Source of the DNA: an uncultured Spartobacteria bacterium
GTDB lineage: Bacteria > Verrucomicrobiota > Verrucomicrobiia > Chthoniobacterales > Chthoniobacteraceae
Assembly (NCBI GenBank): GCA_903882875.1
Contig: CAIRYQ010000018.1
Span: 1 to 64,000 of the forward strand
Direction of reading: 5' to 3'
Length of the DNA stretch: 64,000 nt
Below the pieces are notes generated by a model that made no database searches, was not told the DNA's origin, and saw only the letters and a program-made list of their open reading frames with translations. The stretch's first letter is position 1, and every line of letters starts with the position of its first letter. Below, one piece after another: positions 1 through 64,000 of this stretch. Both the position numbers and the translations under genes were made by a program.

Positions 1-64
1 CAGTAAGAATCAATGGTTGAATGGCCATTCGCCAATCTTATCTCATGTGTGGCCGAAGTCAATG

Positions 65-466
65 TTACGTTGCACTAGGGCTGCCGAAGCTAACGCCTCT
101 AAATGCCTCGACAAATTCCTTGACTGCGGGATTTTTCGCGTAATCAAGTTGCTGCTCCCCATTTATATCCTTAATCTTATCAAGAGCAGCTATCAACAGC
201 GCCAAGCTTTTCGGTTGTTCTGGCGTATTTGCCTCTGCATCTGCCAGCCTCTTCTGCACGTCAGCCACCTTCGAACTAAAATCTTTCAGTGCTGTGATTT
301 CTCTGTTTGTGGTGTGGATGTCTTGCCTGAGTTCAGTCATCTGCAACTGCAACATTGTGAGGCTTACTCCTCCACTTTGATTGTTCGTTTTTTCCGTTGC
401 AGATCCCGCGGCCACATCTTCATGGATGATTATCAAAGAGAGGAGAAGGAAGAGTTTCTTTGTCAT
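65..466 (-). CDS. Small secreted coiled-coil protein, unknown function
   Basis: About 133 residues. The start at 466 is chosen because it gives a clear export signal (MTKKLFLLLSLIII) cut near VAAGS; longer readings extend into unrelated GC-rich sequence. The middle (MLQLQMTELRQDIHTTNREI and onward) is a heptad-rich, charged helix that probably forms a coiled coil. No catalytic motif is visible. It lies 28 bp downstream of the fibronectin-like gene in the same direction, so the two may be co-transcribed. Its base composition is clearly lower in GC than its neighbours, which suggests acquired DNA. Function is not recognised. Confidence 0.6.
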   Translation of the reverse strand: MTKKLFLLLSLIIIHEDVAAGSATEKTNNQSGGVSLTMLQLQMTELRQDIHTTNREITALKDFSSKVADVQKRLADAEANTPEQPKSLALLIAALDKIKDINGEQQLDYAKNPAVKEFVEAFRGVSFGSPSAT

Positions 467-494
467 TGATTTGGTTAGTTGTACGGCTTTCCCC

Positions 495-1244
495 TCACAT
501 CGCCATATGCTGCACGGGATCACTCCAGTCGGAGTAATTGGTGCTGCCGCCCAGGGCGCGGACTTGGACGATGTAGATGGTGCCGGGGGTGAGGCCGTTG
601 ATGGCGAGGGCGCGGGTGTTCGGCGCAAACTGGCCTGCCTGCCACGGGCCGGGTTTGCCGTCCGGGCCGATGATGGCGTAGCGGGGTTCGTAGCCGGCGG
701 CGTTGGGGATGGTGGCGATTTGCGGGAGGAGCTGGCCGGCGCTGCCGTTCAGGATGCCGGAGATGACGGGCGCGGGGAGGGCGGATTGCGCGCGGTTCGT
801 GCTCGCATTCTTGAATCCGCTGGAGAGCAGCGTGGCGAGGTTGTTGCCGTGCTTGAGCTGCACGTAGCCGGCGAGCTGGCGGAGCATGTCAATGAGGGCG
901 GCACGCAGGTTGTTCTTGGCCGCGGTGTCGGCGGGGCCGCCCTGCTTGGCGGCGGGGATGGCCGTGCTGAAGGCGGTGAGCGCGGCGTCGAAAACCACCT
1001 TGGTGAAGGGCGGGTCGGGATAGGCGGGGTTGCCGAAGAAGTTGACGCTGACTGCGCCGCCTGTGTCTTCGACTTCGTGATCGGTGTTTTTGTCAAAGCC
1101 GGTGAGGACGTGGAGGATGGGCATTTTGATGTGTGGGGTTGACTGCTGTTGGATGAGGCTGTCGTAGGTCAGGCCCGGCGTATCCCAGCGCAAAGGGTTG
1201 CCCTGGGGGTCCTTGCCATCCCATTCAGCCGGTATGTCGGGCAT
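495..1244 (-). CDS. Fibronectin type III-like domain protein
   Basis: 249 residues. The N-terminal two thirds is predicted helical (DTAAKNNLRAALIDMLRQLA, then a GNNLATLLSSGF segment). The C-terminal 90 residues resemble a fibronectin type III fold, with the usual LTPGTIYIVQVRALGG and YSDWSDPV strands. There is no signal peptide. Small FN3-containing proteins of this layout recur in verrucomicrobial genomes, but their job is unknown to me. An inner ATG at 1124 (MPILHVLTG) is an alternative start; 1244 is kept because the extra residues (RWDTPGLTYD) look coding. It sits next to the repeat-rich block upstream. Confidence 0.65.
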   Translation of the reverse strand: MPDIPAEWDGKDPQGNPLRWDTPGLTYDSLIQQQSTPHIKMPILHVLTGFDKNTDHEVEDTGGAVSVNFFGNPAYPDPPFTKVVFDAALTAFSTAIPAAKQGGPADTAAKNNLRAALIDMLRQLAGYVQLKHGNNLATLLSSGFKNASTNRAQSALPAPVISGILNGSAGQLLPQIATIPNAAGYEPRYAIIGPDGKPGPWQAGQFAPNTRALAINGLTPGTIYIVQVRALGGSTNYSDWSDPVQHMAM

Positions 1245-1250
1245 GATGAG

Positions 1251-1278
1251 ATTGCGGATTGCGGATTGTGGATTGCGG
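1251..1278. repeat. 7-bp tandem repeat ATTGCGG x4
   Basis: Four contiguous heptamers ATTGCGG, ATTGCGG, ATTGTGG, ATTGCGG directly upstream of the fibronectin-like gene. The same heptamer array occurs inside a peptidase gene near 60.2 kb. Confidence 0.85.
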
Positions 1279-1297
1279 AAAGGGAGGGGCGGCGACA

Positions 1298-1355
1298 GGT
1301 GGACCGGGCGTTCCGCGCACGCTTCTGGAAACGCGCGCGGAGCGCACGTTCCACC
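1298..1355. repeat. Imperfect palindromic repeat, copy A
   Basis: The element begins GGTGGACCGGGCG and ends CGCACGTTCCACC; its halves are inverted copies that could fold into a long hairpin with a short loop. A second copy with the same GGTGGA...TTCCACC ends and the same GCGCGCGG/CTCCGCGC core lies at 2495-2585. It looks like a REP-type extragenic palindrome. Confidence 0.7.
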
Positions 1356-1436
1356 TGCAGTTTAGCTTCCGGGTGAAAAAGGGCTGTTTTTGCAGGAAAA
1401 TACCGACTTTCCGCTGAAGCCGCCGTTTTCCACGCG

Positions 1437-1793
1437 GCATTCCTTATTGGAGCCGTCGCATTTCTTATTGGGAATGCGGCATTCCTTACTGACGGCGTGA
1501 CGTTCCTCATTGGAACCGTGGCATTCCTTACTGACGACGTGACGTTCCTTATCAGGGATGCCGCATTCCTTATTGACGATGCCACGTTCCTTACTGACGA
1601 CGCGACGTTCCTAATTGGGGGCGTCGCATTCCTAATTGGGGATGCCGCATCGTCAATGAGGTCCGCGACGGAGTTGATTGACGACGCGACGGAATCAATC
1701 CGGTCCGTCGCATCTTCCATTGGATCCGTGGCATCCCCAATGAAGTCCGTCGCGGAACCGGTGCATCCCGCGACAGAACCCGTGAAGGCCGGA
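1437..1793. repeat. Tandem array of seventeen degenerate 21-bp repeats
   Basis: Seventeen head-to-tail 21-bp units without spacers, for example GCATTCCTTATTGACGATGCC followed by ACGTTCCTTACTGACGACGCG. Units start with GCATTCC or ACGTTCC on the left and change to GCATC or ACGGA forms on the right. The period equals seven codons and contains no stops in one frame of each strand. The + strand reads heptapeptides like DATFLIG and SVASSIG (open from 1377 to 2156, first ATG at 1497). The - strand reads (A/V)(A/T)xx(I/V)RN heptapeptides inside an open frame 1169-2035. Both readings place hydrophobic residues 3 and 4 apart, as in a coiled coil. I cannot tell which strand, if either, is translated. 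Confidence 0.9.
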
Positions 1794-1941
1794 GTGGACC
1801 GGCCCGTCGCCGTGTCAGAACGAATCCGGTGCAACCGAGACCGAAGCCCCTCCACCCCGCCCGAGACCGACTGCAACGCGGAATCCCTCATGCCGCAGCC
1901 TACGCTCTCGATTTTTCTGGAAAATGTGCCCTCGCCTCTAA

Positions 1942-1976
1942 GGAACGCGGAACGCGGAACGCGGAACGCGGAACGC
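1942..1976. repeat. 7-bp tandem repeat GGAACGC x5
   Basis: Five exact, contiguous copies of GGAACGC, flanked by AA on the left and AAAGG on the right. It lies to the right of the 21-bp array. The 7-bp period matches the other short repeats in this block. Confidence 0.9.
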
Positions 1977-2175
1977 AAAGGCGCACCGGGCGCACTCTGC
2001 ACACCGGGCAATGAATCTGGGGGAACCTTACTCATCGCTCGCGATGAAAATGAAAGGGCCGGAAAAAAACAAGGAAAAAGATCGGGCGGAAAATCGGAGG
2101 TTGGAAAGGCGCGGCACGGCGCGCATAATGCCCCGCAAGCATTCGCTCTAACCTGAAACCCAAAACTCCCAACCC

Positions 2176-2484
2176 ATGCTCAAAGGCCAGCGCGTAGTCT
2201 GCGTGGATGACCGCTTCCCGAAGTGGGTCGTCGAATTTTTCAACCAGCTCCCGGTGAAGGGCGGCACATACACGGTCCGCGAGGTGTGCCTGCGCCGCGA
2301 GACGCTGCGCGGCTCCGACTCCGCGACCATCGCGCTGCTGCTCGAGGAGCTGCGCAATCCGCCCGACCCCTCGCACAAGGGCGGCGAGGAACTCGCGTTC
2401 AAGTCCGAGCGTTTCGCACCGCTCGAGGAAATTGAAACCGAAGAGGAAGCCGAGGCGGGTCTCGAACTCAGCACATTCCACTGA
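2176..2484 (+). CDS. Conserved small protein, unknown function
   Basis: 102 residues, acidic at the C-terminus (EEIETEEEAEAGLE). The sequence has the look of a small beta-rich domain: VVCVDDRFPKWVVEFF, then GGTYTVREVCL, then PSHKGGEELAFKSERFAPLEE. Small proteins with this pattern occur in bacteria and phages, and none has a role known to me. It is flanked by the repeat block upstream and a palindromic repeat 10 bp downstream, so it appears to be transcribed alone. Confidence 0.65.
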   Translation: MLKGQRVVCVDDRFPKWVVEFFNQLPVKGGTYTVREVCLRRETLRGSDSATIALLLEELRNPPDPSHKGGEELAFKSERFAPLEEIETEEEAEAGLELSTFH

Positions 2485-2494
2485 GCGCATCAGC

Positions 2495-2585
2495 GGTGGA
2501 GCGCGTCGCTCCGCGCGCGCTTCCTCCGTCTGCAAGCAAGCCTTGCGCTCCACGCCGAAACGCGCGCGGAGCGACGCGTTCCACC
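2495..2585. repeat. Imperfect palindromic repeat, copy B
   Basis: Begins GGTGGAGCGCGTCGCTCCGC and ends GCGGAGCGACGCGTTCCACC, which are reverse complements with one mismatch. The arms enclose a 50-bp loop that includes TGCAAGCAAGCC. It is longer than copy A at 1298-1355 but has the same termini. It lies 10 bp after the stop of the small conserved gene and could act as its terminator. Confidence 0.75.
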
Positions 2586-2759
2586 TCGCCAACGATCCCC
2601 GAACCAACGCGGATTCACTTTGGCTGAATATGCTCTCGCTGCAAAACAGCGGACGGAACTGGAGCAGTCTTTCAAAGGATGCGGGAGACTGTGCTTTCAA
2701 AAGGGAGCCGGGTGAACGAGGACGTGTGCGACACGCTGACCGACATTTTCCCCATCGCC

Positions 2760-4760
2760 ATGCACCTCATCGCATCCACAAGGCCAAGCACCCGAGTTCG
2801 GGCATTCACATGCCGGATTTTTGCATCACTGATTCTGGCCGCGTTCTCACTCACCGACTGCGCGGCGGAGGGTGAGACGATTCTGGAACCGAAGCGGCTC
2901 CACCTTGGCAAACCGGGACAATGGGAGTGGGATTCGTTCAAGGATCGCGCAGTGGATGCCGAGAAGTTCGAGCGGAAATTTCCGGCAAAGGCGAATGCCT
3001 CGGAACACACGCTGCGAATCTGGCAGAGCGATGTGAAACTCACCTGGCCGGTGACGCTGAACGGCCGCAAGCTCGGCATCCTGACCACGGCGGAAACACC
3101 GATGGAGAGCGTTTTCGTGATCCCTGCGGGCGCCCTGAAGGATGGCGAAAACACGCTCGTGATCGCAGCGCCCGAGGCATTGGATGACATTGAGATCGGG
3201 CCGGTCATCATCACGCCGCAGCCGGTGCAGGCGTACCTCAGCGGCGCAAAGCTGGAGGTGAGCGTGACCGATGTTTCCAACGGCAAGCCGATGCCGTGCC
3301 GGCTGACTTTGACCCGACCGGACGGCACATTGCAGCCGCTTCGCGCCGAACCGGCGGCGGATGTGGCCGTGCGTGTGGGGGTGGTGTACACGCGGAACGG
3401 CAGGGCCACGCTGTCCGTGCCGGCCGGCGACTACATTCTCCACGCGGGCCGTGGCTTTGAATGGAGCGTGGGACGTGCGGCTGTCGCATTGGGCGCATCG
3501 GGAACGAAAGAAGTGGCGCTCACGCTACGCCGCGAAGTGCCCACGGAAGGCTGGATCGCCGCGGACAGCCACATTCACACACTCACTCACAGCGGACATG
3601 GGGACGCGACGATCGAGGAGCGCATGCTGACCATCGCGGGCGAAGGCATCGAACTGGCCATCGCCACGGATCACAATCACCACACGGATTACGCTCCCAT
3701 CACCGCGAGTCAGGGCGTTGCCGGGCATTTCACGCCAATCATCGGCAATGAAGTGACGACCAAGCGCGGGCACTTCAACGCGTTCCCGATCCTGCCCGGA
3801 GCGAGGCTCGTGAACTCCAAGGAGGAGGACTGGTCGAAGCTGTTGCCGGAGATCCGCGCGACACCGGGCGTGAAGGTCATCACACTGAATCATCCGCGCG
3901 ATCTCCACAGCGGCTTCATTCCGTTTGGTGAGATGCAGTTCAATCCCAAGACCGGAAAGCACGCCGACGCCGACGCCCTGAGAGGCGTGGATGCGGTGGA
4001 AGTCGTCACGTCCGCTGCAATGCAGTCCGACATTCACCTTCTCTATCGCGATTGGTTCGCATTGTTGAACCGCGGCCACCGCATTTCCGCGATTGCATCC
4101 AGCGACAGCCACGACGTGAACCGCTTCATCGTGGGCCAGGGACGCACCTATGTGGCGGCCAAAGACAGCGACCCGGCGAATCTCGATCTCGATGAAGTGT
4201 GGCGCAGCTATCAGGAGGGCCGACTGCTCGTCAGCCTCGGCCTGCTCACACAACTGCGGGTCAACGACCGTTTCACCGTCGGGGATCTGGCAACGGGACT
4301 CGGCGAGAGCATCAAGGTCGAGGCCACGGTGCTCGGCCCGTCGTGGGTGAAGGCGGACGGCATCGAGCTGTTTGCAAATGGCCGCGTGATTCGCGAGCAG
4401 CAGATTCAGGACGATCATCGCGCCGGGGAAAAGGCCCGCATCGTCTGGCAGATTCCGAAGCCGGCGCACGATGTGCATCTCGTCGCCATTGCGACCGGGC
4501 CCGGCGTCACCGAGCCGTTCTGGGAAATCCCACGCCCCTACCAGCCCACCAGCAAGACGTTTGTTCCCCGCGTCATCGGCTCCACGAATCCCATCTGGCT
4601 CGACGCGGATGGAGACGGCCAGTTTCAGTCCGCCTTTGCCTACGCGCAAAAATTGATCACACAGCACGGCGGTGATCGCGGGAAACTGCGTGCGGCTTTG
4701 CGCGGATACGATGAGGCCGTCGCCACTCAGGTGGAATCGCTGCTGGGCTCGCAGCCGTAG
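2760..4760 (+). CDS. Secreted CehA/McbA-type metallohydrolase (PHP fold)
   Basis: About 666 residues. The start at 2760 gives a signal peptide (hydrophobic FASLILAAFSL, likely cut after DCAA); an in-frame ATG at 2679 would add 27 unrelated residues. After a beta-rich N-terminal region, a PHP-type phosphoesterase domain begins with the metal ligands DSHIHTLTHSGHG, followed by ATDHNHHTDY, NEVTT, LNHPRD and SSDSHDVNRF. This is the usual order for the CehA/McbA family, which includes carbamate and other ester hydrolases. The true substrate cannot be read from sequence. It should act in the periplasm or outside the cell. It appears monocistronic; the next gene converges on it. Confidence 0.8.
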   Translation: MHLIASTRPSTRVRAFTCRIFASLILAAFSLTDCAAEGETILEPKRLHLGKPGQWEWDSFKDRAVDAEKFERKFPAKANASEHTLRIWQSDVKLTWPVTLNGRKLGILTTAETPMESVFVIPAGALKDGENTLVIAAPEALDDIEIGPVIITPQPVQAYLSGAKLEVSVTDVSNGKPMPCRLTLTRPDGTLQPLRAEPAADVAVRVGVVYTRNGRATLSVPAGDYILHAGRGFEWSVGRAAVALGASGTKEVALTLRREVPTEGWIAADSHIHTLTHSGHGDATIEERMLTIAGEGIELAIATDHNHHTDYAPITASQGVAGHFTPIIGNEVTTKRGHFNAFPILPGARLVNSKEEDWSKLLPEIRATPGVKVITLNHPRDLHSGFIPFGEMQFNPKTGKHADADALRGVDAVEVVTSAAMQSDIHLLYRDWFALLNRGHRISAIASSDSHDVNRFIVGQGRTYVAAKDSDPANLDLDEVWRSYQEGRLLVSLGLLTQLRVNDRFTVGDLATGLGESIKVEATVLGPSWVKADGIELFANGRVIREQQIQDDHRAGEKARIVWQIPKPAHDVHLVAIATGPGVTEPFWEIPRPYQPTSKTFVPRVIGSTNPIWLDADGDGQFQSAFAYAQKLITQHGGDRGKLRAALRGYDEAVATQVESLLGSQP

Positions 4761-4838
4761 CCGCTCCAAATGTTCCGTTGCTGCGCCGGCTCGCATATCC
4801 CGAACGCTGCCGGGCCTTCCGAAAGTGAATGACCGACG

Positions 4839-5618
4839 CTACACGAACTTCAGTGGAGCAGCGCAGTCCGCGATGAGCCGGTGCTTCGCGAGGAGCGTGC
4901 GGTAAAGTTCCATGGCGCGGCGTCCATCGGGACCGATGCCGAAGCGAAGCCATTCCACGAGGTATCGGCGGCGCATCTCGATGTCGCCGAAATCGTCGTG
5001 CGCAATGAGTTCGGGGATTCGCTCGCAGCCCGCGTCCTTGAGCCGCCGGAATGCTTCGGCGGCCTCGCGAGGTTTTTTCACATCGTCACGCATCGCCCAC
5101 ACGGCGAAGACGAACGGCAGCCCCGTACATCGCTTCCACTCCGCGCCGAGGTCGAGAAAGCGCCATTCCGAACTCCCCTCGTGCGCGTTGCGAAATTCAA
5201 TCGCCTGATTCCCGATGATCAGCCGCGCATCGCCGTCGCTGCCGAATGCCGGCGACATGCCGTGAAATTCCGCGAGCAGCACGCGCAGAAGATTCGCGGA
5301 ACTCATGGACGCCGGATCGAGCGCGATGGAGCGCACATCGCGCAGTTCTCCCCGGTATGCGAGGAAGACGCTGAACACCGGCCCGTCGCAGCCGACGGCG
5401 ACATCATCAACGAGCACGTAGCGCGGATCGCGCAACGCCTCGAATGCGGGCACAAGCGCCGCGTCGAGATCACCGGCGGCGAGCATTTTTGCGAGCGTGG
5501 ACGGGTGATCGAAAACCACCGGCCCGTCGTACGCGCAGATGAGCGGGCGCGAATTCAGGTACTTTACGCAGCCGATCCGGAGGCCGCGCAGGACATGCCA
5601 CGGGTCGCCGCCGTTCAC
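4839..5618 (-). CDS. mqnA: Chorismate dehydratase MqnA
   Basis: 259 residues. Removes water from chorismate to give 3-[(1-carboxyvinyl)oxy]benzoate, the entry step of the futalosine route to menaquinone. The family signature near the N-terminus is GCVKYLNSRPL, with a periplasmic-binding-protein-like fold after it (ALVPAFEAL, SSANLLRVLLAEF, IIGNQAIEF). The start is GTG at 5618, overlapping the mqnE stop as GTGA; an open reading frame continues to 5891 but its extra residues are the shadow of mqnE. The overlap implies translational coupling with mqnE, which uses the product of this enzyme. Confidence 0.93.
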   Translation of the reverse strand: MNGGDPWHVLRGLRIGCVKYLNSRPLICAYDGPVVFDHPSTLAKMLAAGDLDAALVPAFEALRDPRYVLVDDVAVGCDGPVFSVFLAYRGELRDVRSIALDPASMSSANLLRVLLAEFHGMSPAFGSDGDARLIIGNQAIEFRNAHEGSSEWRFLDLGAEWKRCTGLPFVFAVWAMRDDVKKPREAAEAFRRLKDAGCERIPELIAHDDFGDIEMRRRYLVEWLRFGIGPDGRRAMELYRTLLAKHRLIADCAAPLKFV

Positions 5619-6790
5619 GCGCACGCGGGTTCCGCCTGCTTTTCCGCGCCTGCGCGCATCGTCGGCGAAGGCTTTGCCCATGTGCTCCCGATGCGGCGAT
5701 ACCAGGTGTCGCGCTGCATCGGCTCGCGGCCCGCCTCGGTGATCGCCTTTTCCAGCGCACGGACGGTCTGGAGCGTCGGCGTGGTCGCGCCGGCCATGTG
5801 GAAGATTTTCTCCTCCATGATCGTGCCGTGCAGATCGTCCACGCCGTAGTTCATCGCGAGCGAGGCGAGCGGCAGACCGAGGCTCACCCAATACGCGGTG
5901 ATGTGATCAAAGTTGTCGAGGTAGATGCGGCTGATCGCGAGATTCCTGAGCTGCTCGAACGCCGTCGCGTGCGGGATGTGGCGCAGCTCGGGGCGCGCAT
6001 TCTCGCTCTCAAATGCGAACGGGATGAAGCCGACGAAGCCGCCCGTCGCATCCTGCAATTCACGCAGCCGCCGCAGGTGATCCACTCGGTGCGCGTAAGT
6101 CTCAACGTGGCCGAAGAGCATCGTCGCCGTGCTGCGCATTCCCATCTCGTGCCAAGTGCGGTGGACTTCCGCCCACTCCTCCGCGGTCTCCTTTCCGCGG
6201 CAGATCTGATCGCGGATGCCCTGATCAAAAATCTCCGCACCGCCGCCGGTGATCGCGCCGAGTCCGACATCGCGCAGACGCGAGAGCATGTCGCGCAGGC
6301 TGCACTTGAAGACACGATCCGCGAGGTGGCGGATTTCCACGGCGGTGAACGCCTTGATATAAAGCGCGGGATCGAGCGCGCGCAGGCGCGTGATCAGTTC
6401 GAGATACCACCCGGGTTTCAGCGACCGGTGCAGGCCGCCGACCATGTGGATTTCCGTGATGCCCATCTCCAGCCCGCCACGCACGCGACGCTCGATTTCC
6501 TCGATGCTCAGCTCGAATGCGTGCTCCTCGCTTTTCCGCGCGCCGAACGCGCAGAACTGGCAGCGCAGCAGGCAGTGGTTCGAGTAGTTGACATAAAGGT
6601 TGTGGATGTACGTGCCGACATTCCCGTTCTTCCGCTCGCGAATCACGTTCGCGATCATGCCGAGCGCATTCAGGTCATCTGATCCGTAGAGGCCGAGACA
6701 TTCGGAATCCGTGATGCGCCGCCCGTCGCGCACTTTTTCAAAAATGGGCCGCAGCGAGTCAGGGATCAGTTTTTCGGCAATCGTGGCCAT
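5615..6790 (-). CDS. mqnE: Aminofutalosine synthase MqnE (radical SAM)
   Basis: 391 residues from the ATG at 6790; an ATG at 6829 would add 13 residues. Joins the MqnA product to S-adenosylmethionine by radical chemistry, forming 6-amino-6-deoxyfutalosine. The iron-sulfur ligands are in CLLRCQFC (residues 73, 77, 80), a CxxxCxxC motif. The downstream MVGGLHRSLKPGWY segment and the TATMLFGHVET strand are typical of MqnE rather than MqnC. It is the middle gene of hemB-mqnE-mqnA. The later mqn genes are not in this window. Confidence 0.93.
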   Translation of the reverse strand: MATIAEKLIPDSLRPIFEKVRDGRRITDSECLGLYGSDDLNALGMIANVIRERKNGNVGTYIHNLYVNYSNHCLLRCQFCAFGARKSEEHAFELSIEEIERRVRGGLEMGITEIHMVGGLHRSLKPGWYLELITRLRALDPALYIKAFTAVEIRHLADRVFKCSLRDMLSRLRDVGLGAITGGGAEIFDQGIRDQICRGKETAEEWAEVHRTWHEMGMRSTATMLFGHVETYAHRVDHLRRLRELQDATGGFVGFIPFAFESENARPELRHIPHATAFEQLRNLAISRIYLDNFDHITAYWVSLGLPLASLAMNYGVDDLHGTIMEEKIFHMAGATTPTLQTVRALEKAITEAGREPMQRDTWYRRIGSTWAKPSPTMRAGAEKQAEPACA

Positions 6791-6859
6791 TCGTATGACA
6801 TCATTTCCACAAAGCCCCATGCGCGGCAAACGGTTTCGCCGACGGTTTCGCCCGGCGCG

Positions 6860-7840
6860 CTACCTCAGCCACTCCGCGCACTGCCGCGCCCAGTACGTGA
6901 TGATGATGTCCGCGCCCGCGCGCTTGAAGGCGGTCATCTGTTCGAGCACGCACGCCTTTTCGTCGAGCCAGCCATTTGCAGCGGCGGCCTTCAGCATCGA
7001 GTATTCGCCGCTCACATTGTACACGGCGGTCGGCAGGCCGAAGCGATCCTTGATGCGCCAGACGAGGTCGAGATACGGCAGGCCGGGCTTCACCATCACG
7101 ATGTCCGCGCCCTCGGCGATATCGAGTTCCGTCTCGCGCAGCGCCTCGCGTGCATTCGCCGCGTCCATCTGATAGCTGCGGCGGTCGCCGGACTGCGGCG
7201 CACTTTCCGCGGCATCGCGGAACGGGCCGTAAAATGCGGACGCAAATTTCGCGGCGTAGCTCATGAGGATTGTGTTCTCAAATCCCGCGGCGTCGAGCGC
7301 GGCACGCATGGCGCCGATGCGCCCGTCCATCATGTCGCTCGGCGCGACGACATCCGCGCCGGCCTTTGCGTGCGAGAGCGCGGTCGCCACGAGCAGTTCC
7401 ACGCTCGCGTCGTTGTGGACGTGCGCGACGTCTCCGGCGAATTCCGTCACACCACAGTGCCCGTGGCTCATGTATTCGCAAAGGCACACGTCGGTCATCA
7501 CCACGAGCGTCGGCAGTTCGTGCTTCAGCCGGCGCACGGCGCGCTGCACCACGCCGTTCTCCGCGTAGGCCTGAGTAGCCTTTTCATCGCGCTGCGCTGG
7601 AATCCCGAAGATCAGCACCGCGCGCACACCGGCTTCGAATGCACTGCGCGCCTCGTCGAGCAGCGCGTCCTCATCGAGCTGGGCCACGCCGGGCATCGAG
7701 GCCACGGGTGCGCGGCCCTTCACTTTTTCCGAGACGAAAAGCGGCAACACAAAATCGTCCGCCGACAGCGAGCCTTCGCGGACGAGGGCGCGGATTTGCG
7801 GAGTGGCACGGAGGCGGCGGGGACGGCGGGTCAGGTTCAT
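6860..7840 (-). CDS. hemB: Delta-aminolevulinic acid dehydratase HemB
   Basis: 326 residues. Condenses two 5-aminolevulinate molecules to porphobilinogen in haem synthesis. Zinc ligands are in DVCLCEYMSHGHCG (Cys119, Cys121, Cys129), so this is the zinc-type enzyme. The two Schiff-base lysines are in MSYAAKFASAFYG (Lys198) and MVKPGLPYLD (Lys251). The start at 7840 (MNLTRRPRRLR) fits the family; the open frame continues upstream without similarity. It lies 69 bp upstream of mqnE in the same direction, pairing haem and quinone synthesis, both needed for respiration. Confidence 0.95.
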   Translation of the reverse strand: MNLTRRPRRLRATPQIRALVREGSLSADDFVLPLFVSEKVKGRAPVASMPGVAQLDEDALLDEARSAFEAGVRAVLIFGIPAQRDEKATQAYAENGVVQRAVRRLKHELPTLVVMTDVCLCEYMSHGHCGVTEFAGDVAHVHNDASVELLVATALSHAKAGADVVAPSDMMDGRIGAMRAALDAAGFENTILMSYAAKFASAFYGPFRDAAESAPQSGDRRSYQMDAANAREALRETELDIAEGADIVMVKPGLPYLDLVWRIKDRFGLPTAVYNVSGEYSMLKAAAANGWLDEKACVLEQMTAFKRAGADIIITYWARQCAEWLR

Positions 7841-7945
7841 GCGCGGCTTTTGGAGTGGCGGGGAGTGAATGGTAATCGGTAAGCAGTGGCGAGTCATCAG
7901 TCGCAATGCGGGAAATGCGCGGCTGGCGGCGAAAAATTTTCATCC

Positions 7946-8593
7946 GTGCCAAAGCCAGCCAGCGCCCAAAAACCCACGTTTCTGCAGACGCTCACGTCCT
8001 TCATCGCCGGCGCCGCACTGAAGCTGCTCGCGCTCACGCTGCGCGTGAAATGGCATGACGGCGGCACTTTTTACGCACGCACGCGCAAGCCCGTGATCCT
8101 CTGCATCTGGCACAACCGGCTACTCGGCTCCATCCTCGCCGACTGGCGCGCGCGCCACCGATGCCACCCGGTGAAAGTGCTCACCAGCGCGAGCAAGGAC
8201 GGCGGCTGGCTCGCGGCGATGGCACGGCGCTTCACGCTCGGCGCAGTGCGCGGATCGAGTTCTCGGCGCGGTGCGGCGGCGCTGATCGAGCTCTCGCGCG
8301 CGATCCGTGATGGCAACGACATCGTCATCACGCCCGACGGCCCGCGCGGGCCGAACTATTCGATCGCGCCCGGCATCATCCACCTCGCAGGACACGCGGA
8401 GGCGCTCATCGTCCCGGTGAAGGTCGGCTTCACGCGTTTCTGGCGCATCGGAAAAAAATGGGACGCGCTGTGGATTCCGAAACCGTTCTCACGGCTCACG
8501 CTGGAGTTTCTCGAACCGCTCGAATTCACCGGCGATGCGGCTGCGCTCGAAGCGGAAACGGCGCGGCTGGCAGAGGTGATGGGCAGAGACTGA
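7946..8593 (+). CDS. DUF374-type lysophospholipid acyltransferase-like protein
   Basis: About 215 residues from a GTG at 7946; an ATG at 7886 is an alternative. Family landmarks are ILCIWHNRLL, LTSASKDGGWLAAM, GSSSRRGAAALIEL and ITPDGPRGPNYSIAPG. These match the DUF374 branch of the LpxL/PlsC-like acyltransferase superfamily, thought to acylate lipid A or other lipids at the inner membrane. The N-terminal hydrophobic helix (FIAGAALKLLALTL) would anchor it. It is divergent from hemB, with the start regions about 105 bp apart. Substrate is unknown. Confidence 0.8.
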   Translation: MPKPASAQKPTFLQTLTSFIAGAALKLLALTLRVKWHDGGTFYARTRKPVILCIWHNRLLGSILADWRARHRCHPVKVLTSASKDGGWLAAMARRFTLGAVRGSSSRRGAAALIELSRAIRDGNDIVITPDGPRGPNYSIAPGIIHLAGHAEALIVPVKVGFTRFWRIGKKWDALWIPKPFSRLTLEFLEPLEFTGDAAALEAETARLAEVMGRD

Positions 8594-8617
8594 TGAAAAA
8601 TCACGAATGAGCATTCG

Positions 8618-9814
8618 TCACTCGCCGCCACCCATCGAAAAGTTCACCCAGAGCCTGATCAATTCCGGCCCGGCGAAGAGCCACAGCAGCGCACCGAGCG
8701 AAAGGTAGGGGCCGAAGGGAATTTTTGCCGACCACTCGCGACGCCCGATCGCAATCGTGAGTCCGCCGATGAGCGCGCCGATGATGGACGCGGACATCAC
8801 CGTGAACAGGATCGCCTTCCAGCCGAGGAATGCGCCGATGCATGCCATGAATTTCACATCACCGAAGCCCATCGCATCACGGCGGAATGAAATCTTCCGC
8901 ACGGTGCCGCTGAACTCCTTCACCTTTTCGAGTTCGTGCTGCGTGCCGTCGAGTTCCAGCCGCTCATACTGCGAGCGCACCCCGATGTTTTCATGCACCT
9001 TGCCGTCGAACTCAAGGCGCTCGCAGTCCATCACCAGCCAGTCTTTTTCCGTCGAGAAAAGCTCGTCCCACCACATGTCCTCAGCGCCGACCGTCATCTT
9101 CGCACGGTCGCCGTCGAGCCTCCATGTGAAGGCGCGCGGCTCGTCCCATTGCAGCGTCTTTTTTCCAAACGCCATCTTGCCGAGTACGCTCACGATCCAC
9201 AGCAGGCCGAAGCCCGCACCCGCGCCGAGCAGCGACATGAGCAGGCCCCAAACGTGGCTCGTCGGATCGTGCAGCACTGGCAGTCCGGCGAGAAATCTGT
9301 CGCCGAAACCGGCCTCGCCGATTCGGTCCTGGAGCACCGGGATCGCTGCGCTGAAAAGCACGCCTGCGACCGCGCCGCCGAGCGTGATTTCATCCGGGAT
9401 GATGTAGTGCTCGAAATCAATGAACGTCGCCACGACGAGCAGCGCGATGAAGGTGAACAGCGGCAGCACCATCACCCACGCGCCGAGCCCGAGCCCGAGA
9501 CTCGAGTGCATCACACGCCACCATACGCCGAGGAAAAGCACGCCCGTCAGCAGTTCCACGAGCACGTAGCGCGCTGCGATGGGCGCACCGCAGTTGCGGC
9601 ATTTCCCCCGCTGCGCGATCCACGTCACCAGCGGCAGATTCGAGTACCACGGAATCTGGTATTTGCAGTGCGGACAGAAGGAGCGCCGGGGTTTGTTCAC
9701 CGAGATGCCGAGCGGCATGCGGTAGATGCACACATTCAGAAATGACCCGATGCTTGCGCCGAGGACGAAGGCAAACGCGGCGAACAAAACATTGTAAAAT
9801 TCCTGGGCTGACAC
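8618..9814 (-). CDS. Prepilin peptidase (type IV / type II secretion leader peptidase)
   Basis: 398 residues, well above the 250-290 usual for the family. Cleaves and N-methylates type IV prepilins and pseudopilins in the inner membrane. The N-terminus has SIGSFLNVCIYRMP and the zinc-type cysteine pairs CPHC (47, 50) and CRNC (72, 75). The catalytic aspartates are Asp133 in FIDFEHYIIPDE and Asp319 in GFGDVK. Between them, residues about 218-312 form a hydrophilic insertion rich in charged and aromatic residues (WWDELFSTEKDW, YERLELDG). Likely substrates in this window include the GspG-like pseudopilin near 28 kb. Confidence 0.9.
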   Translation of the reverse strand: MSAQEFYNVLFAAFAFVLGASIGSFLNVCIYRMPLGISVNKPRRSFCPHCKYQIPWYSNLPLVTWIAQRGKCRNCGAPIAARYVLVELLTGVLFLGVWWRVMHSSLGLGLGAWVMVLPLFTFIALLVVATFIDFEHYIIPDEITLGGAVAGVLFSAAIPVLQDRIGEAGFGDRFLAGLPVLHDPTSHVWGLLMSLLGAGAGFGLLWIVSVLGKMAFGKKTLQWDEPRAFTWRLDGDRAKMTVGAEDMWWDELFSTEKDWLVMDCERLEFDGKVHENIGVRSQYERLELDGTQHELEKVKEFSGTVRKISFRRDAMGFGDVKFMACIGAFLGWKAILFTVMSASIIGALIGGLTIAIGRREWSAKIPFGPYLSLGALLWLFAGPELIRLWVNFSMGGGE

Positions 9815-10019
9815 GCGCGGAGCAAAAGCAGCACGCGCGCCAAGGTCAAGGCAGGCGGCGATTTTCGGATCGCCGTTGATTTTTGATTTTGTCCCGGAGG
9901 CCGGGCGTCTGACTCCAGACGCCGATGCGGTTCATCTTCAAAACTCCAAAGCCACCGACCGCCCCGCAGCGTTGGGAATGGCGCTCGCCTTGCGGATTGT
10001 GTTTGAGTGCGCGCTCCGC

Positions 10020-11900
10020 ATGAACGAGGCGCAACCCCATCCGATTTTCAAAGTGCCGCCGCAGGTGCTCTCGGTGTTCGTGATCATAACCGCGCTTTTC
10101 ATGGGCGGTGCGACGGAACAAAGACCGCAGTCCATCGTGCTCGCCGCGATGGGGGTGATCATATTGCTCGCCCCACCCGCTGCGTGGCCGGAGAAAAAAT
10201 GGTCGCTGGCCGCGCTGTCGCTGCTCGCGCTCACGGCAGCAGGCGCACTGCCATCTGCGTGGTTTCACATCGCGGCGTGGCGTGGCGTGGTACGGGAGGC
10301 CGGCATCGTACTGCCTGCGACGCTTTCGCCGCAGCCTCGGCTCACACTCGATGCGTGGCTGCTGCTCGCCGCGGGAATCGCGTGGACGGGTTGGCTCATG
10401 GCGAGTCCGTGGGACGCTGCATCGCGACGGCTCGCTGCGCGCACTTTTGTGTGCGGCCTCACGGTGCTCGCGGTGTGCGTGCTCGTGCAGCGGTGGAGCG
10501 GCTGGCATCCGCCGGGTTGGCTCTCTTCGGAAAACCACGGGCCGTTTCCAAACCGCAACCACACCGCACACGTCCTCGCGCTCGGCGGCGTGCTCGCCGT
10601 GGGCTGCGCAGCGGACGCGTTGCGGCACGGCAAGGCGCGCATGCTGCCGTGGCTGCTCGCCGCCGGAGTGATATTGGCCGCACTCGCGTCGGCGTATTCC
10701 CGCGGCGGAATCGTGATGGTCTTCTGCGCGTTCGGGCTCTGGAACGTGACGGCCGCATGGACGCACAGGTCCTGGAAAATCCTCCTGCTCGGCCTCTCCG
10801 CGCTCTGCGTCGTCGCGTCGGTGATGCTCGTGTTCGGCGGGCCGATCGCGGGACGCTTTGCCGTGGATGCAAATTTCACCGGAGACTTCCGATTTCACAT
10901 CTGGAGCGACACTCGCGCGCTGGCCGCCGACTCGCCGTGGTGCGGCGCGGGGCTTGGGAATTTCAGCGCGCTGTTCCCATTCTATCGCAAGGCATCCGTG
11001 ATCCAGTCGTCCGTAATTCATCCGGAGAGCGACTGGCTGTGGCTGGTGACGGAGGTCGGCTGGCCCGCCGCCGCACTCGCGCTTGCCATTGTCGCGTGCG
11101 TGCTCGCAGGTGCATTTCCGAATGAACGCCGAACGCAACGGCGGCTGCGCGGCGCGGCCTTCGCAGCCTCGATCGCCGCGGTGGTGCATGGGTTTGTGGA
11201 TGTGCCGGGACACCGCCTCGGCTCGGTGCTTGCAGCGATTTTCGTGATGGTTCTCGCACGAAGGGATGCAATCCCGTCCGCGCCATCGCGTGCCGCAGCC
11301 GCAACCTGGCGCGTGTGCGGCCTTGCGCTTGTGGGGCTCGGTGCGTGGTGGGCGAATACGCCGGATGACGGTGCGCGCGCCGAGGCGCTTTCATGTGAGG
11401 GAAAATTTTCCGCGGCGGTGTCGCGTGCTGACCGAGCTATCGCGCGCACTCCCCTCGCCTGGCGTCCGTATTTCACCCGCGCCGTCGCGCTGGCTTGCGA
11501 GCAGAAGGTGATCGAAGCCGCCGGAGATTTCCGTCGCGCACGGCTCTTGGAGCCGCACTATGCGAGGATTCCGCTAGAAGAGGGAAACTTCTGGCTTCGC
11601 TCGCAGCCCAGGCTCGCGCTGATCGCGTGGCAGGAGGCGCTGCGGCGCTGCGACGACTCGGATGCGCCAGGGATTTTTTCGCAGATGCGCAGCGCCGCAC
11701 CGAACGACACAGCGTTCCGTGCTAGGCTGCTCGAAATCGCGGATGGACGCGCGTCGCTCCAGATGGATTGGTTCCTCGATCTGCCGCCCGACGAGGCAAA
11801 GCCGCGCCTCGCGGAATTTGCACTGATCGCCGCGCAGTGTGATGAGCGAAGGCGTGCGGCATTTTCACGGCGTGCGGCGGAGTTCGGCACGCGGCAATAG
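10020..11900 (+). CDS. O-antigen ligase/polymerase-like membrane protein with TPR-like tail
   Basis: About 626 residues from the ATG at 10020; in-frame ATGs at 9876 and 9978 are possible. Roughly ten membrane segments are visible, with the Wzy_C-type signatures GPFPNRNHTAHVL and AYSRGG, and a periplasmic loop ending HPESDWLWLVTEVGWPAA. The last 170 residues after the final helix are helical repeats resembling TPR (AEALSCEGKFSAAVSRADRA). Such proteins polymerise or ligate polysaccharide on the outer face of the inner membrane. Its 3' end overlaps the converging exosortase gene by 36 bp. The setting suggests it serves the exopolysaccharide system to the right. Confidence 0.82.
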   Translation: MNEAQPHPIFKVPPQVLSVFVIITALFMGGATEQRPQSIVLAAMGVIILLAPPAAWPEKKWSLAALSLLALTAAGALPSAWFHIAAWRGVVREAGIVLPATLSPQPRLTLDAWLLLAAGIAWTGWLMASPWDAASRRLAARTFVCGLTVLAVCVLVQRWSGWHPPGWLSSENHGPFPNRNHTAHVLALGGVLAVGCAADALRHGKARMLPWLLAAGVILAALASAYSRGGIVMVFCAFGLWNVTAAWTHRSWKILLLGLSALCVVASVMLVFGGPIAGRFAVDANFTGDFRFHIWSDTRALAADSPWCGAGLGNFSALFPFYRKASVIQSSVIHPESDWLWLVTEVGWPAAALALAIVACVLAGAFPNERRTQRRLRGAAFAASIAAVVHGFVDVPGHRLGSVLAAIFVMVLARRDAIPSAPSRAAAATWRVCGLALVGLGAWWANTPDDGARAEALSCEGKFSAAVSRADRAIARTPLAWRPYFTRAVALACEQKVIEAAGDFRRARLLEPHYARIPLEEGNFWLRSQPRLALIAWQEALRRCDDSDAPGIFSQMRSAAPNDTAFRARLLEIADGRASLQMDWFLDLPPDEAKPRLAEFALIAAQCDERRRAAFSRRAAEFGTRQ

Positions 11901-13401
11901 GACTGTATTGAGAAATTCAGCGGCGGAATTTTTCCGCGCCACAGCGTCGCCGGGATCGGGAATGTAGAGCAGTATCTCCTCGGTGATTTGCAGCATCGGT
12001 TCGCGCCAGAGCGTCGCGAGGCGCGCGAAGGTGCCGGGCATCTGCGACGCATCCATGAGACGCAGCACGGCGTGCCCGCCCGAGGAGAGATGCTGAAGCA
12101 CAAGCAGACGCACACCGTCGCGCTCGAAAGGAAATACCGCGCACGGGAGTTCACCGCCGCGGACTTCCAGCGTGAGGAAAAATGCGGGCGCCCACTGGCT
12201 CCATCCCGACGAAGGCAGACAGATCGCAGGCGTGTGGTTCGTCACGAATGCCGGCGTGCGCGCACCGCTTTTCCACGCGAGCCGGATCACCTGTGCCGAC
12301 GCACCCGCGGTATTTCGCACGCGGAGGCACTGCCATTCGGTGAAACGCAACTGCGATCTTGCCGCCGGCGTGGGCGCGACTGATTCGGACGTCCAGCCAC
12401 CCGGAAGACCGGTGTCAGTAAGACTCCATCGCTCTGCCGCGTCGCGGCGCTCGATGCGCGAAGCCCACGCCCATGCGGAAAGGAAGATTGCGAGCGTGAC
12501 TGCAAAAATGCAGCGGCCTTCCGCACCAGTTGCGGCTGCGGCTGGCGGCCGATCGTCCACGATGGCCGGGAACGGATCGTATGAGATTTTCCAGGCGACG
12601 AGAAGCAGCAGGGCGAAGATCGCGACGCTCGCAACCGCGCCGACTGTGTCGTGCCACGCAGCCGCGCCGGGCACTCCGCCGGAGTGCGTGATGAACGTCA
12701 GCACGACGATGCGGAGGAAATTTCCGGCGACGGCGGATACACATCCGGTTAGGACGATCGCAGCACGCCGTGCGGGCCGCAGTGAAAAATATTCGCCGAG
12801 AAAAAGCGCCACCATGAGCGCGGCCTGGAGGGACTGGATGCCGCTGCACGCCTCGTCCACACCGACCGATCCGTTCGCGAGTTCGATCACGTTGCCGCGC
12901 TGGAGTGCGGCGACGCCGAGCGCGTTCACGAGCATGGTCGCGAAGTTGGTGACGATTGCGGCGAAGTGTTGCGTGATCCACGCGTTCGAGCGGAACCGGC
13001 CACGGCACGGCGAGCGCGGAAAATGCGAGCGGAAAAATTTCGCGGCGCAGCAGCGGCGTGCCGCCGATGCGATAAAGCCAAGCAGCGCTGAGCAACGCGG
13101 CGGCAGCGGCGAGCAGCGCGCCGGTGAGCCGCCAAAGCGGATCGTGCCAGCGGAGCGATTCACCGAGCAGAAGCATGAGCAGCGCTGCGGCGGCCACGCA
13201 GCACCAAACGGAAGTGCGCGTGCCAGGTTCCATCGCGCCGCTGCGCCTACGCCATGCCATCCAGCAAAAAAGAAACGGCACGCCGAAGCCGTAGCGATAC
13301 TGCTCGTCGGCATGCCATTCGCCCGCGAGGTGCAGCCACGCCCCGAGCCACGCGATTGCGGCGGCGGCGAACCACGCGCGGCGATCGAGGCCGGCGCTCA
13401 C
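11865..13401 (-). CDS. Exosortase with EpsI-like C-terminal domain, split by an apparent frameshift
   Basis: Membrane transpeptidase that cleaves PEP-CTERM-type signals and anchors proteins to the surface. The N-terminal helices (from ATG 13401, MSAGLDRRAWF) run in one frame to AVPWPVPLER; the family continues in the next frame with AWITQHFAAIVTN. The join lies near 12975-13000 and needs a one-base skip. The catalytic residues are all present in the second frame: Cys in DEACSGIQS, Arg in GNFLRIVVL, His in AAWHDTVG. The C-terminal 200 residues resemble the EpsI domain found fused to or beside exosortases. It overlaps the TPR gene stop as ATGA. If the shift is real the protein is broken; a sequencing error is equally possible. 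Confidence 0.82.
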
Positions 13402-15140
13402 GGCGTGCGATTCTGGGCCGCGGCGACCATCGAGTTCTCCTCGGGAAAAAGCCTGTCCTTTCCACTGACGGCCTTTTCCAAAAATGGCGCGGCCTTCGCA
13501 GGTTCGCCGGCGGCGTGAAGGATCACACCAAACGTGGCGGCGGCGGATGGATCGTCGAATGTTGCTGCGGGCAGCTTTTCGAGGATGGCGACGGCCTCGG
13601 CACCGCGCTGCTGGAGATGGAGCGACATCGCGTATGTCGCGGCGAATGCTGGCTGCGTCGCGTCGAGCTTGAAATTTTCCGCGGCGAGGCGGTGCGCCTC
13701 GGGCAGTTCGTCACCGAGCAGGAGGGCGAGCGATGCGAGGTTGTTTTTCGCGGCAGGATTGCCCGGCTCGATTGCGAAAATGCGGCGTGCGACGCGGTGG
13801 AGTTCGCGCGTGTTCCGATCCGCCGCGTGCATCGCGTAAAGCGCCTGGAGCGCCGGGCGCTGTCCGGCGTTGTTACGTGCAATGATCCACCAAAGCTGCG
13901 CGGCCTCATCCTTCCAGCCCCAGCCCGTGACCAGGCGTGCGAGCATTGAGAGTGCATTGGTGTTCCCGCGCGTGGAATTCGTCGCGCGCTCCCACATGGT
14001 GCGGAATTCCGCGCGCCGGAGATGTCCGGCGGCCTCGTCGAGCACGCGCGCATGGAATGCGAAACGGAGAAAATCCAAGTCGCCCCAGTCGCCCTCGGCG
14101 ACGAGTGTGCGTGCGCGTTTCCAGTCGCCGGTGAGCAGGCACGCCTCGGCAAATGCGAGCGGCACAGGAATGCGCGAGCGCGCGGGTGCGGAAAGTGAGC
14201 CGGCCCACGCGACGGTCTGCGCGGCGAGGCCTCGCGCGTTCATCCACGTCATGAGCGAATAGATCGTGTGCTCGCTCTTTTCCGCGGCGGATTGCAATTC
14301 GCGAAGCTGCGCATCGAACTCCGGGCTGTTCGTGCGCTGGAGTTCCTCGAGCCAGAGCAGCATGTCGCCGAGGGTGGAATTTTCGCCGCGCCGGAGTTCG
14401 TCGGCAAGGCTCACGGCGCGCGCGGAATCGCCGCGGCGGCGCGCATCGGCAAGCAGTGCGCGGAGCGCGGCGGTGCGGTGGCGCGGGATTTCGCGGAATC
14501 GTTCGAGCGTCGCGACGGCCTCGGATGCCGCGTCGGGCGGCGCGAGCGCGAGCCGGAGCGTCGCGAGATTGAGCCGGATATTTTCGTTTTTCGGATCGAT
14601 CTCGGCCGCGTGCCGAAACTCCGCCTCGGCCTGTGCGAATTGTTTCGCAGTGATCGCGATGCTGCCAGCGGTGATATGAAATGCCGCGCTGTCGCGATCC
14701 GGCGCTGCGATTTGTTCCATCGCCCGCGCCGCGACGAACGACTCGCCGAGAGCCGAGGCGGTCGTTGCGAGATCGAGCAGGCGCGCGGTCTTAGCAGGAT
14801 CGATCTCGACGAGGCGCTGCCGCCAGAGAATTGCCTCGGGCGAATGCTGCTGCGCGGCGATCTCCGCGAGGATGGCGCAGGCGGCGATGCTGGCGGGATT
14901 TTTCAGGAATGCCTCGCGCGCGGAGAGCGATGCGCTGCGGAGATCACCGTGCGCGAATGATCTTGCAGCAGCACTGATCAGACGTCCGTGCTGCCAGTGT
15001 ACGAAGGCCGGACGTCCGGACGTGGCGGCGAGCACGACGAGGATCGCAATCGTGATGAGAAGCAGGCGCACGCGGCCCGTTTTCCGATCCGCCGATGCCG
15101 CGGGCTCCAGCGTCTCCGCGCGCAGCCCGCGGGGATTCAT
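13398..15140 (-). CDS. Membrane-anchored TPR protein of the exosortase operon
   Basis: 580 residues. One N-terminal transmembrane helix (VRLLLITIAILVVLAAT, about residues 24-40) is followed by a long run of tetratricopeptide-like helices, for example QFAQAEAEFRHAAEIDPKN and GNPAAKNNLASLALLLGDEL. The body should lie in the periplasm. TPR proteins of this size often accompany PEP-CTERM/exosortase loci and may act as scaffolds for export or assembly. Both ends are coupled: its ATG overlaps the stop of the sorting-signal protein and its stop overlaps the exosortase start, each as ATGA. Exact role unknown. Confidence 0.8.
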   Translation of the reverse strand: MNPRGLRAETLEPAASADRKTGRVRLLLITIAILVVLAATSGRPAFVHWQHGRLISAAARSFAHGDLRSASLSAREAFLKNPASIAACAILAEIAAQQHSPEAILWRQRLVEIDPAKTARLLDLATTASALGESFVAARAMEQIAAPDRDSAAFHITAGSIAITAKQFAQAEAEFRHAAEIDPKNENIRLNLATLRLALAPPDAASEAVATLERFREIPRHRTAALRALLADARRRGDSARAVSLADELRRGENSTLGDMLLWLEELQRTNSPEFDAQLRELQSAAEKSEHTIYSLMTWMNARGLAAQTVAWAGSLSAPARSRIPVPLAFAEACLLTGDWKRARTLVAEGDWGDLDFLRFAFHARVLDEAAGHLRRAEFRTMWERATNSTRGNTNALSMLARLVTGWGWKDEAAQLWWIIARNNAGQRPALQALYAMHAADRNTRELHRVARRIFAIEPGNPAAKNNLASLALLLGDELPEAHRLAAENFKLDATQPAFAATYAMSLHLQQRGAEAVAILEKLPAATFDDPSAAATFGVILHAAGEPAKAAPFLEKAVSGKDRLFPEENSMVAAAQNRTP

Positions 15141-15928
15141 GCTGCTGCGCGCGCGGCGGACTGCCGCCTCCGTCCGAATGCGAGCAGGCCGCCGCAGAGC
15201 AGCAGCGCCGCGGAACCGCTGCCGACCTCGGGTGCAAAGCTGACATTGCCGAGATCGATCGCCTGGCTTCCAAAATTGGGCCCTGGATTGTTCCAGACGA
15301 AAGTGATGCTGGTCACCAGTGCGCTGCCGGAACTGATGGTCACGTTGCCCTGGCTGTTGGAGATGTTGCCGACGCTGGTGAGGCCGGTGATGACTGGATT
15401 CGTGGTGCCCGAATTGGCGACGCTGAACGACTGGGTGCCGGTGCCGGAAAATGCGGCGGTGAGATTCACCGGGGTCGAGCCCTTCACGGCGGTAACGCTG
15501 ATTTTGTCAATGAACTGCGTGGTCGTCGCGTCCACATCGAACAGTGTGAGACTCACTGGCGTGCCGGCGGCATAAGTGCCCAGGAAGGAGATCGTGACGG
15601 TGACGTTGTTTGTCGAGTTGGTCATTCCTGCGCTTGTCCAAAGCTGCAGGCCTTTCACGCTGCTGTTGATGGCGGCATCGGCGATGTTCTGCGGATATGC
15701 CCCAGTGCCGTCGCTCGCAAAGGTGACACCGTTGCTGACAATGGAAATCTGGATGTCGTTGCCAGCGACGCCGTCCACATTGAACGCCCCGGTGAGCGCG
15801 CCCGGTGTCCAGCTTTGGCCGCTGGGGAGGTTCGTCCAGTCGAGCAAAACGGCGTGACCTGGAGCGGTGGTGAGCAGCAGCAGGAGGACTGCTGCGAGTG
15901 CGCGGATGCCGGGGATTTTCGCTCGCAT
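15137..15928 (-). CDS. Secreted protein with PEP-CTERM-like (PEVGS) sorting signal
   Basis: 263 residues. An N-terminal signal peptide (LAAVLLLLLTTAPGHA) is followed by a Ser/Thr/Asn/Gly-rich beta-sandwich-like body. The C-terminus is tripartite: the motif PEVGS, a hydrophobic helix (SAALLLCGGLLAF) and a basic tail (GRRRQSAARAAA). That is the plan of an exosortase substrate, but with PEVGS in place of the usual PEP. The gene is in the same operon as an exosortase, with a TPR gene between, so it is probably that enzyme's dedicated target. Its role on the surface is unknown. Confidence 0.8.
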   Translation of the reverse strand: MRAKIPGIRALAAVLLLLLTTAPGHAVLLDWTNLPSGQSWTPGALTGAFNVDGVAGNDIQISIVSNGVTFASDGTGAYPQNIADAAINSSVKGLQLWTSAGMTNSTNNVTVTISFLGTYAAGTPVSLTLFDVDATTTQFIDKISVTAVKGSTPVNLTAAFSGTGTQSFSVANSGTTNPVITGLTSVGNISNSQGNVTISSGSALVTSITFVWNNPGPNFGSQAIDLGNVSFAPEVGSGSAALLLCGGLLAFGRRRQSAARAAA

Positions 15929-15931
15929 GGT

Positions 15932-16705
15932 TCAGCGGCTGACGACGGGCGGGTTCGGCGCTGGGACAGGCGCGGTGCTGGAGACTGTGGGGCGGAGCGG
16001 TTCGTTGGCGTAGTTGCTCGTGCCCGCGACGCCGACCCCGGAGATCGAGCGCGGACTCTGGATGTAGCGCAGGAGCACGGCGGGATCTCCGACGAGCGCG
16101 ATGTCCGCGGCAGACTGGAGCGCGGGGAGCGAGAGGCCCGGCTGCGCGTCGAATGCCGTGCGGATGATGGCCTCGGCGAGCGTAAGCGCGGGATATTCAG
16201 TCGTAGCCGGAGATTTTGTGCCAGGGCCACGCTTGAAGTCAGCGCTCTGCTTTCCGTCAGAGCCACCCTTGAAATCGGGTGCGGATTTTTCCCCGCCGTC
16301 CGTCTTCAAAGCGAGCGATGTGATGCGGTGGTAGGTCACCTTTTTCCACGGGTCGGGCACAGCGGCGGTCGCGGCGGTGACGATCCCGGGGGCCGCGGCC
16401 TGCGGAGATGCGAGCACGGCGGCGTGGACGATGAGGAGCACGGCGGCCGGCGAGTTGCGCACGGCATTGAATACGATGTTTGAGATCTGCCTCGTGGATG
16501 GATTCGCGCCAAGCACCTCGATACCTGTGACTGCCGCCGCGGCAGCGCGCCGACTGGCTTCATCGAAATCTCCCTGTGCTCCCTGTGCTCCCTGTGCCGC
16601 GGTGCTCCCATCCGGTGCCACGGCAGGTTTGTCCGAGGCGAGCGCAACGCCGGCACTGCATAGCCAGAGGAAAATGGCGGTGAATTTTTTCGGCACAGGA
16701 GTCAC
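15932..16705 (-). CDS. Secreted protein, first gene of the exosortase operon
   Basis: 257 residues. A signal peptide (FTAIFLWLCSAGVALA) is followed by a low-complexity stretch where AQG is repeated three times (encoded by 9-bp repeats at 16571-16597), then an alanine-rich helical region and a proline-rich end (VSSTAPVPAPNPPVVSR). No sorting signal and no known domain. It ends 3 bp before the PEVGS gene and is the promoter-proximal gene of the leftward operon. A role as periplasmic or matrix component is a guess from context. Confidence 0.7.
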   Translation of the reverse strand: MTPVPKKFTAIFLWLCSAGVALASDKPAVAPDGSTAAQGAQGAQGDFDEASRRAAAAAVTGIEVLGANPSTRQISNIVFNAVRNSPAAVLLIVHAAVLASPQAAAPGIVTAATAAVPDPWKKVTYHRITSLALKTDGGEKSAPDFKGGSDGKQSADFKRGPGTKSPATTEYPALTLAEAIIRTAFDAQPGLSLPALQSAADIALVGDPAVLLRYIQSPRSISGVGVAGTSNYANEPLRPTVSSTAPVPAPNPPVVSR

Positions 16706-16742
16706 CTGAAAGTCGGAGCATTAAGTCTGCCTTGGAATTGTT

Positions 16743-16772
16743 TTGTCAACAACGGGATTGCATCCTTAAAGT
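16743..16772 (+). promoter_or_regulatory. Candidate sigma70-type promoter of the exopolysaccharide export operon
   Basis: TTGTCA at 16743-16748 and TAAAGT at 16767-16772 are separated by 18 bp (or TTAAAG at 17 bp). They lie 26 bp before the ATG of the outer-membrane barrel gene, in the only gap between the two divergent operons. The -35 fits well, the -10 only moderately. Confidence 0.35.
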
Positions 16773-16797
16773 AACACAAGTTCTTTCCATCCGCCCG

Positions 16798-18078
16798 ATG
16801 CCCTGCTCCAGCATCCCGAATCATTCCCAATTTTTCAAGACCCTCTGCGCCTTCTCGCTAGCCTGCCTCGCGGGGATCGGTGCGCATGCACAGGAGTCCA
16901 TCCGGCCCTCGGCCATCAGTTCGCTTGCGGCAGACGCGCGACAGGATCAACTGTCGAAGCTGCGGGGCGACTTCATGAGGTTCGGCCCGGTGAAGGTGGA
17001 CGCTTCGGCACAGATGGAGCTGGAGCTGAACGACAACGTGGGGCTCTCGGAATTCAACCGGCAGGACGATCTGATTTTCCGCCCGCGCGTGAACATGGAC
17101 AGCGAGTGGCAGGTGACGCGGCTAAACACGATCCGCCTCGGCCTGAGCCTGGGCTACGCGAAATATCTCAACAACCCGCACCTCGACACCCAAACGCTGC
17201 TGATCGATCCCGGCACACAGTTTGCGTTCGACATTTTCATCGGCGAGCACCTGCGGCTGAACATCCACGACCGGATCACGATCGCGCAGAACCCGATTGA
17301 CGAGGCGACGCTGAGCAACGTGCAGCGTTTCGCGCGGCTCCAGAACGCCGCGGGGCTGACGGCATTCATCCGCTACCCGGAATGGGATTTCGTCATCGGC
17401 TACGATCACTTCATCTACCACACGCTCTCGTCGGAATTCAATTATCTGGACCGGAGCGAGGAGCAGATTTTCGCCAGCGCGCGGCGCCGCGTGAGCGATG
17501 CGCTGGGGATCGGCATCGAGGGCAGCGCGGCGCTCGTGAACTACTCCGATCGCGTGAGCAATGACGCGACGACGTGGACGGCGGGCGCGTTTGCGGACGC
17601 CACGCTCTCGCAATACACGAAGCTGCGCCTGAGCGCGGGCTACCAGAGCATGACCTTCGACCACAGCGGGACGAGCACGGACCGGAGCAATTTCGCAAGC
17701 TGGTATGCAAACCTCTCCGCCGCGCAGCGCATCACGCAATACCTCAGCCACACGCTCAGCGTCGGACGCGAGGCGCGGCTCGGGCTCGGCGTGAATTTCA
17801 CCGACTACGTCTTCGCGCGCTACTCTGCGATCTGGCGGATGAATGACATCATGACGTGGAATTTCGACGCGTTCATCGAGGACGCGCGCGACTCCGGCGC
17901 GGTGGCGACGAGCGCCGAGCACGCGTTCCGCTGGGGCGGCGGCGCGGGGCTGACATTCCGCATATCGAGCCGCACCTCGCTCGGGCTCCGCTACAACTAC
18001 GTGGACAAGGACTCGAATCTGCCGCTCCGCAGCTACACCCAGAATTCCGGCATCCTCAGCATCAGCCACCAGTTCTGA
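16798..18078 (+). CDS. Outer-membrane beta-barrel protein of an exopolysaccharide locus
   Basis: About 426 residues from the ATG at 16798, which opens a signal peptide (FFKTLCAFSLACLAGIGAHA). The mature part is a series of amphipathic strands with alternating hydrophobic residues, ending in a C-terminal phenylalanine (SGILSISHQF), the usual recognition signal for outer-membrane insertion. It resembles the EpsL-like barrels found in exopolysaccharide/PEP-CTERM clusters, thought to help polymer cross the outer membrane. It is the first gene of a three-gene operon with a Wza-like protein and a tyrosine autokinase. Confidence 0.78.
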   Translation: MPCSSIPNHSQFFKTLCAFSLACLAGIGAHAQESIRPSAISSLAADARQDQLSKLRGDFMRFGPVKVDASAQMELELNDNVGLSEFNRQDDLIFRPRVNMDSEWQVTRLNTIRLGLSLGYAKYLNNPHLDTQTLLIDPGTQFAFDIFIGEHLRLNIHDRITIAQNPIDEATLSNVQRFARLQNAAGLTAFIRYPEWDFVIGYDHFIYHTLSSEFNYLDRSEEQIFASARRRVSDALGIGIEGSAALVNYSDRVSNDATTWTAGAFADATLSQYTKLRLSAGYQSMTFDHSGTSTDRSNFASWYANLSAAQRITQYLSHTLSVGREARLGLGVNFTDYVFARYSAIWRMNDIMTWNFDAFIEDARDSGAVATSAEHAFRWGGGAGLTFRISSRTSLGLRYNYVDKDSNLPLRSYTQNSGILSISHQF

Positions 18079-18083
18079 CGCGC

Positions 18084-18761
18084 ATGACTCCCCGCCATTT
18101 TCACATCGCGCGGATCAAAATTGCCGCCCTCATCGCGCTGTTGGTTCCGACGATCGTTGCGGCGCAGCAGCGGGAAAAAGGCGACTCCGCCTCAGCAGCC
18201 GGAATCGTCGCCGGCACGACTTCGATGGACGTGCTGGACAACGTGCGCAAACTCGGCGCAGGCGACCGCCTCAGCTACCGCGTCGTGCAGGAAAAACGCG
18301 CGCCGCTTTCACTCACCGTGACGGACAGCGGCGAAGTCGAGGTGCCGCTCATTGGTCGCGTTCGCGCGGGCGGGCGCACGTGCCGCGAGCTGGCCGAGGC
18401 GATCAAGCCGCTGCTCCAGCGCGAGTATTTCATCCACGCGACCGTCATCATCGGGCTCGATTCGGCGAGCGCGAAGTCGCGCGGCACCGTGTACGTCAGC
18501 GGCCAGGTGCGCTCGCAGGGCAGCATCGAAATCCCGGCAGAGGACCGCCTCACCGTGAGCAAGGCGATCCTGAAGGCCGGCGGTTTCGCAGAATTTTCCG
18601 ACTCGAAAAAGGTGAAGCTCGTGCGGAACAAACCCGACGGAAAAGTGGAGACGACGATCGTAGATGTGGATGCGATTTTGACGAAAGGGCAGATTGACAA
18701 GGATCCCGTGCTTCAGGCGGACGACCGGATCATCGTCCCGCGGAAATTCATCAACATCTGA
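18084..18761 (+). CDS. Polysaccharide export protein (Wza/GfcE-like)
   Basis: About 225 residues. Signal peptide IAALIALLVPTIVAA without a lipobox cysteine, so not a lipoprotein. A poly-export domain (LGAGDRLSYRVVQ through GEVEVPLIGRVRAGGRTCREL) is followed by an SLBB-type domain (GTVYVSGQVRSQGSIEIP, then VSKAILKAGGF and a final DRIIVPRKFINI). The single SLBB makes it shorter than E. coli Wza. It should form or assist the periplasmic export channel with the barrel upstream and the kinase downstream, from which it is separated by 5 and 6 bp. Confidence 0.88.
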   Translation: MTPRHFHIARIKIAALIALLVPTIVAAQQREKGDSASAAGIVAGTTSMDVLDNVRKLGAGDRLSYRVVQEKRAPLSLTVTDSGEVEVPLIGRVRAGGRTCRELAEAIKPLLQREYFIHATVIIGLDSASAKSRGTVYVSGQVRSQGSIEIPAEDRLTVSKAILKAGGFAEFSDSKKVKLVRNKPDGKVETTIVDVDAILTKGQIDKDPVLQADDRIIVPRKFINI

Positions 18762-18767
18762 CCCACG

Positions 18768-20897
18768 ATGGCCGGCCCTTCATCGCACGGCGCGGACCAC
18801 CCGGCCGCCTCCAGCCACAGGCTCCACGCGAGGTTCATCCGCTACCGGATGCTGCTACGGAAATACTGGTGGATCCTCGCATTCGGAATCGCGCTCGGCA
18901 CAGGCATCGCGGCGTGGATGGTCGCCGCGGAGAAGGAGGTCTATATTTCCGACGCACGGATGATGGTGAGCGGAAAAATCAACCTCCCCGAGAACGGCAC
19001 ATTCTCGGAGGAGATGACGCACTTCATGAATACGCAGGGCGAGCTGATGAAGGACGAGGCCATCCGCACGCGCGCCGAGGCCTACGTCCGCACGTCCGCC
19101 CCGGAAATCCCCGTGGCCGAGGTGACCCTGCGCGTCGAACCGCTGCAACAGACCTCTATCTTCGCGCTCCGCGCGATCGGCGAGGAGCCGCGCTACACGC
19201 AGAAATTCCTCGACGCGATCCTGCACGAATACATCGCCACGCGGCGCGAAATGCGCTCGCAGAAGGGCGAGTTCGCAGCGGGCGCGATTGACGAGGAGAT
19301 CGAGCGCGTGAGCACCGATCTGCGCAAGGAGGAGGACCGGCTCCTCGCCTTCCAGCGGGAGAACAAGACGGGCTTCCTCGAACAGGAGGGCAACGCCGCC
19401 GCCGCCTATCTCTCGAAGCTCAACACGCGCCTCGCCGAGCTGAAAAACGAATCCCAACTCCTCACGCTTTTCGACGCAGACCACCAGATCGCACGCGAAC
19501 GCAAAACGCCGAAGACCGAATCCGGCGACCCTGGCGATCTCCGCGAAGGCGACCTGCGCACGCCCGCGGCGACCGGCCCGATCATCGAATATGAACGCGC
19601 GCGGCAGAAGATCGAGGTGCTCAAATCCGAGCGCGCAGGCTACGCGCGCGACCTCACGCCGAAGCATCCCATCATGGTGGATCTCGACGAGCAGATCGCG
19701 CAGCAGCAGCAGCTCGTTGACACCTTTCGCAAACAGAGCACGGAGGATCTCAATCGCCGACGCGACGCGGCAACTCTCGAAATCCGGAACCTTGAGACGA
19801 CGATCAAGGAGTGGGAGGCAAAGGCGTCCGCAAACAGCGAGCGCCTCAACCAATACGCCGCGATCCAGACCGGAATCGCGCGGCTGCGCTCGCAGTTGGA
19901 AAACCTCGCAAGATCGAAAGGCAACGTGGAGATCACGCGCAACGTGGATCAGGAGATCATATCGATCCGGCAGAAGGCCACGGTGCCGGTGAAGACGCAC
20001 ATAGGAGTCGCGCGGACGCTTTCGATCGGCTTCGTGCTCGGCCTGCTCGGCGGCCTCATCGGCTTGTTCAGCGTTGCGCAGTTCGACGACCGGATTGATT
20101 CCGTCGTGGATTTTCAGGCGACATTCTCCGACCGCCTGCTCGCAACCATCCCGCATGTCTCCTGCCCCGTAGGGGCCTCGGACGTCGCACCGCTGCTGCC
20201 GGACGACGAGCGGCACATCTTCGTGGAATCCATGCGCTCGCTGCGTTCCTCGATCCTGTTCCTGCCGATCGAGGGGCCTCCACCGAAGACGTTCCTCGTC
20301 ACCAGCGCCGTTCCGAACGAGGGCAAGAGCACCGTCGCACTGAACTTCGCAATCATCATGGCGACGTTCGACGTGCGCGTGCTGCTCGTGGACGGCGACC
20401 TGCGGCGCGGCGAACTCCACCGCGCGCTCGATCTCCCAAACGACACCGGCCTCGGCGACGTGCTCACCGGCGACTGCGCGCTGCAAAATGCCGTGCAGCA
20501 GACGCGCGTCCCCGGCCTCTCGCTGCTCGCGCGCGGCACCTCCGTGCAGAATCCCGGCGAGCTTTTCCTGGGTACGGACGCCGATCGTTTCCTCCGCGCA
20601 GCCGCAGCGCAGTATGATTACGTGATCATTGACAGCGCGCCCGTCACCGCTGCCGACGACACATCAAGCCTCGCGCCGAAAATCCACGCGACCCTGTTCG
20701 TTTTCCGCTTCGCCGCATCGGGCATCCGCATCAGCCACAAGGCGCTCGACACGCTGCACGAACGGCAGGTCAACGTGCTCGGCCTTGTCTGCAACGACGT
20801 GGACGAGTCGCTGCAAGATTACTATTACTACCGCTACTCGGAGTACTACGGTTCGGAGAAAAAGGGCGGCAGAAAAAAGGCGTCCGCCCGCACGTAG
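18768..20897 (+). CDS. Polysaccharide co-polymerase / BY-type tyrosine autokinase (Wzc-like)
   Basis: 709 residues. Two membrane helices (about 34-52 and 412-435) bracket a large periplasmic coiled-coil region, as in Wzc/GumC proteins. The cytoplasmic kinase domain has Walker A PNEGKST (about 516-522), Walker A' LLVDGDLRRG and Walker B YVIIDSAP. The C-terminal tyrosine cluster DYYYYRYSEYYGS is where these kinases phosphorylate themselves. Cycling of phosphorylation controls polymer length and export. Third gene of the export operon. Confidence 0.92.
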   Translation: MAGPSSHGADHPAASSHRLHARFIRYRMLLRKYWWILAFGIALGTGIAAWMVAAEKEVYISDARMMVSGKINLPENGTFSEEMTHFMNTQGELMKDEAIRTRAEAYVRTSAPEIPVAEVTLRVEPLQQTSIFALRAIGEEPRYTQKFLDAILHEYIATRREMRSQKGEFAAGAIDEEIERVSTDLRKEEDRLLAFQRENKTGFLEQEGNAAAAYLSKLNTRLAELKNESQLLTLFDADHQIARERKTPKTESGDPGDLREGDLRTPAATGPIIEYERARQKIEVLKSERAGYARDLTPKHPIMVDLDEQIAQQQQLVDTFRKQSTEDLNRRRDAATLEIRNLETTIKEWEAKASANSERLNQYAAIQTGIARLRSQLENLARSKGNVEITRNVDQEIISIRQKATVPVKTHIGVARTLSIGFVLGLLGGLIGLFSVAQFDDRIDSVVDFQATFSDRLLATIPHVSCPVGASDVAPLLPDDERHIFVESMRSLRSSILFLPIEGPPPKTFLVTSAVPNEGKSTVALNFAIIMATFDVRVLLVDGDLRRGELHRALDLPNDTGLGDVLTGDCALQNAVQQTRVPGLSLLARGTSVQNPGELFLGTDADRFLRAAAAQYDYVIIDSAPVTAADDTSSLAPKIHATLFVFRFAASGIRISHKALDTLHERQVNVLGLVCNDVDESLQDYYYYRYSEYYGSEKKGGRKKASART

Positions 20898-20903
20898 CCG
20901 CGC

Positions 20904-21176
20904 CTACTGCCGGATCTCAAAGCCGCGGCTGTCCGCTGCCGGAACGATGACCGACACATCCACCTTCCTGATGTGGCTCTTCAATTCGCTCTCCTCGATC
21001 GCCTCGATGAACGCATCCACTTCGTCCGCATCGCCGCACGCCTGCATCTCGACGCGTCCGTCGGGCAGGTTTTTCACCCAACCCGTCACATCGAAACCAC
21101 GCACAAGATTTTTCACCGTCCAACGGAAGCCGACGCCCTGCACGCGGCCCTCGAAAAAAACATGGCGGCCCGTCAT
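20904..21176 (-). CDS. acyP: Acylphosphatase
   Basis: 90 residues, the normal size. Hydrolyses acyl phosphates such as carbamoyl phosphate. The signature GRVQGVGFRWTVKNLV carries the phosphate-binding loop and catalytic Arg, and the catalytic Asn is in GWVKNLPDGRVEM. Its ATG overlaps the stop of the GalT-like gene as ATGA, so the two are translated together. It converges on the autokinase gene with only 6 bp between stops. Confidence 0.93.
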   Translation of the reverse strand: MTGRHVFFEGRVQGVGFRWTVKNLVRGFDVTGWVKNLPDGRVEMQACGDADEVDAFIEAIEESELKSHIRKVDVSVIVPAADSRGFEIRQ

Positions 21177-22177
21177 GGCGCATCAGGAAGCGTGCGGAGG
21201 TAGTCCGCGGCGACCTCGGGCCAGATGCCGTTCACATGGCATCCGGTCGCCGCGTGCAACGCATCCTGCGGACGCAGCACGGGCGTGATCGTGATGTGCC
21301 AGCGAAAGCCCCCGTCGAGCGATTCGCACTCCTCCTGCGACGCGGCGCGCGAAGGTGCGGTCGTGAGCGCGAGATGGTAGGGCCGGTGATCGATCGCACG
21401 GTTCAGCTTGCGCAGCCCGAGGCCGAGCGCGAGCGCGAGCTGATCCGCCTCCTCGTGCGTGATGCGGTGAAAATCCGGGCACTCCCGTTTCGGCCAGATC
21501 GCGATTTCAAACGGCGCGCTCGCGGCGTACGGGCAGAAGACGAAGAAGCCCGCATTCTCATGCACCACGCGCGCCGCATTGCGCCGCTCGTGTTCGATGA
21601 TGTCGGCAAACAGCGATCGCCTGCGGAGCGTGAAATGCTCGTGCGCGTGCCGCAGCTTCCGGCGCAGCGCGGGCGGCACCACGGCCATCGCGATGATCTG
21701 GCTGAGGCTGTGCGCGACCGTCTGCCCCGCGGCGCGGCCCACGCTTTTCACCACCGTGAACGAACGCAGGCGCATGTCACGCATGAGATCCTCGATGCGC
21801 ACGGCCCACGCGCGGATCACCTGCGCGATCGCACCGGGCGGAAGCTCGTCGAGCGTGCGCGTGCCGGGATCCTCGATCACAATTTCATTTGCGCCCACTG
21901 CATCGAGATGCTCATAGAGGCCGTCCACTTCGGCGCGGCTGTCGCCCTCGACGCGGAGAACCGGCAGGCGGTTTGGCACCACGCGCACCTGCCAGCCGGA
22001 TTCGCCCGCGGAGTGGTGCAGCGCATGCGCGGCGAAATGTTCGAGCCCCGCGCGGAACGGGCTCTCGGCGAGCACGTCGTCGCGCACGGATGCGTTCACC
22101 GGCGGCAGTGCGCGGCTTTCGTTGAAGATGGTCCATTCCCGCGTGAGCGGGTCGAGGCGCAGTTCGGTCTTGTCCAT
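21173..22177 (-). CDS. GalT-like HIT-superfamily protein with altered active site
   Basis: 334 residues from ATG 22177 (MDKTELRLDPLTREW). Family features are WQVRVVPNRLPVLRVEG, NEIVIEDPGTRTLDEL, the FCPYAASAPFEIAIWPKR segment and FRWHITITPVL. In galactose-1-phosphate uridylyltransferases the nucleophile is the second His of an HPH-x-Q motif. Here the aligned segment is AHSLSQ (His156, Leu158, Gln160), so the nucleophile is Leu, encoded CTC at 21704-21706 on this strand. A His codon (CAC) differs by one base. The protein may be inactive, use another chemistry, or reflect a base error. It is coupled to acylphosphatase and has no other Leloir-pathway gene nearby. Confidence 0.75.
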   Translation of the reverse strand: MDKTELRLDPLTREWTIFNESRALPPVNASVRDDVLAESPFRAGLEHFAAHALHHSAGESGWQVRVVPNRLPVLRVEGDSRAEVDGLYEHLDAVGANEIVIEDPGTRTLDELPPGAIAQVIRAWAVRIEDLMRDMRLRSFTVVKSVGRAAGQTVAHSLSQIIAMAVVPPALRRKLRHAHEHFTLRRRSLFADIIEHERRNAARVVHENAGFFVFCPYAASAPFEIAIWPKRECPDFHRITHEEADQLALALGLGLRKLNRAIDHRPYHLALTTAPSRAASQEECESLDGGFRWHITITPVLRPQDALHAATGCHVNGIWPEVAADYLRTLPDAP

Positions 22178-22308
22178 TGTGGAATGCGGTGCGTCGCGTG
22201 CAATGCGACGCGCATGTGGAAGCATGAACGGTGCGCGAAGGAAAGCGCGGAGTGACCCGCCGCCGGATTTGCAGTTTCGCCCGCGCGCATTTCTGCCATA
22301 CGTCCGCC

Positions 22309-23349
22309 GTGAAATTCCTCCGCCGATTCCCAATCCTCCAGCTCCTCGCGGCGATCACCGTGCTCGCAACCGCGCCGCTTTTCGCCGCACGGCTCGATGT
22401 GCTCGAAGTGCGCAGCACGAAGCTGAAAAACAACCCCGTCGGCGATCCGAGCACGCGCCGTGTCGCGGTGCTCGTGCCGGACGGATCGAAAAATGACGCG
22501 CCGCTGCCGCTCGTGATCTATCTGCCGGGCTGGGGCGGATCGTCGGAGGATGTGATCGCGCAGGGTGGCGGCTGGCTCGCGCGTACGGTGGACAAAATGG
22601 CGGACGCCGGGCTCGCGCTGCGCGTCGCGGTGGTGGACGGACGGTCGCATTTCGGCGGCAGCCAGTATTTGAATTCCGGCGCGACTGGCGAGTATGCGGA
22701 CTACGTCGCGGATGAAATCGCGCCCGCCGTCGAGGCGCGCTACGCACTCGCGAAGGAGGCCGCTTTTCCGCGCATCATCGCGGGACACTCGAGCGGCGGC
22801 TACGGCGCGCTGATGCTCGCGATCTCGCGGCACGCGCAGTTTGCGGCGGTCGTGGCGCTGTCGCCGGACAGCGATTTTGAGGTCACGCACAAGCCCATCG
22901 TCTCGCAGCCTTCGGTGCGCGCGATCACGCCTGCGGAAATCGAAAGGGTGATGACCTCCGGCGCGAAGGCCCGGCTGCCCGGCGATGGGCTCGCGCACAT
23001 GGTCATGGGCCTTTGCGCAAACTACGCACCGGTCGCCGGGAAGCCGGGGCGCTTCGAATGGCTGTACGACGAGCGCGGGAAATTCCAGCAGCAGGCGTGG
23101 CAGCGGTGGCTCGACGTGGATCCTCTGCACGTCGTGCGGAAACGCGCGGACGCATTTGCACCGACTCAGCGCGTGTACCTCGACGGCGCGGAGCACGACG
23201 AATTCGGCGCGAACATCGGCGCGCGGAAGATCTGGGAGGTGCTGCGCGATCGGAAGTCGGCCGTCACATTTTACGAATCACCAGGCCACCACAACGACCG
23301 CCTGGCCGAACGCCTCGTGCGCGGGCTGGGCTGGGTGCTCGGGAAATAG
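22309..23349 (+). CDS. Secreted alpha/beta-hydrolase (esterase D/tributyrin esterase-like)
   Basis: About 346 residues from a GTG at 22309 that opens a signal peptide (FPILQLLAAITVLATAPLFA). The oxyanion region is VIYLPGWGGSSED, the nucleophile elbow is GHSSGGYGAL, and the likely catalytic His is in ESPGHHNDRLAERL. It fits the putative-esterase family whose members act on acyl esters of sugars or small esters. The actual substrate is unknown. It is divergent from the GalT-like gene, and the start codons are about 130 bp apart. Confidence 0.78.
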   Translation: MKFLRRFPILQLLAAITVLATAPLFAARLDVLEVRSTKLKNNPVGDPSTRRVAVLVPDGSKNDAPLPLVIYLPGWGGSSEDVIAQGGGWLARTVDKMADAGLALRVAVVDGRSHFGGSQYLNSGATGEYADYVADEIAPAVEARYALAKEAAFPRIIAGHSSGGYGALMLAISRHAQFAAVVALSPDSDFEVTHKPIVSQPSVRAITPAEIERVMTSGAKARLPGDGLAHMVMGLCANYAPVAGKPGRFEWLYDERGKFQQQAWQRWLDVDPLHVVRKRADAFAPTQRVYLDGAEHDEFGANIGARKIWEVLRDRKSAVTFYESPGHHNDRLAERLVRGLGWVLGK

Positions 23350-23391
23350 CAAATGACGAACGAATCCGCGCGGCTTCGTCATTCAGCAAAT

Positions 23392-23895
23392 TCACCGCAC
23401 AACGCCGAATTCCGCGCGGCGGTTCTTCGCCCACGCGGATTCGTTCGAGCCCGCGTCCGCGGGCAGCTCCGCGCCAAAGCTCACCGTCTGCAAGCGATGC
23501 GCGGAGACACCAAGCTTGATCAACTCCTCGCGCACCGTGAGCGCGCGACGCTCGCCGAGGCCGCGGTTGTATTCCGGCGTGCCGCGCTCGTCGGTGAAGC
23601 CGGCGATGATGATGCTGTTGCGCTCGCTCCGGCAAAAATCCGCGACGCCCTGGAGCTTCGGCTGTTCGCCCGCGGGGACTGCCGAACTGTCGAACGCAAA
23701 ATGCACGGGCGAGAAACGTGATCTGTCCACATTCGATCCGAGAAACGAGGCGCCCTCGTTGCGCTCCGGCAGCGCGGTGCCGAGCGGCGTGCCACTCACG
23801 CTGTCGCTGTCCGGACCGCTGCCTTTCCGCCCCGTCGTGGAGCAGGCTGCGAGCGCAAGCGTGACGCACGAAACGAGGGCGGTTCGGATTTTCAT
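23392..23895 (-). CDS. OmpA-family (Pal-like) lipoprotein
   Basis: 167 residues. Lipoprotein signal with lipobox LAAC followed by a Ser/Gly-rich linker. The OmpA C-terminal peptidoglycan-binding domain is complete: VHFAFDSSAVP, IIIAGFTDERGTPEYN, LGERRALTVREELIKLGV and NRRAEF. It should tether the outer membrane to peptidoglycan. No tol genes are nearby, so it may be one of several paralogues. It is divergent from the hybrid histidine kinase. Confidence 0.9.
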   Translation of the reverse strand: MKIRTALVSCVTLALAACSTTGRKGSGPDSDSVSGTPLGTALPERNEGASFLGSNVDRSRFSPVHFAFDSSAVPAGEQPKLQGVADFCRSERNSIIIAGFTDERGTPEYNRGLGERRALTVREELIKLGVSAHRLQTVSFGAELPADAGSNESAWAKNRRAEFGVVR

Positions 23896-24024
23896 CGTGC
23901 CGTTTCATGCAGCCGCCCGAGCGCTTCCGTCGAGCCTAAATCACCGAGCTGCGCAAATCGTGTCCCGACTTTTTCATGGCATTTCATCGGTGTGCGTATA
24001 GACGAAAAAATGCGAAAAAATCCC

Positions 24025-24054
24025 TTGCGATATTTTTATCTCGCCCGCTATTGA
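24025..24054 (+). promoter_or_regulatory. Candidate promoter of the hybrid histidine kinase gene
   Basis: TTGCGA at 24025-24030 and TATTGA at 24049-24054, 18-bp spacing, in an AT-rich patch 40 bp before the kinase ATG. Match to consensus is moderate. Confidence 0.3.
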
Positions 24055-24093
24055 TCCCTCGTCAGCCCCAAACCGACACCGCTCATTCCCCCC

Positions 24094-26820
24094 ATGAGAA
24101 AGTTATTATTTGCGAACAGGGCTCACCACTGCGGACTACATCCGCGCTTCGTGTTTTGGGTTCCGCTGCTCCTGCTTTTGTGTTTCGCCAGCCCGGTCTT
24201 GTCCGTTCGTACGGCGAATTCGGCCCCGCCCGAACCACAAAAAAAGCCGGCCATCCGCCACAGCATCCTGATCCTCGTGACACACAGCCCTTCGGATCCG
24301 TGGGCGGTCGCGGAGGTCGAGGGGATGCTTCATTTTTTCCAGGATCAGACACCTGCGATCGTGCCATCCATCGAATACATGGACTGGCAGTCTGCCGCCG
24401 GTGAAGAGCAGGAGAAACGGCTCACCGATTATTACGCTGCGAAATATGCGGGGAAAAATTTCAGCGTCGTCATCGCGCAAGGTTCGAAGGCACCGGGTTT
24501 CCTGATCAAATATCACGACACGTTGTTCCCCGGATCGCAGGGCGTCTTCTGCGGCACATGGAGCATCGGAAAAAAACAGCCTCCCGCGTGGCTGACCGGG
24601 GTTCTCGAGATGAACGACATGGCCGGCAGTTTCCGGCTCGCACGCACACTTCAGCCCAATCTCCGCAGGTTCGTCGTGCTCGAAGATTCCTCGGCCACCG
24701 GCCGCGCGCAGTTGCAAAACCTCCGCGAATCGTGCGCCACCGATGCGCCAGACATCGGCATCGAACTGCTGAAGACGGACAACGTCCAGCAGCTCTTCGC
24801 CGCGCTCGAGACGCTCCCGCCGGACGCCGCGGTGCTGACGACCCGTGCGCGGCTGGCCCGGCAGTTCACCGTCGAACTCCGCGAACGCTGCCCCGTACCG
24901 ATCTACGGACTGCGCGCTCCGCTGCAACTTCCGGGCATCCTCGGCGGATCGCTGCTCAATGGAGGAGAACACGGCGCAGCCGCGGCCCGACTGGCGCTGC
25001 GGCTTTTTCGCGGCGAGCACGCCGACGCGATTCCCGCCGTCGCCGAACCGCCCTGCCACCTCATGGTCCACTACGACCAGTTGATGCGTTTTGGTTTTCC
25101 GCTCAACAGGCTGCCCGCAGGAACCGAGGTGCTCGGACGACCGCCGGGGATTTTCCAGACGCACGGGCGAACACTCATCATCAGCGGATCGATCGTGCTC
25201 GTGCTGCTCGCGGCGGTCGCCTCGCTCACCTGGATGCTGCGGCAGAAACGCGCGTCGGCCAAGGCGCTCAGCCGCTCCCTCTCGATGCTGAACGCCACAT
25301 TTGACTCGATCTCCGACGGCGTTCTCGTGGTGGATCTGAACGGCGGCATCACGAGCTTCAACGAGCGGTTCCTCGAAATGTGGGGCATCCCGCGCGACGT
25401 GGACCACGGCGTGCGCGACGAGGCTCTCCTGCGCTACGTGCGACGGCACATGAAAGATCCCGACACATTCCTGGCACGAGTGAAAAGCCTCTACGAGCAC
25501 CCCGAGGAATGCAGTTCGGATCTCGTCGAATTCAAGGACGGCCGCGTCTTCGAGCGCGACTCCCGGCCTCAGCGCGACGGGAGCAAGATCGTCGGCCGCG
25601 TCTGGTCGTTCCGCGACATCACCGCGCGCATTTCCTCCGAGCAGGAAAAGCACCACCTCCTCGAACAGCTCGGGCAGAGCCAGAAGATGGAAGCCGTCGG
25701 CACCCTCGCCGGCGGGATCGCGCACGACTTCAACAACATCCTCACCGGCGTCATCGGCTATGCGGAACTCGCCCGCGCGCGGCTCCCCGCGAGCCATCCC
25801 TCCGCCGAAGATCTCGGCTGTGTGCTCACCGCCGGCGAACGCGCGCGCGATCTCGTGCGCCGCATCCTCACCTTCAGCCGCAAACAGAAGCCGGAAAAAT
25901 CCGCCGTCTCGCTCAAGCCCGTGATCGGCGAAATCCTCCACCTCCTTCGCGCAACGACTCCCGCCTCGATCGAAATCCACGCCGAGCTTCAAAAGGACGA
26001 CGACTACGTCCTCGCCGACACTGCGCAGATCCACCAGGCGATCCTGAACCTCGCCACCAACGCCGTCCACGCCATGAGCGGCGGCCCCGGAAGACTGAAC
26101 GTGGATCTCGACACCATCACCGGCAGCCCCCAGTCCGCCCGCGAACACCCGCGTCTGCTTGATGGCCGGTGGGTGCGCGTGAGCGTCGGCGACACCGGCC
26201 ACGGCATGGACTCGCTCACGCTGCGGCGCATCTTCGAGCCGTTCTACACCACGAAGCAGCCCGGCGAGGGCACCGGCCTCGGCCTCGCCGTCGTCCACGG
26301 CATCGTCACCGCGCACGGCGGCATCGTCACCGTCGAGAGCGAGCCGGGAAAAGGCGCGGCATTCCGCCTTCATTTCCCGCTCGTGGAAAAGCCCGACGAC
26401 GCACCCGCACCGAACACCGGCGATGCGCCGCGCGGGAACGGCGAGCGCGTGCTCATCGTCGAGGACGAGATTCCCGTCGCCGAAGTCGCGCGCAATTATC
26501 TCATGGGCCTCGGCTACCGGCCCACAGTCTGCCACACGCCCGAGAAGGCACTCGAAGAACTCGGCGGCGGGACGCACGAATTCGCCGCGGTGCTCACCGA
26601 TCTCAGCATGCCGCACATGACCGGCCTCGATCTCATCCGCCGCATCCGCGTGCAGGAACCGGGGCTGCCGTGCGTCCTCTGCACGGGATTCGTCGTCTCC
26701 GCCTCCACGGAAATGGAAGCCGTCCACCTCGGCGTGGTGGACGTGGTCACGAAACCGTATTCGCGCAACGACCTCGCGAACGCCCTCGACCGCGCGCTCC
26801 GCGGCGTGCGGCTGGTCTGA
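24094..26820 (+). CDS. Hybrid sensor histidine kinase with ABC-substrate-binding-like sensor and receiver domain
   Basis: 908 residues. An N-terminal signal/anchor (FVFWVPLLLLLCFASPV) precedes a periplasmic domain of about 280 residues resembling ABC-transporter substrate-binding proteins (HSILILVTHSPSDPW, LRRFVVLEDSSATG, YGLRAPLQLPGILGG). A transmembrane helix (about 365-385) leads to a PAS domain, a HisKA domain with GGIAHDFNNIL (His about residue 543), a HATPase domain (NLATNAVHAM, GTGLGLAVVHGI) and a C-terminal receiver with VLIVEDE and the phospho-acceptor Asp in VLTDLSMPH. The sensor probably binds a small solute. No partner regulator gene is adjacent. Confidence 0.9.
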   Translation: MRKLLFANRAHHCGLHPRFVFWVPLLLLLCFASPVLSVRTANSAPPEPQKKPAIRHSILILVTHSPSDPWAVAEVEGMLHFFQDQTPAIVPSIEYMDWQSAAGEEQEKRLTDYYAAKYAGKNFSVVIAQGSKAPGFLIKYHDTLFPGSQGVFCGTWSIGKKQPPAWLTGVLEMNDMAGSFRLARTLQPNLRRFVVLEDSSATGRAQLQNLRESCATDAPDIGIELLKTDNVQQLFAALETLPPDAAVLTTRARLARQFTVELRERCPVPIYGLRAPLQLPGILGGSLLNGGEHGAAAARLALRLFRGEHADAIPAVAEPPCHLMVHYDQLMRFGFPLNRLPAGTEVLGRPPGIFQTHGRTLIISGSIVLVLLAAVASLTWMLRQKRASAKALSRSLSMLNATFDSISDGVLVVDLNGGITSFNERFLEMWGIPRDVDHGVRDEALLRYVRRHMKDPDTFLARVKSLYEHPEECSSDLVEFKDGRVFERDSRPQRDGSKIVGRVWSFRDITARISSEQEKHHLLEQLGQSQKMEAVGTLAGGIAHDFNNILTGVIGYAELARARLPASHPSAEDLGCVLTAGERARDLVRRILTFSRKQKPEKSAVSLKPVIGEILHLLRATTPASIEIHAELQKDDDYVLADTAQIHQAILNLATNAVHAMSGGPGRLNVDLDTITGSPQSAREHPRLLDGRWVRVSVGDTGHGMDSLTLRRIFEPFYTTKQPGEGTGLGLAVVHGIVTAHGGIVTVESEPGKGAAFRLHFPLVEKPDDAPAPNTGDAPRGNGERVLIVEDEIPVAEVARNYLMGLGYRPTVCHTPEKALEELGGGTHEFAAVLTDLSMPHMTGLDLIRRIRVQEPGLPCVLCTGFVVSASTEMEAVHLGVVDVVTKPYSRNDLANALDRALRGVRLV

Positions 26821-26922
26821 TCCGATCCTCAGGTTCCCGCCGCCGACATCGCTTGGGCGAAAACGTGCGCATCGCGCACCCGAATGCTTGCCATCCGGCC
26901 ACACAAACGTAATTTTCCGGCG

Positions 26923-27960
26923 ATGTCCCTCCGCCCATTCCTCGCCCTCGTCTGCGCCGCTGCGCTCGCGACTGCGCAGGAAACCGGCACCCTCCCCGAG
27001 CAGCCCACGCCCTTCTCCGTGTGGCTCGATCTGGTTCTCCTTTCCAAACCCGGTGCCGCAAAGCCCTCGCTGCCGATCTGGTTTGAATCCTTCCAAAACG
27101 AACCCGTCGCCGCGAAGGACGGCGAACCGCCAAAGACCGTCTATCGCCTGCGCATCCGCCGCATGCCGACGCTGCACCGCGAGCTTCTCCTGCGCGTTTT
27201 TTTCGACGACCTCCCCGGCGTGCAACCCGCAGCCTCGGCGTGGACCGAGAGCGGCCGCGAACTTTTTCGCGGCCCGGTGATGGGCGTCGGCGCCAGTCTG
27301 CCGACCAATGACAGCGTGACCGTTCCGCTCGATGGCGCGGACTATCTCGACATCGCCGTGCCCGGCGACGGCAGCAACATCCGCGGCGTCCTCGCGAGTT
27401 CGCTGAAAGATTCGGCGGCAAAGCAGACGATTGATTTTCAGTCCCCGGAAACCGTCCAGGATCCGTTTGGCAACTCCGCCCCCGCGCAGCCCGCCGAGGA
27501 CGACGCGAAACTTTTCGGCCGTGTGAAAGCGACCGTGGACACCGGGATCACCCGCCTTTCACCGAAAGGCGGAACCACCGCGCAATGGCAGTTCGACCTC
27601 ACCGGGCAACCGCTCACGGCGATCGTCACCTTCGAGGTGCTGAACGCCGACCTCGCCGCGCCGCCCATCGTCACTGCGAATGACGGGCAGCCCGGCTATG
27701 CCTCCATCCACTGGCCCGACCTCGCCGACCCCGGCTTCCGCGGCGAGTCGCGCCCGCTCGAGCCCGCGATGCGCTTTCAATACACCGGCTGGGTGCGCGC
27801 GCAGTTTGTCGTGCCCGGCAACCTCCTGCACTACGGCGGCAACACCGTGAACATCAGCCTCGCAGCCGACAGCGGCACCATCGCGATCCGCAACGTGGAG
27901 TTGCAACTGAAGCATAATTGGAAACATTTCGACTACATCCTCACCCCGGCCAGCAAATGA
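26923..27960 (+). CDS. Secreted protein of unknown function, upstream of a pseudopilin
   Basis: 345 residues from ATG 26923, which starts a signal peptide (LRPFLALVCAAALATAQ). The body is mainly beta with repeated FDLTGQPLTAIVTFEVLNAD and RFQYTGWVRAQFVVPGNLL stretches, suggesting carbohydrate-binding or jelly-roll modules. No known motif. Its stop overlaps the pseudopilin start as ATGA, so it is probably co-translated with it and may take part in the same secretion or pilus system. Confidence 0.7.
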   Translation: MSLRPFLALVCAAALATAQETGTLPEQPTPFSVWLDLVLLSKPGAAKPSLPIWFESFQNEPVAAKDGEPPKTVYRLRIRRMPTLHRELLLRVFFDDLPGVQPAASAWTESGRELFRGPVMGVGASLPTNDSVTVPLDGADYLDIAVPGDGSNIRGVLASSLKDSAAKQTIDFQSPETVQDPFGNSAPAQPAEDDAKLFGRVKATVDTGITRLSPKGGTTAQWQFDLTGQPLTAIVTFEVLNADLAAPPIVTANDGQPGYASIHWPDLADPGFRGESRPLEPAMRFQYTGWVRAQFVVPGNLLHYGGNTVNISLAADSGTIAIRNVELQLKHNWKHFDYILTPASK

Positions 27961-28397
27961 AACGACTCCCACGCAAGTCCGCCTCAGCATTCACCCTCAT
28001 CGAGATCCTGCTCGTGATCATCATCATCATCTCGCTGATGGCCGTGCTCATACCGAACATCCAAAACGCGATGAACCAGTCGCGCGTCGGCACCGCGAAA
28101 ATCTACATCGCGAAACTCGTCGGCGACCTCGGCCAGTACGAACTCGTGAACAAGCGCCCGCCGAGCACCGAACAGGGCCTGCGCGCACTCGTCGAAAGGC
28201 CAAGCGGCGACCCCATCCCGCGCATGTGGAGCCAGATCGAGACGAAACTCGAAAGCGATCCGTGGGGCACCGAGTACCAGTACGTATATCCCGGCAAACA
28301 CAATCCGAAGGGCTTCGACGTTTACAGTTGCGGCCCCAGCAGGAAGGCCGGTGACCCCGACAACATCGGCAACTGGGACTCCGAAGGAACAAAATGA
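27957..28397 (+). CDS. Type II secretion GspG-like major pseudopilin
   Basis: 146 residues. The prepilin leader KRLPRKSASAFTLIEILLV has the class III cleavage site with Phe+1 and Glu+5, then a hydrophobic helix. The globular part contains IYIAKLVGDLGQYELVNKRPPSTEQGLRALVERP and DPWGTEYQYVYPGKH, the hallmark of GspG, including residues near the calcium site. It would be processed by a prepilin peptidase such as the one at 8.6-9.8 kb. No other gsp gene is adjacent, so it may be a stand-alone pseudopilin. Confidence 0.87.
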   Translation: MKRLPRKSASAFTLIEILLVIIIIISLMAVLIPNIQNAMNQSRVGTAKIYIAKLVGDLGQYELVNKRPPSTEQGLRALVERPSGDPIPRMWSQIETKLESDPWGTEYQYVYPGKHNPKGFDVYSCGPSRKAGDPDNIGNWDSEGTK

Positions 28398-28438
28398 TCT
28401 GACGGATCAGCGCGCGGCGCCGAAGAGGAATTGCAGCC

Positions 28439-28780
28439 ATGGAAAAAACGGCACGAGCTTCCGGCATCTCGCTCCGCCGTGCGCTTGGCTGGCTTCTTTG
28501 CATTCCGTCGCTCGCGTTCCCAGTTGGGGCGCGAGCCGCTGCGGAAGGTGAAATCAAAAGGCAGCTCGTCGAATCCTCCGTGCTCGAATCCGCGGGCTAC
28601 GACGCGAGGAATCGCGTGCTGGAAATCGCATTCCATTCCGGCGCGATCTACCGCTACTTCGAGGTGCCGGAAGAAATTTTCCGCCGTCTGCTTGCCGCGG
28701 AATCGAAGGGACAATTTTTCGGCGCAGCCATCCGGAACAAATTCCGCAGCGAACGTATCAAACCCCGGAACCCGAAATGA
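28439..28780 (+). CDS. KTSC-domain protein
   Basis: 113 residues. After an N-terminal hydrophobic segment (GWLLCIPSLAFPVGARA, possibly a signal peptide) the C-terminal 60 residues match the KTSC domain: VLESAGYDARNRVLEIAFHSGAIYRYFEVPEEIF and KGQFFGAAIRNKF. KTSC domains are small, often attached to RNA- or DNA-acting proteins, and their role is unclear. The stop overlaps the next gene as ATGA. Confidence 0.78.
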   Translation: MEKTARASGISLRRALGWLLCIPSLAFPVGARAAAEGEIKRQLVESSVLESAGYDARNRVLEIAFHSGAIYRYFEVPEEIFRRLLAAESKGQFFGAAIRNKFRSERIKPRNPK

Positions 28781-28980
28781 CGAAGGACGAAATCAAGCTC
28801 GTCGTCTTCATCCTCGGCGCGCTGCTCATCGGCGTTTTTGTTCAGCACTGGCGCACGCGACTGCCGGGCACATCCGCAATGCCATCCACTCCCCCGCCGC
28901 ACGGCTGGGCCAAACCGCCCTATGTGCTGAAGGAAAAGAAGACCAACAGTTCCAGGGCAAAGGAACCCGAGGCGGAGTAG
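28777..28980 (+). CDS. Small single-pass membrane protein
   Basis: 67 residues. One N-terminal transmembrane helix (LVVFILGALLIGVFVQHW) followed by a Pro-rich, basic cytoplasmic or periplasmic tail (STPPPHGWAKPPYVLKEKK). Translationally coupled to the KTSC gene by ATGA. No known function; the helix-plus-basic-tail form resembles small ComEA-adjacent proteins, which is only a resemblance. Confidence 0.6.
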   Translation: MTKDEIKLVVFILGALLIGVFVQHWRTRLPGTSAMPSTPPPHGWAKPPYVLKEKKTNSSRAKEPEAE

Positions 28981-29014
28981 AAAGTTTGCTGACAGCTCGA
29001 AGCCCCGCCCGGAT

Positions 29015-30031
29015 CTACCACTGGATCACCGAACTCGCCCACGTCATCCCGCCGCCGAAGACGACGAGCAGCACGTAGTCGCCCACTTTCATCCGCCCCG
29101 TGCGGTTCGCCTCATCGAGCGCAATCGCGACTGCGGCGGCGCTCGTGTTGCCGAAACGATCCAAGTTCACCATGATCCGTTCGAGCGGGACTTCGAGGCG
29201 TTCGGCGACGGCGCTGATGATGCGGAGATTCGCCTGGTGAGGAATGACACACGCGAGGTCGGCAGGCGTGAGACCCGCGTCGTCGAGCACCTGGCGCGCG
29301 CTTTCGACCATGTTCGTCACGGCGTGCTTGAAGGTCTCGCGGCCTTCCATGCGGATGGTGTTGAGACGCTCGCCCGCATTTTCCGCAGTGATCGGGCACG
29401 CGCACCCGCCGCCGGGAACTTGGAGCAGTTCGGCGAGCTGTCCGTTGCTGCCCATGCGTGTGGCGATGACGCCGTGGCCGTGCGCGCGGTGCCGCAGAAT
29501 CGCCGCGCCCGCGCCGTCGCCGAAGAGCACGCAGGTGTTGCGATCCTTCCAGTTCACGATGCTGCTGAGCTTGTCCGCGCCGACGACGAGGATGGTGTTG
29601 TAAGTGTGCGAGGTGATGAATTGCTGCGCGATCTCGACCGCGTAGAGGAAACCCGAGCACGCGGCGCTGATGTCGAAACAAACCGCGCGCTTCGCGCCGA
29701 TTTTCGTCTGCACAATGCACGCGGTGCTCGGCATGAAATGGTCGGGCGTGATCGTGGCGATGATGATCAGATCGATTTCCTCCGCGGTGATGCCCGCATT
29801 TTCGATCGCAGACTGCGCGGCCTTCGCGGCGAGGTCGCTGGTGAATTCCCCCTCGGCGGCGATGCGGCGCTCGCGGATGCCCGTGCGCGACGTGATCCAG
29901 TCGTCCGAAGTCTCGACCATTTTTTCCAGCTCGGCATTTGTCAGCACCCTCTCGGGAAGGTAACTGCCGGTGCCGATGATGGAGACGGTGCGCTTAGGCA
30001 GTTGGGTTCGCGTGCGGGGCTGCGGAGTCAT
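29015..30031 (-). CDS. fabH: 3-oxoacyl-ACP synthase III FabH
   Basis: 338 residues. Starts fatty acid synthesis by condensing acetyl-CoA with malonyl-ACP. The catalytic triad is visible: Cys in SAACSGFLYA, His in PHQANLRI and Asn in FGNTSAAA, with GSYLPERVLTN at the start. The ATG at 30031 overlaps the end of plsX by 38 bp; no later ATG precedes SIIGTGSYLP. Part of the classical yceD-rpmF-plsX-fabH order. Confidence 0.95.
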   Translation of the reverse strand: MTPQPRTRTQLPKRTVSIIGTGSYLPERVLTNAELEKMVETSDDWITSRTGIRERRIAAEGEFTSDLAAKAAQSAIENAGITAEEIDLIIIATITPDHFMPSTACIVQTKIGAKRAVCFDISAACSGFLYAVEIAQQFITSHTYNTILVVGADKLSSIVNWKDRNTCVLFGDGAGAAILRHRAHGHGVIATRMGSNGQLAELLQVPGGGCACPITAENAGERLNTIRMEGRETFKHAVTNMVESARQVLDDAGLTPADLACVIPHQANLRIISAVAERLEVPLERIMVNLDRFGNTSAAAVAIALDEANRTGRMKVGDYVLLVVFGGGMTWASSVIQW

Positions 30032-31031
30032 GATGGGTTTTGATGGCCTCGATGATATGCGGGCCGGCCTCGTGGCGGATGCTCTCGCAGGCCATGCGGA
30101 GCGCGTTCTGGATCGCGAGCGCGGATGCGCCGCCATGCGAGATGATGGTGATGCCGTTCAGTCCGAGCAGCGGCATGCCGCCGTACTCGTCTGCATTGGT
30201 CTTTTTGTGGACGCGCTTGAATGCGGGCTTCGCGAGCATTCCGCCGATCTTCGTGCGGAAGCTCGCCATGATCTCGCTTTTCACCATGTCGAAGATCGCG
30301 TGAGAGAGCGCCTCGGCGCTTTTCAAAATGATGTTGCCGGTGAATCCGTCGGTCACGACGACGTCGGGCGGGTTGTGCCAGATGTCGTGGCCCTCGACGT
30401 TGCCCCGGAAATTAATCTGCGTGCCCGCAGCGCGAATGAGCCTGTGCGTCTCCTTGCACATTGCGTTGCCCTTTTCTTCCTCGGTGCCGTTTGACATGAG
30501 ACCGACTTCCGGATTCTGCCGGCCGAGGACGTGCCGCGCGTACGCCGCGCCCATGATCGCATTTTGCACGAGGTGCTGCGCCTGCGCATCGGGATTCGCG
30601 CCGGCATCAATCAAAATCCAATGCTTCCCGAGCGACGGCATGATGGCCGCGATCGCGGGCCGCTCCACGCCGGGGAGCGTGCGCAATTTGATCAGCGATG
30701 CAGTCACAGCGGCACCAGTGTGCCCGGCGCTCACGATGGCCTGCGCCTTGCCTTCCTTCACGAGATCCACGGCGCGCGAAATGGAACTGTCTTTTTTCTT
30801 CCGCACGGCATCGAGTCCGCTGTCGGCCATGTCCACGATCTGCGTGGTGTGGACGATCTCGATCCGCGAATCGTTGCAAGCGTGCTTTTTCAGTTCCGCC
30901 TCCACGCGCGGCGTGTCGCCCGTGAGGAAAAGCCGCGAGATGTGCGGGTAGGCGCGCAGCGCAAGGACGGCGCCGTGGACGATATTTTGCGGGGCGTAGT
31001 CGCCCCCCATTGCGTCGAGCGCGATTTTCAT
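29994..31031 (-). CDS. plsX: Phosphate acyltransferase PlsX
   Basis: 345 residues. Converts acyl-ACP to acyl-phosphate for phosphatidic acid synthesis. Begins with the signature MKIALDAMGGDYAPQNIVHGA and continues with SAGHTGAAVTASLIKL, LIDAGANPDAQ, GNVEGHDIW and VVTDGFTGNIILKSAEA, all standard. It lies between rpmF and fabH in the usual order, though a hairpin terminator separates it from rpmF. Confidence 0.96.
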   Translation of the reverse strand: MKIALDAMGGDYAPQNIVHGAVLALRAYPHISRLFLTGDTPRVEAELKKHACNDSRIEIVHTTQIVDMADSGLDAVRKKKDSSISRAVDLVKEGKAQAIVSAGHTGAAVTASLIKLRTLPGVERPAIAAIMPSLGKHWILIDAGANPDAQAQHLVQNAIMGAAYARHVLGRQNPEVGLMSNGTEEEKGNAMCKETHRLIRAAGTQINFRGNVEGHDIWHNPPDVVVTDGFTGNIILKSAEALSHAIFDMVKSEIMASFRTKIGGMLAKPAFKRVHKKTNADEYGGMPLLGLNGITIISHGGASALAIQNALRMACESIRHEAGPHIIEAIKTHHDSAAPHANPTA

Positions 31032-31090
31032 CGGATCATCGGGGGAGCGACCGAAGATGGCAAATGCGTGACGGGCAAGGGAAAAAACAG

Positions 31091-31124
31091 TTCAGCCGCC
31101 CGCGCGGGTGTGCGGGCGGCTGAA
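31091..31124 (-). terminator. Rho-independent terminator after rpmF
   Basis: A perfect 13-bp stem, TTCAGCCGCCCGC and its complement, with an 8-base loop; reading leftward it is followed by CTGTTTTTTCC. It sits between rpmF and plsX. Confidence 0.8.
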
Positions 31125-31144
31125 AAAATTTCGGGCCTCGGGGG

Positions 31145-31327
31145 TTACGCCCCGGCGATCGTGAGCACCTGGCGCCCGGCGTAGTAGCCGCAGGCCGGGC
31201 ACGCGCGATGCGAGCGGATGGTGCTGCCGCACTGGCCGCACTTGTTGAGCAGCGGCGCATGCCAGCGGAGTGAGGCTTTGTGCGTGCGAAGGCGCATCTT
31301 AGATTTCCTGCGTTTTGGGACTCCCAT
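31145..31327 (-). CDS. rpmF: 50S ribosomal protein L32
   Basis: 60 residues, normal size. N-terminus GVPKRRKSKMRLRTHKA is typical, and the zinc ribbon CGQC...CPAC is intact (cysteines in KCGQCGS and ACPACGYY). It follows the yceD gene by 12 bp, the usual arrangement. Confidence 0.97.
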   Translation of the reverse strand: MGVPKRRKSKMRLRTHKASLRWHAPLLNKCGQCGSTIRSHRACPACGYYAGRQVLTIAGA

Positions 31328-31339
31328 GTGTGTTGGTGG

Positions 31340-31789
31340 TTAAAGTTTGAGTTTGTCGAGGCCCTTCCAGACATCGCGATGGTCGTCGAGTGGCTCGGCT
31401 TCGCTGGGTGCGTCGCGGAACTGGGCTTTGCAGACCTTTTCGCCATCCCAATCGCAATGCGGGTGGGCCGGAAGGGTCAGGAGGATGTCCTCTCGCACAT
31501 GCTCTGTCAAGTCCACCATCTCACGACCTTCGAGTCCCACCTGGCAGGCAAAATTATCCACGTTCAGCGTGCTCGGAAATTTTTCGAGGCAGCGCACGCA
31601 TTCGCATTCGACAGCCACTGAAAGCGTGCCCGTGGCGAAAAGCCCGCCATCGCTCAGGCCGACATCGAGAGAGTATTCGATCGGCCCGATCGCGCGCGTG
31701 CGGGCTTCGTGGAGATCGAGAATTTCGCTCGGCTCCTCCCCTTCGATGTGCAGCCCGTCTTCGGGAATCTGTAAGACATGAACCTTCAT
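31340..31789 (-). CDS. YceD/DUF177 family protein
   Basis: 149 residues from ATG 31789 (MKVHVLQIPEDGLHIEGEEP). Family motifs are SVAVECECVRCLEKF and VDLTEHVREDILLTLP, with the conserved CxxC pair, ending with DWDGEKVCKAQF. YceD proteins are encoded beside rpmF across bacteria and affect 23S rRNA/ribosome assembly; plant homologues do the same. Located directly upstream of rpmF. An open frame continues to 31909 but the added residues look non-coding. Confidence 0.88.
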   Translation of the reverse strand: MKVHVLQIPEDGLHIEGEEPSEILDLHEARTRAIGPIEYSLDVGLSDGGLFATGTLSVAVECECVRCLEKFPSTLNVDNFACQVGLEGREMVDLTEHVREDILLTLPAHPHCDWDGEKVCKAQFRDAPSEAEPLDDHRDVWKGLDKLKL

Positions 31790-31853
31790 TTCCAAAACAT
31801 CGTAGCGTGGCGCGTGCCGATTGCAAATGGAGGCCGCGAATGCGGAGCACACG

Positions 31854-33275
31854 TCACGCAGCCTGCGCGAGCGCTTTCTCCAGCCAGGCTGCGGCAAAGC
31901 CGATCTCACCGTCGGAAATGCAGAACGGCGGAGTGAAGCTGAGCACGTTGCTCGTCGGCGAATCGGCGAGCAGGATCAGCCCGTCCTTCAACGCGCGCTG
32001 CACGAGGGAAATCGCCATCTGAGTGGCGGGCACATTTTTTCCCGGCTCGATCAGCTCGACTCCGAGCATCAGTCCCGCACCGCGCACGTCGCCGATGTGC
32101 GGCGAACGGATCGCGCGCAGTGCAGCTTTCAATTTCGCGCCACGCTCGCGCACGAGGCGCGCAACCTGCGGATCGGCGTGGATCTTCATTGAGGCCAGCG
32201 CCATCGCGCAACCGAGCGGATTGCCGAGAAATGTGCTCGTGTGCAGCGCCTCGCCGGACGACGGCGGCCACGCGTCCATGATGTCCGCGCGACCCACGCA
32301 CGCGCTCAGGGGGAAGCCGCCGGTGAGCGCCTTGCCAACACAAACGATGTCCGGCACGACGCCCGAGTGCTCGCACGCGAAGAGCATACCCGTGCGGTTG
32401 AAGCCCGTGAGAATTTCGTCCGCGATGAGCAGGATTTTTTGCTCATCGCACACCTGCCGCAGCAGCCGCAGAAAATCGCGCGGCGGGACGACACAGCCGC
32501 CGCGGCCCTGGATTGGCTCGACCAATATCGCGCCGATCTCGCGCTGGCGGATCGTCGCGTCAATTTCCGCACGCAATTTTTCGAGGCACGCCGTCGAGCA
32601 GTTTGGAAAGTCGCGCCCTTCGAGACGGAATCCCTCGCACGCGCCGAACGGACAGCGGTAGCAGCCGGGATACGGCAGCAACGTCGCGAAGTCCTTGATC
32701 TGCGCGCGGAATGGTTCGCGGAAAAACGGAATGCCGCCCGCCGCAAGCGCGCCGAAACCCAGCCCGTGATAGCCTCCGCGAAATGCAATCACGCCCGATT
32801 TGCCCGAGTGCAGCAGCGCGGTCTTCAGCGCCGCCTCGACGGACTCGAAACCCGAGTTGCACAGGATCGTCTTCGCACCGCCCGCGCCCCAACGCTCGAA
32901 GGTCAGCGCACTCAGCCGCTCGCAGACCTCGGCCTTCAGTTCGCTCGGATGCACGTCGCCCATCGCGTGCATGAGCTTCGCCGCCTGCGCGGTGAGAGCG
33001 TCGCGGATTTCCGGGCGCGTGTGCCCCGTCGCGGCGACGCCGAATGCGGACGTGAGGTCGAGGAAACGGTTGTCATCCACGTCCCACACATTCACACCGT
33101 CCGCGCGCTCCCAAAAAATCGGCCAGTCGTCCGAGGTGAAAGTCACGTTCCGCGACTCGACGCGCCGCAGCCGCGCGGAGAGCCCGCGCGAACGCGGACC
33201 GGGGATGTCGCCGTGGATCTCGGGAAGCACGCGATGCCTTTCGCCGAAACGCCACAGCAACGGAAGCCCGATCAC
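31854..33275 (-). CDS. Class III PLP-dependent aminotransferase
   Basis: 473 residues. Fold type I aminotransferase of the ornithine/GABA/4-aminobutyrate class. Landmarks are FLDLTSAFGVAATGHTRPE, NSGFESVEAALKTA, the aspartate in LLIADEILTGFNRTG and the PLP lysine in CVGKALTGGFPLS. A Cys-rich segment (YPGCYRCPFGACEG, then NCSTACLEKL) lies in the middle and could bind metal or form disulfides. The amino donor and acceptor are unknown. The start at 33275 is uncertain; a GTG at 33230 is an alternative. It is upstream of yceD in the same direction but 64 bp away. Confidence 0.85.
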   Translation of the reverse strand: MIGLPLLWRFGERHRVLPEIHGDIPGPRSRGLSARLRRVESRNVTFTSDDWPIFWERADGVNVWDVDDNRFLDLTSAFGVAATGHTRPEIRDALTAQAAKLMHAMGDVHPSELKAEVCERLSALTFERWGAGGAKTILCNSGFESVEAALKTALLHSGKSGVIAFRGGYHGLGFGALAAGGIPFFREPFRAQIKDFATLLPYPGCYRCPFGACEGFRLEGRDFPNCSTACLEKLRAEIDATIRQREIGAILVEPIQGRGGCVVPPRDFLRLLRQVCDEQKILLIADEILTGFNRTGMLFACEHSGVVPDIVCVGKALTGGFPLSACVGRADIMDAWPPSSGEALHTSTFLGNPLGCAMALASMKIHADPQVARLVRERGAKLKAALRAIRSPHIGDVRGAGLMLGVELIEPGKNVPATQMAISLVQRALKDGLILLADSPTSNVLSFTPPFCISDGEIGFAAAWLEKALAQAA

Positions 33276-33334
33276 GATCGGATGTTGCGACCGTCACACT
33301 CGGCAAAACACCGAGGCCAAATTCCGGCTGGGCG

Positions 33335-34230
33335 CTAGGCGGATTTTTTCCGACCGAAAAGCTTCGCGATGCCGGTGAACAGCGCCACGACACCCACGAC
33401 GATCACTTTGAAGAATTTCGCAGCGAACAGGAAGATCACCTTGAAAAATCCCGCCTTCGCCAAAATGCCGCCGGCGATAGTCCAGCGATGCCATAGGCCG
33501 CGACCTTATCACCGCTCTTGTAGTCGGTGTAGCGGTTGCCGTCCGTAAAATCCACCATGTCAAGAATCGTCGGCGCCTTCGCCTCGATGTCGCTCATCTG
33601 CGACGCAAATGACATGACGCTGAGTTCCAAAACGCCCTGCCGCCCGAGGATGCGGATATCGTAGTTGAGCTGTTGCTCGGTACCATCCGTGTCGAATAAC
33701 TTTGCATAGTAGAGCTTGTGCGTCGTGCGATCGTAGTGAGGCTGCTGTGCCCACGCTGCGAGTTCCATCTTCCCGTAGCCGCCTTTCACCCGCTCATCGC
33801 TTCCCTGTTTGTAGCTCGCCTTCAGCTCGGTCAGCATGTCGTTGAAGTTCAGCTTGGCGAATTCGTCGTCCTTCACGTAGCCATCGTCCTTCCATTTCAG
33901 CTCGGCGAGCCAGCCTCCGCCGCCGAAAAATTTCATCCCTTTCGGGACAATCATCCCGTCTCCGCCGGTCACCTGGGGCGGGTTGCCGTAGATGTCCACC
34001 ATCACCTTCTTCGCGTTCGACGCATCGAGGTATTGGAATTCCGGTGGCAGCTTGATTTTCACCTTTCCGCCCGCGAGCGTGATTTCGCCGGACTAGTACT
34101 GAAGCTCACCGATGGCCTTCATCGCCCTCTGCACAGCGGCAATTTCCTGCGGCGAAGGCTGCTTCTCTTCCGAGCGTGCGGGGAGAAAAAGTGCGGCGGT
34201 GAGTGCGATGATGGCGATGAGCGGTTTCAT
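33335..34230 (-). pseudogene. DUF2167 membrane-associated protein, broken by a stop and a frameshift
   Basis: The coding trace runs from ATG 34230 (MKPLIAIIALTAALFLPARS, a signal peptide) through IAAVQRAMKAIGELQY, where an in-frame TAG sits at 34093-34095, probably from CAG. It resumes in the same frame with SGEITLAGGKVKIKLPPEFQY and the DUF2167 body (GDGMIVPKGM, WLAELKWKDDGYVKDDEF, YDIRILGRQGVLELS). Near 33477-33486 the frame shifts: AAYGIAGL continues only one frame over as IAGGILAKAGFFKVIF and FGRKKSA, ending TAG at 33335-33337. The two lesions suggest a decayed gene, unless the assembly is wrong. Function of the family is unknown. Confidence 0.8.
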
Positions 34231-34303
34231 GATTGTGAGTGCTCCCGTCGAGGTGTCCGATTTTCCAGCCGAGGCCAAGCAGGAATCTTCCGCTCACTCG
34301 GCG

Positions 34304-35020
34304 CTATGTCCCGAGATTGTGGTAAAGCACGTCCAGCGCAAATCTGTGGATCGGATGAAAGATCGCTCCGAACCCCTTGAACGCGACAACGAATCCCATG
34401 AGCTGCGCGGCGGGATTCCACATGAGCTGCTGCCACGACGCTGCCGCCGCGCCCCGCAGGAAAAACAGCGGCACGCTCGCGCCGTCGAAGGGCGGCAGCG
34501 GGATGAGATTGAAGGTCATCAGCAGCACGTTCAGCGAGAAGACCACACCGAGGAGCATCGTGAAAAAATGCGCAGCTCCCCCCTCATGCACCGGCTTCAC
34601 GATCTCCGCAAACCGCGTGCTGCCCGGCATGAACCATCCCGCACTCACGCCGATGCGGATGCAAATCGCCGCAGCGATCACGAGCAGCAGATTCGCCACC
34701 GGGCCGGCGATCGCCATCCACGCGGCGCTGCGGGGATTGCGCTCCGCCCACAGGCGGTTGTACGGCGCGCTGGCCCAGCCCATCATCCAAGTCACACCGT
34801 TCAGCGCATTCATATAGAAAGTGATCAGCGGCACGACGACCATTCCCCACGGTTCGCGGCGGATGTGCGGGATGGGATCGAGCGAAACCTGTCCGCCCCG
34901 GTACGCCGTGTCGTCGCCGTGCTTCAGCGCGACCCACGCGTGCGCCGCCTCGTGGCAGACGGTGGAGTAGAGGAAAACGATGTACCACAGCAGGCCTGCG
35001 GCGTAATCAATGTCGTGCAT
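34304..35020 (-). CDS. Site-2-protease-like metalloprotease (M50 family)
   Basis: 238 residues, about five membrane segments. Zinc ligands are HEAAH (in STVCHEAAHAWVALKHGD) and the aspartate of NLIPLPPFDGASV, the two hallmarks of M50 proteases that cut within the membrane. No PDZ domain. It resembles the small, uncharacterised S2P-like proteins common in bacteria. A role in cleaving a membrane-tethered regulator is possible but unproven. Lies 73 bp upstream of the DUF2167 pseudogene in the same direction. Confidence 0.85.
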   Translation of the reverse strand: MHDIDYAAGLLWYIVFLYSTVCHEAAHAWVALKHGDDTAYRGGQVSLDPIPHIRREPWGMVVVPLITFYMNALNGVTWMMGWASAPYNRLWAERNPRSAAWMAIAGPVANLLLVIAAAICIRIGVSAGWFMPGSTRFAEIVKPVHEGGAAHFFTMLLGVVFSLNVLLMTFNLIPLPPFDGASVPLFFLRGAAAASWQQLMWNPAAQLMGFVVAFKGFGAIFHPIHRFALDVLYHNLGT

Positions 35021-35076
35021 CGCGCGACGGATAGTGAGTCCGCGAATCGCTGGCGAGCATGGCTTTCGCGGACATC

Positions 35077-35112
35077 AAAAAGCCGCGCCAGTTTTTCACC
35101 GGCGCGGCTTTT
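35077..35112 (-). terminator. Terminator after the glutaredoxin-like gene
   Basis: Stem AAAAGCCGCGCC with its complement around an 11-base loop; read leftward, the stem ends in CTTTTTG. AT tails on both sides mean it could work in either direction. Confidence 0.8.
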
Positions 35113-35133
35113 GAAAAAATCAGACGCGTGAAA

Positions 35134-35484
35134 TCAGCCCTTGAATGCGACCGGCTGTCCGGCACGCATCGCGGCGTGCTGGGCGTCGGTGCAGGCGCTG
35201 TTGAGCGGGACGTCCACCGGCGCGTCGCTCGGCTTCGTGAGACCGTTCGCAATCAGCCAGCCTTCGAGTTCCTCGCCGGAAATGTCGGCGAGCATCGTGC
35301 CGTTGATCTCCAGCGTGGGCTGGAGCGGCTGGCCGCTCTTCTGCTCCATCTCCCAGCGGAACGCGGGATTGTTGATGATGTCCTTGTCCTCGAACGGGAG
35401 GTTGTATTTGCGGAGGACGGCGCGCACGCCATTGCTCCAGCCGCACGAGGGTTTCATCCAGGCAGTGATTTTCGGTTGGTCCAT
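35134..35484 (-). CDS. Glutaredoxin-like protein with CGWS active site
   Basis: About 116 residues from ATG 35484 (MDQPKITAWMKPSCGWSNGV). The fold is glutaredoxin: active site CGWS, PTLEINGTMLADISGEELEGWL near the C-terminus. The motif lacks the second cysteine and resembles the CGFS class of monothiol glutaredoxins that carry iron-sulfur clusters. CGWS is an uncommon variant. It lies downstream of rpsA in the same direction, with a terminator in between. Confidence 0.78.
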   Translation of the reverse strand: MDQPKITAWMKPSCGWSNGVRAVLRKYNLPFEDKDIINNPAFRWEMEQKSGQPLQPTLEINGTMLADISGEELEGWLIANGLTKPSDAPVDVPLNSACTDAQHAAMRAGQPVAFKG

Positions 35485-35555
35485 AGTGCGTGCATGTTCG
35501 TTGCGATGCGGTTTTCCGCAAGTGCCATTTTCCCGCGGCGCTCCGCGCAAAAGCA

Positions 35556-35591
35556 AACCGCGGATGCCACACGAGTGCAGCATCCGCGGTT
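35556..35591 (-). terminator. Terminator after rpsA
   Basis: Twelve-base perfect stem AACCGCGGATGC with its complement and a 12-base loop, followed leftward by TGCTTTTG. It lies 26 bp past the rpsA stop. Confidence 0.75.
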
Positions 35592-35616
35592 GTGAGTTTC
35601 TGGCGAAGGTGCCGGG

Positions 35617-37308
35617 CTACTTCTTCTTCGGCTCGCCGGGACGGTAGTCCTCCAGCGCAGTCGCGAATGCCTTGTCGAGTCCGACGAGATCCTCGCCGGG
35701 CTTGATTGCGGTCTCGAAGGCAGCCGCTTCCTTCTTCATGTCCTCGTCGTTGTAGTTTGCGGCCTTGATGGAAAGGCCGATGCGACGCTCGGCTTTGTCC
35801 ACCTTGATGACGCGGGCTTCGAGTTCCTGGCCGACCTTGAGGACGTCCTTCACTTTCTCGATGCGATCCTCGCTGATCTGCGAGATGTGCACGAGGCCGT
35901 CAATGCCGCCGTCGAGTTCGACGAATGCGCCGAACGCGGCGATCTTGCCGACCTTGCCCTTGACCTTGTCGCCGATCTTGAAGCGCTGCTCGATGTCCTT
36001 CCACGGATCGTCTTCGAGTTGCTTGACGCCGAGGCTGATTCGCTGGGCGTTCTTATCAATGTCAATGACCACCGCCTCGACCTCGTCGCCCTTCTTGAGC
36101 GTCTCGGACGGGTGGTTGATCTTGCGGGTCCAGCTCATGTCGGAAACGTGGACCATGCCGTCCACGCCTTCCTCGAGTTCCACGAACGCGCCGTAGGCCG
36201 TCATGTTGCGCACAACTCCCTTCACGGTCTTGCCGATCGGGTACTTGTGCTCCATCTCGTCCCAAGGATTGGTCTCCATCTGGCGGACGCCGAGCGAGAT
36301 TTTCTGCTCGTCCTTGTTCACGCCGAGCACGATGGCTTCGATTTCCTGACCCATCGTGAGCACGTCGCTCGGACGGGCGATGCGCTTCGTCCACGAGAGT
36401 TCGGAGACGTGGATGAGGCCTTCGACGCCCTCTTCGAGTTCGATGAATGCGCCGTAGGGCATGAGGTTTGTGACCTTGCCCTTGACCTTCGCACCGACTG
36501 CAAAGCGCTCTTCGATTTTATCCCAAGGATTCTTCAAGTTCTGCTTGAGACCGAGCGAGACGCGCTCCTTTTCCTTGTTGATTTCGAGAATCACGACGTC
36601 GAGTTCCATGCCCACCTTGAGCACTTCGCTCGGGTGGTTCAGGCGGCCCCATGTGATGTCCGTGATGTGCAGCAAACCGTCCATGCCGTCGAGGTCCACG
36701 AACGCACCGAAGTCGGTGATGTTCTTGACCACGCCCTTGACGACATCGCCGGGCTTCTTGCTGCCCATGAATGCGCCACGCTTTTCCGAGCGCTCCGCCT
36801 CGATGATTTCACGGCGGCTGAGCACCACGTTGCGGCGGTCGTCGTTGAGCTTGACGATTTTGAAGTCGTACGTGTTGCCGACAAATTGCGTGAGATCCTT
36901 CGGGGGAATGACGTCAATCTGCGAGCCGGGCAGGAATGCCTCGACGCCGACATTGACGAGCAGACCGCCTTTGACCACGGCCTTGACCTTGCCCTTGATG
37001 AGCCCGCCCTCCTCGAAGACCTTCACGATCTTCTCCCAGTTTTGTTTCGCGGCAGCGCGTTCCTTCGAGAGGATGACCATGCCCTCGTCGTTTTCCAGAC
37101 GGCAGATGAGCACCTCGACTTCGTCGCCGACCTGCAGGTCAGCGATGTCATCGAATTCGTGCGCGGCGATGGCTCCCTCGCTCTTGTAGCCGATGTCCAC
37201 GAGCACTTCGCGCGGACGGATTTCGAGGATGGTTCCCTTGACGATGCTTCCCTCTTTGTAGTCGCGAATCGCCTTATGCTTCGCGAGCAGTTCTCTCATT
37301 TCGATCAT
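35617..37308 (-). CDS. rpsA: 30S ribosomal protein S1
   Basis: 563 residues, the normal size for S1. Six S1 RNA-binding repeats are seen: the first begins EGSIVKGTILEIRPREVLVDIGYKSEG, and repeats three to six share the pattern VKGVVKNITDFGAFVDLDG, VKGKVTNLMPYGAFIELEEG, VKGVVRNMTAYGAFVELEEG, VKGKVGKIAAFGAFVELDGG. S1 melts mRNA structure for translation initiation. The gene is preceded by a strong promoter-like box. Confidence 0.97.
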   Translation of the reverse strand: MIEMRELLAKHKAIRDYKEGSIVKGTILEIRPREVLVDIGYKSEGAIAAHEFDDIADLQVGDEVEVLICRLENDEGMVILSKERAAAKQNWEKIVKVFEEGGLIKGKVKAVVKGGLLVNVGVEAFLPGSQIDVIPPKDLTQFVGNTYDFKIVKLNDDRRNVVLSRREIIEAERSEKRGAFMGSKKPGDVVKGVVKNITDFGAFVDLDGMDGLLHITDITWGRLNHPSEVLKVGMELDVVILEINKEKERVSLGLKQNLKNPWDKIEERFAVGAKVKGKVTNLMPYGAFIELEEGVEGLIHVSELSWTKRIARPSDVLTMGQEIEAIVLGVNKDEQKISLGVRQMETNPWDEMEHKYPIGKTVKGVVRNMTAYGAFVELEEGVDGMVHVSDMSWTRKINHPSETLKKGDEVEAVVIDIDKNAQRISLGVKQLEDDPWKDIEQRFKIGDKVKGKVGKIAAFGAFVELDGGIDGLVHISQISEDRIEKVKDVLKVGQELEARVIKVDKAERRIGLSIKAANYNDEDMKKEAAAFETAIKPGEDLVGLDKAFATALEDYRPGEPKKK

Positions 37309-37402
37309 GATATTGCGTATGTTTCAAACCACGGTTACCGGATTATCCCCCTCACCCGGGCATCCGCACATGCGGCCGCCTGTTGCGGGAAAAGGGGCGG
37401 AC

Positions 37403-37430
37403 ACATTAGTAGCCCAATGCGCGGTGTCAA
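37403..37430 (-). promoter_or_regulatory. Candidate rpsA promoter
   Basis: On the minus strand, a perfect -35 box TTGACA (37430 down to 37425) is followed after 16 bp by TAATGT (37408 down to 37403). The -10 match is only partial. It is about 95 bp upstream of the rpsA start, in the 304-bp divergent gap where no gene is visible. Confidence 0.45.
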
Positions 37431-37612
37431 GCTGTCCGAGAGCACAATTCTTTCCACGCCATAATCCCATCCACCACACCGGGGCGGTTTCAGCCCCCGC
37501 TGAACAGCACGAACCGCCGGAAACGATCGCCCTTCCACACGCGCCTCGCAGAAATATTCCCAAGTACCGCACCGCATTCCGCATTCTCCCTGCGACCCAA
37601 AACCCGACTCAC

Positions 37613-38296
37613 ATGAAAACCCCGCTCGCCCTCCTCCTCGCATCGCTCTCCGCCGCCGCATTTGCAGGCGACTACACACGCACCATTTTTTCGGATGATT
37701 TCTCCAGCGGCAAATTCGGCCCGCGCTGGGGGCACTACAAGAGCGGCAGCGTGGTGAAGGACGGCGTGCTCATCGGCATCACGCCCGAGGGTTCGGATCA
37801 CTCAGCGGTGGACAGCGTGAAGTTCGATGCCGAGCGCGATCTCGAAGTCTCCGTGAAGTTCAAATTCGTGAGCGACAAGGCGAAGAGCTTCAACGTGTGG
37901 TTCGATGACAAAGACTACAAGGGCTCGCACGCCGGACACATCTGCAACGTGAACGTGAGCCCCGCCGAGGTGAAGATCGGCGACGCGAAGACCGGCAATT
38001 TCCGGAACGACATCTACGAGAGGAAAAAGGCCGTGCCGCCGACGCTCACCGCCGAGGACAAGGCGCTACTCGCCACAAAAAACAAGAGCATTCCCGTGAA
38101 GCTCACATTATCGGAATGGCACACGCTCTCGATCACCACGAAAGCCGACGAGGTCTCCGTGAGCATTGACGGCAAGGCCGTCGGATCGTTCAAATCCGAG
38201 GGCGTGGGCCACGACCACAAAACGCTCGTGAGCCTCACGACGAACCAAGTGGACGTCCACTACGACGACTTCAGCATCAAAGGCGTCGCGAAATAG
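37613..38296 (+). CDS. Secreted laminin-G/3-keto-disaccharide-hydrolase-like protein
   Basis: 227 residues from ATG 37613, opening a signal peptide (TPLALLLASLSAAAFA). The body begins DYTRTIFSDDFSSGKFGPRWGHYKSGSVVKDGVLIG and ends SVSIDGKAVGSFKSEGVGHDHKTLVSL, a beta-sandwich pattern as in the concanavalin/DUF1080-type proteins common in PVC bacteria. No catalytic residues can be assigned. Likely periplasmic, binding or acting on sugar or polysaccharide. Confidence 0.7.
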   Translation: MKTPLALLLASLSAAAFAGDYTRTIFSDDFSSGKFGPRWGHYKSGSVVKDGVLIGITPEGSDHSAVDSVKFDAERDLEVSVKFKFVSDKAKSFNVWFDDKDYKGSHAGHICNVNVSPAEVKIGDAKTGNFRNDIYERKKAVPPTLTAEDKALLATKNKSIPVKLTLSEWHTLSITTKADEVSVSIDGKAVGSFKSEGVGHDHKTLVSLTTNQVDVHYDDFSIKGVAK

Positions 38297-38395
38297 CGCA
38301 GACCGGAAGGGATGCGTGGCGTCCGACATTGGGCATCGGATGATGGACGACTGGCATCGAGTGACCTGCACCATTCGACACTCGTCATTTCGCAA

Positions 38396-38770
38396 TCACG
38401 GGCTCTGGCTGTGGACCCGCGAAGGCGTCTCCGGCACCAACGGTGTCCACGGGGATGACCTGCGGTGGAGCGTATTCAGGATTTCATTCGCGGTGACGAC
38501 AAGCGTGTTATCGCCAGCACGGGTGATGATCATCTGCCGACAATGGGCGGAGGCGAGTGCGCGCTGCGGCTCGGCCTCGATCTTCAGCGGGCGTCATGGA
38601 AACGAGCACGGCTGCCTCCTGTGCATTGAGGATGAGCGTGTCCACCTCCACTCGGGCTTGGATGAACTCGGGAGTCAGCGGCGGCGGATTGAGGATCACT
38701 GGAACTCGGCTGCAGCGGCGATGCTGACGGGCAAGCCGGTGTTCTCTGGCGAGTCTTCCACCGGAAGAAC
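38396..38770 (-). pseudogene. Decayed ribokinase (PfkB family) remnant, leftward copy
   Basis: No intact frame spans this 640-bp gap, but pieces of a ribokinase can be read on the minus strand. In order: SIAAAAE, then PVILNPPPLTPEFIQARVEVDTLILNAQEAAVL (38605-38705, in the ORF at 38508-38819), IITRAGDNTLVVTANEIL, and APPQVIPVDTVGAGDAFAG (38409-38472). The DTVGAGDAF motif holds the catalytic Asp of PfkB sugar kinases. Frameshifts separate the pieces. A similar remnant lies at 43.2-43.4 kb in the opposite orientation. Confidence 0.75.
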
Positions 38771-38933
38771 CGGATGAGGGAAATCTGCACGCCGGGTCTG
38801 TAAGGGGGGCGGCGGGCAACCGCTGGCCCTACTTCGGCGTAACGCAACCCCATGAATGTGCGAATGGTTGAGCGCGCTGAAAACTACGCGGGTGGAGCGC
38901 CCGGGCGCGTTGCTTGATGCAGAACAAAACTGT

Positions 38934-40220
38934 TCAAATCAATTCCTTAATAATGCCCGTGCTGTCGCCATGCCGTTCCACTTTGATTCCAGAACCCTTC
39001 AAGAGAGTCAGCCACGCATTGCAAAGCGGAGTTCCCTTGGGCACCACTAAATTTTGCCCCAACTTAATCCCCGACCCGCCGCCGGCCAGCAACGTGGGGC
39101 AGTTTTCCAGCGTGTGTGCCTGCCGGAGATTGCTTCCGAACACAACGGTGGTGTTGTCAAACAGACGACTGCCATCCGTTTCTTTGGCCGCTTTGAGCCG
39201 ATCCAACAGTCCGGCCAGCAGTTCGCTTTGCGCGGCGTCTCTTTTCTGCGACGCATCCATCGTGGCACCGCGACCGTAATGGCTCATGTCATGCGCGTAA
39301 ACCGAAATATCCAGACTCTTCAAGAGAGAGCTGACGGGTTGCCGATAGGTCACGACCCGTGTGCTGTCGGTTTGAAGCGCCGCGAACATGATGTCGTACA
39401 TCAGTTGGATTTCATCTTTTCCCGATACACCCGCTTTGGGTTCGGCCAGTTCTGTTTTCGGACGGGGAACGCCGATCCACTGTTCGTCTTTGCCGATCCG
39501 CTTTTCAATTTCGCGCACGCCTTGAAAATACTCGTCCAATTTTGCGGTATCGTCTTTGCAAAGGCCGCGCTTCAAATCCGCAGCGCTCTCCATCACCGTG
39601 TCGAGCACACTGCGCTTTTGCGCCAGCAGCGCCTTTTGTTTTTCGGGCGACGATGAGTCCTTGGCAAAGAGTCGGTGGTACGCCTCGATCGGCGTGTTTT
39701 GTCCGCCGATGGGTTTCCCGCGAACGTCCCAAGCGAGCGAAAGTCCGGGACCATGCCCGTCGGCCTCGGGGCTTTGGCCTCCATTGAGTTGAATGGATGG
39801 AAAACGCGTACCGATTCCAAGCTGGTCCGCCGCGACCTGGTCTGCTGAGATGCTGTTGTGGAAACTCTGTCCGGGTTCCGAATAACGATTGGCACCCGTC
39901 AGCCAGAACGTGCTGCCGGAATGTCCATCCATGGCGAACTTGTTCGCCAAACCCTGCACGACGGTAAAATCCGCCTTGTGGCGGGCGAGCGGCTGAAGTC
40001 CAGGAGTCAGCGTGTAGTTCGCTCCCGGTTGATCCAGCGCAGGAAACCACGATTCCTGGGTTACGCCAAATCCAAAACTCAGGAAAATAAAGCGCTTCGA
40101 GGGCCGCGCCGCAGCCGCCGCGGCAGCAAACGGTTTGAAACCCAAGGACTCCAACACAGGCAGTGCAATCAGCGCAGAGCTGGAACTTAGGAAACGGCGG
40201 CGTGCGATCGGATTCTTCAT
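38934..40220 (-). CDS. DUF1552 protein (Tat-exported)
   Basis: 428 residues from ATG 40220. The N-terminus KNPIARRRFLSSSSALIALPVLESLG is a twin-arginine signal. The body has DUF1552 features: RFIFLSFGFGVTQESWFP, GHSGSTFWLTG, SISADQVAADQLG and NTTVVFGSNLRQAHTLENCP. The family has an alkaline-phosphatase-like/sulfatase-related fold in PVC bacteria and is nearly always beside a DUF1592 cytochrome. Its biochemical role is unproven. GC content and codon choice are lower than the surroundings, as if acquired. It follows the DUF1592 gene by 10 bp. Confidence 0.88.
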   Translation of the reverse strand: MKNPIARRRFLSSSSALIALPVLESLGFKPFAAAAAAARPSKRFIFLSFGFGVTQESWFPALDQPGANYTLTPGLQPLARHKADFTVVQGLANKFAMDGHSGSTFWLTGANRYSEPGQSFHNSISADQVAADQLGIGTRFPSIQLNGGQSPEADGHGPGLSLAWDVRGKPIGGQNTPIEAYHRLFAKDSSSPEKQKALLAQKRSVLDTVMESAADLKRGLCKDDTAKLDEYFQGVREIEKRIGKDEQWIGVPRPKTELAEPKAGVSGKDEIQLMYDIMFAALQTDSTRVVTYRQPVSSLLKSLDISVYAHDMSHYGRGATMDASQKRDAAQSELLAGLLDRLKAAKETDGSRLFDNTTVVFGSNLRQAHTLENCPTLLAGGGSGIKLGQNLVVPKGTPLCNAWLTLLKGSGIKVERHGDSTGIIKELI

Positions 40221-40230
40221 GTGCGGATTT

Positions 40231-43008
40231 CTATTTTGAGTGAAACGGCTTGCTGTTGACGAGTATATGAATGAATTCCCGAACCGCAAATTGCTTTGCT
40301 TCCGCACGCTGAACCATGTCGGCGATGAGAGGCTCGTCGCTGAATCCGCACGGGCGACCCAGCGCGTATTGGATGAGTGCGGCGCTAAACCCGCGCGCGA
40401 ACGGTTCCCGTCGGCTCGCGATGATGTCGCGCAGTTCGAAGTAATTTTTGAACGCAGGCCCTTTATGAAGGCTTCCGGCAGGTTCGATGGCCCACGTCTT
40501 GATTGCTTTTGGGATTGGCTTACCCATGGCATTCAGCGCCTGATAACTGTCTTCGGTGCGCCATTCTCCGACGGCGTCAAAGTTCTCCAATCCAAAACCA
40601 ATCGGATCGATTTTGCGATGGCAATTGGCGCACTGCGGTGCCTCCTGATGCGCCAGAATACGTTCGTGAGTCGTGAGAATCTTGTCGGCCAGGCGGTTGA
40701 GCTGCGGAACATTGGCCGGCGCCGGCGCGGGCGGCTCGTTGAGTAACTTGCGCAAGACCCAGGCACCCCGTTCAACCGGGCTGGTGTGTTCACCGTTTCC
40801 GCCCATGGCCAGAATCGCCGCCATGCCGATAAGTCCACCGCGCGGAGAATCCTTGGGAACAGTTACTTTGTGGAAATCGTCGCCGGTCACGCCCTCAATT
40901 CCATAATATTTAGCCAGCACCTGATTGATGATGATGTAGTCGCATTTCAACAGATCGCACAGATTCGCATTGGTCCGAACTAGATAAGACACCGTTTCGT
41001 ACACTTCTTTTCTCACCGCCACTTCGGTGCCATCGTCAAGAGCAGGAAAGAGCTTGCGGCTGAACTTGAAGAAATTGAGGCGGTCGAGCGCAAGCCATTG
41101 GTGAAAGAAGGGTCGGATGAATCCCTGGCTGCGCGGGTCATCCAAAAGCCGTTCCGTTTGCGCGGCCAAAACCTCCGGCTTATCAAGCTCTCCGTTTTCC
41201 GCCAGCTTGCGCAAGGTCGCGTCAGGTGGGCATCCCCACAGGAAATACGAAAGCCGCGTCGCCAATTCCGCGGGCGACAGGGTGCGCTGCTTTCCGTCGG
41301 AAACCGGTTCCGCCAAATACAACAAAGGTGGAGATGAAAGCACGATCGCCAGCGTTTCCTTCAGTGCTTCGCTGTGCTTTTTTCCGTCCGAACGGTAACT
41401 TTGATACATGTCCACCAGACGGTCAATAAACGCCGGACGCGGTGCCGTTCCGCGGAACGCTTCCGTTGCAAAGCGTTCCAATGCGGACCGCAATTTCTCG
41501 GGTGTCGGACCGGGCGCTTTATCGTCGAGCGCTATGCCTTCGAGAGCGCGCATGGCAGGCGCCTCTTCCTTGGCCGGTTTCCACTCCGCTTCCATCCAGT
41601 CCATCCAGAGGTTGAAATCCGGCCCGGCTCCGTTTTGTTCGAAAGCGGCATCGAACGCCTTTCTGCTGCGCTCCCCGGCGGTCCGGATGTCATATCGGTA
41701 GTACCCGCCTTTCGCCCGGACAAAGAACGTGCGGTCGCCCCGGTCCGATGAAATTTTCCGGATGCTGACGGGAACCTCGATCACCTGCGGGTGCTCCATC
41801 GTTCCGGTGATCTCATGTGTGCTGGTCGCCTCCCAGCGTTCGTCAAAAAAGGACGCTCCCGCTCCAAATTCAACGAAGCGTTGCTCCGGTTTCGCATTTT
41901 CGGTGGCGGCAATCCGGAAGCGGATCACGTAGTCTCCGCCTGGCCAGTTTCCCGGAATGGGCATGTAAAACCGGCTTTTCAGGCTGACACTGATAATGCC
42001 TGAACCCCGGGTCAGATTAGGAGTCGTGAAATAGGCACCGTCCTCGAGCCTTGGCATCTGGAGGTACTTTTGATAGTACGGAAAGAAGTGGCTAAACTGG
42101 TTGATTTGTTCAACCTGGTCCGCGTAATTTCCCTCACTATAATGCGGGTATAGCTTCTTAAAACCGAACGCGTCCGGCGAGGGTGCGCCCGGGATTTTAT
42201 TCCAATTGTGCCTTAAAAGCACTTCATCCTTCTTGCCATTGAGCAAAGCTGAAACGACGGCAGCGTTCTCCGGTTTGGCCACCGCCTGAGCAACCGCCGC
42301 CGCCCACTGCTTAAATCGATCGTATTTGTCTTTTTCCTCTTCAACCGCTTTCTTGATGTCCTTCAAAGTCGCTTCCGCTTCGATGCGAAGTTTCTTTTCC
42401 GTTCCAAGCGCGGCATGGCGTTCAAACGCATCGTCCAACGCTTCGCGGCCTAGCGATAGATACTGTTCGATCTGGCTGCTGGAAACAAACAGGTTGCTGC
42501 CGACGGTATCGAAAACCACTTCCGGGCCTGGCCCCGCAACATCGCTGGGCAATTCCGCCACGTTGATATCCACCCCGAGAAGTGCGCGCAAAGTATTTTG
42601 ATATTCCCGGCGGTTCAGGCGGCGCATCGTGATCTGCCCATGCCGGTCTCCGAGTGACTTTCGCGCCGCCACAAGCGTGTTGGAAAGAGCGTCGAGGAAG
42701 TCCGTTTTCGCGGCGCGTCCGGGTTGTTTCGCGTCCTGCGGTGGCATCTCGCCCGCATTAATCTGGTTGAGGATCTTTTGCCAGCGATCAGCCTGTTCGA
42801 TTGAATTGATCGCGAATGAGACGTTGTCGAGACGCAGTTTCCCTTTCTGCTTTTTGGCATTGTGGCATTCGACGCAGTTGTTTTTCAGAAACGACCGCTG
42901 GGTCTCAGGCATGACGGCATCCGCCGCAAACGCGGTCCGGAATACCAGGTTCAGAAGTATGCACGTGCCCCAAAGCGGAATTTGGACGCGCGTTTGAAAG
43001 AAGGACAT
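40231..43008 (-). CDS. DUF1592 multidomain planctomycete-type cytochrome c
   Basis: About 925 residues from ATG 43008; a signal peptide ([17 protein letters not shown]) leads to the first haem-binding motif CVECH (45-49), the PSCyt1-like module. Then come DUF1587, the central DUF1592 region, and DUF1588 with a second CANCH haem motif ([20 protein letters not shown]), ending in DUF1585. Such proteins with DUF1552 partners are expanded in Planctomycetes and Verrucomicrobia, and their electron partners and substrate are unknown. It is the promoter-proximal member of this pair. Confidence 0.92.
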
Positions 43009-43020
43009 TGAACCACTAAA

Positions 43021-43065
43021 AAATCGCTTTTGCGCCCGATTGCAAGGAAATCGCTTTTGCGCCCG
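43021..43065. repeat. Two direct copies of an 18-bp sequence
   Basis: AAATCGCTTTTGCGCCCG occurs at 43021-43038 and again, identically, at 43048-43065, a 27-bp period. It lies directly upstream of the DUF1592 gene and could be an operator, a slippage product or an insertion scar. Confidence 0.8.
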
Positions 43066-43216
43066 CCGCACCGGGGACGCTCAGAACGAGGATCGGTGTC
43101 GAAGGCGAAAAAGTGCGTGGCTGCCGATCGCTCGGATGTCGGATTTCCGAGGGTGGATGCGGTCAAGCGCGCGCTGCAAAATCGCACGTCCCGTTAGCAC
43201 AAAACTTCAGCCCCAC

Positions 43217-43445
43217 CTTTCGCGCCAACGAAGCCCTCAAACTGCGTAGTTCCACTGCTCAGCGTGCTCCACGCAATCCGCATCGCCGGCGCGGCGGGAG
43301 ACCCCGGTGATTCTCAATCCGTCGCCGCTGACTTCTGAATTCATCCGAGCCCGAGTGGAAGTGGACACGCTCGGCATCACCGCGAGTGGCATCCTGAAGT
43401 TCGCTCCACCAGAGGTCATCCCCGTGGACACTGTCGAGACACAAA
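43217..43445 (+). pseudogene. Decayed ribokinase remnant, rightward copy
   Basis: Plus-strand pieces match those of the leftward remnant: VLHAIRIAGAAG, then after a frame change PVILNPSPLTSEFIRARVEVDTL, followed without the middle of the domain by TASGILKFAPPEVIPVDTV. The GAGDAF part is gone. Positions 43305-43372 are near-identical, in inverse orientation, to 38634-38703. The rest of the 525-bp gap (43009-43533) shows only the 18-bp repeats and no gene. Confidence 0.72.
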
Positions 43446-43533
43446 GCAACGCACCGAATCCCAGCCTCCTATTCGCCTTCGCGCCTTTGCGTGACATCAA
43501 AGCATGACTTTCGGCACACCCTCTCAGGCCACG

Positions 43534-44703
43534 CTATTTCGGACCGAAACAATACACATTACCATCCTCCGCCCCGATCACGATCGCGCCGTCCGCCACT
43601 GCGGGGCTCGCGGTGATCGGCGAGCCGATTTCATAGGCCCAGCGTTCCTTTCCGTTAGCCTTGTTCACGCAGTAGAGGCTGCCGTCGTCGCTGCCGAAAA
43701 TGATGCCGCCGTCCTTGCACAGCACCGCCGAACTTTCGATGTGGCCGCGCGTCGGGAAGATCCAGCGCCCATCGCCGGTCTTGCGGTCAACGCAGTGCAG
43801 CCGTTTGTCGTTCCCGCCGATGATCACGACCTCGTCGTCAATCGCCGGCGACGCGGTGTAGGGGAAATTGCGGTCGCGATATTTCCACAGGCTGGCCCCC
43901 GTCGTCGTGTCGAACGCATAAACTTGGTTGCTGTGGTTTCCAAAATACACCATCGCGCCATCCGCCGCGACGCTGCCCTGCACGTAGGCATCCACCTCCA
44001 TCTGGCGCACCTGCTTGCCGTCCTTTACCGACACGACGTGCAGGATCGCATCGCACCCGCCGAAGACGGTCTCGCCCCTGCCGGTGATCGCCGGCGTGCC
44101 GACGATGAAATTTTCGGTCTCCAGCTTCCACACCGGCTTCCCGGTCACCGCGTCGAGCGCATAGAGCGAAAAATCCTGGCTGCCCACGATCACGCGCTTT
44201 GCATCCGAGTCGGGCGCCTTCGTCCAGTTCGCGCTGCCTGTGATTTTGTCGCCCGTCTCATGCTTCCACTTCAGCGCGCCCGTCGCCGCATCGAGCGCAT
44301 ACAGGAACCCATCCGTCGCGCCGATGTAGCACAGCCCGTCGAGCAGCAGCGGAGTGGCCTCGATGCTGCCCTCGGTCTTGAAAGTCCAAGCCTCCTTGCC
44401 ATCCGCGAGCGCGACGCAGTGGACCGCGCCATTGTCGTCGCCAAAATAGACGCGCCCGCCCGCAATGGCCGCGCCGCCCTTCACCGGAGCGCCCGCCTTG
44501 AAAGTCCACCGCAGCGCCGCCTGCGCCGGAGCCGCCTCATCCGCGCGCCCCTGCAGCAACGGCCCGCCCCGGTGCATCGGCCAGTCGCCGGCGAAGCTCT
44601 GCGAAATCGTGAGGACGGAGAGCAATGCGGCTGCACGGATCCGTCGCCAAACGTGGCTGCGGTGCCGTGTCGGAGTATTCGTTTGCGGAATTGTCGTGTT
44701 CAT
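43534..44703 (-). CDS. Secreted PQQ-binding-like beta-propeller protein
   Basis: 389 residues. Signal peptide AALLSVLTISQSFAGDWPMHRGG. Repeated blades share the form GRVYFGDDNGAVHCVALADGKEAWTFKTEGSI, FLYALDAATGALKWKHETGD and GSDDGSLYCVNKANGKERWAYEIGSPI. These are the tryptophan-docking motifs of eight-bladed PQQ-type propellers, but no dehydrogenase ligands are seen, so it is likely structural or a BamB-like scaffold. Its ATG overlaps the stop of the upstream gene by ATGA. Confidence 0.85.
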   Translation of the reverse strand: MNTTIPQTNTPTRHRSHVWRRIRAAALLSVLTISQSFAGDWPMHRGGPLLQGRADEAAPAQAALRWTFKAGAPVKGGAAIAGGRVYFGDDNGAVHCVALADGKEAWTFKTEGSIEATPLLLDGLCYIGATDGFLYALDAATGALKWKHETGDKITGSANWTKAPDSDAKRVIVGSQDFSLYALDAVTGKPVWKLETENFIVGTPAITGRGETVFGGCDAILHVVSVKDGKQVRQMEVDAYVQGSVAADGAMVYFGNHSNQVYAFDTTTGASLWKYRDRNFPYTASPAIDDEVVIIGGNDKRLHCVDRKTGDGRWIFPTRGHIESSAVLCKDGGIIFGSDDGSLYCVNKANGKERWAYEIGSPITASPAVADGAIVIGAEDGNVYCFGPK

Positions 44704-45482
44704 TTGAGTTCGGCGAAACCGCGAGTCATGCCTGAGTGAAAGACACGGAAGGCATTAGCATCCCAATTTGGGTTAGTGGAAATCGTCCAGTAGTAATAAT
44801 CGAGCAACCACAGGTATTTCAGCTTAACCTTATCGTCGCTGTGGTGATTCATCGCAACCTGCCATTCGCTCATTAATGCGTGAACGTGATCTCGGTTAGC
44901 GCCAGTCTCGTTGATGATGGGATCGGAGAAGTGAATAATCGTATCGTTGTTTTCTCGGATGACAATTCTCCGTTCCGCAGGCAGAAGCTTCTCGATGAGG
45001 TTTTCATCGACGAGCACGCGGGGATACACTGCTCTTTCAGATTCAAGTTTGTATGCCTTTTGGAGAGCTTCTGATGCAAGGAAATCAAAACCAGATTCGG
45101 TCTTTCGTCTGCAATGACGACCTTGAGAAATTCCCCCTCGGATGAAAAGCCCTTCAAAACTTAGCAACCTAGCAATATGACAAGCCAACACCATGATTGC
45201 TCCGATCGAAAACTCTTTGGCCGGTTGCAATACTATGATGCTATCTGAAATAATTTCGATTGTAAGACCCGAAGCAATAGGAAAATGGGCGGTTTGATTC
45301 CATGCTGCTTCAGCAGTGGTGATGGCTCTGTTTATTCGCCCGTAAAGATTGAAGCGTTGATCGAAGAAATCGCCTGCTTTCTCCTTGTAGCCAAGGATGT
45401 CAAGGAATGCGCAGTTATAAACAGGGAAGGTCTCGCTAAACTGATCTATGCTATCCCAACCGGATGCGGACGACGGGCTCAT
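44700..45482 (-). CDS. Protein with nucleotide-cyclase-like motifs, unknown function
   Basis: 260 residues, low GC. Three motifs stand out: CAFLDILGYKEK (Asp28), IEIISDSIIVL (Asp80) and FIRGGISQGRH (115-123), followed by AYKLESERAVYPRVLVDENLI. The order resembles the metal aspartates and core strands of class III nucleotide cyclases, including enzymes of the Pycsar antiviral class, but this is inference and many such proteins are uncharacterised. Its ATG overlaps, by ATGA, a leftover alcohol dehydrogenase end upstream, and its own stop overlaps the propeller gene. The atypical composition and location beside a toxin-antitoxin pair suggest acquired DNA. Confidence 0.6.
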   Translation of the reverse strand: MSPSSASGWDSIDQFSETFPVYNCAFLDILGYKEKAGDFFDQRFNLYGRINRAITTAEAAWNQTAHFPIASGLTIEIISDSIIVLQPAKEFSIGAIMVLACHIARLLSFEGLFIRGGISQGRHCRRKTESGFDFLASEALQKAYKLESERAVYPRVLVDENLIEKLLPAERRIVIRENNDTIIHFSDPIINETGANRDHVHALMSEWQVAMNHHSDDKVKLKYLWLLDYYYWTISTNPNWDANAFRVFHSGMTRGFAELK

Positions 45483-45562
45483 GTGCTTAACAGCGAATCG
45501 TAGATCCTCACGAAATCCACGGGCGTGATGGTGCGCGGGTTGAAAGCGGTGGGCTGCTGCCG
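45479..45562 (-). pseudogene. 3'-end fragment of an iron-type alcohol dehydrogenase gene
   Basis: Reads QQPTAFNPRTITPVDFVRIYDSLLST, nearly the same as the last residues of the intact dehydrogenase at 46205-47371 (ATFNPRTITPADFEKIYESLLG). Only about 80 bp remain. It lies between vapC and the cyclase-like gene and points to a former duplication of the dehydrogenase. Confidence 0.8.
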
Positions 45563-45569
45563 GGCGCGG

Positions 45570-45950
45570 TCAGACCGTTTGTTGTTTTGGAAAGTAGCGC
45601 ACATTGGGAAGGTCTTTGAAGTGCTCGTCCTGAGTCCAGAGGGTCGCATCGTGCTGCATCGCCACAGCGTAAATGATGCTGTCCGCGAGCGGCAACGGAT
45701 GGCGAGCAGCCTCCAGTGTGAGCGTGATGTCCAAGTCAACAACCCTGCCTGCCTGCATCATGCTTGCGATTTGCAGCGCGGCATCCTCGCCGTGCTCGCG
45801 AAGCACTTTCTTAAAGACCTCGTAAATGGAAATGACCGGCACGACGAGATTGCCGGTGTCCTCGATGGCAGATGCGAACAATGAGGCCCGGTCGCTGTTG
45901 GCGAGGTATTCGAGCCAGCCGGACGAATCCACGACATTGGCAGTGCTCAC
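45570..45950 (-). CDS. vapC: VapC-type PIN-domain ribonuclease toxin
   Basis: 126 residues. PIN domain with the acidic active site: Asp in NVVDSSGWLEY, Glu in ISIYEVFKK, Asp in PLADSIIYAVA and Asp in LWTQDEHF. Cleaves tRNA or other RNA when free of its antitoxin. Its ATG overlaps the antitoxin stop as ATGA, the standard layout. Confidence 0.9.
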   Translation of the reverse strand: MSTANVVDSSGWLEYLANSDRASLFASAIEDTGNLVVPVISIYEVFKKVLREHGEDAALQIASMMQAGRVVDLDITLTLEAARHPLPLADSIIYAVAMQHDATLWTQDEHFKDLPNVRYFPKQQTV

Positions 45951-46153
45951 AGCCGGTCGGCGTCGCGCTCGATGGTGGTGTCCATCCCGCGCAGGAAGCC
46001 ACGCATTTCCTGAATCGGGCGAACGGGAATGAATTCGACCCGGTCGGCGTATTGCAGGACGCGGAATTCCTCGCCCGCCGTGAGATGCAATGCCTCACGA
46101 ATGGCCTTGGGGATCACAACTTGGAATTCCGGTGAAAGCGTGACGGTGTCCAT
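45947..46153 (-). CDS. vapB: AbrB/MazE-type antitoxin of the VapBC pair
   Basis: About 68 residues from ATG 46153 (MDTVTLSPEFQVVIPKAIREALHLTAGEEFRV). The swapped-hairpin AbrB DNA-binding fold takes up the first 45 residues; the C-terminus (GFLRGMDTTIERDADRL) should bind the toxin. Antitoxins of this kind repress their own operon. The gene starts about 50 bp downstream of the dehydrogenase gene. Confidence 0.87.
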   Translation of the reverse strand: MDTVTLSPEFQVVIPKAIREALHLTAGEEFRVLQYADRVEFIPVRPIQEMRGFLRGMDTTIERDADRL

Positions 46154-46204
46154 ATCGAGTGGGGCGAAAGGTAAACGATCTCGTGATCGAGGCAAGCGCA
46201 TGAA

Positions 46205-47371
46205 TCAGCCCAGCAGCGACTCGTAAATTTTCTCAAAATCCGCGGGCGTGATGGTGCGCGGATTGAAAGTGGCGGTCCACTGCTGCGAGGCTTCGAGCGC
46301 GAGCGTGGGGATCGCATCGCGCGTGACTCCGAATTTCCCCAGCGGCGCGGCGAGGCCGGTGAGGCGCAGGACTTCCTCGAGTTCCTGCGCGAGCGCCTCG
46401 GCGTCGGGCAGGCCGGCGGCGCGGCAGAGTTCGCCGTAGCGCGCCTCGGCGGAGGGTTCGCTCGCATTGAAGCGCACGATGGACGGCAGCACGATGCCGA
46501 CGGCCTGGCCGTGGACGACGCCGTAGCGCGCGGTGAGCGGGTTGGCCGCGCTGTGCGCCGCGCCGAGCATCGAGGCCTCGATGGCTGCGCCGGCAAAGGC
46601 CGCGCCGAGCTGCATGCGCCCGCGGGCGTCGAGGTCGTTCGGGTCGGTGAGCACGCGGGGCAGCGCGTCGAAGCACAGCCGGAAAGCCTCGTGCGAATAC
46701 ATCGCGCTGAGCGTGGTGCGCTTCCGCGTGACGGCGGTCTCGACGGCGTGTGAGAGCGCGTCCATGCCCGTGAGCGCGGTCACGCGCGCGGGCTGGCTGA
46801 CGGTGAGCTCGGGGTCGAGCAGCGCGATGCGCGCGGAGACTTTCGGGTCGAGACATGCCATCTTTTGATGCGTCACCTCGTCGGCGATGAGCGCGGCGGA
46901 CTGGCATTCGCTGCCGGTGCCCGCGGTCGTGGGGATGGCGATGAGCGGCAGCAAGGGTTTTGTGGCTTTGCCGACGCCCCAGTAGTCCTTCACCGCGCCG
47001 CCGTTCGTGAGAATGAGATTGCTGCCCTTCGCCGTATCCATGCTGCTCCCGCCGCCGAGGCCGATGAAAATATCCACTTTCGCCGCATCCGCCGCCGCCA
47101 CGCAGCGCCGCACGTCGTCGGTATCGGGATTTTCACGGACGCTGTCGAACACCGTCACGCCGACACCCGCCGCTTCGAGCGCGATGAGCGCGCGCTCGGC
47201 ATGGCCAGCCTTGGCGATTCCCTTGTCCGTGACGAGCAGGGCGTGCCGCCCGCCGAGTTCCGCGGCGAGCGCGCCGAGTTTGCTCAGGGAGCCGGGGCCG
47301 AAAACGAGCCGGGTGCGCGGAGTCCAGTCAAAGGGTGCGGGCGGCAGGCCGGAGGTGGAGCAATGGTGCAT
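46205..47371 (-). CDS. Iron-containing alcohol dehydrogenase
   Basis: 388 residues. Group III alcohol dehydrogenase. The nucleotide-binding GGGSSMDTAKG and the metal ligands are visible: Asp and His in GMDALSHAVET and the two histidines in GAAHSAANPLTARYGVVHGQAVG. PTTAGTGSE is another family hallmark. The substrate is unspecified; relatives act on butanol, propanediol or lactaldehyde. A duplicate of its last 80 bp lies beyond vapBC. Confidence 0.92.
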   Translation of the reverse strand: MHHCSTSGLPPAPFDWTPRTRLVFGPGSLSKLGALAAELGGRHALLVTDKGIAKAGHAERALIALEAAGVGVTVFDSVRENPDTDDVRRCVAAADAAKVDIFIGLGGGSSMDTAKGSNLILTNGGAVKDYWGVGKATKPLLPLIAIPTTAGTGSECQSAALIADEVTHQKMACLDPKVSARIALLDPELTVSQPARVTALTGMDALSHAVETAVTRKRTTLSAMYSHEAFRLCFDALPRVLTDPNDLDARGRMQLGAAFAGAAIEASMLGAAHSAANPLTARYGVVHGQAVGIVLPSIVRFNASEPSAEARYGELCRAAGLPDAEALAQELEEVLRLTGLAAPLGKFGVTRDAIPTLALEASQQWTATFNPRTITPADFEKIYESLLG

Positions 47372-47746
47372 GAAAATTGGTCGTTCGACTCGTCAAGCTG
47401 GGCGGATGTTCAAAGCCGCGGGCCGCGGGGAAAATTAGATGTACACTCGGCCACCGCGCATGTGGAAAGGCTGTGTGCTGTGACTTGATGTCCTGTTGCT
47501 GCTCATAAGCCCGTTGAATGCGCCTTTCAAAAAAAGAGCAAGAGCAAGAGCGCGGGCGAAACATAAAAAATCATTCCGCCCACCGTTTTCGCCACCGCCT
47601 GGAATAGCAGAGCGCAGGGCATCATCGCTGCTTTGGCTCTATGAAAAGCCCGCAGCCCACAGCCCATGTCACGACCGTCCCAATCCACGCAGGGAAATTC
47701 CGCCTTGCGCCGATGCCCTGCATCTCTACGGTGTGGAATCCCATAC
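47372..47746. other. 375-bp gap with no gene seen
   Basis: Divergent space between the alcohol dehydrogenase and a rightward secreted-protein gene. Contains a short AGAGCA-type tandem repeat around 47528-47548 and otherwise no convincing gene, RNA or terminator. It should hold the promoters of both genes, but no clear boxes stand out. Confidence 0.6.
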
Positions 47747-48640
47747 ATGAAGACCGCCAAGGTTTTCGCCGTTTTTGCCGGACTTCTGTTCATGGCTGGC
47801 GCGGCGACGGCCCAAACCCCACAGCCGACCTACCAGAGCAGCGCGGATTTTGCCCGCTACGCGATGAAGTTGCGCGAGGAATCCATACTCAAGCTGGAGC
47901 CGCAGGTGATCGTGCCCACAGATGGCCACAAGGAAGGCGGCGCGCGCAGCCTCTACCCGTGGAAACTGAATATCGTCACGACCGTTTTCTGGGTCGGCGA
48001 GCAGGCCGGCCAGAACAACCCGGTGCATAATTTTTCAAGCTGCTGGGATCTGAACTGGTGGCGTACGTACGGCGGAATTGACGGCCCGGATGGCCGCAAA
48101 AAGCTGGAGGACGGCGGCACCATCCCCGCCGGATTCATCCCGCAGCAGAACCCGTTTTATTTTGCGCTGCCCTACAACGACGTGACGGGCGGACGCCACA
48201 AGCCCGAGGCGCGCAAAGTCATCCCGTGGTTCAACGCCATCTTCGAGCAGGAAGGCAAGTCCGTCTGCCGCGACCGCTGGATCATGATTCGCAAGGGTCT
48301 GCGCGTGTGCTACGCGCAGTGGTCCGATGTGGGGCCGTTCCGCACGGATCACTGGCAGTACGTCTTTGGAAATGAACGCCCTCAGTGGAATCTGAACCGT
48401 GGTGCCGGGCTGGACATCTCGCCCGCCGTGCGGGACTACCTCGGCATGGGCGGCATGGACGTGGCGGACTGGAAATTCGTCGAATACTCGGACGTGCCTT
48501 TCGGCCCGTGGTCGCGCTTCGGCGAGAACAACACGTTTGTCGTGGACGCGCGCCGCAAGACCACCCGCGTCGCGCAGGCGACGAAAAAGCCCGCCAGTCC
48601 CGCAACTGGTGGCGACGCTCCGGCTGTGGTGACGAAGTAG
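47747..48640 (+). CDS. Secreted protein, possible double-psi beta-barrel domain
   Basis: 297 residues from ATG 47747, starting a signal peptide (VFAVFAGLLFMAGAATAQ). The central part contains CYAQWSDVGPFRTDHWQYVFG and AGLDISPAVRDYLGMGGMDVADWKFVEY, which recalls the GPF/ID-S pattern of RlpA-like double-psi barrels. A peptidoglycan-cutting role would fit, but the catalytic residues are not certain, so this is inference. Ends in a Lys/Pro/Ala-rich tail. Confidence 0.6.
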   Translation: MKTAKVFAVFAGLLFMAGAATAQTPQPTYQSSADFARYAMKLREESILKLEPQVIVPTDGHKEGGARSLYPWKLNIVTTVFWVGEQAGQNNPVHNFSSCWDLNWWRTYGGIDGPDGRKKLEDGGTIPAGFIPQQNPFYFALPYNDVTGGRHKPEARKVIPWFNAIFEQEGKSVCRDRWIMIRKGLRVCYAQWSDVGPFRTDHWQYVFGNERPQWNLNRGAGLDISPAVRDYLGMGGMDVADWKFVEYSDVPFGPWSRFGENNTFVVDARRKTTRVAQATKKPASPATGGDAPAVVTK

Positions 48641-48723
48641 CGGCTCAGTCGCGCAACGCAGATCGTTCCAGCATTTTTCTCTTTGCGCGCGCCGCCGCGA
48701 TTCCGCATCTACTCGCGCCCCGC

Positions 48724-49692
48724 ATGGCATTCTCCGCCGAACAAGCCCTGACCCTTCTCCGCAAAGCGCAGGCGAACGACCGCCTCGCGCACGCCTACCT
48801 CATCACCGGCCCTGTCGGCAGCGGCACGCGCGAAGTCGCATCAGGGCTCACCGGCATCCTCGTCGGCGAAACCGCCAATCCGCTGAAGCACGCGGATGTC
48901 CACATCGCCGAGCCGGAATCCAAATCGCGCCGCATCACGATCGACCAGGTGCGCGAACTCGAACGATCCCTCCAGATGCGCGCGCTGCGTGGAGGACGGA
49001 AAGTGGTCGTCGTCTTCGATGCGGATCGCCTCATGGAACAGGCCGCGAACGCATTCCTGAAGACGCTCGAGGAACCGCCGCGCCAGTCGCACATCCTCCT
49101 CGTCAGCAATTTTCCCGAGCTGCTCATCGAGACCATTCTGTCGCGCTGCATCGAGATTCCGCTCGTGGCCGGCGCACGCCGCGGACTCAACGAACGCCAG
49201 CGCCGCATCGCCGAGTCGCTCCGCAATTTCTTCAAAATCCCGCGCCCCGAGCTGCCGCAGATTTTCGGCCTCGTCCGCGAAGTGCAGACACTTCTGGCCG
49301 AGGCGAAGGAGGCCATTTCCGACGAGACCGACGCCGCGTTCAAGGGCGAGGCGAAGCGTTTCCGCGAGGCCAGCGGCGTGGACTCCGGCTGGCTCGACGA
49401 CCGTGAGGATTTCCACAAGGCGCTCGCCGAGGCCCGCTATCGCAACGAGCGCGCCGTGCTCGTGGACACAATCGAGTCGTGGTGGGCCGACGTCCTCCGC
49501 CAGCAGCAGCGCGCCGAGCACCTGGACCTGCCCGATTTTTCCGCCGACACCGCCGCGCTCGCAGATCGTCTCGCAGTCTCCGACGTGATCACGCGCGCTG
49601 CCGCCATCGGCGGACTGCGGGAAAACTTCGGACGCAACGTGCAGGAGCAGCTCGCTGTCGAGGTCGCGTTCCTGGAGGCATTCGCCGCATGA
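48724..49692 (+). CDS. holB: DNA polymerase III delta-prime subunit (clamp loader)
   Basis: About 322 residues. AAA+ fold of the clamp loader: HAYLITGPVGSGTREVA (a degenerate P-loop, as delta-prime does not bind ATP), then VVVFDADRLMEQAANAFLKTLEEPP and LLVSNFPELLIETILSRCIEIPL, the sensor-1/SRC motif region. No zinc module cysteines are seen. Overlaps the next gene as ATGA. Confidence 0.88.
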   Translation: MAFSAEQALTLLRKAQANDRLAHAYLITGPVGSGTREVASGLTGILVGETANPLKHADVHIAEPESKSRRITIDQVRELERSLQMRALRGGRKVVVVFDADRLMEQAANAFLKTLEEPPRQSHILLVSNFPELLIETILSRCIEIPLVAGARRGLNERQRRIAESLRNFFKIPRPELPQIFGLVREVQTLLAEAKEAISDETDAAFKGEAKRFREASGVDSGWLDDREDFHKALAEARYRNERAVLVDTIESWWADVLRQQQRAEHLDLPDFSADTAALADRLAVSDVITRAAAIGGLRENFGRNVQEQLAVEVAFLEAFAA

Positions 49693-50150
49693 GCGCGCTG
49701 CTTGCCGCCGCGCCGCCGCGCAACTACGCGCAGTTCGGATTGCTCCCGATGGCTCTGATCACCGTCGCGTTCATCATCAATGTCGCCTCGTCGCACACGA
49801 AGGACATGAACCGCAAGTCCTCGCATGCGACCAGCCTGTTCCTGATCGCGCTGCTCATCGAGGTCTCCACATGGACCGTGCGCGCATTCCACGGGGGTTC
49901 GGAGGCCGGGGCATTCTGGGCCGTCATCAGCGCCGTGCTCATCCACTGCATGAGTGCCGTGCTTGCGCTGTTCGCGATCCGCGAGCACCGCACGGTGGGA
50001 AGATGGCCGTATGGCCGCCGCCGCTCGGCGTGGGGATTCTGGCTGAATGTCATCGCGCTGCTCGTGCTCGCCGCGTGGTTCTGGCTCGGCGCAAACCCGA
50101 AGGTGCATGAGCGGTTCTTCGGCGTGGAGGCGCCGCGGGCGGCGGCGTAG
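49689..50150 (+). CDS. Four-helix membrane protein, unknown function
   Basis: 153 residues. Four predicted membrane helices (FGLLPMALITVAFIINVA, ATSLFLIALLIEVSTWTVRAF, FWAVISAVLIHCMSAVLALFAI, WGFWLNVIALLVLAAWFWLG) with short basic loops. Resembles small hypothetical membrane proteins; no family assigned. Coupled to holB by ATGA. Confidence 0.65.
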   Translation: MSALLAAAPPRNYAQFGLLPMALITVAFIINVASSHTKDMNRKSSHATSLFLIALLIEVSTWTVRAFHGGSEAGAFWAVISAVLIHCMSAVLALFAIREHRTVGRWPYGRRRSAWGFWLNVIALLVLAAWFWLGANPKVHERFFGVEAPRAAA

Positions 50151-50217
50151 CGATTGAGCAATCGTGGTTTGAAGTCAAAATGACGGATGATGAACTGCAC
50201 CGGCGATCCGGCATTCG

Positions 50218-50502
50218 TCATTCGTCATTATCCCCCGGCACCGTCCCGCCCGCATCGCGGATCACCTTGTCCACCGCCGCGACATCCTCGAAGGCGAGGT
50301 GCTTGCGCTGATACTTGTTCCAGAGCACGCGCCGCAGTTCGAGCAGATCCTCCAGCAACGGCACGTCGTAGTAGGTCCACGAATCCTCTCCGCGCAGTTG
50401 TGCCTGGATGCGCCATTTGCCGCCAAATTTCTCCGCGCGCACCTCGCGCTTCTCGCCGTCCTCGGTCGTGTGTTTCCAGACGTGGATGTTTCGGGTTCCC
50501 AT
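50218..50502 (-). CDS. Small conserved protein, unknown function
   Basis: 94 residues from ATG 50502 (MGTRNIHVWKHTTEDGEKREVRAEKF). A compact, charged protein: beta-like N-terminus (GKWRIQAQLRGEDSWTYYD) and a helical C-terminus (LEDLLELRRVLWNKYQRKHLAFEDVAAVDKVI). No transmembrane segment and no recognised motif. Divergent from the CPBP protease gene. Confidence 0.6.
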   Translation of the reverse strand: MGTRNIHVWKHTTEDGEKREVRAEKFGGKWRIQAQLRGEDSWTYYDVPLLEDLLELRRVLWNKYQRKHLAFEDVAAVDKVIRDAGGTVPGDNDE

Positions 50503-50589
50503 TTTCGGAGTTCGGAAGTCGGTTTGAAAAAATTTGCGGTGCAGTGCGGCAGTGACATTCACCGCGCGCGCTGAAAGATAGACACCACC

Positions 50590-51486
50590 TTGAAGGATCT
50601 CCGCAAGCTCCTGCTATTTCTCATCACGTCGGTCGTGCTCGGCGCGCTGCTCGCGCCGCTGCTTTTCCGGTGCGTTCATCCGCTGGCCGCTCGCGGGATT
50701 TTTCCAAACATCACCGGCCAGGGTTTCCATCGCTACTTCAGCCGCACCGTGGAAATCGTCGCCATCCTCCTGCTGTGGCCGCTCGCTCACTCGCTGAAAG
50801 TGCGCTCGCTCGCGGACTTCGGACTCCAGCGGGACGCGCTCTGGCTGCGGCATCTGGCGCTCGGATTTTCCGCCGCCGTCGCGCTCATGGCCGTGATGTC
50901 GCTGCTCATCCTTGAATTCGGCGGCATCATTTTTCTCCCGGCGGAAATGCGGCACCCTGGCGAACTGCCAAAGGTGATCCTCACCGCCGCGTGCGTCGGC
51001 TTCATCGAGGAATGCATCTTCCGCGGCGCATTCCTCGGCCTGCTCCAGCGAACGATGCCGCGCACCCCCGCCCTGTTCGCCAGCGCGCTTTTTTTCGCCG
51101 TGCTGCATTTCATCCAGCCGCTGAAATCCGAAGTCGCGCCTGACAATGTGACGTGGTTCTCCGGCCTCGCGCTCATCCCGGAAATTTTCAGCCAGTGGAA
51201 AAATCCGATGATGATCGCCGCGTCATTCACTACACTGCTCGCAGTCGGCTGCGTGCTCGGCTGGGCGATGCAGCGCACGCGTGCGCTCTGGCTCGGCATC
51301 GGCCTGCACGCGGGCTGGGTGTTCTGCGTGCAGGGCTTCGGGAAATTCGCGTCGTTCGTGCCGGGAAAACTTCCGTGGATCGGCGCGGACATCCGCATCG
51401 GCCTCGCGCCGCTCGTCACCGTCATCCTCACCGGCGTGCTCTGCCGCGCCATTCTCGCCCATGAGCGTCGCAACAGTCACGAGTAG
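50590..51486 (+). CDS. CPBP-family intramembrane metalloprotease
   Basis: 298 residues, starting at TTG 50590 because no ATG fits. About eight membrane segments. The CPBP (Abi/Rce1) motifs are present: EECIFRG (EExxxR), FFAVLHFIQP and LGIGLHAGW, which hold the catalytic Glu and His residues. Members cleave CAAX-like or other membrane substrates and are linked to bacteriocin immunity or cell-envelope processing. Overlaps comF by 26 bp. Confidence 0.85.
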   Translation: MKDLRKLLLFLITSVVLGALLAPLLFRCVHPLAARGIFPNITGQGFHRYFSRTVEIVAILLLWPLAHSLKVRSLADFGLQRDALWLRHLALGFSAAVALMAVMSLLILEFGGIIFLPAEMRHPGELPKVILTAACVGFIEECIFRGAFLGLLQRTMPRTPALFASALFFAVLHFIQPLKSEVAPDNVTWFSGLALIPEIFSQWKNPMMIAASFTTLLAVGCVLGWAMQRTRALWLGIGLHAGWVFCVQGFGKFASFVPGKLPWIGADIRIGLAPLVTVILTGVLCRAILAHERRNSHE

Positions 51487-52192
51487 GATTTTTCGTGCGC
51501 TCGGCACGCTCTGCTTCCCGCCGCACTGCGCGGCGTGCAAGTCCGCGACGGAACCCGGCATCCATGTCTGCACTCCATGCGCAGAAAGTGTGCGGCGCAT
51601 CGAACCTCCGTTCTGCGAACGCTGTTCGCAGCCCTTCGACGGAGCGATCACACAGAAGTTCACCTGCTCGAATTGCGCGGATCGCGAGGTGCATTTCGAG
51701 TGCGCCGTCGCCGCGTACCGCAGCCACGGTGTCGTCCGCGATTTCATCCACCATTTCAAATACAACGGGCAGCGCCACCTCCGCCATCCGCTCGCCGACT
51801 GGCTTGCCAAGTCGCTCGAAGACCCGCGCATTTCCTCGCATCCGTTCGATGCGCTCGTGCCCGTGCCGCTGCACCACATCCGGTTTCGCGAGCGCGAATT
51901 CAACCAGGCCGCCGAACTCGCCGAACTCGTCTCGCGGCGCTGCGGCACTCCCGTCCTCCACGCGCTGAAACGCACGCGCTACACCTCCACGCAGACAAAG
52001 CTCGACCGCGCCGAGCGAATGGAAAACTTGCGCGGCGCATTCCGCGTGCGCCACACTGCGAGCGTGAAAGAACGACATCTCGTCCTCGTTGACGACGTAT
52101 TCACGACGGGCTCAACCGTCGAGGAGTGCTCACGCGTGCTCCTGCGCGCCGGCGCCGCCTCGGTGCGAGTCATCACAGTCGCCAGAGGCTGA
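51461..52192 (+). CDS. ComF-family phosphoribosyltransferase-like protein
   Basis: 243 residues from ATG 51461. N-terminal zinc-ribbon-like cysteines (CFPPHCAACKS, CTPCAESV, FCERCSQPF, CSNCADRE) precede the phosphoribosyltransferase fold with DALVPVPLHHIRFREREFNQAAELAEL and the PRPP loop VLVDDVFTTGST. ComF proteins support DNA uptake in transformable bacteria, though many are of unknown role. Confidence 0.88.
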   Translation: MSVATVTSRIFRALGTLCFPPHCAACKSATEPGIHVCTPCAESVRRIEPPFCERCSQPFDGAITQKFTCSNCADREVHFECAVAAYRSHGVVRDFIHHFKYNGQRHLRHPLADWLAKSLEDPRISSHPFDALVPVPLHHIRFREREFNQAAELAELVSRRCGTPVLHALKRTRYTSTQTKLDRAERMENLRGAFRVRHTASVKERHLVLVDDVFTTGSTVEECSRVLLRAGAASVRVITVARG

Positions 52193-52258
52193 AGCCGCGA
52201 AGCTCAAGCCACAGAAAAATGATCTCCGTCCACTCCAACCCCGAGGCAGCCTACCGCA

Positions 52259-53143
52259 ATGATTCCGCTGCCCATGCAAGAGCCTGACCCTTCCAATCCC
52301 ATGGGAATCTTCTCCAAGCCGGTCTTCACCTCCGGCAAAAAACGCGAACTGCCCGCCGGCCTCTGGACGAAATGTCCCGGCTGCGCGGAAATCATCCACA
52401 ACCTCGAAATCGAGCGCAACGACCGCATCTGCCCGAAGTGCGAGCACCACTTCGCACTCACCGCGCGTGACCGCATCGAATTGCTCGTGGACGAGGGCAG
52501 CTTCACCGAGCACGACGCAAAACTCGTCTCCGTGGACACGCTGAAATTCACCGGCCAGGCCAGCTACACCGACCGCCTGAAAAAATACCAGAAGGCCACC
52601 GGCCAGCTCGACGCCGTCATCACCGGCATCGGCGGCATCGCGGGAAAAAGGGTGAGCATTGCCGTGATGGATTTCGGATTTCTCGCCGCGACGATGGGCA
52701 GTGTCGTCGGTGAAAAAATCACCCGCGCCATTGAGCGCGCGACTGCGCAGAGGCTGCCCGTGATCATCGTCAGCGCCAGCGGCGGAGCTCGCATGTACGA
52801 GGGAATGCTTTCGCTCATGCAGATGGCAAAGACGTGCGGTGCGCTCGCGCGCCATTCCGATGCGCGCCTGCCCTACATTTCCGTCCTCACCGACCCGACC
52901 ACCGCGGGCGTGATGGCCAGCTACGCGAGCGTCGGCGACGTGATCATCGCCGAACCGAAGTGCATGATCGGCTTCGCCGGCCCGCGTGTGATCCGCGAGA
53001 CGACACACCAGGAATTGCCGCCGGGATTCCAGACCGCCGAGTTTTGCGTGGAGCACGGCCTCGTGGACATGATCGTGCATCGCAAGAAAATGAAGGAGAC
53101 GCTCGCGGGGCTGCTCACATATCTCGCGCCAGCCGCCGCGTGA
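52259..53143 (+). CDS. accD: Acetyl-CoA carboxylase carboxyltransferase beta subunit
   Basis: 294 residues. Four-cysteine zinc motif TKCPGCAEI...CPKCEHHF followed by the crotonase fold with GSVVGEKITRAIERA, IIVSASGGARMYEG and DPTTAGVMASYASVGDV. Transfers the carboxyl group from biotin to acetyl-CoA. An inner ATG (MGIFSKPVF at 52301) is a possible start. It precedes folC by one base, the usual accD-folC order. Confidence 0.96.
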   Translation: MIPLPMQEPDPSNPMGIFSKPVFTSGKKRELPAGLWTKCPGCAEIIHNLEIERNDRICPKCEHHFALTARDRIELLVDEGSFTEHDAKLVSVDTLKFTGQASYTDRLKKYQKATGQLDAVITGIGGIAGKRVSIAVMDFGFLAATMGSVVGEKITRAIERATAQRLPVIIVSASGGARMYEGMLSLMQMAKTCGALARHSDARLPYISVLTDPTTAGVMASYASVGDVIIAEPKCMIGFAGPRVIRETTHQELPPGFQTAEFCVEHGLVDMIVHRKKMKETLAGLLTYLAPAAA

Positions 53144-53144
53144 A

Positions 53145-54377
53145 GTGACCTACCGCGAGGCGCTCGACTGGCTCTACGGCCTGCAGGTCCACGGCATCGT
53201 GCTGGGCCTGGAAAAAATCCGCCGGCTGTGCGACGCGCTCGGCGTGAACACGGTGAGCGGTGGGAAGCGCCGCTTCATCCACGTCGCGGGCACGAATGGC
53301 AAAGGCTCCGTCTGTGCGATGGCCGCCGCGATTTGCGTCGCCGCACGCCACCGCACGGGACTCTACGTTTCGCCGCACCTCGTTTCATTCCGCGAGCGAA
53401 TCCGCCTCGGGCCGAATCTGATTCCCGAGGAACACGTCGCCGAGGGACTCACAAAAATCCGCACCATCATCAGCGAATGGGAACACACGCCGACATTTTT
53501 TGAAATCACCACGGCGCTCGCGCTGGCGTGGTTCCAGCAGCAGAACGCCGAGATCGTGATTCTCGAAACCGGACTCGGCGGACGCCTCGACGCGACCAAC
53601 GTCGTCACGCCCACCGTCGCCGTCATCACGCCCATCGGTCTCGATCACACGCAACATCTCGGCGGCACGCTCGCCGAGATCGCGGGAGAAAAGGCGGGCA
53701 TCATCAAGCCGGGCACGCCCGTTGTCTCCGCGACGCAGGCGCCCGATGCCGAAGCCGTAATCCGTGCAGTTGCACAGGCCGCGGGCGCGAGACTGAAATT
53801 CATCACCGAGCCGATCGGCAGGGACTGCCCGCTCTCGCTCGCGGGCAGCCACCAGCGGCACAACGCCGCGCTCGCATTCGCCGCCATCATCGAGGCCGGC
53901 CTGCGCCCTGAGCCGCGCGTCGTGCGAGAGGCATTGTCCAAGGTCGAATGGCCCACGCGTTTTCAGCGTGCGGATGATCGCATCGTGATTGACGGCGCGC
54001 ACAACCCGCCCGCGGCCGCGCAGCTTGCCGCGACGTGGAGCGAGGAATTTGGCGACGAAAAGGCGGCGCTCATCCTCGGCATCCTTGCGGACAAGGACGC
54101 GCCCGGAGTCGTGGCCGCGCTGCTTCCGATTGCTGCGCGCATCATCTGCGCACCTGTCCGCAGTCCCCGTGCTCTCGCGCCCGCACAGCTCGCGGAAATC
54201 ATCCGCACGCAATCGCGCGCGATGCCCGTGTCCATCGCGGAAAACCTCGAAGCCGCGCTCGCCGATGCGCGCACCGACGGCGCGCGCACGCTCATCGCCG
54301 GATCACTTTTCCTCGCAGGCGAAACACTCGTCCGCCTCGGCCTCGCCGAGGGTGAGCACGAGTGGAGCGCGCAGTGA
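53145..54377 (+). CDS. folC: Bifunctional folylpolyglutamate synthase/dihydrofolate synthase
   Basis: 410 residues, GTG start. Adds glutamate to dihydropteroate/folates. Mur-ligase-type ATP site FIHVAGTNGKGSVCAM, then YVSPHLVSFRERI, ILETGLGGRLDATNVV and the DGAHNPPAAAQL motif. The adjacent accD and folC are co-transcribed in many bacteria. Confidence 0.95.
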   Translation: MTYREALDWLYGLQVHGIVLGLEKIRRLCDALGVNTVSGGKRRFIHVAGTNGKGSVCAMAAAICVAARHRTGLYVSPHLVSFRERIRLGPNLIPEEHVAEGLTKIRTIISEWEHTPTFFEITTALALAWFQQQNAEIVILETGLGGRLDATNVVTPTVAVITPIGLDHTQHLGGTLAEIAGEKAGIIKPGTPVVSATQAPDAEAVIRAVAQAAGARLKFITEPIGRDCPLSLAGSHQRHNAALAFAAIIEAGLRPEPRVVREALSKVEWPTRFQRADDRIVIDGAHNPPAAAQLAATWSEEFGDEKAALILGILADKDAPGVVAALLPIAARIICAPVRSPRALAPAQLAEIIRTQSRAMPVSIAENLEAALADARTDGARTLIAGSLFLAGETLVRLGLAEGEHEWSAQ

Positions 54378-54439
54378 CACATGGAGCAAAGGTTTGCAAC
54401 CTGTGCCACGAAGCCGCGCCCGCACTTTCACAAACGCGG

Positions 54440-57037
54440 CTATTTCGCATCATCCGCGTCGCCCGCCAGCACCCACGCGCGGCGCACGGGCGCGGGCATC
54501 GGACTGTTCGCTCCGCGGATGTTGCGCCATATCACTTCGTTCAGCAGCAGATCGTCGGCGGCGTCCTCCTTTGTGAGATCCATCGTGGCCGTCTCCTTCA
54601 CTCCCCACGCGGTTTTCTTCGTGATCTCGTTCATGTCGGCCTTCGGAATCTTGTGCTCGTACGGTCGAAGGTCTGGATTTTCACGGAAGCTCGCGAACAT
54701 CGGCATCGCGAGCGCATCGAACTGCGACATCGGTTTCATGCCGAGGATGAGTTCGATCGTCCGCAGCATCGAGGCCGTCGAGTACAGCGTGCTGTCGAGC
54801 CCGCGGCCGCGCGTGTAGGGCGAGATCGCAAAGGCGATCGTGCGGTGCGCGTCCACGTGGTCGGGGCCGTTCTGCGCGTCGTCCTCGACGCAGAAAATCA
54901 CGGTGCTCGCCCAGAACTTCGACTTGCTCACCGCCTCGACAAGCATGCCAAAGCCGAGATCATTGTCGGCAAGGTGCGCGACAGGCGTGGGCTTGCCGGG
55001 GCTCGCGCCGCTCGTGTGATCGTTCGGCAGGCGCACGATTTGCAGCCGCGGCATTTCGCCCTCCTGTTCAAAACGCCGAAGCTCGGAAATGAAACGCTCT
55101 GCGCGCTTCACGTCGGGATACGTCATGTCGAACGTGTGGTACTCCGGATCAATGTGTCCCTCAAGCCCCTTCACTTTCGCCTTGCCGGGCTCCCCATTTT
55201 TCGGGCTCGTCGTGAACTCGCCATAGCTGCGAAAGCTCACGCCGTCCACCGCCGCGCGATCCCATAGGTAGCCGCCGGCAGGCGCGGCGATCGGAAACAC
55301 GCCCTCGCTCGGATACGGGAATTTCTTCGAAGCGCCATGCCCGTAATTCATCGGCCACGACTTCTCCACGAAGTCTGTCGCATACGCCGCCATGCTCCAC
55401 TCGTGCCCGTCGGCGCTCACTTCGCTCTCGACGTAAAAATTGTCGAGCGTCACAAAATCGCGGGCGAGCGCGTGATGGTTCGGCGTCACGTCCTCGCCGA
55501 AAATGCAGAGCGAAGGATCGCCGTTTCCGCGCCCAAGATCGCCGAGCACCTGATCAAACGTGCGGTTCTCCTTGATGATGTAGATCACATGTTTGATCGG
55601 CGAAGCATCGCCGGCCTTGCGAGGGATCGGGTTCCCCTTCAGCGCCGCCGCCTCGATTTTCTGCGCGATCTCCGGCATGCACGAATAGGCGATCGCGCTC
55701 TGCTTTTTCAATTCCGCCGCAAGCTCATCCTCCTCGGTCGGCAACTGCACGACGCTGATCGTGCCTTGCAAAATCGCGCCGATGTACTCTGAGACGCCCA
55801 CCGGAACCTTCGCGTTCTCCGACGGTACGAAGTGCCGGTTCGCGCGGCTCACGACGCCCTTGCCGTTTGCGATCAGCAGCCGCCCGCCCTTCGCCGCGCG
55901 CACGCTCGTGGGATACCAGCCGCTCGGGATGAAGCCGAGCGAACGCGAGTGGCCGGGCTTCTCGATTTCAAACACGGCGACCGTGTTGATGTTCGCGTTC
56001 GCGACGAAGAGGCGTTCGCCGTTCGGCGAAATCGCGAGCGAGTTCGGCGTGTTTCCCGGAGGCGCGTCGGGCGTGAGTTCCGCCACGAGCGTCTCGATGG
56101 TCTTGCCGCTCGCGACATCAATCACCGAGACCGAGTTGCGGTTCGCATTCGCGACAAAGAGCTGCGCGCCGTCCTTCGAGAGCACCATCTCGTTCGGATG
56201 CTCCTCCGCTTTCCAGCGCGCGGTTTCCGTCCACGTTTTCAGATCAATGACTGCCACCTGCGCCTGCGCCCAGAGGCTCACGTAGAGCCGCTCGCGTTTC
56301 TCATCGAGCACGCACGCGTACGGAAAGGGCGCGTCCTTGCCCGTCGTATCGAGGATCGCCTCGGCGCGCTTCGTGATGCTCGGATCATCCGTCGGGGCGC
56401 CCTGACGCGGCGCGACCTTTCCGATCGACCCCGGCGCGGCGAGCGCGAGATCGCTCACCTCTGCGGCTTCCGCACCACCGACGCCAAGACGTACGCGGCT
56501 CACCGTCTGCCCCCACACATTCGCGACGTAGATCACCGAGCCGTCGCCGGAGATTGCGAGGCCGCACGGCACGCCGCGGCTCGTCTTTGCGCGCAGCGAA
56601 ATCTCCGCCGGCTCGTTGAGATAGCCGTCCTTGAACTTGAAAATATGCAGCACCTCGTCGCCCGCTCCGCTGCACACGACGCGCGTTCCATCCGGTGAAA
56701 ATGCGATGCCGTAAAACGCCTCGTGCAGATTCACGCGCGACACGATTTTTCCCGTACTCACGTCGAGGATCTGCACCTCGTGCTGGCCGTAGCCGCAGTG
56801 TAAAATCGCCGCGAACTTCGAGTCAGGGCTCAGCACCATGCTCGCGGGAAAATCGCCGACGACGACCTGCTTCCCCGCAGGCCGCAGCCGCCACTGGTTC
56901 GGCAGCAGCACCGCGCCATCCGCCTGCGGTCCGGGCACCTCGGGTCTGGATTTCTCCGGCTTCGGCGCGGCGACGCGCGGAGGCTCTGCAAACGCGTTGA
57001 TCGAGGAGAGAAGGATTGCGGGGAGGATGCGTTTCAT
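54440..57037 (-). CDS. Secreted YncE-like propeller fused to a phosphoesterase
   Basis: About 865 residues from ATG 57037, giving a signal peptide (ILPAILLSSINAFA). Residues about 50-440 are a YncE/lactonase-like seven-bladed propeller (KFAAILHCGYGQHEVQILDVSTGKIVSRVNL, RLFVANANINTVAVFEI). The remainder is a phosphoesterase of the PlcC/acid-phosphatase type (VIYIIKENRTFDQVLGDL, FYVESEVSADGHEW, FCVEDDAQNGPDHVDAHRT). The two-domain design is common in PVC bacteria. Should release phosphate from esters in the periplasm. Confidence 0.87.
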   Translation of the reverse strand: MKRILPAILLSSINAFAEPPRVAAPKPEKSRPEVPGPQADGAVLLPNQWRLRPAGKQVVVGDFPASMVLSPDSKFAAILHCGYGQHEVQILDVSTGKIVSRVNLHEAFYGIAFSPDGTRVVCSGAGDEVLHIFKFKDGYLNEPAEISLRAKTSRGVPCGLAISGDGSVIYVANVWGQTVSRVRLGVGGAEAAEVSDLALAAPGSIGKVAPRQGAPTDDPSITKRAEAILDTTGKDAPFPYACVLDEKRERLYVSLWAQAQVAVIDLKTWTETARWKAEEHPNEMVLSKDGAQLFVANANRNSVSVIDVASGKTIETLVAELTPDAPPGNTPNSLAISPNGERLFVANANINTVAVFEIEKPGHSRSLGFIPSGWYPTSVRAAKGGRLLIANGKGVVSRANRHFVPSENAKVPVGVSEYIGAILQGTISVVQLPTEEDELAAELKKQSAIAYSCMPEIAQKIEAAALKGNPIPRKAGDASPIKHVIYIIKENRTFDQVLGDLGRGNGDPSLCIFGEDVTPNHHALARDFVTLDNFYVESEVSADGHEWSMAAYATDFVEKSWPMNYGHGASKKFPYPSEGVFPIAAPAGGYLWDRAAVDGVSFRSYGEFTTSPKNGEPGKAKVKGLEGHIDPEYHTFDMTYPDVKRAERFISELRRFEQEGEMPRLQIVRLPNDHTSGASPGKPTPVAHLADNDLGFGMLVEAVSKSKFWASTVIFCVEDDAQNGPDHVDAHRTIAFAISPYTRGRGLDSTLYSTASMLRTIELILGMKPMSQFDALAMPMFASFRENPDLRPYEHKIPKADMNEITKKTAWGVKETATMDLTKEDAADDLLLNEVIWRNIRGANSPMPAPVRRAWVLAGDADDAK

Positions 57038-57149
57038 CGCCGCGCTTGTCGCCGGAAGATCCGTGTGCGGCAAGAAATCCGAACGGGGCGGATCGCTCCG
57101 CCGTGTGCGCCTTGACGAATCCCCCACCCGCCGCGACAAACGCCGCACC

Positions 57150-57830
57150 TTGGAAAAGACCCTGCTACTCTTCGACATTGACGGCACGCTCATCACCGGC
57201 GGCGGCTGCGGCGAACGGTCGCTGCGCCTCGCGGTGCTCGACACATTCGGCGTGCATGACGATCTGCGCGACATCGAGATTGCAGGCCGTACCGACACCC
57301 GCATCGCGCGGCAGCTCCTCCGCAAATACGGCCGAGCGGAGACGGGCACCGCAATTTCCGGACTGCTCGAAAACTACCTGCGCCACCTTCCCGTGCTGCT
57401 GCGCACGACGCAAGGCCGCCTGCTGCCAGGCGTGGAATCGCTCCTCGCCATGCTGCAACCGCGCAGCGACGTGGTGCTCGGCCTGCTCACCGGCAATCTC
57501 GCGCGCGGCGCGGAGCACAAGCTCTCGCACTTCGGTGTCTGGAAATATTTCGGCTTCGGCGCGTTCGCGGACGATCACCACGAGCGCGACAAGCTCGGTC
57601 CGTTCGCGCTTGCCCGCGCCCGCGAGCGCGGGCACGCCGTCGCCTTGTCGCGGACATTTGTGATCGGCGACACGCCTCACGACATTTCCTGTGCGCGCGC
57701 CATTGGCGCAAAGGCGGTCGCGGTAGCCACGGGCGTCTTCCGCACGGATCAGCTCGCGCCGCACACGCCGGACTTCCTGCTCGAAGACCTCGGCAACATT
57801 CCCGCAACGCTCCGCGCGCTCGGGCTCTGA
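57150..57830 (+). CDS. HAD-superfamily hydrolase (phosphoglycolate phosphatase-like)
   Basis: About 226 residues from a TTG at 57150 (LEKTLLLFDIDGTLITGG); an ATG at 57027 would overlap the divergent phosphoesterase start. HAD motifs are FDIDGTL, GLLTGN, and IGDTPHDISCARAIGAK, with a four-helix cap between motifs I and II. The substrate is probably a small phosphate ester. Confidence 0.85.
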   Translation: MEKTLLLFDIDGTLITGGGCGERSLRLAVLDTFGVHDDLRDIEIAGRTDTRIARQLLRKYGRAETGTAISGLLENYLRHLPVLLRTTQGRLLPGVESLLAMLQPRSDVVLGLLTGNLARGAEHKLSHFGVWKYFGFGAFADDHHERDKLGPFALARARERGHAVALSRTFVIGDTPHDISCARAIGAKAVAVATGVFRTDQLAPHTPDFLLEDLGNIPATLRALGL

Positions 57831-57832
57831 CA

Positions 57833-58336
57833 TCAGCCGCGCGGCGGCGCGTCGTCACGGCCCTGCTCGGAGAGCTTCGGGAACTTGCGGTGGAGGAATT
57901 TTTCCAGCGGCTTGCCGAACACGAGGATCACGAGGGTGAGACCCACGCCGAGCAGCGCCACTTTCCACATCCCCGCACCGCACAGCACGCCGAGCGTGGC
58001 CGTGAGCCAGATGGTCGCCGCCGTCGTGATGCCATGCACCTGCGTGCCGCTCGTGTCGCGGAGAATCACGCCCGCGCCGAGGAAGCCGATGCCCGTGATG
58101 ATTCCCTGCATCGCGCGGCTGATGACATCGGCCTGGTGCACGCTGTCCGAACCCGACGCGATGCCGACGCCCGCGAGGACGAGCAGCGCCGAACCGAGCG
58201 ACACGAGCGCATTCGTGCGCAGTCCGGCGGGCTTGCCTTTCAATTCGCGGTTCAGACCGAGCACCGCGCCCGCGAGCGTTGCGCTGCCGAGGCGCAGTAC
58301 GATTTCCTGCCAGCCGAGTGTTTGGAAAATGTCCAT
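57833..58336 (-). CDS. MgtC/SapB-family membrane protein
   Basis: 167 residues with four or five membrane helices. The family's LNRELKGKPAGLRTNALVSLGSALLVL, FLGAGVILRD and HGITTAATIWLTATLGVLCGAGMW segments are all present. The C-terminal cytoplasmic domain of pathogen MgtC is missing, as in most SapB-type members. Linked to magnesium stress in some bacteria; here unproven. Its stop converges with the HAD gene. Confidence 0.9.
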   Translation of the reverse strand: MDIFQTLGWQEIVLRLGSATLAGAVLGLNRELKGKPAGLRTNALVSLGSALLVLAGVGIASGSDSVHQADVISRAMQGIITGIGFLGAGVILRDTSGTQVHGITTAATIWLTATLGVLCGAGMWKVALLGVGLTLVILVFGKPLEKFLHRKFPKLSEQGRDDAPPRG

Positions 58337-58439
58337 GAGTGTCTGCGTTCAGTTGATTCTGCCTGTCACCTGTGCGGCGCTGGGGAAGCTCATCGTGCTG
58401 CGAGAATATGCGCGCCGTGCCGCGAGTAAACCGGCGATT

Positions 58440-60800
58440 TCACCGTGAGCGCGGCTCGACTCCGAGCAGGTGCCGCACGAGGAAATCCGCGCGGCGCCTG
58501 CTGCCGTATGCGCTCTCCGCCGCGCCGTGGTCGCTGCCGGTGATGATGCACAGGTCAAAGTCCTTGTTCGCCTTTTCGAGCGCGTTCACGACCTGCATCG
58601 TGCTCGCGGGATCCACATTCGTGTCCATCTCGCCGACGATGAGCAACAGCTTGCCGTTGAGTTTCGCGGCGTGTGTGACGTTGGAATTCTCCGCATACCA
58701 CGGGCCGACTTCGCCGAGCCATGCCTCGTTCCACCAGATCTTGTCCATGCGGTTGTCGTGACAGCCGCAGTCGGCGACGCCGACTTCGTAGAAGTCGCCG
58801 TGGTGCAGCAGGCCCGCGAGCGCGTTCTGCCCGCCCGCGCTGCCGCCGTAGATGCCGACGCGCGTGAGGTCCATCCACGGGCGCGTCGCGACGGCCGCGC
58901 GCATCCACGCGATGCGGTCGGGGAAGCCGGCGTCCTTGAGGTTGCGCCACGCGACGTCGTGGAATGCGCGCGAGCGCCAGTTCGTGCCCATGCCGTCAAT
59001 CTGCACGACGATGAAGCCCAGCTCCGCGATCGCGTGCTGGCGCTGCTGGCGTCCCCATTCCTTCGGGACGAAGTAGCCGTGCGGCCCGGCGTAGATTTCC
59101 TCGACGACGGGATATTTCTTCGCCGGATCAAAATCGGACGGCTTGATGATGACGCCGAAGATGTCCGTCTTCCCGTCGCGCCCCTTCGCGGTAAAACGCT
59201 CGGGCGTCGTCCAGCCGCTCGCGGTGAGCGCGGACGCGTCCGCCTTTTCCAAAGTGCAGACAAGCTTGCCAGTCTCCGCGTTGCGCAGCTCGGTGACGGG
59301 CGGCAAATCCACGCGCGAATACGTGTCCACGATCCAGCGGCCATTCGGCGAGAGCACGGGGTCGCTGCTGCCGCTCTTGCCAATTTTTGAGGCGTGCGTG
59401 CCGTCGCCGTCGGTGAGCAGCGTGAAGCCGCTGCCGTCGAAATTCACGCGCGCGAAGTGGACGAAATACGGATCCTGATCCGGCTTGATGCCGGCGACGC
59501 GCAGCCAGAGCTGGCGCTTCTCCTCGTCCACGCGCACGACGCCGCGCACGACCCACTCGCCACGCGTGATTTGGTTTTTCAATGCGCCGGTTTTCGCATC
59601 GAAAAGGTAGAGGTGATTCCAGCCATCGCGCTCGCTCGCCCACAATAGTTCGCTGGTCGCGTCGAGCCAGCGGAGCCACGTCTTCTGCGAGTAGTCCACA
59701 AAGGTCGCCGATTTTTCCTCGACGAGGGTGCGCGACTTGCCCTCGCGATCCACCGCGACGATGCGCAGGATCTGGTGGCCGCGTTCATTGTAGAGGAATG
59801 TGAGCTGCGACGAATCCGCCTGCCAGCGCAGGTCCGTGATGCTCCACGGCTTCGCGAATAGCGCGTCGTCCACGGCGACGGGCGCGCGCTTTTCCAGGTC
59901 GAACAACACGGGCCGCTCATGGCGGATGCGGTCGCCGGGCTTGAGATACTGGTGCGCGTGGAGCTTTGGCTGCACCTGATCCTTCGGCGACGACTCGATG
60001 AAATGCACGAGGTGCTCCTGCTCAGGCCGCACTTGAAGGCAGACTGCGCGCTTGCCGTCCGGCGAGACGAGCACGGGCTCGCGATACGCGTCGTCCTTCG
60101 TGCCGTCGCGCGTGAGCTGCGTCTCCTCGCCGGAGTCGCGGTGCTTGAGCCACACGTTGAAGTCGCGCACGAATGCGCGCAGCGGAGATTGCGGATGGCG
60201 GATTGCGGATTGCGGATCTTTTGATCCGGCGCGTTTCTCTTCACTTCGCGCCTTTGCGTCTTTGCGCGAGCCATCAATCAACGCCTCTCCCCCGCCCTCG
60301 CGCGCCTCGATGACATCGAGCCGCTCGTGCGCCTCGTTCTCCACTACCCACACATGCCCGGCGAATGTGTGCTGCCGGAATTGATCCCCCGGCTTGATGG
60401 TCGCGTACTTTTTCCGCCCGCCCGATGTGGTCATCCACCAGCACACCGCGTTGCTGTCGGTCTTGTTGATAAATGTGATGGACGTCTCCACGTCACTCGG
60501 CCCGCTCGCGTGCGGCTCGGCGAGTTGCTCGGGCTTCGTCGCGTCCGCCGGCGGCTCGTAGCCGGCGCGGCGCTCGCCCTTCACGCAGTCCACGAATACG
60601 TTCTCAAATCTCCCCGGCGCGATCTCGACGCGGTACCAGAACGAATCTCCGCCCTGCAGCCAGTGCGGCTCGACGCGCGCCCGGAAAACTTTGCCCTCCG
60701 TCCGCTTTCCAAGCGATGCGGCGCGTTCATAGTCCGCCTTCGTGCCTTGTGCAAATGCGGCGGAAGTGGCGACGAATGCGAGTGCGAGACGGAGGAACAT
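58440..60800 (-). CDS. Secreted S9-family prolyl oligopeptidase-like peptidase (DPP4 type)
   Basis: About 786 residues from ATG 60800, with a signal peptide (FLRLALAFVATSAAFAQ). N-terminal DPP4-like propeller, then the alpha/beta hydrolase domain: nucleophile in GIYGGSAGGQNAL, Asp in VGEMDTNVDP and His in GSDHGAAES. Cuts dipeptides or oligopeptides, often after proline, outside the cytoplasm. About 30 residues in the N-terminal region (GSRKDAKARSEEKR through AIRHPQSPL) are encoded by repeat-type DNA, an apparent in-frame insertion. Confidence 0.9.
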   Translation of the reverse strand: MFLRLALAFVATSAAFAQGTKADYERAASLGKRTEGKVFRARVEPHWLQGGDSFWYRVEIAPGRFENVFVDCVKGERRAGYEPPADATKPEQLAEPHASGPSDVETSITFINKTDSNAVCWWMTTSGGRKKYATIKPGDQFRQHTFAGHVWVVENEAHERLDVIEAREGGGEALIDGSRKDAKARSEEKRAGSKDPQSAIRHPQSPLRAFVRDFNVWLKHRDSGEETQLTRDGTKDDAYREPVLVSPDGKRAVCLQVRPEQEHLVHFIESSPKDQVQPKLHAHQYLKPGDRIRHERPVLFDLEKRAPVAVDDALFAKPWSITDLRWQADSSQLTFLYNERGHQILRIVAVDREGKSRTLVEEKSATFVDYSQKTWLRWLDATSELLWASERDGWNHLYLFDAKTGALKNQITRGEWVVRGVVRVDEEKRQLWLRVAGIKPDQDPYFVHFARVNFDGSGFTLLTDGDGTHASKIGKSGSSDPVLSPNGRWIVDTYSRVDLPPVTELRNAETGKLVCTLEKADASALTASGWTTPERFTAKGRDGKTDIFGVIIKPSDFDPAKKYPVVEEIYAGPHGYFVPKEWGRQQRQHAIAELGFIVVQIDGMGTNWRSRAFHDVAWRNLKDAGFPDRIAWMRAAVATRPWMDLTRVGIYGGSAGGQNALAGLLHHGDFYEVGVADCGCHDNRMDKIWWNEAWLGEVGPWYAENSNVTHAAKLNGKLLLIVGEMDTNVDPASTMQVVNALEKANKDFDLCIITGSDHGAAESAYGSRRRADFLVRHLLGVEPRSR
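60184..60280. repeat. Extragenic-type repeat inserted in frame in the peptidase gene
   Basis: Contains four heptamers (ATTGCGG, ATGGCGG, ATTGCGG, ATTGCGG at 60188-60215) and CTTCGCGCCTTTGCGT (60244-60259), which also occurs at 43478-43493 outside any gene. The first part matches the array at 1251-1278. Confidence 0.75.
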
Positions 60801-60884
60801 GGGTGCGATTTTGCCACGAAGATATTCGCAAACAAGCGGCGGAAAACCGCCTCGCCTCCTGCCGTCGGCGGCCACGCTTCCAAA

Positions 60885-62063
60885 TCACACGCCCGCGCGT
60901 TCGAGCATGCTCGCGAGCACCTTCGTCGCCTCGAAATATTCCGCGGCGATTTCAAACGCCGCGCGGCTGTGCGCCTTGTAGTCGGCATTGATGGCACGTA
61001 CGTGTTCCTTGATTTCATCCACCGTGCGGAACGCGAGCAGCCCCTTTTCACCGCCGTAGATTTTCGTGAAGCCGGTCTCCTGCGTAATCACCGGCCGCCC
61101 CGCGGCGAGGTAGCACGCCGTGCGGTCGCTGAACCAGCCTGTGTTCAGCCGCGCATACACGTCCTTCGCCACCGTGTACTCGCCCTTCGACGCCTGAATG
61201 TAGTCTCGATACTGGTCGAAATTGATGCTGATCCCCACCGGGCTGCTGAAGCGCCAGCGGTTCTTCCGGAAAATCTCCTGCGTCTCGCGATCCTTGATCG
61301 TCGTCGCGAGTTCGAACTCCTCGCCGGAGATCAGCGGCGCCTCCACGAATTTCAAAAATTCGAGCGACTTGCTCCACAGGTACGTCGAGCCGCGCCACTC
61401 CACGTCCTTCGTCCCGGCGGTGTTCCAGTTTGCGATCGAGGTGAAAAGCGCCGCGGTGTCCGGCTGCGATGAGGTCTTCCACAGGTCGGTCACGACGGGC
61501 TGGCGCGTCGGCAGCCATTTCAAATCGTGCAGCGGCACGGGGAAGAATTCGCTGCCCACGAGTTCCCCGAATGTGAACAGCGCGTGATGCCGTTTCAGGT
61601 ACGGCAGCGTGTTCGGCTTCCCTTGATCCACCCGGATCTGCTCGATGCCGGGATCGCTCTCCACGTAGAGAATCCGGTTGTTCTGGAGGATGTCGTCGTT
61701 GAATTCCTGCGCTCCGCAGACGTTCACAATCGCATCGGCCTCGCGGTAAAGTTCGAGCATCCGCTGTTTCGGGAGTCCCGCGGTCGGCTGGTCGGGGAGC
61801 TGGCGCTGGCAGAAGCACCAGCGATCCTTGAAGCCGTGTTTTTCTGCAAGTTCGCGCAGCGTCTTCGCGGCGTACGTGAAATCGGTTCCCCACTCGAACG
61901 TCTCAGGGTTGTAGCTCGGATTCAGCGTGTCCTCAATGTAGTACACCTCGTGCCCGAGGCGCTGGAGGCCGACGATGTAGTGGATGTGCTGCCAGACGAC
62001 ACCCGCGATCGGCATCTGCCCCATGAAACCCATCGCGATGATTTTCTTTTTTTCCATGTTCAA
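60885..62063 (-). CDS. Glycosyltransferase-like protein
   Basis: 392 residues. Rossmann-like N-terminus (IAMGFMGQMPIAGVVWQHIHYIVGLQRLGHEVYYIED) and C-terminal NTGWFSDRTACYLAAGRPVITQETGF, the donor-binding pattern of GT-B enzymes. The fit to a CgeB-type family is moderate. The acceptor is unknown. It is next to a hexapeptide acyltransferase (3 bp apart), a pairing common in surface-glycan loci. Confidence 0.75.
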   Translation of the reverse strand: MNMEKKKIIAMGFMGQMPIAGVVWQHIHYIVGLQRLGHEVYYIEDTLNPSYNPETFEWGTDFTYAAKTLRELAEKHGFKDRWCFCQRQLPDQPTAGLPKQRMLELYREADAIVNVCGAQEFNDDILQNNRILYVESDPGIEQIRVDQGKPNTLPYLKRHHALFTFGELVGSEFFPVPLHDLKWLPTRQPVVTDLWKTSSQPDTAALFTSIANWNTAGTKDVEWRGSTYLWSKSLEFLKFVEAPLISGEEFELATTIKDRETQEIFRKNRWRFSSPVGISINFDQYRDYIQASKGEYTVAKDVYARLNTGWFSDRTACYLAAGRPVITQETGFTKIYGGEKGLLAFRTVDEIKEHVRAINADYKAHSRAAFEIAAEYFEATKVLASMLERAGV

Positions 62064-62066
62064 AAA

Positions 62067-62663
62067 TTACTCAGGAACCCGCTTCGCAAACCGCGCCGGA
62101 TTGCCCGCGACGATGGTGCCCGCAGGCACGTTCTTCGTCACGACCGCGCCTGCCGCGACGACCGCATTGTCGCCGATGGTCACGCCCTTGAGCACGATCG
62201 CATTCATGCCGATCCACACGTTGTTGCCGATCTTCACCGGCCTCGATCGCACCGCTTCGAGCGGACGCGCTGGCTTGTTTCCGAAATAGGGCGCGAGCGC
62301 CTCCGCATCAATTTTCCGCTGCGCCGCGCCGACGGGATGAAAGTCGCTGTCCGCGATTCCCACGCCCCACGAGATGAGGCAGTGCGAGCCGATCTCCACG
62401 CGCGTGTCCGAAGTGATCAGCGCGCCGACCATGAGCGTGAAATCGCCGACCGTCACATGGGCATCCGCCGCCACGGCAAACTGGCACGCGGCATACACGC
62501 TCACATGGTTTCCAAACTCGATCGCCGGCTGCCGCCTGCCCTTGAAATGCAGGAAGCACTGCGCGCTCTCGCAATAGAAGCCTTCGCCCCACGTCACGTT
62601 CTCCGGGATGCGACGAGGCGACCAGTCGTGCTCGATGGTGCGGTCAGGGCGGACATTGCTCAT
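62067..62663 (-). CDS. Left-handed beta-helix (hexapeptide) acyltransferase
   Basis: 198 residues from ATG 62663. Hexapeptide repeats make up the centre ([36 protein letters not shown]) and the end ([49 protein letters not shown]). Likely an O-acetyltransferase of the maltose/serine/chloramphenicol class, modifying a surface sugar with the adjacent glycosyltransferase. Confidence 0.88.
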
Positions 62664-62853
62664 GCGGCGGAGATAGCGGACGCGGCGCACGACGCAAACA
62701 CGGAACTTTCACAGCAGCACAAGCGACCGGAAAAAATGCGCGCCGCGAAACTGTCACATCCGTCTTGCAATGCGCGGATTGACACGCCGGGGGGAGCGAT
62801 TACAGGAGCGTCCCAATCTTCTTCCAACAACAATCGGCATCCACCCTCAGCCT

Positions 62854-63804
62854 GTGAAACTCCAGAAAATCTCGATCCTCACCGCCGGAATTCTTTCCAC
62901 GCTTCTCGTGGGAAATGTGCATGCCGGACTCGTAATCAACGCGACTTTCGCCAGTTCGATCACGGGCGATGCGAATGCGTCCGCGATCGAGGCGGGCATC
63001 AACGCGGCGATCTCGCGGGTTCAAAACGCGATCGCCAGCAACGTCACCGTCAACATCACCTTCCAGGAAGGCGGCGGACTCGGAGGCAGCAGCACCTACA
63101 TCGGTTCCATCCCTTACAGCGCCTACCTGAATGCGCTCCAGACGCAACAGGTCATCTCGGCGAACGACACGAAGGCCATCGCCTCCCTGCCAGCCGGACC
63201 GAACAATCCCGTGAATGGCAATTCCGACGTGTTCCTCACCACGCCGCTTCTGCGGGCGCTGGGCTTCAGTGCTTCGGTCGCATCGGACAGCACGATCACC
63301 TTGAACACGTCCATCATGAACCTCTCCCGTACGGGGGCGCAAAACGGCAGCTTCTACGATTTGCAGGCGGTCGCCGCGCAGGAGATTGACGAGGTGCTCG
63401 GCATCGGCGGACCAGGCTCGGCACTGCCCAGCCTCACCGGCGCGGTCGGGGTGCTGGATCTGTTCCGCTACAGCGCCGCCGGCGTTCGGAGCTTCACCAC
63501 GAGTTCAAGCGCCACGTCCTATTTTTCCATTGATGGCGGTGTCACCGACATTGTGGGTTTCAATCAGGCTGGCGGCGGTTCCGACTACTCCGACTGGGCG
63601 AGCACCGGGACAAAGCGTGTGCAGGACGCCTACGGCACGCCCGGCGCGGACGTTGACATCGGTTCCGCGGAACTCACCGCACTCGATGTAGTCGGTTACG
63701 ATCTCGTCCCGGTGCCGGAGCCCGCCAGCATTTCGATATTCTTCGCCGCCGCGCTCGGCACCGTGGGGATGCTGACGCGCAAGCGCGGACGCGCACAGGC
63801 GTAG
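62854..63804 (+). CDS. PEP-CTERM-anchored NF038122-like metalloprotease with altered zinc motif
   Basis: About 316 residues from GTG 62854, which starts a signal peptide (ISILTAGILSTLLVGNVHA). The body includes LQAVAAQEIDEVLGIGG, where relatives have HEIDEVLG; the expected zinc His is Gln (CAG). The C-terminus is a standard PEP-CTERM signal: VPVPEPAS, a hydrophobic helix, and KRGRAQA. It would be anchored by an exosortase. TTGACA at 62779-62784 may be part of its promoter. Without the His it is probably not a working protease. Confidence 0.8.
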   Translation: MKLQKISILTAGILSTLLVGNVHAGLVINATFASSITGDANASAIEAGINAAISRVQNAIASNVTVNITFQEGGGLGGSSTYIGSIPYSAYLNALQTQQVISANDTKAIASLPAGPNNPVNGNSDVFLTTPLLRALGFSASVASDSTITLNTSIMNLSRTGAQNGSFYDLQAVAAQEIDEVLGIGGPGSALPSLTGAVGVLDLFRYSAAGVRSFTTSSSATSYFSIDGGVTDIVGFNQAGGGSDYSDWASTGTKRVQDAYGTPGADVDIGSAELTALDVVGYDLVPVPEPASISIFFAAALGTVGMLTRKRGRAQA

Positions 63805-63830
63805 CCGCGCGAACTGCGCCGTCGCACCTC

Positions 63831-63859
63831 CCGATCCGGTTCGCCACCGGATCGGTTTT
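63831..63859 (+). terminator. Terminator after the PEP-CTERM gene
   Basis: CCGATCCGGT, five-base loop TCGCC, ACCGGATCGG, then TTTT. Perfect ten-base stem 27 bp past the stop. Confidence 0.85.
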
Positions 63860-63947
63860 GGCATGGGCCGTTGCCTCGCAGTCTTCACTCCGCCGCATTG
63901 GAAAAAACGTGCATATGCGCTACTTTCACGCACTTTTTCACAAGCAA

Positions 63948-64000
63948 ATGCACAAGGCCGACATCCCAAAGAAGACGATCTACCGCCTTTCGATCTACAA
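63948..64000 (+). CDS. rex: Start of a Rex-like redox repressor gene, cut by the window edge
   Basis: Only 17 codons are in the window: HKADIPKKTIYRLSIY. The IPKKTIYRLSIY sequence matches the beginning of the winged-helix domain of Rex, the NADH/NAD-sensing repressor. An in-frame ATG at 63915 is another start. Identity rests on this short stretch alone. Confidence 0.45.
   Translation, partial: MHKADIPKKTIYRLSIY

Follow-up and report, generated by a model that had tools for sequence, protein, structure and literature searches.

The iterons of plasmid replication origins are tandem units of about 20–22 bp that lie on one face of the DNA helix and are present in several to many copies. The REP/BIME palindromes are dyad repeats linked to RAYT transposases, and some copies stand without a gene. 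Promoter minisatellites, or VNTRs, are tandem units located upstream of a gene that gain and lose whole units. The STRR sequences of cyanobacteria are heptanucleotide repeats. Here we describe an array of 21-bp units from an uncultured Spartobacteria bacterium and its relatives. The array lies in a stretch of 64,000 nucleotides, hereafter the window, at the start of contig C18 of assembly G000 (5.78 Mb in 129 contigs).

Arrays of the window type resemble iteron arrays in unit length, predicted one-face phasing and copy number. However, they are found in chromosomal-type contigs, many per genome and usually with their own unit at each locus, and they precede a gene for a fibronectin III-like (Fn3-like) protein instead of a replication initiator; no Rep match was found among 17 proteins and open frames scanned with Pfam. 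With the REP/BIME-RAYT system they share dyad-leaning repeats tied to a gene family and the existence of gene-free copies (in genomes G023 and G028), whereas the arrays studied here are long, head-to-tail and of near-constant period. Like promoter VNTRs they are upstream tandem units with gain and loss of whole units, but here a single, nearly constant unit length persists from locus to locus, in two gene families and several genera, under a changing sequence. Heptanucleotide repeats such as GATTGCG and STRR are likewise dispersed short tandem repeats, and 21 is three times seven, but the window units are not built of 7-mers and the arrays are tied to genes. The likeness to a helically phased operator array would be limited to the period of about 21 bp and the dyad tendency of the units.

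The Window Array and Its Leader

A reading made from the letters of the window alone (the sequence-only reading) had reported seventeen 21-bp repeats at 1437–1793. We found 17 contiguous, in-phase units of 21 bp, with true bounds 3 bp further to the left, at 1434–1790. Across 1437–1793 self-identity peaked at lag 84 (0.63), followed by lags 21 and 42 (0.60 each) and lags 63 and 105 (0.57 each), and did not exceed 0.34 at any lag between 1 and 149 that is not a multiple of 21. Tandem Repeats Finder called arrays of 21, 42 and 63 bp. With a looser threshold the periodic region covered 1390–1853, and a stricter scan stopped at 1781; the stretch 1791–1853, periodic at the looser threshold only, may be a degenerate margin of the array on its outer side. 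The units fall into two sub-consensus forms, one in the left ten (TTCCTTATTG-like) and the other in the right seven, and each strand contains a single stop-free frame, whose translation gives DATFLIG-like heptads on the plus strand and RNVASSI-like heptads on the minus strand; on all these points the sequence-only reading was correct. A DNA search of the own genome with the window array found no second copy.

A gene on the minus strand (495–1244) has its start codon 189 bp downstream of the array, and the leader, from array to start codon, occupies 1245–1433 on the same strand. At 1375–1391 (minus strand) the leader holds AAAAACAGCCCTTTTTC, a motif that recurs in the leaders of some cassettes. 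The loose AAAAACAGCCCTTTTTC-type pattern was found in 11 of 50 post-array stretches compared to 0.5 expected from shuffles, an excess that is partly circular since the pattern was made by eye and partly from sequences later tested.

Other short repeats are present in the window. A GATTGCG heptanucleotide repeat lies within the leader at 1250–1279, with no strand assigned, and again at 60187–60217; matches to the GATTGCG stretch are scattered over genomes of the genus, the family and the order, and the copy in the leader is probably unrelated to the array. A GGAACGC heptanucleotide repeat is located at 1942–1976, and a GC-rich element (…CGCGCGCGGAGCG…) at 1328–1356 and 2557–2586 recurs elsewhere in the genome and in relatives.

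The Protein Encoded Behind the Array

The gene at 495–1244 encodes a protein of 249 aa that, from Pfam, AlphaFold2 and fold search, is predicted to consist of a disordered leader with WD-type motifs, a helical domain and a C-terminal Fn3-like domain. The AlphaFold2 model (pLDDT 75.3, pTM 0.44) has a disordered N-terminus, helices at 55–68, 82–101, 104–131 and 136–140, and a beta-rich C-terminus. The top PDB fold matches found by Foldseek were Fn3 domains (best E 7.6e-6), and the viral fold matches were mostly phage tail and Fn3 proteins. The modeled C-terminus thus fits an Fn3 beta-sandwich by fold search, with a sequence match to Pfam fn3 (E=4.8e-4, 20.7 bits) that is below the cut-off of 25.

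For the ten members from which the family-1 profile, A1, was built, fn3 was the sole Pfam match at E ≤ 0.01 (with sub-threshold fn3 matches in four) and NCBIfam gave no match; no Y1-type transposase of the kind expected for a REP/RAYT system was found among these ten. Neither Pfam nor NCBIfam matched a linked protein to a nuclease or transposase. Weak phage-tail matches to PHROG were obtained for a few of the ten. A link of the family to defence was rejected, PADLOC giving a single marginal match (Csm6, E 0.0057) in one of the ten members.

An N-terminal leader peptide with [WFY]D repeats was found in 17 of 67 family-1 rows and 4 of 26 family-2 rows (family 2 is described below), counts obtained with a strict pattern that misses some true cases. 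Related aromatic leaders are present in further array-preceded genes.

Association of Arrays With Two Gene Families

The window protein has 11 matches in G000. Nine are preceded at short distance by a 21-bp array; of the other two, one is a gene cut off upstream by a contig end and one is a weak C-terminal match. Profile A1 matched 66 places in 14 of 40 genomes of the taxonomic family, and at least five of 387 genomes in a phylum sample that includes the own genome and in which at most seven candidates were scored per genome. As named relatives we found seven or eight assemblies of Verrucomicrobia, Spartobacteria or Chthoniobacteraceae, plus an Acidobacteria fragment that has no array. Pooling of all family-1 rows, fragments included, gave 77 distinct ones, of which 56 had an upstream array (score ≥ 0.62), 19 had none and two had too little upstream sequence.

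When family 1 was limited to genes with a profile span of at least 150 and at least 400 nt upstream, an array scoring ≥ 0.62 was found within 700 nt upstream in 50 of 60 genes. None was found within 700 nt downstream in the 59 testable genes (55 with at least 400 nt downstream). As background, 449 kb of G000 were scanned for open reading frames of 150 aa or more; an array was located near 10 of the 261, several of which adjoin the same arrays. The ten genes with no array within 700 nt are L084, L092, L097, L105, L106, L131, L137, L140, L142, and L143; L105 and L131 have arrays at greater distance, and L084 and L092 have weak lag-21 signals (0.56 and 0.52). Short partial matches in G000 (C35, C53), G023 (C22), G028 (C200), and G032 (C16, C79) had been left out before this count. 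In a genome-contig collection eight of nine loci carried an array, with L124, L125, and L127 being duplicates of places already counted. Outside the taxonomic family, an array precedes members in G046, of the same order, and in G284 and G293, of the same class. No array was found at three G284 members (L140, L142, and L143) or at either match in G169, which belongs to another class.

A second family, defined from locus L146 (1217–1912), was matched at 53 places in 13 of the 40 genomes. Its profile aligns with that of family 1 over 41 C-terminal columns only (E 0.056). Thirty of the 53 places, all within the taxonomic family, were examined, and 23 of them had at least 400 nt upstream. Within 700 nt upstream 21 of these 23 had an array at ≥ 0.62 and 22 at ≥ 0.60; the 23rd, L170, is a fragment. 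No array was found within 700 nt downstream of family-2 genes.

The arrangement of array, leader and helical/Fn3-like gene thus recurs before many related Verrucomicrobia genes, usually with different unit letters. The presence of a family gene predicts an array strongly; an array predicts a family gene less well.

Arrays Without a Gene of Either Family

Among genomes with no gene of family 1 or 2, G034 had one weak array in 349 kb sampled and G017 had none in 247 kb, compared to five arrays in 343 kb of G039, which has both families. Sixteen arrays were found in 385 kb of G000, from contigs selected for holding hits, and three of them (two in L053, one in L056) resemble another repeat kind. 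G004, with no hit of either family, carries a strong array of about 570 bp (L002) located 67 bp before an unrelated open frame of 146 aa, and G016, also with no hit, has a short array (L006). Orphan arrays with no family member alongside are present in G000 itself, for instance near 24.5 kb of C9 and in C50. Gene-free array copies were also found in G023 (408 alignment columns, 86% identical) and in G028 (281 columns, 88% identical).

The Pfam matches among the neighbors of G000 orphan arrays included an IS1595 transposase (C50), DUF3500 and Peptidase_Mx proteins; over the ten neighbor proteins of orphan arrays and the window that were scanned, that transposase was the only one, and no recombinase was found. 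A pattern scan of viral contigs and a tblastn search of plasmids with the window protein, both reaching mainly close relatives, found no relative, and a viral or plasmid origin was rejected on this basis.

Three further observations were made at individual loci. At L042 (12181–13389) an array precedes an open frame of 403 aa in which extra residues stand before an apparent signal peptide; this may be the start of a cassette gene fused to the next gene. At L010 in G023, a 21-bp array lies about 1.2 kb from the stretch 2890–3216, which we take to be the start of a putative Cas9-like open frame. Five contigs of G028 (C268, C146, C91, C173, and C142) start with C-terminal fragments of family-2 genes, which may be near-identical copies breaking the assembly.

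Unit Turnover Between Loci

Closely related arrays differ by whole units. The arrays of L161 and L162 show a difference of exactly 84 bp, or four units, and those of L176 and L177 one of exactly 21 bp, or one unit. The arrays of L094 and L095 are otherwise 95–100% identical and differ by a replaced block of about 40 bp. These differences in relatives lend support to the stepwise amplification that had been suggested for the window array from its two halves.

Over longer distances the units are mostly unrelated. In six pairs of proteins that are 70–79% identical, five of them within one genome, unit similarity was 0.48–0.67, where the null distribution has its mean at 0.46 and its 99th percentile at 0.57; one pair (L070/L067) lies above that percentile. 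That a gene product recognizes its own array is not favored, since these homologues mostly have unrelated units. Across all pairs, unit similarity rose weakly with protein similarity (rho 0.13, p 6e-4), so the units are not wholly independent of kinship; one distant protein pair (L132/L126) has similar units (0.76). A search of relatives with the translated heptads of the window did give matches in six of the 40 family genomes (G000 and five others), but the units there differ in sequence.

In three homologues in G028 the gene start and leader are closely alike up to the array edge, from where the arrays diverge, and the outermost array units look related. The idea that an array is newly made at each gene copy was dropped in favor of rapid unit turnover, given these similar edge units.

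Period and Coding Potential

The best period was 21 or 42 in 48 of 56 arrays and 22 or 44 in five, and periods of 41, 43 and 16 were found once each; the 16-bp case (L123) also has a signal of 0.67–0.68 at 21/42. The number of open frames per array ranged from 0 to 6 among 50 rows, in which the window array is included and one array is entered twice. In five of 50 arrays, three with 21-bp and two with 22-bp units, all six frames are stopped. The unit need not keep a frame, since sister periods of 22, 41, 43, and 44 occur along with these fully stopped arrays. Open frames are ordinary in 21-bp tandem arrays.

A codon-position bias at p<0.05 was found in one of 37 arrays, the window's own (p=0.032), and in none of the other 36. 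A single value of this size among 37 tests is about the chance rate, yet it does not favor a non-coding reading. For the leader, 15 of 48 cases had the frame in phase with the gene open, where the other frames gave a fraction of 0.33; for the array the values were 22 of 48 and 0.52. In seven of 48 that frame was open through leader and array together. The periods, stops and frame counts led us to reject coding as a general reading, be it on one of the strands or in the form of extra N-terminal residues of the gene product. The sequence-only reading had offered a coiled-coil gene or a non-coding structural element, with conservation of one frame as the mark of coding. The non-coding half of that proposal holds up; the coiled-coil half does not, as sister arrays fail to conserve a frame.

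Symmetry, Folding and Composition

The consensus units of the arrays lean toward dyad symmetry. With arrays of unit identity under 0.5 excluded, family-1 units had 6.47 pairs compared to 5.42 expected from shuffles (43 arrays, Fisher p 1e-6), and family-2 units 6.60 compared to 5.53 (20 arrays, p 4e-5). Individually, 10 of the 43 family-1 units had a significant dyad (p<0.05). The similar heptads on the two strands of the window array fit the dyad tendency of units, though the window consensus itself has p=0.377.

No overall covariation between the arms was found within arrays (373 Watson-Crick pairs against 372.5 expected, z 0.05; z −0.19 with G-U pairs counted; 23 arrays), in a test of limited power since the arms are often near-invariant. 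L101 was the lone array with arm covariation (z 3.9). Fold energy was below that of unit-permuted controls on both strands, the mean z being −1.75 for the gene strand and −1.80 for its complement (63 arrays). None of 12 loci had an Rfam match at the gathering threshold. As the symmetry comes without general covariation or strand preference, these tests favor array units that would be DNA sites over units that would form RNA hairpins.

The purine/pyrimidine pattern is strongly periodic at 21 bp (z 6.9), and weak/strong (A/T versus G/C) composition has a 7-bp component within the 21-bp unit (z 4.7; 59 arrays in each case). There was no 10.5-bp signal in weak/strong composition in the same number of arrays, and intrinsic curvature by phased A-tracts was rejected on this ground. 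E. coli-type promoters scored no higher than background in the leader, the array or the sequence upstream of it, and an E. coli-type promoter position was dropped for lack of signal.

Discussion

The arrays stand 5' of their genes, recur before two weakly alike families, keep a period of about 20–22 bp per unit, turn over their units and have no overall coding signature. As a sequence class the window array is a gene-linked minisatellite, with head-to-tail units in the range of about 10–60 bp (17 × 21 bp) and whole-unit gain or loss in two pairs of related arrays. As a system it points to an undescribed DNA element, as far as can be judged from a partial search of the open-access literature that covered the beginnings of abstracts, where no account of the arrangement was found among the matches listed.

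We propose a cassette that consists of an array of about 21-bp units as its non-coding 5' module, a leader and a small protein with helical and fibronectin III-like parts; the window array would belong to the minus-strand gene 495–1244. That the window repeat is a non-coding 5' array we regard as highly probable. The array would act as DNA: since a unit spans about two turns of the helix, many dyad-leaning sites would come to lie on one face, a candidate dimeric or nucleoid-type protein could coat the array at regular intervals, and the coated array would set the expression, or the copying and rearrangement, of the gene behind it. For the non-coding array and this DNA-binding mechanism taken jointly we see a little less than an even chance, the role as DNA being inferred. 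A broader proposal, which we put forward tentatively and with clearly less assurance, is that the cis-element is defined by its period and not by its sequence: a two-turn array of about 21 bp per unit whose letters are rewritten while the spacing stays near-constant could serve as a common 5' platform for several helical/Fn3-like proteins, with homologues carrying different arrays.

The constant period may also be passive inheritance, because duplication of whole units preserves it. An ancestral 21-bp array would then travel with the genes as a functionless minisatellite, homogenized by unequal exchange and holding its unit length by inertia. The exact 21- and 84-bp indels and the block replacement between related arrays are what such a history would leave, as are the G028 homologues, alike in gene and leader up to the array edge with differing units and similar edge units, and the arrays that occur without the genes. 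We nevertheless consider it rather unlikely: family 1 has its upstream array beyond the taxonomic family as well, within the order (G046) and the class (G284 and G293, though not at L140, L142, and L143), family 2 does likewise within the taxonomic family, neither family has arrays within 700 nt downstream, and periods hold near 20–22 bp per unit despite one-base changes that do occur. A use of array and leader as a landing or exchange site, by which payload proteins are swapped or copied, would suit the [WFY]D- or WG-repeat leader peptide that heads different protein bodies, in the two families as in other genes with an array in front, the unrelated units in five of six pairs of 70–79% identical homologues, and the gene-free array copies. 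The IS1595 transposase at C50 is however the only such enzyme, with no recombinase, among the ten neighbor proteins scanned, and the leader peptide is optional by the strict pattern (17 of 67 and 4 of 26 rows), which leaves an exchange site improbable.

Two alternatives concern what the array is read as. Transcribed within the 5' UTR, it might form a series of short hairpins through which the gene is controlled; a stem can be drawn in many units (for example those of L160, L167, L186, and L187), array fold energy lies under that of the permuted controls on the gene strand and L101 does covary, but many units have no significant stem, the arms do not covary overall (a test of limited power), the fold energy has no strand preference and Rfam matched none of the 12 loci. 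We judge RNA control unlikely. Far less probable still is coding, whether of a variable-length heptad protein (by one strand or by both) or of extra N-terminal residues for the downstream gene. It could claim the single open frame on each window strand, the codon-position bias of the window array (p=0.032) and the seven of 48 arrays open in the gene frame through leader and array; against it stand periods that are not multiples of three, five arrays stopped in every frame, 36 of 37 arrays free of codon-position bias, and a gene frame no more open than the others.

With a non-coding 5' array as the preferred reading, an apparently orphan repeat becomes one case of a recurrent Verrucomicrobia architecture, present at dozens of sites in several genera, in which the spacing is kept and the sequence is not. 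The open frames of 21-bp arrays are a poor guide to coding. The arrays offer a handle on uncharacterized families of helical/Fn3-like proteins, and if the spacing is functional, they would represent a regulatory or recombination element that is read by its geometry.
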